From a virus, in IMG/VR virus record IMGVR_UViG_3300045950_000294, positions 1 to 31,406 of that record: a DNA stretch of 31,406 nucleotides; one strand, given 5' to 3'. Below the pieces are notes generated by a model. It made no database searches, had not been told where the DNA came from, and worked only from the letters and a program-made list of their open reading frames with translations. This document shows, in pieces, positions 1 through 31,406 of the stretch (position 1 is its first letter; each line of letters starts with the position of its first letter). A program made the translations under genes and the position numbers.

Positions 1-1275
1 CTAGCTCCGCCGCTTAGACGCCCATAGCTCGAGCTGCACAACCTTCGGCTCGGACGATTCCTCTTCCGCGCGCTTCGCTTCGATCTGCTCGGCCGCGCGC
101 ATCAGCGCATCCGGCGTCGCGACGGCGTAGCCCGAAAACGTCCGCTCCTCGCCGTGACCGACCATCGCCATGGACGCGTTCCGCGGGAGACCCATCTCCT
201 CGGAGCGCATGATTGCCGTTCGTCGGATGTCGTGCGGAACCTTCGCGGAGGACCATGGCCCGGACCGGCCATCGAGCTTTCCGAAGCCGGCGCGGCGCAA
301 CGCGTTCTGCCACGCTTTCCGTTCGTCACCGAGCGGCGATCCGTCGGGACGGCAGAACAGCCACGGGATCACGCGGCCGAGTTGCTGCTGTAGCGCCTCG
401 ACGTGTCGCCGTTGTTCGACCAGGATGCGCCGCAACCGAAGCGTCATCGGGAACATGCGGCGCTCTCCCGTCTTGCTCGCAGTCGCCTCGAGCTGAATCC
501 AGCCCGGACGTAGCGCGCCGCACTCGGGACACCGATCATCGTTCCGAATCGGGGCCACACCACGACAGCGACACGGCCAGGTCGCGGGTCCGAAGTCGAC
601 ATGGGGCCACTGCCGCGTCTTCAGTTCGGACCGTGCGCGCCAGCCGGTCTCCTCGGCCGTCCGATAGTACGGCACCCACCATTCCGCCAGTTCGCGATAG
701 AGCAGCTCCAGTTCGTCAGCCCGGAAGAACTGCTCGCGCCGCGTGCGCTTCAGTCGCGGGAACGCTGGTATCGCGAGCATCCTCCCGTCCTGGTGGGCAA
801 TGCCCATGGCGTTGCGGAGATACTGCAAGTCCAGCTTGATCGTGTTCGGTGCTGCGCCCTGAGACTTTCTGATCTCGACGTATTCGAGCAGTCGCGAGCG
901 CCGTATGTCGAACGCCAGTTCGCTCGGCGCGAAGACGGTGGCGAGACGCTTCCACACCGCCTTGCCGCTGGCCTGCGTGCTCGCGCCCTTGGCCGTGAGC
1001 TCAGCAAGGCCGATCTGCTTCAGGCCCTCGAACGTCAGTTTGCGCGGATCCTGTTCGAGCCCAGCGACCACCTCGCCCTTTCGCTTTTCGCCGGCCGCGC
1101 GCGCCTCCCTGGCGGTCGGATAGCCGCTCTCTTGGTACGTCCTGCTGCGGTAGCGAAAGCGCCAGGCGTAGTTCGGCGAAGTCAGCAGCATTCGCTTCGT
1201 TGAGTCGCTCGGATCGGGCCGGGTGAACGAGGGCTGGTAGACCTTGACGGAGCCGATCTGCCTCACGGCGACCAC
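1..1275 (-). CDS. int: Tyrosine recombinase (phage integrase) with zinc-knuckle insertion
   Basis: Site-specific recombinase expected to integrate and excise the phage genome. The 424-aa product starts at a GTG one base after the upstream excisionase-like stop, which implies coupled expression. Residues about 36-70 resemble an AP2-like arm-binding domain and 80-175 a SAM-like core-binding domain; the catalytic domain follows. Visible catalytic residues are R213 (TGWRAR), K268 (TASKTGERR), H348 and R351 (HDIRR), H374 (GHGEE) and nucleophile Y383 (SGYAV). Between the first catalytic Arg and the Lys beta-hairpin lies an insertion with C235-x-C237 and C249-x-x-C252, a zinc-ribbon-like knuckle not typical of the family. 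The C-terminal end is complete at the window edge. Family assignment is certain; the zinc role is inferred and the attachment site was not found. Confidence 0.96.
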   Translation of the reverse strand: MVAVRQIGSVKVYQPSFTRPDPSDSTKRMLLTSPNYAWRFRYRSRTYQESGYPTAREARAAGEKRKGEVVAGLEQDPRKLTFEGLKQIGLAELTAKGASTQASGKAVWKRLATVFAPSELAFDIRRSRLLEYVEIRKSQGAAPNTIKLDLQYLRNAMGIAHQDGRMLAIPAFPRLKRTRREQFFRADELELLYRELAEWWVPYYRTAEETGWRARSELKTRQWPHVDFGPATWPCRCRGVAPIRNDDRCPECGALRPGWIQLEATASKTGERRMFPMTLRLRRILVEQRRHVEALQQQLGRVIPWLFCRPDGSPLGDERKAWQNALRRAGFGKLDGRSGPWSSAKVPHDIRRTAIMRSEEMGLPRNASMAMVGHGEERTFSGYAVATPDALMRAAEQIEAKRAEEESSEPKVVQLELWASKRRS

Positions 1276-1276
1276 G

Positions 1277-1546
1277 TCAGCGGCGCCGGCGCATCCAGGC
1301 CTCGAGCGCGCTTTCGATCACGTCGTAGCCGCGGCCGGACTCTCGACGCCGGACGAAGGGCAGCAAGTCGCGCCGCCGGTCGAGCGTCTTGCGGCTCCAG
1401 CCGAGTCGTTGCGCCGCCTCGTTCGGCGGCACGAGTCGCTCGCGCTTCCCCCTGCGGGCGATGTGCTCCGCGATCTCTTCGAGCAGCGCGTCGAGCGGGC
1501 AGTCCTCGCAGCGATCGGCCATGGATGCCGCCATGCTCGCCCGCAT
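1277..1546 (-). CDS. Excisionase-like helix-turn-helix protein
   Basis: Small DNA-binding protein (89 aa from this ATG) directly upstream of the integrase, the usual place for a recombination directionality factor. The C-terminal half, from about residue 38, has the excisionase/MerR-like winged-helix pattern: PNEAAQRLGWSRKTLDRRR, then an aromatic/basic wing and a final basic tail ending in RRRR. Two cysteines in the N-terminal part (RCEDC) could bind metal. Start choice is uncertain: in-frame ATGs exist at 1546, 1534 and 1522 and a TTG at 1561, none with a strong Shine-Dalgarno. The stop precedes the integrase GTG by one base. It could instead be a repressor of the integration genes. Confidence 0.72.
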   Translation of the reverse strand: MRASMAASMADRCEDCPLDALLEEIAEHIARRGKRERLVPPNEAAQRLGWSRKTLDRRRDLLPFVRRRESGRGYDVIESALEAWMRRRR

Positions 1547-1560
1547 CAAGTGATCCGACA

Positions 1561-1577
1561 ATTCGCGGAAAGCGAAT
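1561..1577. promoter_or_regulatory. Inverted repeat upstream of the excisionase-like gene
   Basis: Perfect 6-bp inverted repeat, ATTCGC-GGAAA-GCGAAT, lying 15-31 bases upstream of the 1546 start codon on the minus strand. Its position would let a bound protein, possibly the HTH product itself, block transcription or ribosome entry. No protein-binding evidence is available and a 6-bp repeat can occur by chance. Confidence 0.3.
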
Positions 1578-1657
1578 ACCGAACGCGTAAACGAAAAGCG
1601 CGCATGACCCTACGGCTGGGTATGCACGCTCGGGAACGGGCGCGAGATGTATACGCT

Positions 1658-1828
1658 CTAAGGCTGGGGCGTTGGAGGGATCTCGCTCGGCCCGTCCATC
1701 TTCCGCACCCCCGGCTCCAGCACGGTCGCGGCCTCTTCGCTGCCGCTCCAGTTCAGCCAGATCAGATCCAGCGAGGTTCCGGCGAGCAGCAACGTCAGGA
1801 TCGCCAAACCGATTCTCCGAGTCGTCAT
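1658..1828 (-). CDS. Small membrane-anchored or secreted peptide (56 aa)
   Basis: Not recognised as a family member. The start at 1828 is chosen because a strong Shine-Dalgarno (GGGAGGAA) sits 8 bases upstream; an in-frame upstream extension would run through that site. The N-terminus is MTTRRIGLAILTLLLAGTS, a basic segment plus a hydrophobic stretch of about 15 residues, as in a signal peptide or single membrane anchor. An acidic, proline-rich tail ends in PPTPQP. It is the first gene of the leftward transcript that continues to the excisionase-like gene and integrase. Function unknown. Confidence 0.6.
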   Translation of the reverse strand: MTTRRIGLAILTLLLAGTSLDLIWLNWSGSEEAATVLEPGVRKMDGPSEIPPTPQP

Positions 1829-1902
1829 CGCATTTTCCTCCCGGCGCAACAGCCACGCGCGCGAGAGGAAGTGTAAACGCTGGACTCGCCAAAGTAGCCA
1901 GT

Positions 1903-1931
1903 AAAGTAGTCACCGCTCCACCTGGCGTCAA
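1903..1931 (-). promoter_or_regulatory. Leftward promoter of the membrane peptide / integration genes
   Basis: On the minus strand TTGACG (1926-1931) is followed after 17 bases by TACTTT (1903-1908), a good -35 and a weak -10. The -35 lies in the left arm of the palindrome at 1927-1944. A 12-bp near-repeat beginning AAAGTAG (1891 and 1903) overlaps the -10 region. It would drive the 56-aa peptide, the excisionase-like gene and the integrase. Confidence 0.4.
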
Positions 1932-1944
1932 GTGTGAACTTGAC
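1927..1944. promoter_or_regulatory. Operator-like palindrome between divergent promoters
   Basis: Perfect 7-bp inverted repeat GTCAAGT-GTGA-ACTTGAC. Each arm supplies most of a -35 box, one facing left (TTGACG) and one right (TTGACA). A dimeric regulator bound here would cover both -35 elements. The Fis-HTH protein encoded immediately to the right is the nearest candidate, but this is inference. Confidence 0.55.
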
Positions 1945-1967
1945 AACACGACAATTACGCCTATCTT
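1940..1967 (+). promoter_or_regulatory. Rightward promoter of the GAF/Fis regulator cassette
   Basis: Consensus TTGACA (1940-1945), a 16-base spacer and TATCTT (1962-1967, four of six consensus bases). The predicted transcript start near 1974 lies upstream of the ATG at 2009 and downstream of the more distal in-frame GTG at 1934, which argues for the shorter protein. Confidence 0.5.
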
Positions 1968-2008
1968 CGTCCCCCAAGTTGCCTCCATCCCGCCTGCTCA
2001 CGGCGTTG

Positions 2009-2566
2009 ATGTTCGAGCGTCCTCAGGAGCAGAGCCTCCGCGCCCTGGCCGCGCTGGTCACGGAGTCGGGCGCCTCCGGGGCTGCACTGCTGATCGAACA
2101 GAACCGCGAGCCCATCGTGTGGGCGGCGATAAACGCGGCGGTGAACGACTCGCTCGCGAACTGGCGGATGTTGCTTGCGGATCTGTTGAAGTCGGGGACG
2201 ATCCTGAAAGAGGGTCGCGTGCTCGTGCTGCTCGTCGATGCCGGTCGCCCCGTCGGCGTTTTGCAGCTCAACAACGCAAGACAGTTCAGCACGAAACGAT
2301 ACACGGGCTACCTCGACGCCTTAGCTCGGGCCATCGCCATGGCCCAGGCCCCCCCGCGGGTGAATTACACTGTCGCCGATCTCATCGCGTCGAAGCGCAA
2401 GAAGGGCGCAGAGGGGGCCGACCCTAAGCTGAAGCCGGTGATGCTCGAGCTTCTGAACTCGGAGGAGTGGCGCTACGCGCGGGTCTCGCGGCTGCTCGGA
2501 TGGTCGCGGCGCACACTCTACTTGAAGCTGGAGCGCTGGGGCATCACCCGACCACCGAAGCGATGA
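2009..2566 (+). CDS. GAF-like sensor with Fis-type HTH, transcriptional regulator
   Basis: Probable ligand-responsive transcription factor of 185 aa. Residues about 5-115 have the alternating pattern of a GAF domain (RALAALVTESGASGAALLIE; later VLVLLVDAGRPVGVLQLNN). The C-terminal 45 residues match the Fis/HTH_8 helix-turn-helix of NtrC-type activators (ARVSRLLGWSRRTLYLKLER). The central AAA+ ATPase of sigma54 activators is absent, so it is not a classic enhancer-binding protein. The ATG is preferred over an in-frame GTG at 1934 because the latter lies upstream of the predicted promoter; no clear Shine-Dalgarno is seen. It overlaps the next gene by ATGA. Probably controls its own cassette. 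Confidence 0.75.
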   Translation: MFERPQEQSLRALAALVTESGASGAALLIEQNREPIVWAAINAAVNDSLANWRMLLADLLKSGTILKEGRVLVLLVDAGRPVGVLQLNNARQFSTKRYTGYLDALARAIAMAQAPPRVNYTVADLIASKRKKGAEGADPKLKPVMLELLNSEEWRYARVSRLLGWSRRTLYLKLERWGITRPPKR

Positions 2567-3270
2567 GCGCGCACGGTCGACTCCTCGGGCTGTCGCTGAT
2601 CCTCGGGGTCGTAGTGCTCGTGGGCCTCTTCAGGCGGCGACGCGTCGGCCGCTGCTACTCGCTCGTGGCGTACCTACTCGCGCTCACGATCTGCGAGGGC
2701 CTCGTCTTCCTGTGGCCGGCGCGCTTCTGGAACTATCACTTCTACGTGTTCAAGGAATCGGCCTACGGTGCCGCGAAGCTGATACTCGTGGCCGAACTCG
2801 CATGGCGCACGTTCCGCGTCTTCCGAGGCACGCACATGCGCCTGCGTGTGCTCGCAGGACCCGGCCTGATCGCCGCGACGATCGCGATCATCAAGCTCTC
2901 GTCAGGCACGCCGCTCCGGAAGGGATCGTGGGCCGATGCCATCTCGGTTTCCCACGCCGATGTTCAGGGTTGGATCGTGTGGGCTCTCGTGGCGATGGCG
3001 CTCCTCGTCTACTACTACAGCCTGCCGCTTGATCCGCTGCATTGGGCCGTGGTGCTCGGGCTTGGTTACTACCTCGGCTTTCTCGCGAGCACATCGAGCC
3101 TGCTCCATCTGTTCGGCTTTGATCGCGCGCGGCTCCCGATTTCGCTGATCAATGGATACGCCTACGCGGTCTTGATGCTTTGGTGGATCTACGCAGCTTG
3201 GCGCCCCGAGCACGGCCTGCCCGAGGAGGTCGCCGAGATACAGAAGGCAGTGCGAGCGCGGTACGCATGA
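2563..3270 (+). CDS. Seven-transmembrane protein of unknown function
   Basis: Integral membrane protein of 235 aa with about seven hydrophobic helices, such as LLGLSLILGVVVLVGLF near the N-terminus, GWIVWALVAMALLVYYY mid-protein and YAYAVLMLWWIYAAW near the end. Short positively charged loops (FRRRRVGR) suggest the orientation. No catalytic motif or kinase domain was recognised. The start ATG overlaps the preceding stop (ATGA), and its own stop overlaps the next start, so the three genes are translationally coupled. Partnership with the GAF/Fis regulator suggests membrane sensing or an envelope effector, but this is inference. Confidence 0.75.
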   Translation: MSAHGRLLGLSLILGVVVLVGLFRRRRVGRCYSLVAYLLALTICEGLVFLWPARFWNYHFYVFKESAYGAAKLILVAELAWRTFRVFRGTHMRLRVLAGPGLIAATIAIIKLSSGTPLRKGSWADAISVSHADVQGWIVWALVAMALLVYYYSLPLDPLHWAVVLGLGYYLGFLASTSSLLHLFGFDRARLPISLINGYAYAVLMLWWIYAAWRPEHGLPEEVAEIQKAVRARYA

Positions 3271-3947
3271 CGATCTGGCTCATCGCGTTTCCGCTCGGGG
3301 TGCTGTTGCTGCATGCCGTGCTTGCGCGCCGGCAGGAACGCCTCGTCAGCGAAGCCTGGACGGCGATCCTCCGCTCTGACGATCAGGAGGAGATTGACGC
3401 TGTCGAACTGATGATGCAGTTCGATGCGGCGAAGATCGATTCGCGCCTGAAGGGCGCGCTCGCCGAGCGCCAACTCGGGAATCTGCCGGAGGCCACTCGC
3501 CTGCTCGGCTTGGCGTTCGCGGTCATCGAAGAGGCGCGCCCCGACCGCGCGAAGCGCCTCGAAGCCATGCGCCGTTTGATCCGGATGGCGCTTGCCGTCC
3601 ATCCCGTCGAGCCGCTCCAGCCGTCCACGTTCGAGCTCAAGACGCTCGGCGCCGCAGCCTACCTCGCCGAGCTGCTCCACCATCTGTTGATCCACCCGGC
3701 CGAGCGGTTCCTGCTCCGACTGCGCGCGCTGCAGGTCGGGTTCTGGTTCGCGTGGCGCGTCGCGTCGCGGTCGCGTCTCGCGATCGCGGCGGCGCCGGCG
3801 GGAGCGGATCGCGCCTGGCGCGCGTTCGCGCACAGCGCCCACGATTGGACATGTCTCGATCGCGAGCATCTCGAGTCCTTCAAGGCGTTCGCGTGGAGCA
3901 TGCGGGCGCAGCCGCGGGCGGGCGCGGCGGCGGAGCGGGTGCGATAG
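3267..3947 (+). CDS. Membrane-anchored helical protein of unknown function
   Basis: 226-aa protein starting at an ATG that overlaps the preceding stop. An N-terminal membrane anchor (TIWLIAFPLGVLLLHAVLA) precedes an alpha-helical region with TPR-like character (ALAERQLGNLPEATRLLGLA) and a second amphipathic or hydrophobic stretch (LQVGFWFAWRVASRS). The C-terminus is basic and alanine-rich. No family was recognised. It is the last gene of the three-gene cassette; strict overlap with the seven-TM gene suggests the two products act together at the membrane. Confidence 0.68.
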   Translation: MTIWLIAFPLGVLLLHAVLARRQERLVSEAWTAILRSDDQEEIDAVELMMQFDAAKIDSRLKGALAERQLGNLPEATRLLGLAFAVIEEARPDRAKRLEAMRRLIRMALAVHPVEPLQPSTFELKTLGAAAYLAELLHHLLIHPAERFLLRLRALQVGFWFAWRVASRSRLAIAAAPAGADRAWRAFAHSAHDWTCLDREHLESFKAFAWSMRAQPRAGAAAERVR

Positions 3948-3977
3948 GCGTGACCACCCGTCGGCCGGTAGGGCGTA

Positions 3978-4007
3978 TTGGCCGAATCGCACCAGCGCAC
4001 GTATACT
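3978..4007 (+). promoter_or_regulatory. Candidate rightward promoter
   Basis: TTGGCC (3978-3983), 18-base spacer, TATACT (4002-4007). A purine-rich Shine-Dalgarno-like stretch (GAAGGGGGG) follows and an ATG lies at 4032, but the downstream frame runs antisense into the gene at 4173-4355. The product is therefore unclear; the transcript could be a short coding RNA or an antisense RNA. Apart from this promoter, 3948-4172 holds nothing I can assign. Confidence 0.35.
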
Positions 4008-4172
4008 GCCCGATGGGAAGGGGGGCCGGCCATGCTTACCGCCGCACTGGATCATGGGCTCCTCCGAGCTTTCCTGGCTCGACGCGCCTTTCCGCGCCAG
4101 GCGCGGCTGCGCGAGGTCTCAACCGCGCTGACCGAGATAACGGTCGTAATCAAGGATCACTTCGAGGCGCAT

Positions 4173-4355
4173 CTACTTGGCCTCGTCCCGGACGCTGGCC
4201 GCGGCCTTCGCGATCCCCTCGGCGACGGCGGCGGCGATGCGAGCCTGAGCGGCCTCGACCTCGGCGCGCCACTTCTCCGGGACGGCAACCGGAACGCGGT
4301 GCATTGCTTCCTGGTGCATCCGTCGCCACGCCGCGTTATCGATCCGCTTTCGCAT
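4173..4355 (-). CDS. Small charged alpha-helical protein (60 aa)
   Basis: Unrecognised small protein. The start is supported by a Shine-Dalgarno (GAGGGGA) about 6 bases upstream and a promoter-operator at 4380-4411. The sequence is helical, with an Arg/His-rich N-terminal half (AAWRRMHQEAMHRVPVAVP) and an Ala/Glu-rich C-terminal half (EVEAAQARIAAAVAEGIAKA). It is divergent from the zinc-ribbon/AT-hook gene and controlled by the same promoter type as the tmRNA-like RNA, so it probably belongs to the same regulatory circuit. Function unknown. Confidence 0.6.
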   Translation of the reverse strand: MRKRIDNAAWRRMHQEAMHRVPVAVPEKWRAEVEAAQARIAAAVAEGIAKAAASVRDEAK

Positions 4356-4379
4356 GTGCTATCCCCTCGTCTGTCCCGC

Positions 4380-4411
4380 AGTATATTACGAGCCTACTCG
4401 TTAGTAGTTCC
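4380..4411 (-). promoter_or_regulatory. Promoter-operator A (GAACT-N20-TATACT with ACGAG palindrome)
   Basis: On the minus strand GGAACT (4406-4411), then exactly 20 bases after GAACT, then TATACT (4380-4385). The spacer contains the palindrome ACGAG-N4-CTCGT (4388-4401). The same arrangement recurs on the plus strand at 4687-4718. It drives the 60-aa gene at 4355. A palindrome between two promoter elements is typical of a repressor or activator site; the regulator is unknown. Confidence 0.6.
4385..4401 (+). repeat. 17-bp direct repeat, copy 1
   Basis: ATTACGAGCCTACTCGT, identical to the copy at 4695-4711 about 310 bp away. The core ACGAG-CCTA-CTCGT is a palindrome, so each copy can act in either direction. 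Confidence 0.85.
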
Positions 4412-4419
4412 GTTTCGGA

Positions 4420-4448
4420 TTGAAAAATCTGAGTCAACGCGTTAGTTT
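4420..4448 (+). promoter_or_regulatory. Promoter giving a likely leaderless transcript
   Basis: TTGAAA (4420-4425), 17-base spacer, TAGTTT (4443-4448). The expected transcript start, about seven bases downstream, coincides with the ATG at 4456, and no Shine-Dalgarno precedes that ATG. The -10 is weak. It is divergent from promoter-operator A. Confidence 0.4.
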
Positions 4449-4455
4449 GTCCGGC

Positions 4456-4680
4456 ATGGAAAAGCGCCCGAAGCACCCAGCAGTTGTGGCCGGGATGGCG
4501 AGACGCGTAGAGGTCGTAGTGTGGGCCTGCAAGTGCGCCAAATGCGGGTATTCGTGGACTACCGAGGCGGACCAGCCGCCAGACCACTGCGCCGCGTGTC
4601 GAAATGGCGACTGGTGGATCAAGCGCCCCCGCGGCCGTCCGCCCAAGGGGCCGGCCGCGGGAGCGCCAGAAAAAAGATAG
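4456..4680 (+). CDS. Zinc-ribbon / AT-hook DNA-binding protein
   Basis: 74-aa probable DNA-binding regulator. A four-cysteine ribbon is formed by C27-x-x-C30 and C45-x-x-C48, with an extra Cys at 25. It is followed by an AT-hook, KRPRGRPPKG (residues 56-65), whose GRP core binds the minor groove of AT-rich DNA. A TTG-initiated 86-aa form from 4420 is possible but would start inside the predicted -35; neither start has a Shine-Dalgarno. It is flanked by the two copies of the ACGAG palindrome and precedes the tmRNA-like RNA, so it is a plausible regulator of this block. Metal and DNA binding are inferred from motifs. Confidence 0.75.
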   Translation: MEKRPKHPAVVAGMARRVEVVVWACKCAKCGYSWTTEADQPPDHCAACRNGDWWIKRPRGRPPKGPAAGAPEKR

Positions 4681-4686
4681 GCGTAC

Positions 4687-4718
4687 CGAACTTAATTACG
4701 AGCCTACTCGTCTATACT
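4687..4718 (+). promoter_or_regulatory. Promoter-operator B driving the tmRNA-like RNA
   Basis: CGAACT (4687-4692), then exactly 20 bases, then TATACT (4713-4718) followed by G. The spacer holds ACGAG-CCTA-CTCGT (4698-4711). It is the plus-strand counterpart of promoter-operator A with the same element spacing. The predicted start near 4725 is about nine bases before the RNA 5' end at 4734, leaving a short leader for RNase P to remove. Confidence 0.6.
4695..4711 (+). repeat. 17-bp direct repeat, copy 2
   Basis: Identical to 4385-4401 (ATTACGAGCCTACTCGT). It lies directly upstream of the -10 element of the tmRNA-like RNA promoter. Confidence 0.85.
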
Positions 4719-4733
4719 GGCATGGTAAACGGT

Positions 4734-4804
4734 GGGGCCGATCTGGTGATGGACGCGGGTGGTAGACCCTGCGGACGCGAGTTCGATTCTCGCCGGCTCC
4801 ACCA
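4734..4804 (+). ncRNA. tmRNA-like tRNA-like domain without an mRNA-like domain
   Basis: 71-nt RNA that folds like the tRNA-like domain of tmRNA. The acceptor stem GGGGCCG (4734-4740) pairs with CGGCTCC (4794-4800), including a G3-U70 wobble, followed by A73 and an encoded CCA. The T-arm is GCGAG / TTCGATT / CTCGC (4777-4793). The 5' end resembles tmRNA (GGGGCYGA, then CTGG and GACG, with A8-U9 instead of U8). The 3' part CGGACGCG-x-GTTC also matches tmRNA. In place of the reading frame and pseudoknots there is one 6-bp hairpin (4754-4759 with 4768-4773, 8-nt loop). No D-stem or standard 7-nt anticodon loop exists, so it is not an ordinary tRNA. G3-U70 and A73 are the alanyl-tRNA synthetase identity elements. 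It could also be a relic of integration into a host tmRNA gene. Confidence 0.72.
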
Positions 4805-4809
4805 GGAGG
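4804..4809 (+). promoter_or_regulatory. Ribosome-binding site overlapping the CCA end
   Basis: AGGAGG, a perfect Shine-Dalgarno whose first A is the terminal A of the RNA's CCA, five bases before the ATG at 4815. Processing of the RNA 3' end would cut at or next to this site. Confidence 0.7.
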
Positions 4810-4814
4810 ACGCC

Positions 4815-4988
4815 ATGTCGAACGATCCGCGACAATCAGGCCACGAGACGGAAAGTGAGCCTGAGCTTTGCCCATGCTGGGGCGACGGGGAGGACCGCTG
4901 CGTCCTGCCCTATGGGCACCGCGGCGAGTGCCGCGACGCATCCGGCTCGTCTACGCTCGCGCTCGCGGCCGCTATCCTCGGCCGCTGA
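4815..4988 (+). CDS. Small cysteine/histidine zinc-binding protein (57 aa)
   Basis: The start is fixed by a perfect AGGAGG five bases upstream. C19, C21, C29, H35 and C39 sit in the pattern CPCW...RCVLPYGHRGEC, a compact metal-binding motif of the C-x-LP-x-GH-x-G type seen in small phage proteins. The N-terminus is acidic and the C-terminus is alanine/leucine-rich. The gene is co-transcribed with, and immediately downstream of, the tmRNA-like RNA, so it may be expressed only from unprocessed transcript or may work with the RNA. No specific function was recognised. Confidence 0.68.
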   Translation: MSNDPRQSGHETESEPELCPCWGDGEDRCVLPYGHRGECRDASGSSTLALAAAILGR

Positions 4989-5007
4989 GGCCCTAGAAAA
5001 ATGCCGA

Positions 5008-5031
5008 GGGCCGCCGATGCGCTGGCGGCCC
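5008..5031 (-). terminator. Hairpin, possible terminator
   Basis: Perfect 8-bp stem GGGCCGCC / GGCGGCCC with an 8-nt loop. Read on the minus strand it is followed within six bases by TTTTT, as in an intrinsic terminator stopping leftward transcription from the structural genes. On the plus strand no T-run follows, so it would act there only as a stem-loop after the 57-aa gene. Confidence 0.45.
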
Positions 5032-5097
5032 AAGGTGACGGCCGGGCGGTAGACCCGATTTAGAGTAGCGCCGATTCCCGAGGAGGGTCAAGACGCA

Positions 5098-5328
5098 GTG
5101 AGGGAAAGCGATTACATCAACGCCTCTGAATTAGCCGTCGTGCGCGCCGCGCAGGCCGTGCTGCGGGGTGGTGGCCTCATATCCAAGTCGATCCCCGAAG
5201 ACGAACAGCGGCACGTCATGCGTTGCCTCACGACCTGGATCGCACGGCTCGAAGTCGCGATCGGAGCGAAGAGCAAAGACAGCGAGCCGGAGCTGCTCGA
5301 ATTCCCCAAGTGGCCGCGCACTTTCTGA
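5098..5328 (+). CDS. Small hypothetical protein (76 aa)
   Basis: Unrecognised soluble protein starting at GTG, with a strong Shine-Dalgarno (AGGAGGG) about ten bases upstream. It is helical with conserved-looking hydrophobic spacing (ASELAVVRAAQAVLRGGG; MRCLTTWIARLEVAIG) and an aromatic/proline tail (LLEFPKWPRTF). Its 3' end overlaps the next gene by 19 bases, so the two are probably coupled. Confidence 0.6.
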   Translation: MRESDYINASELAVVRAAQAVLRGGGLISKSIPEDEQRHVMRCLTTWIARLEVAIGAKSKDSEPELLEFPKWPRTF

Positions 5329-5504
5329 TCCACTGCCGCGACCGCGAAGGCGAGTTCCTCGTTGTGCAGCCGGTCGGGGCGGACTTTCCGGAGTACCCGG
5401 GTTTCAAGGCCGAACGGTTCGAGCGGTTCGAGACGCTCGAGGACGCGCTCGCGGAATACGACCGGCTCGTGAGGCAGCGGCCGGAGCTGGCGCGGAAGGG
5501 TTAG
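5310..5504 (+). CDS. Small hypothetical protein (64 aa)
   Basis: Unrecognised. GTG at 5310 is chosen because the protein-like sequence begins there (AAHFLIHCRDREGEFLVVQP), with beta-strand character followed by a helix (ETLEDALAEYDRLVRQRPEL). It overlaps the preceding gene by 19 bases and ends convergently on the last tail gene: its TAG and that gene's TAA share three bases at 5502-5503 and neighbours. No clear Shine-Dalgarno, as expected for a coupled gene. Confidence 0.55.
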   Translation: MAAHFLIHCRDREGEFLVVQPVGADFPEYPGFKAERFERFETLEDALAEYDRLVRQRPELARKG

Positions 5505-6196
5505 GCGACCGTCAGGTGGAACACCCGCGGGTAGCGGTGATCGCGTAGCTCGCGCCATAGCTGCAGATACTCGTTGGCCGGGATGATCGTGCGCGTTCGG
5601 CGGTAGACGGTGGCTGCGAGCGCCGCCACCTCGCCGAGTCCAAGCGCTACGAACGGGCCAAGGCCCGCGGCCGTGAAGATCCGGCCGCCGCCACCCGGTG
5701 GCAGATCGTACTCCACGCTGATCTGCAGCCGCGTCCACTCGATGTTCTGATCGCCCACGATGCCACCATTTGCGGCGCAACCGTAGCGCGACGCGAAAAC
5801 GTTTGCTCTCGTCCAAGCATTGTTCTGCCCGTCGGTCGAGAAAACCGACGTGTCGTCTGTGAAGCTCGTGTTTCCTCCAACGTTGTTCCCGTCCTTCCGC
5901 GTGCCGCCGGTAACGATGTAGGTCCTGCCACCCATCGCCCCCCCAGCCGTGTAGCGCGTCCGGTTCATCACCGACACGCTGCGGATCGTCGCTCCCTTCG
6001 GAGGCATATTGTTGTCTGAAGGCTGACCAGCAGCCGCCGAGGGAAGCGCGTCGCCGCCGGCGCGCGAGACGAGGGTCGGGTCTGAGGCGTCCTCGACATC
6101 CGTGATTGATCCGGTCCAGGCAAGCGCGTCCGACTGATACGCAGCGTCCGGGTGCGACCACGAGAGCGAGCCGGTGAGCGTCGTCGTGAACGGCAT
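5501..6196 (-). CDS. Tail-module virion protein of unknown function
   Basis: 231-aa protein at the distal end of the leftward tail operon, where fibre and tip genes usually lie. It is Gly/Thr/Asn-rich with beta-strand character typical of fibre or jelly-roll proteins (KGATIRSVSVMNRTRYTAGG). The C-terminal part is more hydrophobic (GLGPFVALGLGEVAALAATVY), then basic and aromatic. Its ATG overlaps the upstream stop (TGATG). Probable tail tip or fibre accessory; no family recognised. Confidence 0.6.
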   Translation of the reverse strand: MPFTTTLTGSLSWSHPDAAYQSDALAWTGSITDVEDASDPTLVSRAGGDALPSAAAGQPSDNNMPPKGATIRSVSVMNRTRYTAGGAMGGRTYIVTGGTRKDGNNVGGNTSFTDDTSVFSTDGQNNAWTRANVFASRYGCAANGGIVGDQNIEWTRLQISVEYDLPPGGGGRIFTAAGLGPFVALGLGEVAALAATVYRRTRTIIPANEYLQLWRELRDHRYPRVFHLTVA

Positions 6197-7302
6197 CAGT
6201 CGATCTCGGTACGTGCGACGAGGCGGTCCTGCGGGCGCCGGAACCGAATACCGTAGGCGACCACAGACAGGCCGGAACCGGCAGGGCTGCTGCCGACCTG
6301 GGAGATCTCAGAGGCGATGTAGTCCCCCTGCGCAAAGCAGCGCGACGCATAAGACGACGCGTTCGGCTCCGCGTTTCCAGACGACGCGCCGGCCACGATC
6401 TTGAAGTCCGTCGCCGCTGCGAAGAGCGACGTCGAGCCGTTCTTCTTGAGATCGAGGCGTACGTCCTGCCCGCCAGGCGCCGTGCCGATGCGCGCGCGCG
6501 CCCAGTTCACGAGGCACGGCTTGTCGACCTCGGGCCTCCAGTCTCCGATCGAGCCCGTGACCGTCGCGATCGTTCCCGGGAACCCCCATCCGAACAGCGG
6601 CCCGTCGTATTCGTCGCCCTGCATCGGATAGTCGGGCGGGATCTCGCCCGGAATGCCGGCCAGCGCATCCACGTAGAACGCGTTCGAGCCGGCGTTGCCC
6701 TCGACGCGCAGGGCTAGCTCGGTCGCTGGCGAGCCGCCCGACGCAAGCTGCCGGACCGCGTACAGGAGCTCCCAGCCGTCGGAGTCCGGACCGCCGGAGC
6801 CGGAGCCTGAGTGCCAACCGGTGAGCGTCGCGTCAACGATCGGCATCGTCGTCGTCGAGTACGTGGTGCCGACGCCATCGTAGATGCCCAGCCGGACAGC
6901 GTTCGCGGAGGACGCCTTGACCCATACGGCCGCCGCGAAGTAGCGGCCCTTGAGCCATCCGAACTTTCCGAACGACGCGGCTTGCACGAGGCGCTGCTCG
7001 AAGACGGCGACCGCGCCGCCGCCCGGCGTCACCTTGGCGCAGAACTCTCCGAACTTCTTGTTGGTGTCCGCGAGGCCGGTCCCGGCGCGCGCGATCGCTG
7101 CGCCGGCGCCGGTGAGCCGGTGGTAGGCCGGAGCCGACGTATCGCCAGCCGGCCAGATCGGATAGCCGTAGGCGTTCGCGGCCCAATTCCGGTACCAGAG
7201 CGACTTGTCGATCGCGGCCCACTGCTCCTGCATGACGGCCGCGTCGAGCGCATCGTCCGGCGCGTTCGGCTGGTTCTTTGGCTTCTTCCTGTTCCAGGCC
7301 AT
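6196..7302 (-). CDS. Tail fibre / tip protein, beta-rich
   Basis: 368-aa virion protein. A lysine/asparagine/proline-rich N-terminus (MAWNRKKPKNQPN) is followed by a region resembling carbohydrate-binding jelly-roll folds (GRYFAAAVWVKASSANAVRLG; TELALRVEGNAGSNAFYVDAL). It lies just downstream of the large tail hub/fibre gene with a 10-base gap and upstream of the 231-aa protein, with which it overlaps. A role in host surface binding is inferred from fold-like patterns and position only. Confidence 0.6.
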   Translation of the reverse strand: MAWNRKKPKNQPNAPDDALDAAVMQEQWAAIDKSLWYRNWAANAYGYPIWPAGDTSAPAYHRLTGAGAAIARAGTGLADTNKKFGEFCAKVTPGGGAVAVFEQRLVQAASFGKFGWLKGRYFAAAVWVKASSANAVRLGIYDGVGTTYSTTTMPIVDATLTGWHSGSGSGGPDSDGWELLYAVRQLASGGSPATELALRVEGNAGSNAFYVDALAGIPGEIPPDYPMQGDEYDGPLFGWGFPGTIATVTGSIGDWRPEVDKPCLVNWARARIGTAPGGQDVRLDLKKNGSTSLFAAATDFKIVAGASSGNAEPNASSYASRCFAQGDYIASEISQVGSSPAGSGLSVVAYGIRFRRPQDRLVARTEID

Positions 7303-7312
7303 CGCAGTTCTC

Positions 7313-10090
7313 CTACAGCGTGACGTCCTTCACAAGGCGCGCGCCCATGCGCCCCGAGGGCGCGTCGTGCTCGAGTTCGAGGATCCGGAACACGGTCGAG
7401 GTGTACGCCCGGTCCGTGTTGAAAGTCGATCGTGATCGCGTCACGCGGATCTTCTGGCCCGGGCGGGACGACGTGAGCAGGCCGAGGCAGCTCGCCTGCA
7501 GCCGGATCGGATTCGCCTTGGTGAGCGTGGCGCAGTCGTTCGCGCGCGCCTGAGCGTCTTCCGAGTTCACGAGGTACGTCTCGAAGTCGCGCGGGTCCGG
7601 GCGCTGGAAGCGGATCTCGGCTTCGGCCACATCTGCGGTCCGCTCACGAAAGATGCCCGAGCTCGGGTCCTGGTCGTAGCGGATCCGGATCGACGCATAG
7701 ACGTCGACGACGTCGCGGCCCTCGGTCGGCAGCTCGAGGAAGTCGAAGTCTCGGATGTGCGGCGCGTTCGACGCCGGAGCGTCGTTGCTGTACGGGTCGA
7801 AGTAGATCGTCCCGTCGCCGTCGATCACGATGTCGGCCAGGCAGGAAATCTCGATCCGGTCGAGGATGTCTTTCGTGCTCGGCCGGTTGTCGTCGCTGCC
7901 GCCGCCGACGTAGATCCAGATCCCGAGGGCCTCCGGCGCCGTCGTGCGCGCCGCGGCGAAGGTCGTCGAGTCGACCTTGCTGAGTGGCTGTCCCATGAAG
8001 CGGCGCCAGATGAAGCGCACGATGTCGGGGCCCTTCTCGATCAGCGCGTTCGCCGAGCCGGTGTACGTGCCGGACGCGTCGTCCTTGTAACCCTTCGCGT
8101 TGCAGCGGATCACGTGGTTCGCCTCGGGATCCGTGTACACCGCCTCGTCTGCGGTATGCGTGAGCTGGTTCGGCGTGTCGGCGGAGCCCGTAAACCCGAG
8201 CGTCGCGAAGACGGTGCGGTCCTTGTTCGCACCCGTGCTGAGCAGCAGTTGCGCCGTTCCGGAGGATCTTGAGATCGTGAACTTGTGCGTCGTCTCCGAA
8301 TACGTCACGGTCCAGCCGGACGAGACCGCGTTCATCTGCGTCTGGATGTGGGTCGCGAGACCGGCGCCCGTGTACAGCCCCGGCGTCAAGCTGGCGACGC
8401 GCGTCGAGCCGTCGCTGAAGTCGAGCCGGTCGTTGCCGCGCACGGCGCCGAGGCGCTGCCGGTCGAGCACGTCGACGCCGGCCAGGATCTGGAACGGCCC
8501 GACGTCGCGCAGGATCGTGATCCGCCCGTTCGCGAGATCGGCCGAGTAATCGGTGCCGGCGACGAGCGTGATGCGGCGATCGCTCAGCTTCTGGTCGGCG
8601 CTCTCCTTGTCGGTGTAGGCGTATACCGCGTCGACGGCCTTGATGCCCGAGGACCAGAACGAGCAGTCCGCGAGCTCGTAGATCCCGTAGTCGCCCGACT
8701 TGTCGACGCGGATCGGCGGGATGTTGGTCTTCGTTCCGAAGAACAGAGGTCGCCGCGCGCCCTCGGCCGCCGGGTCGAGCTGCGGGAAGCCGTACTGGGT
8801 GTTGTACGCGTTCGGCGGCAGCTTGCGGTGAATCAGGCCGCGCACGTCCTCGAGCTGCAGCGAGAGCGCCACGTCGGTCGCGGCCGCAGCTCGGTTCGAG
8901 CCCTCGAACGTCTGGCGCCAGTTCTCGCGCGGGATCTCCTCGGACGAGGAGAATGCGCCTGACACGAACACCTGGGCGCGCCGGCCGGCCCAATCGAGAT
9001 CGGAGCCGGCGATCCCGAGCCAGGCGTCGCCGTTCAGCACCTCGATAGCACCGGAACCGATACGCTGCCCGCCGAAGAAGATGTCGTTCTTCCCGGCCGC
9101 GAACGCCTGCACGCCAGAGGCCGTCAGCCTTGGCTCGAAGTACTCGTAGCGATAGATGCGCTGCAGCTTGACGTCGTCGAGGTCGAGCGTCGCGTTCACC
9201 CCGGAGTCGCAGGCCAGGCGCAGCTTGATGAGCGTGGTCGCTCCGAAAGCGAGGAAGTCGAACGAAAACCGCCGCCATTCGCCTGCGGAGGCCGCCAAGG
9301 CAACTTCTCCGGAGGCGTCGTGGTTGCGGCCGTCGTCGTAGAGAAAGTCGCTTGTGGCGCCCACCAGGAGCTTGGCGCTGGCTCCTGACATTACGCTCAA
9401 CCGATAGGCGCCCGACAGCCGGTAGCGCGCCCCCGAGACGGTGGCCGGCGTCCGGTGCAGCTCGCCGTACGTCACGCCGGAACCGGTGATGCGCGCCGCC
9501 TTCGAGCCGTGCCGCGGGTCGGCCGTCAACTCGGCGACGCTATAGGAGCCAGAGTTCGCGAAGGTCCAGCCCACGGGCACGCCGGCGGACCAGCTTTCGA
9601 AGCCGCCCTGGCCGGAGAGCTTGTCGGGCCCGAGGCAGGGATGCACGGCTCCGCGCGTGCCCACGTAGAGCCCGAACGCCGCAATCACTTTGGTCAGGCG
9701 CGGGTCAGAGCCGTCCTCGAGGTGGAGGTAGAGGAATGGGAACTGGCCCCACTTCGTGACGCCGTCCCCCCACTTCGTGACGCCGTCCCCCCAACGCACC
9801 GTGCTCGTCGTCACGTCCGGGTCGTAGTAGTAGCTCCCCGCGGTCGAGACGACATCGGCGATCGACTCGACGCGCGTGAGCCCAGCGTCCAACAGGCTCC
9901 GCACTTCGAGGATGTCGAGGTTTCGGCCGTCGTGGCGGAAGTAGAGTGGCGTCTGGTAGGCGTTCCCCGAGTAGCGCGACCACGACGTGATTAGCTTGCC
10001 GGGAAGGAGCACGGCCCAGGTGTCGCGGCGCACCAGGCGGTCTTCCATGAGCGCGATGTAATCGCGCCCGCCGGAGACGAGCGCGGTCAA
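7313..10090 (-). CDS. Large tail tip / baseplate-hub-like protein with carbohydrate-binding-like domain
   Basis: 925-aa protein downstream of the tape-measure and 367-aa tail genes, the slot of hub or central-fibre proteins. Residues 100-115 hold a seven-residue repeat (WGDGVTK twice). Residues about 163-312 resemble a CBM_4_9-type jelly roll (GFESWSAGVPVGWTF, later LDLDDVKLQRI). Residues 552-652 carry a domain also found in the neighbouring 367-aa protein (NDRLDF, Y-TG-LAT, HKFTIS, LGF). The C-terminal 180 residues look like a hub-type beta domain. It ends one base before the upstream gene. Adhesion is likely; hub assignment is inferred from position. Confidence 0.72.
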   Translation of the reverse strand: MTALVSGGRDYIALMEDRLVRRDTWAVLLPGKLITSWSRYSGNAYQTPLYFRHDGRNLDILEVRSLLDAGLTRVESIADVVSTAGSYYYDPDVTTSTVRWGDGVTKWGDGVTKWGQFPFLYLHLEDGSDPRLTKVIAAFGLYVGTRGAVHPCLGPDKLSGQGGFESWSAGVPVGWTFANSGSYSVAELTADPRHGSKAARITGSGVTYGELHRTPATVSGARYRLSGAYRLSVMSGASAKLLVGATSDFLYDDGRNHDASGEVALAASAGEWRRFSFDFLAFGATTLIKLRLACDSGVNATLDLDDVKLQRIYRYEYFEPRLTASGVQAFAAGKNDIFFGGQRIGSGAIEVLNGDAWLGIAGSDLDWAGRRAQVFVSGAFSSSEEIPRENWRQTFEGSNRAAAATDVALSLQLEDVRGLIHRKLPPNAYNTQYGFPQLDPAAEGARRPLFFGTKTNIPPIRVDKSGDYGIYELADCSFWSSGIKAVDAVYAYTDKESADQKLSDRRITLVAGTDYSADLANGRITILRDVGPFQILAGVDVLDRQRLGAVRGNDRLDFSDGSTRVASLTPGLYTGAGLATHIQTQMNAVSSGWTVTYSETTHKFTISRSSGTAQLLLSTGANKDRTVFATLGFTGSADTPNQLTHTADEAVYTDPEANHVIRCNAKGYKDDASGTYTGSANALIEKGPDIVRFIWRRFMGQPLSKVDSTTFAAARTTAPEALGIWIYVGGGSDDNRPSTKDILDRIEISCLADIVIDGDGTIYFDPYSNDAPASNAPHIRDFDFLELPTEGRDVVDVYASIRIRYDQDPSSGIFRERTADVAEAEIRFQRPDPRDFETYLVNSEDAQARANDCATLTKANPIRLQASCLGLLTSSRPGQKIRVTRSRSTFNTDRAYTSTVFRILELEHDAPSGRMGARLVKDVTL
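9747..9788 (-). repeat. Two perfect tandem 21-bp units inside the tail hub gene
   Basis: Two identical 21-bp units (9747-9767 and 9768-9788) plus a partial third, encoding the heptad WGDGVTK twice. Being a multiple of three, changes in copy number would keep the frame. Confidence 0.85.
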
Positions 10091-11194
10091 CTACACTGCC
10101 TCCACGATCGGCAGCGACACCGTCCAGTAGTTCCCGGTTGGACTCGGCCCGATCTCCTGAACGGTCATCGGCGCCGAACGGGCGACGTACACCGTGGAGC
10201 CGGTGAGATCGTTCGTGGCATCAAGGGCGATGAAGAAGCACGTGCCCATCGGTGCCGCATCCTTGAGGGCCTCGAGGATGTCCTTGTCGGCGTCGACGAT
10301 CTCTGTCCACTCCAGCGTCCACGCCCGCGGCTGCGAGTTCGTCAACCCGAAGATCGTGCCGTTGAAGGCGCGCGCGAGCTGGGAGAGGTCTTGGTGCTCC
10401 TTGGTGTAGCCGGTGCTGTACGTCACGCTCGGCTCCTCGTCCGTGCCGGCGTACCAAAGACCCAGCTCCACGTAGCCGGCCGTGTTCTGGACATCGTCCA
10501 GGACGAGCCGCCAATAGCGCAGCGTGGCCGAGGGCGACAGCGTGGCGATCCGCGGGCCCGTTCCACTGCCGGACAGCGTCGTCGTCGAGCTGGGGCTCGT
10601 CCAGGCGTCGGAGGCGTTTCCCTGCAGGGTGACGACGGCCGTCGACGAGAGGTTGTGGCTGTGCGCGATTCCGGCCTCGACGGACAGAGCCGAGCCGAGA
10701 TCGGCCTTGAGCCAGTGCCGGCTCTGGTAGACGGCCGTGCCACCCGTGTGCGATGTGGCGGAGCTGGTGTCCGCGACGGCGAATCCGAGATCCTTTGCTG
10801 GGCTTGCGGTCGGGTTCGCCCCGGTCCCGAAGAGCAGCGTGAAGGCGAGGTCCGAACTGATCGTGAACTTCTTCGTGCTGGTGCTGTACGAGCATGCCCA
10901 GACGGGCGTGGCATCGGCCGCCTCGAGCGCGGTGACGATCGCCGTCGCGAGCGCAGCGCCGGTCGCGTACGTGGCGGCCGCGATCGTCGCGACCTTCACG
11001 CCGCCGCGGTTGAAGTCGATCTTGTCGTTGAAGCCGGCGACGACCGTCCAGCCCGTCTTCGTGCGCCAGCGCTTTGTAGGGATCTGGTCCTTGATCCAGA
11101 CCGCAGGGAGACTCGACTCCTCCGACGAGGCGGTGATCGACGTGGCCGCGGCTTTGATCCGGTTCGTGTGGTAGAGGCGCGCCTTGGCAGCCAT
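10091..11194 (-). CDS. Tail protein downstream of the tape measure (distal-tail-like)
   Basis: 367-aa protein directly after the tape-measure gene, where distal tail (Dit-like) proteins lie. Residues 54-157 hold the domain shared with the 925-aa neighbour (NDKIDF, ATYATGAALATAI, KKFTIS, GTGAN, LGF). Residues 160-270 look like a discoidin-like beta domain (HWLKADLGSALSVEAG; RYWRLVLDDVQNTAGYVELG). The C-terminal 90 residues are a separate beta domain (WTLEWTEIVDADKDILEAL). The gap to the tape-measure stop is six bases. Dit role inferred from position. Confidence 0.65.
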   Translation of the reverse strand: MAAKARLYHTNRIKAAATSITASSEESSLPAVWIKDQIPTKRWRTKTGWTVVAGFNDKIDFNRGGVKVATIAAATYATGAALATAIVTALEAADATPVWACSYSTSTKKFTISSDLAFTLLFGTGANPTASPAKDLGFAVADTSSATSHTGGTAVYQSRHWLKADLGSALSVEAGIAHSHNLSSTAVVTLQGNASDAWTSPSSTTTLSGSGTGPRIATLSPSATLRYWRLVLDDVQNTAGYVELGLWYAGTDEEPSVTYSTGYTKEHQDLSQLARAFNGTIFGLTNSQPRAWTLEWTEIVDADKDILEALKDAAPMGTCFFIALDATNDLTGSTVYVARSAPMTVQEIGPSPTGNYWTVSLPIVEAV

Positions 11195-11200
11195 TTCGAT

Positions 11201-14200
11201 CTAGAACCCTGACGCCGTAACGGCCGATGGATGGACACGGAGGTCGCCGCGGCGCGTCAACTCACCGAGTACTCGCCCGACCTTGACGCCATCGAGGTAG
11301 ACGTCGCCACCCGGCCTGGCAGCGGCCACGGCGGCCGCGACCTTCGCGGCGATCATGTCGCCCAGGGTCCCGAATAGTGCGGTCACCGGAGCCGCGACTT
11401 CCGCGCTGTTCGCCTCGCCCAGCACAACCGGCGTCCCGCGGCCGGGGCGCGGAGGTACGACGATGCCCGTTGCTGCGCGCGGCATCGACCACCATGCCGG
11501 CGCGACGATCCCGCCGTGCGCGAGGCCGGGCGTGCTACCTGTGTCGGTACCACCAGGATTGGTCCACCACCAACCGCTCGTGTCCGGTGGCGTCACCGGG
11601 AACTCGATCGGGATGCGCACGCCCCGGGGCAGCTCGAGCAGGGCATCGGTTACGTCCTTCGCCGCGCCTTCCGCGGCGCCCTTCCACTGCGCCATCGACC
11701 CGCCGATGTCGGCCGAGATCGCGTCGAAGGTGGTCTTGGCGGCGTGGCCCATGCCCTGGAATTCCTTTTGGATCTCGCCGCCGAACGTGTGCGCCTCGTT
11801 GACCGTGGCCGTAAACGTTTGCGACGCGCTCACGCCGAAGGTGCGCATGTCCTCCGGCAGCTTCGCCCCGAGTGCGTCGCCGATCGCGAGGAGCACGGTG
11901 AGGATCTGCTCGTTCACGCTGCGGAATTGGTTGCCGACGATCCCTTGCTCCTCAGCCATCGCGATCAGCGAGTTCGTGGCCTCGTCGGTGCTGGCGCCGA
12001 ACTTCTGCTGGTTTTCCCACAGCGCCTGAAGCGTGGGCTGCATCATCGCCAGCGCCTTGTTGGTGTCGCCGCCAGCGCCCAGGATCTGATTGAACTGGGA
12101 TACCGCGTCCTGACCGAAGGCGACGAACAAGTCCTTCGTGATCGCGTTGGCGTCGCCCAAGCCACTCATGAGCTGCTGCAGCCCGCTGATCTGCTGGCCG
12201 AGCGCCTCGTTGTTCACGAGAATCTCGCGCATGCCCATGAGCTGCCGGAGTGATACCGAGCCCTCGATCCCGAGCTCCTCCTGCTTCGCGATGATGTCGT
12301 CCAGTGATGGGCCGAGCTGATTCAGGGCGCCGATAACGTCGCCGGTCTCTTTGACCATGCCGGCGAAGATCGCCACCGCGTACTGGCCCGCGTTCTTGAC
12401 GTCGCCGCCGCCCTTCGTGAACAGCTCCAAGCCGCCGCTTGCCTTGCCAAGACCCTCGAGCGTTTTCTTCTGCTCTCGCGCGGCGCGCTCCAGATCCTCG
12501 AAGATGCGCTTCGCCTCCTCGGGCTTCTTCGTGGTGAACGCGCGCTCGATATCGACGCCGAGCTGGCGGGCGGTCTTTCGCAGCTGCTCCATCGAGCCAT
12601 GCGCCTCGACCATCTGCTTGCGCAGCGCCTCGAGTTCCTTGCGCTCCTTCGCCCCCTTTCCAAGGAAGCCGAGCAGGCCGCCGGCCACGGCTCCGATCGC
12701 CGTGCCCCACGGACCAAACGCGGAACCGAACGCCGCACCGCCGGCGGCGCCGCCCAGGATCGAGCCTCCTTCGTAGGCGCTCGCGGCGACGCCGATGCCA
12801 GCCAGGCCGATCTGAGCTTTCTCGCCTCCCTTAAGCTTTCCGAACGAACGCCCGTCCATCAGCTCCTTGATCTGCTTTGCGAGGGAGAGTCCCTGCGCTG
12901 CCTGGATCGTCATCTGCGACAGCGCCGATGTCGCCGCGATTCCGAGCGCCTGCCAGGCGTGCGCGAGGTCCTGGAGCGACCGTGACCAGTCGATCGAGCG
13001 TTTGCGAGATTCCTCCAGCCAGGCCAACCAGTCGTCCGGAGTCATCCCCGACGGCACGTTGTCGAGCGGCGGACGCTTGTCTCGCGGGTCGGCCGGTGCT
13101 AGGCCCGAGATCGGCCGACTGGCGGTGATCGTGACGACGCCGTTGACATCGTTCCAGGCGTCAACGAACTGTTGCGCCGCGGCTTCGCCCTCCTCGCCGA
13201 ACTCCTTGAGCTTGGCGATCAGGACTGGCAGCTCCTTGTGCGAGATGTTCTGAATGTCCCTGGAGATCACGTCCCAGAAGGCAGTCAGCCGCTTTGTTCG
13301 CTCCTCCTGCAGCCCGGAGCCGAATAGCTTGGCGAACTCATCGCGGAGCTTCTTCAGCTCCTCGGCATGCTTGCGCGCAGCCTCCGCGGCCTCGCGCGAT
13401 GCACGCGCGCCCTGCGTCGTCTTGTTCGCGAACTCAAGCGTCTTGCCAGCACTCTTGGCTGCGGCGTCCCCGCTCTCCCGTATCGCAACAGCTTGCTTCC
13501 GCAGTTCGGCCGCGAAGTTCGCGAGATCCTTCTTGTCGCTCCCAGCGATGCCCAGCATGGAGGCGAGCCCCAGCAGTGGGCCGGCCTTCTGATTGGCGAG
13601 GAAGCCGCCGATCTTCCCGCCGACGATGTCCGCCATCGTCTCCAGCCAGCGTGCGCGGAACTCCGAAAGCGCAACGATGGCGTCGTCGCTGAGCACCCGA
13701 GCCAGGCTTCGGACCCAGCCAGTTGCCAATGAGAACGGTCTCTCGCCGCCGAGCAGTTCGCCGAGCAGTTTCCCGAAGCCTTCTTTCGCTTCGCCGATCT
13801 GGTTCTGGAGTTGGGCGAGCTGGCCGGAGTATGAGGCGGTCGCGGCCTGGGCCGACCCGCTGAAACGCTGGTCGATCTGTTGCAGCGCGCTCTCGAACTT
13901 CTCGGCGTCCGAGGCGCCCTGGCGAAACTGGAAGCCCTGCTTCTGGAGCCCCGTGACGCTGCCGGCCGACGCCTTCCCCAGCAACTGAAACGCGGCCTGT
14001 AGCTCAGTCCCGGTCGCTGCGGCGTAGTTCAGCGCCGCTTTCGTCGTTCGCTTGATTTCCGTCTCGCTCAGGTCGAACGTCGCGAGCAGCGCCTCGCCCG
14101 AGAGGATCGCATCATCGGAGTAGATCGTGATGTCCTGCAGCTCGGCGGCGTAGTCCTGGAGCGCCCGGCTCGTTTCCTTGCTGTATCGACCCTGATTCGC

Positions 14201-14479
14201 CAGCGCCAGGTTGAGCTTGTTTACGGCCGCCTCTTGCGCTGCCTGCTCCTTTAGCGAGTCGCTGACGAGCTTGATCGCGACGCCGGCCGAGAGCAGGCCC
14301 TTCGCCCAATGCTCGACGTCCCGGAGCATTCCCTTGAGCTGGTCGGTGGACTTCTTCTGCTCTTCCCGGACGCGCTTCTGCTCCTCGCGGAGATCCTTGA
14401 GTTGGCCCTCGATCGCCTTCAGCGCAGCGGTCGCCTCACCGAGCTGCGCCTTGATGAGGATCTCGAGCTGGGCCGTCAT
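11201..14479 (-). CDS. Tail tape measure protein
   Basis: 1092-aa protein that sets tail length and helps DNA delivery. The N-terminus is coiled coil (LKDLREEQKRVREEQKKS, residues about 27-45). Long helical stretches follow (TQGARASREAAEAARKHAE), and residues about 550-613 form a Gly/Ala-rich hydrophobic region (GGAAGGAAFGSAFG; GAVAGGLLGFLGKG) typical of tape-measure membrane segments. At the usual 0.15 nm per residue the tail would be about 160 nm. In most siphoviruses the chaperone G/GT genes lie directly upstream; here a plus-strand insert separates them. Confidence 0.92.
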   Translation of the reverse strand: MTAQLEILIKAQLGEATAALKAIEGQLKDLREEQKRVREEQKKSTDQLKGMLRDVEHWAKGLLSAGVAIKLVSDSLKEQAAQEAAVNKLNLALANQGRYSKETSRALQDYAAELQDITIYSDDAILSGEALLATFDLSETEIKRTTKAALNYAAATGTELQAAFQLLGKASAGSVTGLQKQGFQFRQGASDAEKFESALQQIDQRFSGSAQAATASYSGQLAQLQNQIGEAKEGFGKLLGELLGGERPFSLATGWVRSLARVLSDDAIVALSEFRARWLETMADIVGGKIGGFLANQKAGPLLGLASMLGIAGSDKKDLANFAAELRKQAVAIRESGDAAAKSAGKTLEFANKTTQGARASREAAEAARKHAEELKKLRDEFAKLFGSGLQEERTKRLTAFWDVISRDIQNISHKELPVLIAKLKEFGEEGEAAAQQFVDAWNDVNGVVTITASRPISGLAPADPRDKRPPLDNVPSGMTPDDWLAWLEESRKRSIDWSRSLQDLAHAWQALGIAATSALSQMTIQAAQGLSLAKQIKELMDGRSFGKLKGGEKAQIGLAGIGVAASAYEGGSILGGAAGGAAFGSAFGPWGTAIGAVAGGLLGFLGKGAKERKELEALRKQMVEAHGSMEQLRKTARQLGVDIERAFTTKKPEEAKRIFEDLERAAREQKKTLEGLGKASGGLELFTKGGGDVKNAGQYAVAIFAGMVKETGDVIGALNQLGPSLDDIIAKQEELGIEGSVSLRQLMGMREILVNNEALGQQISGLQQLMSGLGDANAITKDLFVAFGQDAVSQFNQILGAGGDTNKALAMMQPTLQALWENQQKFGASTDEATNSLIAMAEEQGIVGNQFRSVNEQILTVLLAIGDALGAKLPEDMRTFGVSASQTFTATVNEAHTFGGEIQKEFQGMGHAAKTTFDAISADIGGSMAQWKGAAEGAAKDVTDALLELPRGVRIPIEFPVTPPDTSGWWWTNPGGTDTGSTPGLAHGGIVAPAWWSMPRAATGIVVPPRPGRGTPVVLGEANSAEVAAPVTALFGTLGDMIAAKVAAAVAAARPGGDVYLDGVKVGRVLGELTRRGDLRVHPSAVTASGF

Positions 14480-14547
14480 GCCGCCCTCGCTTGACGCCGG
14501 CTCGCGCGCAGGCGTAGCGTCTCGGAACTGCTCAGTTGGAGGCTGCT

Positions 14548-14799
14548 ATGCGCTACGTGAGGACGCTCGTTTTGGTGGGTGCTGGTGTCGTCGCGGCGCT
14601 GATGCTGCGGCCGGAAGTCCGTGCGGGCGAACCGTGCGTTGTGCCAAAAGCGTGGGGACAGTTCAAGGGCATCTACTACACGAGTCGCCCGGCGTCGCTG
14701 ATTGCATTCGAGGACTCGATGGGAACCATCCGCGTCGTGGAGGCGCGATGCGGGACGGCGCCGAAGCCGGACTTCGAGATCCGTCGTGGTGGTGAGTAG
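14548..14799 (+). CDS. Small secreted protein (83 aa), cargo
   Basis: Unrecognised. The start at 14548 has a Shine-Dalgarno GGAGG five bases upstream; an in-frame ATG at 14536 would lie before that site. A signal peptide is visible (MRYVRTLVLVGAGVVAALM, then PEVRAGE), followed by a short mature domain with two cysteines (EPCVVP and ARCGTA) that could form a disulfide. It is the first of three plus-strand genes inserted, against the surrounding direction, between the tape measure and its chaperone. An envelope function is likely, expressed from the lysogen. Confidence 0.65.
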   Translation: MRYVRTLVLVGAGVVAALMLRPEVRAGEPCVVPKAWGQFKGIYYTSRPASLIAFEDSMGTIRVVEARCGTAPKPDFEIRRGGE

Positions 14800-14803
14800 G
14801 GCC

Positions 14804-14992
14804 ATGACTCTTCGATCCCGCCGTCGGCTTCTTGCCCTCTTCGTGTCCGCGGTGCTGGCGGGCACCGGATGCGATGACCCAAATGGCACGTGTACCGTGA
14901 AGTGCACGACCGGCAAAGCCTGTGGCGATTCGTGCATTGCAGCCAACGAGAACTGCACGAGGCCGCCCGGAAAGGCGTGTAACGCGAGCTGA
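14804..14992 (+). CDS. Small cysteine-rich lipoprotein-like protein (62 aa), cargo
   Basis: Starts four bases after the preceding stop. It has a basic N-terminus (TLRSRRR), a hydrophobic core (LLALFVSAVLAG) and a loose lipobox (GTGC followed by DD). The mature part is rich in cysteine (GTCTVKCTTGKACGDSCIA, later ENCTRPPGKACNA), giving three to four possible disulfides. Asp after the lipid Cys would favour inner-membrane retention in diderms. The ATG has only a weak Shine-Dalgarno. Function unknown; expressed with the secreted protein and the potassium channel. Confidence 0.6.
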   Translation: MTLRSRRRLLALFVSAVLAGTGCDDPNGTCTVKCTTGKACGDSCIAANENCTRPPGKACNAS

Positions 14993-14997
14993 CGCGC

Positions 14998-15762
14998 TTG
15001 GCGGAGCCGCGCACTCCCTCGGCCGGGTACCAGCTCTTCATGCTGGTTCTGTGCGTATATGCCCTCGCCGTTCTTGCGGCGCAAAGCGCGATCGCGTTCG
15101 AGCCGGAGACGCAGGGAGTTCTTGACTACGCCGACTACGCGGTGTGCGCGCTGTTCTTCACGGACTTCGCGGTCAACCTCGTCCGAGCGCCGAACCGTTG
15201 GCGCTACTTCCTGACGTGGGGTTGGCTCGACCTGATCTCGTCGATCCCGACAATCGATGTCACGCGATGGGGACGGGCCGGACGCATCGTGAGGGTGTTC
15301 CGAGTCGTCCGCGGTCTCCGCGCAACGAAGTTGCTCGCGCGGGTTCTGATCGAGCGACGGGCCGAAAACGTGTTTCTCGCCGCGAGCCTCGTCGCGCTGC
15401 TGCTCCTCGTATTCAGCAGCGTCGCCGTGCTTCAGTTCGAGGACGAGCCCGAGTCGAACATCAAGACCGCCGAGGACGCGATCTGGTGGGCGTTCGCGAC
15501 GATTACCACGGTCGGCTACGGTGACCGCTACCCCGTCACGAGCGAAGGTCGATTCATCGCGGCGATTCTCATGTCTGCTGGCGTCGGCCTGTTCGGAACC
15601 TTCTCTGGCTTCTTGGCCGCCTGGTTCATAGGCCCGCAGCCCGACTCGTCGCCGCCGGACGTGAATGCCGAAATCGGAGCACTGCGCGCCGAGATTGCCG
15701 CTCTGCGCGCTTCGATGGAGGATTCCGATTTCGCGAAACGGGCAAGTGGTCCGGTGAACTGA
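14998..15762 (+). CDS. Voltage-gated potassium channel, six transmembrane segments, cargo
   Basis: 254-aa K+ channel of the Kv/KvAP type, acting as a membrane tetramer. S1 is about residues 13-34, S2 45-64, S3 70-86. S4 bears arginines at 90, 93, 96, 99, 102, 105 and 108, exactly every third residue. S5 is 124-147, then a pore helix and the canonical selectivity filter TTVGYGD (170-176), S6 186-211 and a short coiled-coil tail (AEIGALRAEIAALRASMED). The TTG at 14998, five bases after the lipoprotein stop, keeps S1 whole; ATG at 15040 would cut into it. All hallmark residues are intact, so it is probably functional. It ends 26 bases from the convergent chaperone stop. Confidence 0.93.
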   Translation: MAEPRTPSAGYQLFMLVLCVYALAVLAAQSAIAFEPETQGVLDYADYAVCALFFTDFAVNLVRAPNRWRYFLTWGWLDLISSIPTIDVTRWGRAGRIVRVFRVVRGLRATKLLARVLIERRAENVFLAASLVALLLLVFSSVAVLQFEDEPESNIKTAEDAIWWAFATITTVGYGDRYPVTSEGRFIAAILMSAGVGLFGTFSGFLAAWFIGPQPDSSPPDVNAEIGALRAEIAALRASMEDSDFAKRASGPVN

Positions 15763-15788
15763 CGCCGCGAGCTGTGGCGCGAGAATGC

Positions 15789-16561
15789 TCACGACTCCTT
15801 CGCCTCCGTCTCGTCCAAGTGCGCCAGCTCCGCCCTGATTCGCTGAACCGCCGCCACCAGTCGCGCTGGTTGGTTCAGGTATCCGCCCGGATAGGGCCAT
15901 TGGGGCGGCCCCGAAGGAACCGCACTCATGCCGGCCCACGGCGATGACTCGACATACCAAGCGAGCAGCTCCTCGAGCTCGGGTTCCTCCGCGAGCAGCC
16001 GCGACGGGCAGGCCGTGACGGACACCCGCGGCTCGCCACGCGGCCCTACGCCGGCAGACCAGACGGCAGCTGTTCGCTGGGGGTCGGCGTCACAGTTGAA
16101 GGCGAAGGCCCAGCCGCGCTTTCGGTGTTCTGAGCAGGGGAGGTCGAAACGCCGATCTCGGCGCCGTCCGAGCCGGAGATGGACTGCGACGGCGAGCCTT
16201 TTCCCTCCGTGACGCCAAAGAGGCACAGGCCCTGGATCGCGCGCAGGACCTGCATGATCAGTGCGTAGTCGGCCTCCTCGAAGAGTTGTGCGCCCGTTTG
16301 GATGGGCTCGTCTTCGATCTGGACATCTTCGGCGACGCGCACATAGCGCTCGAAGCACTCGGCCGCGAAGTCGAGCGGCAGCGACGCGAACATGGCCTCG
16401 ACGCTGGCGTTCTCGCCGAGCTTCGTCGATGCCTCGGCGAGCTCGACCATGCGCTTGAGGAAGTCGGGCGCTTCGGACTTCTTGAGGGCCTTGATCTTGA
16501 GCCTGATCGTCCCGCCCAAGAACGTGAACTCGCGATCGTGCCAGCGCTTCAGGATCTTCAT
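15789..16561 (-). CDS. Tail assembly chaperone GT, made by -1 frameshift
   Basis: The second tail assembly chaperone is made by ribosomes slipping back one base at GGGAAAA (16199-16205). The product is the first 121 residues of G (through EGK) joined to 136 residues in the -1 frame beginning RLAVAVHLRLG and ending DETEAKES, 257 aa in total. The T part contains an acidic helix (LLAEEPELEELLAWYVESS) and a Trp/Pro-rich segment (PPQWPYPGGYLNQP). The -1 frame stays open from well before the site to 15789. In lambda-like phages G and GT are made in a fixed ratio and guide tape-measure and tube assembly. Coordinates cover both frames; the coding sequence is joined at the slip site. Confidence 0.82.
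16046..16561 (-). CDS. Tail assembly chaperone G (unshifted product)
   Basis: 171-aa unshifted product that helps load the tape-measure protein into the growing tail. Residues 1-110 form an alpha/beta domain (EFTFLGGTIRLKIKALKKSEA, then helices with FAAECFERYVRVAEDV). Residues after 121 are a Ser/Thr/Pro-rich low-complexity tail read only when the ribosome does not slip. It lies between the major tail protein and the tape measure, the expected slot. A modest GGAGAG precedes the ATG by six bases. Confidence 0.82.
   Translation of the reverse strand: MKILKRWHDREFTFLGGTIRLKIKALKKSEAPDFLKRMVELAEASTKLGENASVEAMFASLPLDFAAECFERYVRVAEDVQIEDEPIQTGAQLFEEADYALIMQVLRAIQGLCLFGVTEGKGSPSQSISGSDGAEIGVSTSPAQNTESAAGPSPSTVTPTPSEQLPSGLPA
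16199..16205 (-). promoter_or_regulatory. Programmed -1 frameshift slippery heptamer
   Basis: G-GGA-AAA on the minus strand, in the exact X-XXY-YYZ phase relative to the G reading frame (the first G is the third base of the GAG codon at residue 119). Both tRNAs can re-pair after slipping. An upstream GGAG-like stretch (ACGGAGGG) could act as an internal Shine-Dalgarno stimulator. Confidence 0.85.
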
Positions 16562-16613
16562 CGTCTACTCTCCGCTCCCGCGTCGGAGCTTCAATTCCCG
16601 ATCGCGTTTGTCC

Positions 16614-16665
16614 TCCGGGCCAGGCCGTCGGGAGGCGGCTTTTCGGGCGCGACCCTAGGCCCGGA
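16614..16665. terminator. Stem-loop between major tail protein and chaperone G
   Basis: 8-bp stem TCCGGGCC / GGCCCGGA encloses 36 bases with a smaller GCCG/CGGC stem. No U-run follows on the minus strand, so it would act as a partial terminator or RNA processing signal. Such elements often lower expression after the abundant tail tube gene. The rest of the 124-bp gap between the two genes (16562-16685) holds only the leader of G. Confidence 0.35.
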
Positions 16666-16685
16666 GACCTGTTACCGGTCGGCGA

Positions 16686-17900
16686 TCAGATGAACCCGAG
16701 GAACACCTCGTCGTCGCCGTTCGTGCCGTCGCACTGGCCGCCGCCGAGATTGATCCCGAACTCGCCGTTGCGGTCGGTGAGCTGCGGATCCGGGATGAAC
16801 TTCTTGCAGCGCCATGCCGCGATCTGCCCGGCCGTCTTGCCGATCTGTACGAGCACATCCTGCGCGGTGAGCGCCTGGACGGCGTCGTAGATCGCGAGCG
16901 TGTCTTCGTCGCCCGTCGTCGCGAGCAGATCGACCGCCATCTCCACGAGGTAGCGGCTCTCGTTGCCCGTGCGCTTGACGCCGCTCGGCTGGAGCGAGCA
17001 CGACTCGATCATCCGCAGCTCGAGCCCGCTGTTGATGTGGAGTCGCGCGTTGCCGGCAATGCAGAACTTCTTCGGGCTGGCGCCGGCGTCGAACCACACG
17101 CGCGAGTCGGTCGGCAGCAGCACCGTTCCCGCCGTGGTCGGCGTCGGCCGCGCGTCGCTGTGTGTGGTCTCGGCCTTGCCCATGCCGGTGAAGGTGATTC
17201 CCGCGATCGGCGTCTCGCTCGCGTTGTCGATCGAGATCTCAAGATCCGGGATGATCAGGCCGGGCACCGCGTACCGCTTCGTCGTCCCGGCCAGGAAGCG
17301 CTTGAGGTACACAGTGAGAAGCGCGGTGTTGAGCAGCTTGTACGTCGTGCCGACCTTGACGGTGCGGCCGCTCGCCGGGTTTGCCGAGAGTGCGCGGTCC
17401 ATCGTCACGACGTCACCGGCGATGCTGTTGACCTGCCGCACCTCGTAGCCGTGCGTGGCATCGACATCGATGGCGATCAGGTCGTCGGCCGCGATCCCGG
17501 AGGCGGCGCCGCCGCCGGTGGTCAGGTTGAGCGTGACGCCGCTCGAGCCGGCGGCCGTGGTCGTGTGCGCCGTGGCCTTGCGCTTCGTGCCCATGCACGC
17601 CTTGATCAACTCGTCGACGTCCGGCTCAGTCGGAGTCGTCGCGTTGCCGCTGGGGATGAGGTCGCCGACGATCGTCACCTCGGAGTGCTCGCGACCCTTG
17701 AGCGTGGTGATGACCGAGGCCTGCTGGTAATCGCGGTCCTTGTTACGACGGTAGCGCGCGATGACTCTGCGTACGGCGTCCGGGTTCGCGGAGGCCTTGA
17801 AGAAGTCGCCGGCGCCGACGGCGCCGGGATCGGTGCCGTAGGTCGCTTCGGCCTGCACCGCGAGCTCGTGCTCGCGGACGAGGATGCGATTGATGGGCAT
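16686..17900 (-). CDS. Major tail protein (tail tube)
   Basis: 404-aa probable tail tube subunit. Position (after the terminator and connector genes, before the chaperones) and composition fit: a short N-terminus (MPINRILVREHELAVQAEATYGTDP), Gly/Thr-rich beta segments (GVTLNLTTGGGAASG; PDLEISIDNASETPIAGI) and no membrane or coiled-coil region. It is larger than minimal tube proteins of about 200-250 aa, suggesting an inserted or C-terminal surface domain (residues about 290-404, ending EVFLGFI). A three-base gap separates it from the upstream gene. Confidence 0.75.
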   Translation of the reverse strand: MPINRILVREHELAVQAEATYGTDPGAVGAGDFFKASANPDAVRRVIARYRRNKDRDYQQASVITTLKGREHSEVTIVGDLIPSGNATTPTEPDVDELIKACMGTKRKATAHTTTAAGSSGVTLNLTTGGGAASGIAADDLIAIDVDATHGYEVRQVNSIAGDVVTMDRALSANPASGRTVKVGTTYKLLNTALLTVYLKRFLAGTTKRYAVPGLIIPDLEISIDNASETPIAGITFTGMGKAETTHSDARPTPTTAGTVLLPTDSRVWFDAGASPKKFCIAGNARLHINSGLELRMIESCSLQPSGVKRTGNESRYLVEMAVDLLATTGDEDTLAIYDAVQALTAQDVLVQIGKTAGQIAAWRCKKFIPDPQLTDRNGEFGINLGGGQCDGTNGDDEVFLGFI

Positions 17901-17903
17901 GGC

Positions 17904-18182
17904 CTACTTCTCCTTGTCCTTGGCCGGTTTCTTCGGCGCGACCGGCACCGCGATTTCCGCTGCGGCGCCGTCTCCCACAACAGCGACCGTTGGGCCGGTC
18001 ACCACGCCAGCAGAGCGCGGCGCGCGCGGCTCGAGCGCGACGACGAACTCAGGCAGGCCGTCGAGCTCGTCGCCGACCTTGTCCGGCACAACGGCTGGCG
18101 TGTCGTTCGTCGCGACGCCATGGGTGTCGATCCGGACCTCGGCGCCCGGCACGGTCGTGTAGACGTATCGCTTCGCGCTCAT
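17904..18182 (-). CDS. Small hypothetical head-tail module protein (92 aa)
   Basis: The start at the ATG beginning MSAKRYVYTTVPGAEVRIDT removes a longer arginine-rich upstream frame. A short beta-rich N-terminal half is followed by an Ala/Val/Pro-rich linker and a lysine tail (PKKPAKDKEK). The pattern resembles the other 92-aa protein at 20086-20364, which also has a short beta domain plus a Pro/Lys tail. Probably a minor virion or assembly protein. Confidence 0.55.
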   Translation of the reverse strand: MSAKRYVYTTVPGAEVRIDTHGVATNDTPAVVPDKVGDELDGLPEFVVALEPRAPRSAGVVTGPTVAVVGDGAAAEIAVPVAPKKPAKDKEK

Positions 18183-18195
18183 GCCGCCTCCATCG

Positions 18196-18369
18196 CTACG
18201 TACCCCACGACGCGCCCTCGTTCTGCAGGCGCGCGGCAAAGTCCAGATGCGCCCGTTCGAGGTCGCCGTTCTCGACCGGATCGGTGAGTGCCACGACCAA
18301 CCTCTCGAGCTCCGCCACGCTGGCCTCGAGCTTCGCCACGCGCTCTTCGAGCTTGGCCAGGTCGCTCAT
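18196..18369 (-). CDS. Small coiled-coil protein (57 aa)
   Basis: The start ATG overlaps the stop of the upstream tail-terminator-like gene (ATGA). The first 30 residues form a heptad-patterned coiled coil (LAKLEERVAKLEASVAELERLV); the rest is acidic and short. Likely a small accessory of tail assembly or an oligomerisation peptide. No family recognised. Confidence 0.6.
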   Translation of the reverse strand: MSDLAKLEERVAKLEASVAELERLVVALTDPVENGDLERAHLDFAARLQNEGASWGT

Positions 18370-18896
18370 TCGGAGAAGCGCTTCTCCTTCGCGTGACGGA
18401 GCTGCGCCACGAAGCGCATCTCGGCGACCGCCCACTTCGGGTGGTAGCGTTCGTAATCGACGACGATGCTGTCCTCGTAGATGCGCATGACCCGGCCCTT
18501 CGGGTCGTCAGCGAGGTTTTCGAGCTTCTCGTTCGACAGCAGGCAGGCCTCGACGTCGGCGACGAGATCCGCCGCCTGCCTGAACCGCGTGCCGCTGTCC
18601 TTCCAGGGCAGTTCGACAGCGACCTTGAGCGGGCTGCCGAGCAAGAGGAAGACTTCCATGCGGCGGTCCAGGTCGCACTGCAGCACCTTGCCGCGCGCAA
18701 GCCCAGGACGGACAAGGATGAATGCGTCCTTGTTCGCCGGCAGCGTGTTCGGGATGAAGCTTCCTTCGAAGAAGCTGACCAGCCAGACGGCGGGCGAGTT
18801 GACGTAGGCGTCGCCGCCCGCGGGCGCGTTGCCAGCGGTGATCGTCTGTAGCTGCTGCACGATCGCGTCGAAGACGTACGTGAGCTTGCAGGCCAC
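18366..18896 (-). CDS. Tail terminator / tail completion-like protein
   Basis: 176-aa protein in the slot between the HK97 gp10-like protein and the major tail protein, where tail terminators are encoded. It is alpha/beta with a long N-terminal helix (YVFDAIVQQLQTITAG), a central beta segment (AVWLVSFFEGSFIP) and a C-terminal strand-rich part (EDSIVVDYERYHPKWAVAEMRF). Length fits terminator proteins (about 130-180 aa). Assignment rests on gene order. Confidence 0.55.
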   Translation of the reverse strand: MACKLTYVFDAIVQQLQTITAGNAPAGGDAYVNSPAVWLVSFFEGSFIPNTLPANKDAFILVRPGLARGKVLQCDLDRRMEVFLLLGSPLKVAVELPWKDSGTRFRQAADLVADVEACLLSNEKLENLADDPKGRVMRIYEDSIVVDYERYHPKWAVAEMRFVAQLRHAKEKRFSE

Positions 18897-18899
18897 ACG

Positions 18900-19403
18900 C
18901 TACCCTCGGCCACTGGCGACTTCGTTGAGGGCGAGATCCATCTCGCGCAGGATCTCGGGGAGCGAATCGTCGGCGTGGCGTTGCGCGATTCCGTGAGGCC
19001 GCACGTTCGCGCCGGTATGACGCACGGGTCCGCGCGAGATGAAGTTGAGCGCTGGGTTCGCGAGGAACTTGCCGTACTGAGGACGGATCGTGTGCGGCCG
19101 AAGGCGACCGCCGGTTTCGATGATGGCGGGGAGACCCTTGAGTTTGATCCCCGTCTCGACACGCCCTTCCTCGATGCGCGCCCGCACCAGCGAGACGATC
19201 TTCGATAGGCCGCTTGGGCTGTCGCCCCAGATGGAGACTCCGAGGCCGGTTGCCGTTCGGATGTCCTGCCGGATTCGAGTGAGGCGCCGGCGCACGACAC
19301 GGCGCGCAGCGTTTAGCGTGGCGCGCGAGATGTCGCGCCGCGCAGTGCGGGTACGCTCGATCGCCTGCTCGATCCCGAGGAGCTGCAGGCCTAGGGCGAT
19401 CAC
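18900..19403 (-). CDS. HK97 gp10-like head-tail joining / minor tail protein
   Basis: 167-aa protein starting at GTG, which overlaps the previous stop (GTGA). It has a basic helical N-terminal half (IERTRTARRDISRATLNAARR, then RRRLTRIRQDIR). The central GLPAIIETGGRLRPHTIRP, then QYGKFL, resembles the loop region of HK97-gp10 family proteins that plug the head-tail interface. Gene order (connector, gp10-like, terminator, tube) is standard. Confidence 0.65.
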   Translation of the reverse strand: MIALGLQLLGIEQAIERTRTARRDISRATLNAARRVVRRRLTRIRQDIRTATGLGVSIWGDSPSGLSKIVSLVRARIEEGRVETGIKLKGLPAIIETGGRLRPHTIRPQYGKFLANPALNFISRGPVRHTGANVRPHGIAQRHADDSLPEILREMDLALNEVASGRG

Positions 19404-20080
19404 GCAGCCTCCCGCGTCGAGCGGCCGCGGCGCTGGTACGGTCGCAGCCGTTCCTTGTCCTTCGCCGTCAACAGCGCGGGAAGGACAAAGGCCGACGTTC
19501 CGGAGGCGTCGGTGAACGACTGGACCGCATCGCCGCGGCCGCCGCGCTCGAGCAACCAAGTCCGCCGGCAGACCTCGAGGACGATCTGCTTGACATCCTT
19601 CGGGATCGCCGCCGTGTTGGAGTAGCCAGCCGTGTAGACGACCTTGATCGTCTTCCGGCCGGTCGCCCAGTAGGCCCCGATCCTGACGAGCTTCGCGTAG
19701 CCGTCAGGACCGGACGGATACTCCTTTTCGAAGTCGGTGTTCTCGGTGAGCAGCGTCGAAGCCGCGTATCGACTCGCGACGGCCAGCGATGCCGCCGAGG
19801 GGTCCTCGTGCACCGACGTCAGGGTCAGGCCCGGCCATTGGTGGAGGAAGATGACGTCCTGCTCCGGCGCCGGACTGTGGTACTCGGTGAGGGAGCCGCG
19901 CGAGACCAGGTGGCGATCGAGGATCTCGTTCTCGACCTGCAACGAGAGCGCGTTGATGATCGCTTCCTTCCGGTCGTCGTGGGGCCGGTGATCGCCCGCT
20001 TGCGGATCCTCGCCGACCGCGGCGTTCAGCTCCGCCAGTGTGAGGAGCGCGGTCGTCGCGAGCTGGGAGGTCCAGGCCAC
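19400..20080 (-). CDS. Head-tail connector (gp6-like adaptor)
   Basis: 226-aa protein with the profile of phage head-tail connectors. It has an N-terminal helical region with an insert of charged residues (GDHRPHDDRKEAIINALSLQ), a central beta segment (VIFLHQWPGLTLTSVHEDP), then a strand/helix part (KTIKVVYTAGYSNTAAIPKDVKQIVLEVC) where the VVYTAGY and helix following AIPxDVK are characteristic of gp6-like adaptors. It attaches to the portal to receive the tail. Confidence 0.78.
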   Translation of the reverse strand: MAWTSQLATTALLTLAELNAAVGEDPQAGDHRPHDDRKEAIINALSLQVENEILDRHLVSRGSLTEYHSPAPEQDVIFLHQWPGLTLTSVHEDPSAASLAVASRYAASTLLTENTDFEKEYPSGPDGYAKLVRIGAYWATGRKTIKVVYTAGYSNTAAIPKDVKQIVLEVCRRTWLLERGGRGDAVQSFTDASGTSAFVLPALLTAKDKERLRPYQRRGRSTREAA

Positions 20081-20085
20081 AAGGA

Positions 20086-20364
20086 CTAGCCCCTGTCGTC
20101 GCCCTTCTTCGGCGGCTTAGGCTTTCCCCCCCGCGAAGACTCCGGAGCGACCGCCTTCGCTTCTGCGGGCGGCGCCGTCGCCGTTTCGACCGGAGACGGC
20201 GCGACGGCCACCGCCACGGTCTCCGCTAGGCGCGGCGCCGGCACCGCCTCGGCGAACCCGCCCGCGATCAGGTCCTGCGCCTCCTCCTCGGAGACTTCGA
20301 TGACTTGACGCGGCTTCGCGTTCTGCGTCGGACTCGCGAGGATCGTCTTCATCCGGACCTTCAT
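20086..20364 (-). CDS. Small protein with basic Pro/Lys tail (92 aa)
   Basis: The start at 20364 overlaps the upstream stop (ATGA). The N-terminal 45 residues form a small domain (MKVRMKTILASPTQNAKPRQ, then VIEVSEEEAQDLIAGGFAE) resembling the short lipoyl-like or FluMu-type domain often found in small phage head proteins (V-x-EEEAQDLIAGGFAE). The rest is an Ala/Pro/Val linker ending in a lysine-rich tail (GKPKPPKKGDDRG). Role unknown; probably a head-tail assembly accessory. Confidence 0.6.
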   Translation of the reverse strand: MKVRMKTILASPTQNAKPRQVIEVSEEEAQDLIAGGFAEAVPAPRLAETVAVAVAPSPVETATAPPAEAKAVAPESSRGGKPKPPKKGDDRG

Positions 20365-20783
20365 TCCTTCCATTCCTCCACGAGTATGCGGACGGTTAGG
20401 TCGTCGGCAGCCGCGTCGATCGCCGCGCTGTCGTAGACCCGGATCTTGTAGCCGGCCGGAAGGACCAAGTTCTCCGGCAGCGCGCGCGTCATCGCCCCGT
20501 TCGCGAACGACGTGTCGTTCGGGAGGCCGGGGGCGAACGTGTAGTCGCGTGTGAGCGACGCTGCCTGAACGGCGCCGGCTGCGAGCTTGATCAGCAGGTT
20601 GTCGCTGCCGTCGGTGATGAGGATGTCGAGCTGCCTGTTGCCGACCGTCGCCGTGGTGACCAGGCGGACGCCGATGCTGCGGACGTGCCACTGCTTCCCG
20701 GACGGGACCGCGAAGGTCTTGTCGGAGTCGTCCGCGGTCGCGTCCGACTGTTGCGTCAGGTTCAGGTACGGAGTCGTCCGCAT
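20361..20783 (-). CDS. Virion protein, beta-rich (140 aa)
   Basis: The start (MRTTPYLNLTQQ) is chosen because the upstream extension is an arginine-rich artefact. Beta-strand pattern throughout (QLDILITDGSDNLLIKLAAG; LVLPAGYKIRVYDS), typical of head or tail decoration proteins. It lies among small head genes downstream of the capsid. No family recognised; a decoration or joining role is plausible. Confidence 0.6.
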   Translation of the reverse strand: MRTTPYLNLTQQSDATADDSDKTFAVPSGKQWHVRSIGVRLVTTATVGNRQLDILITDGSDNLLIKLAAGAVQAASLTRDYTFAPGLPNDTSFANGAMTRALPENLVLPAGYKIRVYDSAAIDAAADDLTVRILVEEWKE

Positions 20784-20794
20784 CGGCGCCTGGG

Positions 20795-21421
20795 CTACGA
20801 GGTCTTCTTCGTGTACTCGAGCCAGACCGCGTAGAGGTCGAGCACGTCCGTCGCGTGCGCACCCGGCGTCAGCGTGATCGAGGCCGCCTTGGGCGCCGCG
20901 CCGATGTCGGCGGCAGCGATGTCGCGGCTCACGACGGCGAGCGAAGACGAAAGCGCCCCGGTGGCTCCGCCAGCGTCGGTGTCGCCGACGCCTTCGAAGA
21001 AGCCGACGGTGATCGTGGGCGTGTCCGTGGATCCCCCCATCTTGGCGAGCATCTTCACGGTAACGATGGCCGCGTCGTCGAGGTCGGGCGGATACACGAC
21101 TGGAGGCAACGCGATCTCTGCGGCGTTTCCGGCCGCCCACTGGATCTTGAGCGCCTTGTCCGTCGCCGCGTTCTCGCGCTTCAGGAGCGGGTTCGTGTTG
21201 AGGGTCAGTAGGCCGCCGGGCGGCGCCGCGGCGGTGTTCGGGATGTCGTTGCTCGCGAGCGAGCGTGCGCCCGCGATGTCGATCGGGATGATCCCCTTGC
21301 CGAGCGACGCGCTGGCGGACAGGTCGAGGATGCCGCCGCTTTCGATGGTGATCCGGCCGCCGCTCTTGACGACGAGCTCGTTCCCGCCCTGCTTGCGGTG
21401 GACCTTCGGCTGGTACGACAT
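20795..21421 (-). CDS. Head fibre / decoration-like protein (208 aa)
   Basis: 208-aa protein with an N-terminal basic segment (SYQPKVHRKQGGNELVV) then beta-repeat-like strands (KSGGRITIESGGILDLS) resembling head-fibre or beta-helix proteins. A central hydrophilic linker and a C-terminal beta domain (ASITLTPGAHATDVLDLYAVW) follow. It lies downstream of the 9-bp hairpin at 21444. Structural role inferred from position and strand pattern. Confidence 0.6.
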   Translation of the reverse strand: MSYQPKVHRKQGGNELVVKSGGRITIESGGILDLSASASLGKGIIPIDIAGARSLASNDIPNTAAAPPGGLLTLNTNPLLKRENAATDKALKIQWAAGNAAEIALPPVVYPPDLDDAAIVTVKMLAKMGGSTDTPTITVGFFEGVGDTDAGGATGALSSSLAVVSRDIAAADIGAAPKAASITLTPGAHATDVLDLYAVWLEYTKKTS

Positions 21422-21443
21422 TTCGTTCCTCCGTTGGCTACGT

Positions 21444-21465
21444 CCCGGGGCCCGGAGGCCCCGGG
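21444..21465. terminator. GC-rich hairpin after the 151-aa head gene
   Basis: Perfect 9-bp stem CCCGGGGCC-CGGA-GGCCCCGGG with a four-base loop, in the 80-bp gap between two head genes. No T-run follows on either strand, so it is likely a partial attenuator or mRNA-stabilising stem after the highly expressed capsid genes. Confidence 0.5.
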
Positions 21466-21501
21466 GCTAGTCGCTCAGGACACGGATGGATGGGCAGGCG
21501 C

Positions 21502-21957
21502 CTACGCCGTGCCCTCCGCCGGCGAGTTGTGGACCTCGGCGCTGACGACAGTGCCGTCCTGCGTCACGGGCTGCTTGCGCTTGAAGTACAGCTCGACGAG
21601 CAGGAAATCGACGGTTGCGTTCTGGGTCCCGCGATCGACGATGTGGTCGAGGTAGCGCTCGCGCGGGCGAACGATCTCGACGATCGTCATCTTGTTGTCA
21701 TCGGTGTCGGCCACCGTGATCTTCGAGTTCTCCAGGTCAGCGCCGTCGCTCATGTCGGACTGCGCTCCCTGTCGCGCCTTGACGCTCGTCGCGGCGCCCG
21801 ACACGATCGCCCCGAAGCCACAGATGAACCGAACCAAGTCGGCGTTCTGGGTGTCCACGGCCTCGCTCGTGAGGTCGGTCGTGCCGGCCGCGCCGGTGTA
21901 GTTGGTCCCATCGACCTTCAGGCGCTTCGTGACGACTTCGTGCGTGAGGTTGTCCAT
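21502..21957 (-). CDS. Head protein downstream of capsid (151 aa), possible decoration
   Basis: 151-aa protein 31 bases after the major capsid gene, the usual place for a decoration or cement protein. Residues suggest an N-terminal beta domain (TKRLKVDGTNYTGAAGTT), a central Gly/Ala turn region (FGAIVSGAATSV) and a beta-rich C-terminal part (VDFLLVELYFKRKQPV). No cysteine cluster or membrane segment. Assignment to decoration is by position. Confidence 0.6.
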   Translation of the reverse strand: MDNLTHEVVTKRLKVDGTNYTGAAGTTDLTSEAVDTQNADLVRFICGFGAIVSGAATSVKARQGAQSDMSDGADLENSKITVADTDDNKMTIVEIVRPRERYLDHIVDRGTQNATVDFLLVELYFKRKQPVTQDGTVVSAEVHNSPAEGTA

Positions 21958-21988
21958 AGCTCTCTCCTCGCCTTTCTCGCTCGCGCCG

Positions 21989-23296
21989 TTAGGCGAGCTT
22001 CACGCGGACGAAGGCCTCTTCCAGGACCGGCATGCCGTCCGTCTCCATGCGGCCCAGGTAGCCGTCCTGGTTGTTGGCGGCGTAGAGCTGGTCCAGGACC
22101 TGGACGGTCATGTCGAGCGCGTCCGCGATCCAGTAGAACGGCCACGCGCACAGCGCGGCGACGTACTTGCCGGTCGTGAACGTGTTCGGCGCGAACTCCG
22201 AGATGTCGTACGGCAGGTCGAGGATGGTGTTCGGCGCCGCGCCGGTGCTGATCCCCGGCTGCCAGAGGTACTGGCCGTTGCCGTCCTTCAACTTCCGGAT
22301 CCGCTTCAGGCAGTCGCGGTGCAGCACCCACCGCGCGATCCGCCAGTAGCCGGCCTTCATCGCGTGCTTCGCCTCGATGAGGCCGTCGGCGGTGACGTTC
22401 GTCGTCTCGTTGTCGGTCGAGACGTCGCGCGACGTCGAGATGCCTTCGGCCGTGGCCGTGAAGATGCCGAGCGGCTGCTGCGCGCCCGTCCCGGTGAGGA
22501 AGCCCTTCTCGTTCGTCACCGAGAACTTGTACTCGAGCCGCTCGCGGACGAGCTGATCGAGCGGGATCGCCGAGATGCGGCGAAGCGTCTTCGAGACCTT
22601 CACCAGTTTGCCGAGCGGGTGCGGTCGCAGCTCGCGCTTCCCGAGCGTGATGTCGCCCTGGTTGCCGGTGGCGAGCTCCGAGGTCCAGTCGGCGTCGTCG
22701 ATGTCGGTGTCGAGCGAGGGCACGCCCAGGCTCGCGGCCTGCTCGAGCCGGAACTTGCGCCCGTACTGGCGCACGAACACGGCGTCGTCGAGCGCCTTGA
22801 TCAGCTCCGCGATGAACTGCTGCGGCGGCTGCAGCGCGCCGCCCTTGGTGAAGAGCCCGACCTGCAGGGTGTCCGCGCGCTTCGAGGCGCCGGCCATGTC
22901 GCCGACCAGCGCCATGCGGAACGCCTCGGCGTACTCGGGCGTCGCGCAGGCCGCGGGCATGAAGCGCACGTGATGCGCGTAGGGATGGTCGAAGTGACCG
23001 TTGCCGTTCGCGGCCTGACTGCCGCTGCGATGGCTGCCGGGGGTCGGCTTCGACACGGGCGGCGGCGCCGCGGCCAGGTGCTCCTCGCGCTCCTTGAGCC
23101 GCGCCTCGCGCTCGGCCGTCTTCTGCAGCTCGCGGATCTCCGTCTCGAGCTTGTCGCAGTCGGCCTCGAGCTTGTCGTATTCGGTGCGCTCGGACTCGGT
23201 GAACGCGCGCTCGCCGTCCTTCTTGGCGGCGTCGTTGATCTCCCGCATCCGCTTGACGATCTTGCCCAGCTCGGCCTGCTTTTCAGCGAGCTTCAT
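21989..23296 (-). CDS. Major capsid protein, HK97 fold, with N-terminal scaffold (delta) domain
   Basis: 435-aa capsid subunit. ATG at 23296 is chosen over the upstream GTG at 23302 because AGGAG sits six bases before it. Residues 1-80 are a charged coiled coil (KLEADCDKLETEIRELQKTA), the delta scaffold domain that the protease removes. A Ser/Gly/Pro linker follows, then the HK97-type core (LGKLVKVSKTLRRIS, the spine-helix and P-loop-like segments, then LPYDISEFAP and a final beta hairpin). It is preceded by the protease and portal in the standard order. A long leader with strong stem-loops and a candidate promoter lies upstream. Confidence 0.92.
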   Translation of the reverse strand: MKLAEKQAELGKIVKRMREINDAAKKDGERAFTESERTEYDKLEADCDKLETEIRELQKTAEREARLKEREEHLAAAPPPVSKPTPGSHRSGSQAANGNGHFDHPYAHHVRFMPAACATPEYAEAFRMALVGDMAGASKRADTLQVGLFTKGGALQPPQQFIAELIKALDDAVFVRQYGRKFRLEQAASLGVPSLDTDIDDADWTSELATGNQGDITLGKRELRPHPLGKLVKVSKTLRRISAIPLDQLVRERLEYKFSVTNEKGFLTGTGAQQPLGIFTATAEGISTSRDVSTDNETTNVTADGLIEAKHAMKAGYWRIARWVLHRDCLKRIRKLKDGNGQYLWQPGISTGAAPNTILDLPYDISEFAPNTFTTGKYVAALCAWPFYWIADALDMTVQVLDQLYAANNQDGYLGRMETDGMPVLEEAFVRVKLA

Positions 23297-23324
23297 GACC
23301 ACTCCTGTCGGTCGTTGCTCGGGA

Positions 23325-23389
23325 GCCGAGGTGTCCTAGAAGCGCGAAGGGCGCGAAGCCACCTCGGCACCCTGAGCGAATCAGGTGCC
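23325..23389 (-). other. Structured leader RNA of the capsid gene
   Basis: Two strong stems in the leader of the capsid mRNA: a 9-bp perfect stem (23325-23333 with 23360-23368; CACCTCGGC / GCCGAGGTG) and a 9-bp bulged hairpin (23366-23389; GGCACC / GGTGCC plus TGA / TCA). They share GGC at 23366-23368, so they may compete. A small GCGC hairpin sits inside the first. No riboswitch class was recognised; translation or stability control is possible. Confidence 0.45.
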
Positions 23390-23503
23390 TTGGAGCCTCG
23401 CGCCTCTCCACAGAGCGGCGGGCAGCCCGTCGGCGCTGCTACCGGATGCTCACTTTCGAGCCCAGCCCCCCGAGGGGGCGTAGCGGCGCGGCCTGTGGGT
23501 GCG

Positions 23504-23533
23504 AAGGTAGAAGGGCGGGCGCGGTTACGTCAA
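23504..23533 (-). promoter_or_regulatory. Candidate promoter for the capsid gene
   Basis: On the minus strand TTGACG (23528-23533), 18-base spacer, TACCTT (23504-23509). The predicted start near 23497 leaves a leader of about 200 bases before the capsid ATG. A separate promoter would allow high capsid expression. The -10 is weak, so confidence is moderate. Confidence 0.4.
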
Positions 23534-23547
23534 CGGAATTCGACTCG

Positions 23548-23577
23548 CGGGACGCAAATAGGCGAAGTTGCGTCCCG
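23548..23577. terminator. 10-bp perfect inverted repeat
   Basis: CGGGACGCAA and TTGCGTCCCG separated by ten bases, between the 94-aa zinc protein stop and the capsid promoter. No T-run follows on the minus strand. It may be an operator near the promoter -35, an mRNA end-stabilising stem or a factor-dependent terminator. Confidence 0.45.
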
Positions 23578-23583
23578 GCGGGC

Positions 23584-23868
23584 TCAGCGGCGTGCGACGA
23601 GGACGCCGCGCGGCTTCGGCGCCGCAGGATCGCCGTGGATAATCTTGTCATCCAGTCTCGCGCGCCGACGCTGCGCCGCCTTCCGGCAGCGCGTTCCGCA
23701 GAAGCCGCGCTCACGCTTGGCTGCCGTCTTCGCGATGTACGGCTTACCGCAGTGAGCGCAGGTATAGGCGCGAGCCGTGAGGCTCCGCACCAGCGCCGTC
23801 GTCTCGTACTCGACGAGCTCCGGCGCGATCTGCGCAAGTGTCTGGAGCTGGGCGAGGATGGCGAACAT
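23584..23868 (-). CDS. Small zinc-finger protein (94 aa)
   Basis: Four cysteines in the order C37-x-x-C40 and C57-x-x-x-C61 (TCAHCGKPY, later GFCGTRCRKA) form a single zinc finger flanked by a basic RRRAR tail, similar to small phage zinc-binding proteins that touch nucleic acid. The N-terminus is helical (FAILAQLQTLAQIAPELVEY). The start ATG overlaps the previous stop (TGATG). It sits between protease and capsid; role unknown, possibly regulatory or a packaging accessory. Confidence 0.62.
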   Translation of the reverse strand: MFAILAQLQTLAQIAPELVEYETTALVRSLTARAYTCAHCGKPYIAKTAAKRERGFCGTRCRKAAQRRRARLDDKIIHGDPAAPKPRGVLVARR

Positions 23869-24077
23869 CACCACACCCACGTGTAGATCGGCGCGCCCAC
23901 CCAGAGGAGCGCTCCGCAATCGCGGCACCACAGGTCGCTGTGCTCGGGATCCAGGCCTGCCGGACCGCCCGAGTCGAAACGGCGCCGCTCTTCGGGATGC
24001 GGGCATGCCCGAGCATCGCGCCACGCTAGGCCGAGCCGGCGCTTAATGCGCTGCCAGCGAGAGGGCTGGCCGCTCAC
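23868..24077 (-). CDS. Very small zinc-ribbon protein (69 aa)
   Basis: The start GTG overlaps the protease stop (GTGA) and the stop overlaps the next start (TGATG). C25, H27, C51 and C54 (ARACPHPEE and LWCRDCGALLW) form a likely zinc ribbon. A basic N-terminus (SRWQRIKRRLGLAWR) and an aromatic C-terminal end (PIYTWVW) complete it. Chained with the protease and the 94-aa zinc protein, so probably an accessory of head assembly; no family recognised. Confidence 0.6.
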   Translation of the reverse strand: MSGQPSRWQRIKRRLGLAWRDARACPHPEERRRFDSGGPAGLDPEHSDLWCRDCGALLWVGAPIYTWVW

Positions 24078-24997
24078 CCTGCCAGCGGCACGTACTGGAC
24101 TTCGACCGGCGTCGCGTCGCCCAACGTCACCACGTTGTCCGCGGTGACCGTGTAGGGATACGAGAACAGCTTGCCGGGCGAGGTCTCGATGATCACGCGA
24201 TCCGCGAACGTCGCGATGATGTACCAACCCGGCCCGTCGTACGGCCACGGCTCGCCGAGCTTGTCGTAGAGCGCGTTCCAGACAGCCGCGATCTTCTTCT
24301 CGAACGAGGCATCGCGCGTCTCGCGGCGCGACGCCTGGAACCTCCGGAACGCTGCGTCGCGGTCGCCCGGCGCGGTACGCAGGCCCAGCTCGCGACCGAT
24401 CAGCCGGAGGCGGCGCGAACGCGCGTCGTGGGCAGCGCGCGCCAGCGCGATGGCCTGCTCCTCTTCGGCCTGCGCCCGCCTCAGCCCCTCGAGGCCGTCC
24501 TTCGCGTCCGTGGCCGCGCGCAGGGACACCTCCGTCGCCGGATACGCCGGATAGGTGACCGGGCTCACGTCGAAGAGTTCGACCTCGAGCAGCGTGCGCA
24601 GCCACTTCCCGGCCACCTTGGCCCAGTTGTCCTTGACGGTCCGGAAGCCGAAGGACATGCCCGAGATATCGCCGCGCTCGATCAGCGTGATGACGTCGCG
24701 CGCCGTCTGGGTGTCCGGCGGATCGATCTCGATCGCGAGCCCCCGATCGTCCTCCTGCAGTCGGAGCGTCCCCGCTTTCGTGCGCCCGAGGACGTGCATC
24801 GGGTCATGGTTCCAGAGCGCGCGCACGTCGGCGGCGAGCGTCCCAGCAAAGGCGCCCCTGGCGATGCGCTCCGTGAAGCCGCCGAGGTCGACACTCTCCG
24901 ACTCGAACACGGCGGCGTAGCCGACGATCTTCCGGGCGTTGTCCTCGTCGCGCCGCTCGACCTTGAGGCCTGTGACCTGAAATGCCCTGCGCTCCAT
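24074..24997 (-). CDS. Prohead protease (HK97 family, S78) with C-terminal extension
   Basis: Serine protease that cleaves the capsid scaffold domain during maturation. Catalytic candidates are H64 (LWNHDPMHVLGR), S115 (DISGMSFGF) and an acid at 138 or 140 (LLEVELFDVSP), matching the His/Ser/Glu set of HK97 gp4. The protease core ends near residue 165 (SPVTYPAYPATEVSLRA). Residues about 165-307 are an unusually long extension: a basic helical linker then a beta-rich domain (WPYDGPGWYIIATFADRV; KLFSYPYTVTADNVV). It lies nine bases after the portal gene. Confidence 0.88.
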   Translation of the reverse strand: MERRAFQVTGLKVERRDEDNARKIVGYAAVFESESVDLGGFTERIARGAFAGTLAADVRALWNHDPMHVLGRTKAGTLRLQEDDRGLAIEIDPPDTQTARDVITLIERGDISGMSFGFRTVKDNWAKVAGKWLRTLLEVELFDVSPVTYPAYPATEVSLRAATDAKDGLEGLRRAQAEEEQAIALARAAHDARSRRLRLIGRELGLRTAPGDRDAAFRRFQASRRETRDASFEKKIAAVWNALYDKLGEPWPYDGPGWYIIATFADRVIIETSPGKLFSYPYTVTADNVVTLGDATPVEVQYVPLAG

Positions 24998-25006
24998 CAG
25001 TCCCTC

Positions 25007-26800
25007 CTACGCGGCCCGCTCGCGGGCCAGACACCGCTTGAGGCTCACCACCATCTCCGAGGCCTCCGCCTTCGCCATGCGCTCAGCCGCTTCGGGCTTC
25101 GCCCAGGCGTCCACGACCGGCCGCAGCGCGGCGCCGACATCGGCAGCTCCGGAGCGCGCGATGTCGAGGATCGCCGCCACGGCGGCCTCGCGCCGGCTGA
25201 CCGCAACGGTGCGCGCGTAGCTGATGGCCCAATCGCCGAGATCGGGCCCGGTTTCGCCGCGGAGCGCTTCGCCGACGGACACCGCAAGAGGGACGAACGC
25301 CTGCTTCACCGTGGCTTCGTGCTCGCGGTAGAACTTGTCCATCCAGGCCTCGAGCGCCTTGACTCCACCGGCGCGCAGCTCGCGGTCTATCGCTTTGCCG
25401 ACCGCCGCCGACTCCTTGGCAAGACACCGTTCCGCAGCGGCCCGGAAGAGCGGCGCGAAGACGTGCGTCGCGTCCATCGGTTCGCCGTGTCGCTCCGATC
25501 GCACGCGCACCGATCGGATCCGGCCCTCGTCGTCGAGCGCGAAGTCGCGGGGCTGGCCGGCCTGCGCAATCGGGATCATGTTTCCGTTGACGAGGTAGAC
25601 CTTTCCGGAGCCGTCCTCGATCTCGTTTTCGTTGTCGAGCGCGCGCCATTCGTCGGCGTTGATGACTCCGTTCTGCCGCTTGATCGCGAGCGTTTCGGCC
25701 CGGCTCTTCGCATCGCCGCGGAGCAACGCGTCGAGCAGGAACTCCGCGTAGTGCGTGCGGCGCTCGTCGCGCGTGAGAAGCTGCGTCGCGATCGCTTTCT
25801 CCCACCGGACAGCCCACGGGCGGATCGAGCTGATCACGTAGTCGATGCCCTGGTGCTCGATGTTGTTGTTGGTCGACCGGCTGAGGTCGCCGATCTTGTG
25901 CGGCGGCACGCGGTTCAGGCGTGCCATCTGTTCCGTGCTGTAGCGCTTCGAGTCGATGAACTGCGCCTTGTCGTTGGGCACCGAGGTTTCGTGGAACTTC
26001 GTCCCCTCCTCGAGCAGCGCGATCCGGTGCTTCTGATCGAGTCCTTTGTGCGGCTGCTCGAGGTCGGCCTTCATGCGCTTGTAGGCTGCGTCGGTCAGCG
26101 TGCCGGGAACCTCGTAGACGCCGCCCGGCGTCGCATCGTTCCCGAAGAACGCGGCTCCGTACCGATCGAGAGCCAGCGCAAGGCCGATGGCTTCCTGGTG
26201 CAGATCGATCGAGGACTCGCCGACGACGCCGTCGAGCGTGAACGCCTTCAGGTGGAAGACGCGCGATCGATCCAGGTAGACGTAGCGCAGGCCGGTCTCC
26301 GGGTTCGGTTCGTCGAGATCGATCCGATACAGCAGCTCGCCCTTGACACGCTCTGGCGAGACACGGTTCGACGGGATCGGCCACAGCGCCACCGGCCGCC
26401 CGCCGTTGGTTCGCTGGATCTCGGCGTACGCGTTGCGCCGCATCATCAGCCAGGCCTGCAGCATCTCGATGAACTGAACGGCGTCCTGCTCGTCGTTCGG
26501 CTGATCGTGGAGGATCGGGTACAGCCAATGATCGGGGTCGCGCTCGCGCCTGGTGTCGCTGATCCTGCGATACGTGATCAGCGGGAGGGTCGCGAGGTCT
26601 TCCGACGGGTTCCGCACGCTCGCGAAGTACTCGGACGACTCGAGCGCGGATCGATCCGTAACGAGCACTCCGGAGAGCGTTTGCCGCGGGATGCCGAAGA
26701 TCTTGGCCGCCATGTCGGCTGTCAGGCCGGCTAGCGTCCACTGCGCCGCGCGGACCGCGACTCTGGCAACCGTCGTCCGCAGGGCGCTGAGCAGTTTCAT
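25007..26800 (-). CDS. Portal protein (HK97 family), long C-terminus
   Basis: 597-aa dodecameric portal through which DNA enters and leaves the capsid. The start ATG overlaps the large terminase stop (ATGA), so the two are translationally coupled. Recognised features include an N-terminal helix (LSALRTTVARVAVRAAQ), a beta/helix body (LATLPLITYRR; GRPVALWPIPSNRV) and the conserved clip/stem portion (STEQMARLNRVPPHKIGD). The C-terminal 190 residues (from about KVYLVNGNMIPIAQAGQ) extend beyond the usual 420 aa and form a helical extension. Confidence 0.88.
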   Translation of the reverse strand: MKLLSALRTTVARVAVRAAQWTLAGLTADMAAKIFGIPRQTLSGVLVTDRSALESSEYFASVRNPSEDLATLPLITYRRISDTRRERDPDHWLYPILHDQPNDEQDAVQFIEMLQAWLMMRRNAYAEIQRTNGGRPVALWPIPSNRVSPERVKGELLYRIDLDEPNPETGLRYVYLDRSRVFHLKAFTLDGVVGESSIDLHQEAIGLALALDRYGAAFFGNDATPGGVYEVPGTLTDAAYKRMKADLEQPHKGLDQKHRIALLEEGTKFHETSVPNDKAQFIDSKRYSTEQMARLNRVPPHKIGDLSRSTNNNIEHQGIDYVISSIRPWAVRWEKAIATQLLTRDERRTHYAEFLLDALLRGDAKSRAETLAIKRQNGVINADEWRALDNENEIEDGSGKVYLVNGNMIPIAQAGQPRDFALDDEGRIRSVRVRSERHGEPMDATHVFAPLFRAAAERCLAKESAAVGKAIDRELRAGGVKALEAWMDKFYREHEATVKQAFVPLAVSVGEALRGETGPDLGDWAISYARTVAVSRREAAVAAILDIARSGAADVGAALRPVVDAWAKPEAAERMAKAEASEMVVSLKRCLARERAA

Positions 26801-28656
26801 CGGGACACCTCGATGGTGCGGATAACTGGCTCGCCGCGCGCCGCGCGCTCGTTGTATCCGTTCGGGGCCGCTCCGGGCGCACGCAGCAACTGATCGAGTC
26901 CCATCGCGGTCGCGACGATTCCGTCGATCCGCTTCCTCTGGTTCTTCGGCTTCACGGGCCGGATCCTTCCGGCGTCGTCCTGACGAATCGCGACGTTCTC
27001 CGCGCACCAGCGCAGCGGATGCGACCTCTTCGACGTGCCGTGGCGCAGCCACTTCGCCTGAATCAGGCCGTAGAGCGCCTGGCAGGGGACGTTCATCATC
27101 TGGTAGTTCTGCTTCGTCTCGACCATCTGCAGCCCAGCGCCGGCAAGGCCGTTGAGCAGCGACGTCGAGACGAACGCCGGGTCATAGCCGCAGCGGCGCG
27201 CTCGCAGCGCGAAGCTCGGCACGATCTTGGTCTTGATGTCGGACAGGATGCGATCCTCGTCGATCAGCACGCCGGGTGTCGGCGTGATCAGCCCTTCGCG
27301 CGCCCACTCCGAGTACGGAACGCGATCCTCCTTCTCGCGCTTCCGCATCGTGTCCTCGGGCATCCAGAAGAAGCAGTAGACGGACACCGCGAAGTTGATC
27401 GAGAGCTGCGTCTCGATCGGCTGAGGCGCTTCGGTGCGCGCGAGCTGTTCCGCAACATCGTTGACCGTGACGTAGAGCGGCCGCGGCCGCGGGTGCCGCA
27501 CGACGACGGAGAGGGCGGCGAGGTCGATCTTCTGCGCCATGTCCAGGCCTGCTGCGGTGAGCAGCCCGTCTTCGTAGCTCGGCGCTTCGTCGCAGCTATC
27601 CCAGTCCTCGATCTGGATCCATGCGATCGCGTCGTTCGTCCAGCGATTCAGGCGGTAGCGAAGGAATGCGTTCTTCTTCCGCGGCTCGTTCTGGGCGGCC
27701 CGACACTGGCGCTCCATGTCGTCCTGCTTGACGGTGATGCCGTATGCCGGGTTCGCCTTTCGCCATGCCTCCGGATCACGCCAGTCGTCCTTGTCGCCGA
27801 TCTCGAACACGATCGGGAGGTACGTCTCGTCCTGGACGTTGCCGCTGATGACGGCCTTCGCCAGCGTGTATTCCTCGTAGCAGATGCTCTCGTCGTCGTC
27901 GCCGGCGTGCGCGAGCATCAGCAGCAGCGGCTGTCGCCGCTTGCCCATCGACTGCTCCAGCGTCTCGAGCAGATCTCGATTCGGCTGCTCCTGCAGCTCG
28001 TCCATGATGATCCCGTGCGGGCGCACGCCACTCTTCGTCTTGGCGTCGGCCGACAGGACCTGGAACATCGAGTGACTCTGCGGGCTGTAGATCGAGTCGG
28101 TGAGCACCTCGCACAGCTCGGAGAGATCGGCGCTCTGCTGGACCATCACACGGGCCGTCTTGTGGACGATGCGCGCTTGTAGCTTGTCTGCGGCCAGGGC
28201 GTACACCTCGGCTCCCTCTTCGCCGTCGCAAAGCGTCAGGTAGATTCCGCCGCCCGACGCCCACGGGCTCTTGCCGTTACCCTTGGGCACGAACACGAAC
28301 ACCTTCCGGAACCGGCGCAGTCCATCACTGGACCGGAGCCAACCGAACACCGCGCGCGTAGCGCAGCGCTGCCAGTCAAGCAGCGTGAACGATTGGCCCG
28401 CGAACTCCCCGATGTGGTGCGTGAGGAACGTCGGGTAGAAGTCGCAGGCCTTATCGGCGGCCTCGACATCGAAGTAGTAGCGCCCGTCGGGGCTCTCCCA
28501 TCGCGCACGCTTCGTCGACCAGACGGCGCGGATCTCGATGAACGATCCCGGCCAGCGGAGGTGTGGCGCTCGTCCGTCGCCCCACCAGGGCGCCGGCGGC
28601 CTCGGCGTAGTCGCGCGCCGACGAGTCCGACTACGTTCGACGGTCGTTGATGCCAA
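26797..28656 (-). CDS. Terminase large subunit
   Basis: 619-aa packaging ATPase/nuclease that drives DNA into the prohead and cuts genome ends. Walker A is VPKGNGKS (123-130) and Walker B is IIMDE (216-220). The C-terminal nuclease domain carries acidic clusters, for example GLDMAQKIDLAAL, ILSDIKTKIV and RIDGIVATAMGLD. It starts at TTG, as no ATG or GTG precedes the conserved core; the start overlaps the small terminase gene by 26 bases. Its stop overlaps the portal ATG. Confidence 0.9.
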   Translation of the reverse strand: MASTTVERSRTRRRATTPRPPAPWWGDGRAPHLRWPGSFIEIRAVWSTKRARWESPDGRYYFDVEAADKACDFYPTFLTHHIGEFAGQSFTLLDWQRCATRAVFGWLRSSDGLRRFRKVFVFVPKGNGKSPWASGGGIYLTLCDGEEGAEVYALAADKLQARIVHKTARVMVQQSADLSELCEVLTDSIYSPQSHSMFQVLSADAKTKSGVRPHGIIMDELQEQPNRDLLETLEQSMGKRRQPLLLMLAHAGDDDESICYEEYTLAKAVISGNVQDETYLPIVFEIGDKDDWRDPEAWRKANPAYGITVKQDDMERQCRAAQNEPRKKNAFLRYRLNRWTNDAIAWIQIEDWDSCDEAPSYEDGLLTAAGLDMAQKIDLAALSVVVRHPRPRPLYVTVNDVAEQLARTEAPQPIETQLSINFAVSVYCFFWMPEDTMRKREKEDRVPYSEWAREGLITPTPGVLIDEDRILSDIKTKIVPSFALRARRCGYDPAFVSTSLLNGLAGAGLQMVETKQNYQMMNVPCQALYGLIQAKWLRHGTSKRSHPLRWCAENVAIRQDDAGRIRPVKPKNQRKRIDGIVATAMGLDQLLRAPGAAPNGYNERAARGEPVIRTIEVSR

Positions 28657-29113
28657 CTACCTTCGCTCCAAAGAAGCGCTCGTGCTTCGGCTTCTCGACG
28701 GGCGGCTTCGTAACTGTCCTGACCTTCGACCTCGACACCGAGGACATGCCCAACTCCGCCGCCTCGCGCAGCGCGCGACTCTTGAGCTGATTCAGCACGC
28801 GCTCGATCGCGAGGCGCTCCGATCGATCCAGGCCGCGGCGGGACTTCTCCTTCTCCCAGTGCTCGATATCCATCTCGGTGCGGCAGCGCTGAAGAAAGAG
28901 CGGCATATCGGTCGAGCGGAGCTGACCCGACTGCACCATCGCGCGCGCGTGCTTCTCCCAGAGAGCGAGTCCTGCGCCCTTGAGGCTCTTCGGCGGCGCG
29001 AGGTCATCAGGGGCAGGCGGCGCGACCTCCGGCTCCTGGTAGTTGACGCGCGATGGCCGCGTCTCGCCGCGCGCCAGCTTCTCGTCCGTACTCCGGGGCT
29101 TGCGTCCCTTCAT
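28631..29113 (-). CDS. Terminase small subunit (P27 family)
   Basis: 160-aa DNA-recognition subunit. It begins MKGRKPRSTDEKLARGE, a basic/acidic N-terminus typical of P27-family small terminases, followed by helices (GAGLALWEKHARAMVQSG; EMDIEHWEKEKSRRG) and a basic C-terminus. The ATG overlaps the upstream HNH stop (TGATG). It selects the packaging site and recruits the large subunit. Confidence 0.85.
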   Translation of the reverse strand: MKGRKPRSTDEKLARGETRPSRVNYQEPEVAPPAPDDLAPPKSLKGAGLALWEKHARAMVQSGQLRSTDMPLFLQRCRTEMDIEHWEKEKSRRGLDRSERLAIERVLNQLKSRALREAAELGMSSVSRSKVRTVTKPPVEKPKHERFFGAKVVGINDRRT

Positions 29114-29550
29114 CAGCCGGCTGCTCCTGTGACGCGGCCGCAGTCGAAGCATGCGACCCGTCCTGCGGCGAGGCCTCGGGCGCGATGTGCGCAGGGCACG
29201 ATTCCGGACTCGCGCGCGGTCTTCGAGGCGTGACACGCCGCGCACAGCGGCTGCCAGTTCGTGGGGTCCCAGAAGAGCGCGCGGTCGCCTCGATGCGGGA
29301 TGATGTGGTCGGTCAGCGTCGAGGCGCCAAGCCGTCCGGCGCGCTCGCACGCCGCGCAGAACGGATGCGAGGCGACGAAGCAGCGGGACGCCCTTTCCCA
29401 TCGGCTGTCATATCCGCGATCGCGCGCGCTCGGTCGCTGGCGGTCGAGGTTGGCGCGGCGGCCGCGGTGACTCGAATCGACCGAGCAGCGGCCCGCGGCG
29501 TAGACGCCTGGGCAGCCCGGCCTCGGACATGCGCGCGTTATCGCCAGCAT
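29113..29550 (-). CDS. HNH endonuclease
   Basis: 145-aa nuclease. The HNH core reads TLTDHIIPHRGDRALFWDPT, then NWQPLCAACHASKT, with D81/H82, N98 and H107 as likely catalytic residues. C65-x-x-C68 and C103-x-x-C106 form a zinc site. An N-terminal cysteine/histidine-rich segment (CPRPGC, CSVDSSH) adds metal ligands. It lies next to the terminase, as with HK97 gp74, and is expected to help cut cos sites during packaging. It overlaps both neighbours by single-base TGATG junctions. Confidence 0.88.
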   Translation of the reverse strand: MLAITRACPRPGCPGVYAAGRCSVDSSHRGRRANLDRQRPSARDRGYDSRWERASRCFVASHPFCAACERAGRLGASTLTDHIIPHRGDRALFWDPTNWQPLCAACHASKTARESGIVPCAHRARGLAAGRVACFDCGRVTGAAG

Positions 29551-30488
29551 CAGGCGCCCGCCATCTTCGTCCGCACGTTCACCCAGACGTCCACGACCTC
29601 GAATGTGTCGCCGCCCACGACGGCCTGAACGCCGAGCCGGTACTTCCGTCCGCGCTTAGTGAGGAGCGCGGTGTTCGCCGCGGTCAGGACGTCGATGCGG
29701 ATCGTCTGAGTCGCGGTCCCGGCGTTCTGGACCGACAGCTCCGAGGCTCCGGACGTGAGCGAGAACTTCACGGTTTCGTCCTCGGCGTCGCGCATCTTCA
29801 GCGTGAGCGCCGCTCCGGTGAGATCCGGCCACGTGTTGTAGCCGCGCACCCACTGAATCACGCGTCCGGCATCCGCGGCGTCGTAGTCGTCACCTGCGTA
29901 GATCGTGATGTCGCCGCTCGATGGATCGACGAGCTGTACGGACGTGCTCTCTGCAGCGGCCGTCAACGTCCTGGTGATGTGGTTCCAGATGTCCGCGACC
30001 AGCGTGCCGAAACTCGTCAGTGTGCGTGTCGTCGCGGACCACACGGCATCCAGGGCATTCGCCGCGAACGCCGCCGCCGTGATCGCCCCCGCGGCGACGG
30101 CGCCGATCGAGGAGTCCATCCGCCCGCCCACGAGCGCGGCAGGCACTCGGTTCTCCAGTGAGCGATTCCGCAGCGAGAACGTACCCACGACGTACCCGAC
30201 TACCGACGACCCGCCGACCGTCCCCGTCGTCAAGACGACCTGGAACTCGCCGCCCGCCGCGTAGAACGTGGCGTCCTGTGAGGTGTCGATGCGCACGTGG
30301 TTCAGCCCGGTACGCGCGTCGAAGTCCACGGTGAGCGTGAGGCCCGTGTTGTTCTCCGTCGTGCCGTTCGCCTTGTAGACGTGCGCTGCCGGGGAGCCGG
30401 CGAGCTGCGTCGGCACGCCGGACGTGTTGACCGTCGTGAACTTGAGATCGATCGTTGCGCCAACGGCGAAGTCTCCGAGGTGCTGCAT
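29550..30488 (-). CDS. Virion protein, probable baseplate/fibre (BppU-like) (312 aa)
   Basis: 312-aa beta-rich protein. Residues 1-120 have one sheet-like domain (GEFQVVLTTGTVGGSSVVGY), residues about 120-180 a helical Ala-rich connector (IGAVAAGAITAAAFAANALD), and the C-terminal 120 a second beta domain (ITIYAGDDYDAADAGR) resembling BppU-like upper-baseplate domains. Its stop overlaps the HNH start. It is encoded upstream of the terminase rather than with the tail, which is unusual but seen in some siphoviruses. Structural role inferred. Confidence 0.6.
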   Translation of the reverse strand: MQHLGDFAVGATIDLKFTTVNTSGVPTQLAGSPAAHVYKANGTTENNTGLTLTVDFDARTGLNHVRIDTSQDATFYAAGGEFQVVLTTGTVGGSSVVGYVVGTFSLRNRSLENRVPAALVGGRMDSSIGAVAAGAITAAAFAANALDAVWSATTRTLTSFGTLVADIWNHITRTLTAAAESTSVQLVDPSSGDITIYAGDDYDAADAGRVIQWVRGYNTWPDLTGAALTLKMRDAEDETVKFSLTSGASELSVQNAGTATQTIRIDVLTAANTALLTKRGRKYRLGVQAVVGGDTFEVVDVWVNVRTKMAGA

Positions 30489-30489
30489 C

Positions 30490-31293
30490 TCAGGCTGCCC
30501 TCACGAGGGACGGGCCGGGCAGCGCGCCGCCGGGGTAGACAAGGCGAGAAGAGCCGGGCCTGCGTCCCGGAATGATCGGCGGCATGAACACACCCAGTGG
30601 ATCCACATACAGGCGGACGATCTCGGCCGCCGTGAGCGCGCGGTTGTAGACGCGCACGTCATCGATAGCGCCATCGAAGTAGTTGCCGGGCCCTGGGCTC
30701 GGCGAGCGGGTCCCGATTCGGAGCGGGTTCGCAGTGTTCGGCACCGCTACGGTCGTGGCGGTGGTCTCTTTCAGTGCTCCGTTCCGAAACACACGGACGT
30801 TCGCCAGATCGTAGGAGACGGCTACGTGTTGCCACTCGCCCAATGTGATGCCATGGCTGGCGCCGGTCGGAGTGTTGAACGCACTGCCAAAGCCCCAATG
30901 CAGACGATCGTTCTGATCGGACGAAATCATGAAGTGCACTCGGTTGGAGGTGTAGTCGTCCGTCTTCTCTACGATCGCCGGGAACCCGCCCGGTACGCTG
31001 CGGGGCTTGATCCACGCGGAGATCGTGATTCCGTTGGGAAATGCGCTCAGCGATGCGCTGGCGGGCACATTGATGTAGTCGTCGCTGCCATCGAAGTTCA
31101 GGCTGGCACCGCGCAGACCAGCCACCCATGACGGGCCGTTGGTCAATGCGCCGTCATTGCGAAAGCCCGAAAGGTCCCGCGCTACCGCTCCGCCACTCTC
31201 ATTGAGCGCGTATAGCCCAACCAGGCCGCACGCTTGCGGATGCGCCCGATTGATGGGCCTCGCTGGCGGCGGCTTGATCGGCCAAGAGCGCAT
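30490..31293 (-). CDS. LamG-domain (concanavalin-like) virion protein
   Basis: 267-aa protein with a laminin-G_3/concanavalin-A-like domain: GLVGLYALNESGG, SLNFDGSDDYINVP, ITISAWIKP, WQHVAVSYD, VRVFRNGAL, FDGAIDDVRVYNRALTAAEI are the hallmark segments. The C-terminus is a Pro/Gly-rich tail (PPIIPGRRPGSSRLVY). ATG at 31293 overlaps the upstream stop (TGATG). Such proteins decorate tail fibres or capsids and bind glycans. It is followed after one base by the 312-aa virion gene. Confidence 0.82.
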   Translation of the reverse strand: MRSWPIKPPPARPINRAHPQACGLVGLYALNESGGAVARDLSGFRNDGALTNGPSWVAGLRGASLNFDGSDDYINVPASASLSAFPNGITISAWIKPRSVPGGFPAIVEKTDDYTSNRVHFMISSDQNDRLHWGFGSAFNTPTGASHGITLGEWQHVAVSYDLANVRVFRNGALKETTATTVAVPNTANPLRIGTRSPSPGPGNYFDGAIDDVRVYNRALTAAEIVRLYVDPLGVFMPPIIPGRRPGSSRLVYPGGALPGPSLVRAA

Positions 31294-31406
31294 CAGGCTG
31301 TCTGATAGACCCCGGAGTAAGACGCGGAGCAGCCGGCCGTGTCGAGGGCGACCCCGGTCTTGTTTTCGACCACGATGCCCCACTTCCGCGGCATCACCCC
31401 ACCGAA
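31293..31406 (-). CDS. Partial small phage protein, cut at the window edge
   Basis: The frame is open to the right-hand edge. An ATG at 31394, preceded by GGTGGGG, would give a complete 33-aa peptide (MPRKWGIVVENKTGVALDTA, then GCSASYSGVYQTA), but a longer protein reading in from outside is equally possible. Its stop overlaps the LamG start. Function unknown. Confidence 0.45.
   Translation of the reverse strand, partial: FGGVMPRKWGIVVENKTGVALDTAGCSASYSGVYQTA

Follow-up and report, generated by a model that had tools for sequence, protein, structure and literature searches.

The idea of an RNA made up solely of the tRNA-like domain (TLD) of tmRNA is already published, together with one phage example and frame-less plastid and mitochondrial forms (PMC11915505); such RNAs were previously on record from that phage, two plastids and some mitochondria. 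The phage case is the 'TLD only' tmRNA of mycobacteriophage DS6A (tmID 11587; PMC4131195, PMC11915505). A molecule similar to the DS6A RNA strongly inhibits tmRNA whether it is chargeable or not, according to the account of Mao et al. 2009 given in PMC4131195. Mitochondrial tmRNAs (RF02544) and the ~65-bp plastid tmRNAs of Mallomonadaceae are TLD-like and have no tag frame, as is the case for the RNA described here, and the frame-less mitochondrial forms persist alongside imported SmpB (PMC11915505). These are organellar RNAs, whereas those of phages would act beside a host tmRNA. The T. thermophilus TLD in SmpB crystal structures was obtained by joining 25 nt from the 5' end and 34 nt from the 3' end through UUCG (PMC3929946), and the same paper cites Shimizu and Ueda 2006 for polyalanine synthesis without mRNA by SmpB and a TLD fragment in vitro.

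A stand-alone tRNA-like domain in a 31.4-kb phage record

The window analyzed here is the whole 31,406-nt stretch of IMG/VR record IMGVR_UViG_3300045950_000294, a 31.4-kb phage sequence whose minus strand encodes terminase, portal, prohead protease and tape-measure proteins. It contains a 71-nt element with the following parts:

4734-4804, + strand: stand-alone tmRNA tRNA-like domain, 71 nt (RF00023, 59.4 bits; family model R1, 61.3 bits)
4734-4740, + strand: 5' strand of the acceptor stem, GGGGCCG, pairing with 4794-4800, G3-U70 present
4741-4754, + strand: D-loop-like segment ATCTGGTGATGGAC, aligned to the tmRNA 5' conserved segment
4754-4773, + strand: short capped hairpin in place of P2 and the mRNA-like domain
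4777-4793, + strand: T arm GCGAG-TTCGATT-CTCGC, 5-bp stem and TTCGATT loop
4794-4804, + strand: 3' strand of the acceptor stem, CGGCTCC (4794-4800), A73 (4801) and encoded CCA (4802-4804)

The acceptor stem has 7 bp including G3-U70, the D-loop region retains the conserved GG and GAC of tmRNA, and the hairpin is formed by 6 bp (4754-4759 with 4768-4773, one of them G-U) under an 8-nt loop. These are the parts that the sequence-only reading had described, with coordinates that proved exact; acceptor stem, G3-U70, A73, CCA, T arm and hairpin were all confirmed. The comparison with tmRNA and tRNA models that it had proposed favors its interpretation as a stand-alone TLD. In an Rfam cmscan the element scores 59.4 bits against the RF00023 gathering score of 47 (E 4.8e-21) and is the sole RF00023 match in the whole record, the alignment spanning model positions 1-374 with 312 of them deleted between contiguous 5' and 3' halves. 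An ordinary tRNA was rejected, with 20.2 bits for the RF00005 model (cut-off 29), no call from ARAGORN, and neither the D stem nor the anticodon arm of a cloverleaf in the element. Standard tmRNA (RF00023) shares its acceptor stem, D-loop-like segment, T arm, G3-U70 and CCA with the window TLD, which, unlike it, carries a short capped hairpin as P2 and has no mRNA-like domain with resume codon, tag frame and pseudoknots. Permuted two-piece tmRNAs (RF04321/RF01849-51), found in phages as well, assemble a TLD from the same two halves, but there the halves are reversed and accompanied by an intervening segment and a coding piece, whereas in the window they are contiguous, in normal order and part of one 71-nt unit; RF04321 gives no call on the window, and this identity was rejected. 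The predicted determinants for alanine charging and SmpB binding are present in the sequence of an RNA that has kept the TLD with its alanine identity (G3-U70, A73, CCA) and T arm.

BLAST hits in Axy11, JWDelta, PHB04, CcrPW, Tunturi_5, BUCT628, QDWS595, SM1, RpAliso and S-CAM1 are permuted full tmRNAs and were set aside. In the deposited genomes of the first nine named, no tmRNA feature is annotated.

The TLD occupies the gap between two plus-strand ORFs, neither of which has a family match. Its surroundings are as follows:

1-1275: integrase (PHROG integrase family)
4386-4401, + strand: palindromic operator-like element TTACGAGCCTACTCGT, first copy, exact 16-bp repeat
4456-4680, + strand: upstream small ORF, 74 aa, with CxxC pairs and an RGRPPKG tail (reading frame only)
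4696-4711, + strand: second copy of the same element, ending 22 nt before the TLD, with TATACT behind it at 4713-4718
4815-4988, + strand: downstream small ORF of 57 aa (reading frame plus a site resembling a ribosome-binding site)

The AGGAGG (4804-4809) of the downstream ORF abuts the CCA end of the TLD. The palindrome occurs in two exact copies and nowhere else in the window, and 1 of 100 shuffles gave two matches at up to three mismatches. It is likely the operator of a phage regulator, and we infer that two adjacent plus-strand units share it as an operator or promoter element. A sigma-70 promoter scan found none at threshold, and a promoter before the TLD is only suggested. Queries with the tail protein and the small ORFs identified no close kin of the window phage, and the portal query retrieved only relatives of about 30% identity. 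Elsewhere in the record, an int-alpA RNA (RF02996; 16665-16597, minus strand; 42.1 bits, cut-off 35.8) sits among tail and head genes and not beside an integrase, and a CRISPR-DR29-like hairpin (21467-21433, minus strand) with 27.6 bits, below the cut-off of 39, is probably a chance match.

A family of compact TLD RNAs

Against shuffled sequences the folding of the window TLD is only mildly better (z -2.1, weak on its own), so the case for it rests on homology. The earliest pattern, with an exact GATCTGG, gave no match. A pattern scan of IMG/VR, designed around a compact core enclosed by an acceptor stem, returned at least 119 stretches; about 100 distinct pattern matches were inspected among the matches listed, and those that proved to be tRNAs or 3' ends of full tmRNAs were excluded on the basis of motif and model score. 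An 85-87-nt class from Xanthomonadaceae, Clostridia and Acidimicrobiia was discarded in this way, being 3' ends of full tmRNAs that fit the scan pattern. This leaves about 90 distinct compact TLDs of 64-85 nt among the IMG/VR matches listed, and the compact form anticipated by the sequence-only reading is thereby found well beyond the window. Two size classes can be recognized among the matches listed: a short class of 64-69 nt with a P2 of about 5 bp and a small loop, and a long class of 74-85 nt in which P2 has 6-7 bp and is topped by an apical AAR-CC...GG-A element. At 71 nt and with a simple loop of 8 nt, the window copy resembles the short class most. The T. thermophilus construct, although man-made, is near-identical in architecture to the natural 66-nt class.

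A covariance model (R1) was built from 60 members, all copies from other phages with the window left out. It assigns the window TLD 61.3 bits (E 6.6e-11 in 870 kb), so that the match is far above chance, whereas 3' halves of full-length or permuted tmRNAs and tRNAs reach at most 44.4 bits. Divergent cases between this value and the window score are L214, L255 and L017. The elements in L255 (5501-5571, minus strand; 45.2 bits) and L214 (4928-4997; 49.7 bits) are 70-71 nt long with a complete acceptor stem and T arm and a poor D-loop segment, and are possible drifting family members.

For the alignment we used 89 distinct members, comprising 84 IMG/VR contigs (among the matches listed), 4 bacterial genome contigs and the window. 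In these 89 listed members, 94.6% of cells are paired, double-sided changes number 506, and the covariation score is 0.726 as compared with 0.161 in shuffles; slid controls all fall near 0.1 or below. The alignment was fitted to the model, and counts taken from fixed anchors without it agree. P2 itself covaries across the listed members. It is preceded by TTCGAC in 57 of 87 listed members, and most others differ only in the letters before GAC; the window reads ATGGAC there (D-loop GATGGAC against the usual UUCGAC), its one departure from the family. It otherwise has the family's 7-bp acceptor stem with G3-U70, GAC and GGAC on either side of a short P2 hairpin, 5-bp T stem and lack of an mRNA-like domain. 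Covariance models, homologues and covariation together back the stand-alone TLD reading, and the RNA and its conservation are well supported. By itself the window copy adds a further TLD-only RNA of DS6A type from a phage. DS6A is the single reported phage case, likened here by its published description, whereas the listed members number about 90, mostly from phages, and add covariation, two size classes and the apical motif.

The apical element, AAR-CC-loop-GG-A above P2, is conserved in the long class (e.g. L121, L129 and L060; A4 columns 26-42). An 'instant stop codon' in this loop was considered, as a stop triplet occurs in 43 of 68 long hairpins versus 13 in shuffles. It was rejected as a codon in favor of a motif: its U falls on the closing pair of P2, a position that changes together with its partner and is occupied by C in LuckySocke.

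Conservation of the alanine identity pair

G3-U70 and A73 are the keys for recognition by alanyl-tRNA synthetase (AlaRS) (PMC3968760). In the first pattern, GGGG and some of the 3' strand were prescribed, but position 70 could be either C or U; U is found there in all 89 listed members, although in four, from the bacterial-genome scan, it was fixed by the pattern. In a second scan, where only the D-loop, GGAC, T-loop and ACCA were fixed, a 7-bp acceptor stem is seen in 61 of the 63 distinct hits, and G3-U70 is present in every one of these 61 while the neighboring pairs change. Four of them have other acceptor sequences, including GGGTGGC/GCCATCC and GGGCCTG/CAGGTCC, and in Streptomyces phages pairs 4:69 and 5:68 change with G3-U70 retained. 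The sequence-only reading had made its case depend on conservation of this pair, which holds here with the acceptor stem left free in the scan. Because G3-U70 is kept throughout and is, with A73, the AlaRS key, charging appears to be under selection.

Carrier genomes and genomic context

Fifty carrier records were examined, the window and 49 others of 17-194 kb, many of them fragments. Each has exactly one tmRNA hit over the cut-off (50/50), always in the compact form. Neither SmpB nor a full tmRNA was found in any of the 50, an absence that is only suggestive since many of these records are fragments. Around the TLDs lie phage genes of various kinds, and no partner protein recurs among them. 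Among the 89 listed members, 22 have a tRNA at a distance of up to 1.5 kb, in every case on the same strand and often 0-15 nt away, which suggests, from gene placement, that the TLD RNA may be processed like a tRNA; the other 67 stand alone. Copies are also present in cyanobacterial genomes and a Nostoc plasmid (the four cyanobacterial entries below and four more genomes). Positions are as follows:

L327 1491-1571, L328 1491-1571, L333 991-1071, L334 991-1071: TLDs in Streptomyces phages LuckySocke, BRock, pSt2308 and GiJojo, CCA not encoded
L191 5341-5423, L232 7458-7540, L332 1994-2077, L143 2383-2466: TLDs beside cyanobacterial tRNA genes

The four cultured Streptomyces phages each carry one TLD downstream of tRNA-Val inside a tRNA array, and Alone3 has a more degenerate copy in the same position; none is annotated as RNA. 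The apical motif GAAAGCCGCACGCGGAA is near-invariant in Streptomyces phages, and P2 changes with compensation. Three of the four cyanobacterial copies lie in large tRNA arrays, and one is on Nostoc plasmid pNSMS105. Placement in phage tRNA arrays would suit a spare or substitute target for a host defense or toxin that strikes alanyl-tRNA or tRNA ends, a role proposed for some phage tRNAs. We regard this as very improbable for the TLD, which has no anticodon, the usual target, and which stands alone in most listed cases.

In the genome samples, carriers make up 5 of 386 cyanobacteria and 1 of 296 Acidimicrobiia. Four carrier genomes (three cyanobacteria and one Acidimicrobiaceae MAG) possess a separate full tmRNA with other arms; its T arm differs, and CCA is not encoded there. 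This bears on an origin as an attachment-site or recombination relic of a host tmRNA gene, which the sequence-only reading had kept as an alternative. Genes for tmRNA are common integration sites, and sites of K-cluster mycobacteriophages did match our searches, though with the 3' piece only. The compact TLDs, by comparison, hold both halves, paired and with strong covariation of their own, and the integrase of the window lies more than 3 kb from the TLD and is in our reading, made from the large PHROG integrase family, a serine recombinase. Together with the separate host tmRNAs, these observations led us to reject an attP relic, which is now barely credible.

Possible roles in ribosome rescue

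We propose, with slightly better than even confidence, that the alanylated TLD uses host SmpB and EF-Tu to displace host tmRNA on stalled ribosomes. After tRNA-like trimming, the RNA would be charged by the alanyl-tRNA synthetase of the host, be bound by host SmpB and EF-Tu, and then take the place of host tmRNA in ribosomes that have stalled on truncated mRNA. As it has neither a resume codon nor a tag frame, it would be unable to finish trans-translation, and the proposed consequence is that tagging of stalled chains is lowered during infection or lysogeny. A charged competitor is the most likely role because a DS6A-like RNA inhibits tmRNA and because SmpB with a TLD fragment yields polyalanine in vitro. 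For the window copy itself, the missing UUC in the D-loop and the failure of the queries made to find close kin weigh against this role. A decoy had been put forward by the sequence-only reading; the idea is plausible, and had already been published in principle for DS6A (PMC4131195). Sequence does not separate decoy, SmpB titration and minimal rescue, except that the constancy of G3-U70 speaks for a role of charging.

It is distinctly improbable that the RNA is a decoy, charged or uncharged, that never acts on the ribosome and does no more than titrate SmpB (or EF-Tu or AlaRS). This reading would agree with the inhibition by a similar molecule regardless of charging, as cited in PMC4131195, and with the resemblance of the 66-nt class to the UUCG-capped design used for crystals. 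The same indifference to charging means that SmpB titration alone does not explain G3-U70, and an SmpB target would not keep this pair in every copy unless AlaRS is the target. The fixed pair may point to a positive function, and the apical motif kept by the long class would be superfluous in a plain decoy. The conservation of G3-U70 suggests that the TLD would compete as a charged molecule on the ribosome, beyond soaking up SmpB.

In a minimal productive rescue, Ala-TLD with SmpB would accept the nascent chain and add alanine without a template, once or repeatedly, before other factors release it, and ribosomes would be freed without a degradation tag. This is possible but unlikely. The polyalanine made without mRNA by SmpB and a TLD fragment (in vitro work cited in PMC3929946), the strictly kept charging identity, the persistence of frame-less mitochondrial tmRNAs with imported SmpB (PMC11915505) and a siting among tRNA genes that suits a translation-supporting role are all in its favor, but no release step is known for peptidyl-TLD, and the effect published for the similar molecule in E. 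coli, as cited, is inhibition. Template-free alanine addition to stalled chains by the compact TLD with host SmpB and EF-Tu is rather doubtful on present sequence evidence. If it occurred, the RNA would be a counterpart of alanine tailing, phages would re-route rescue away from the host-encoded degradation tag, and the long-class apical motif would serve to tune that step.

Implications

The literature searched, which included few subscription papers, held no description of a wide phage family, its two classes, the apical motif, the copies in tRNA arrays or the conservation of G3-U70. Among current tools, ARAGORN misses such RNAs and Rfam would label them plain 'tmRNA'. What was on record as isolated cases is now an RNA family supported by covariance, which is present in numerous unrelated phages as well as in tRNA arrays of cyanobacteria and whose alanine identity pair is strictly conserved. 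Cultured Streptomyces phages growing on a laboratory host, S. lividans, carry unannotated copies, and phage interference with trans-translation, or ribosome rescue without a reading frame, becomes directly testable.
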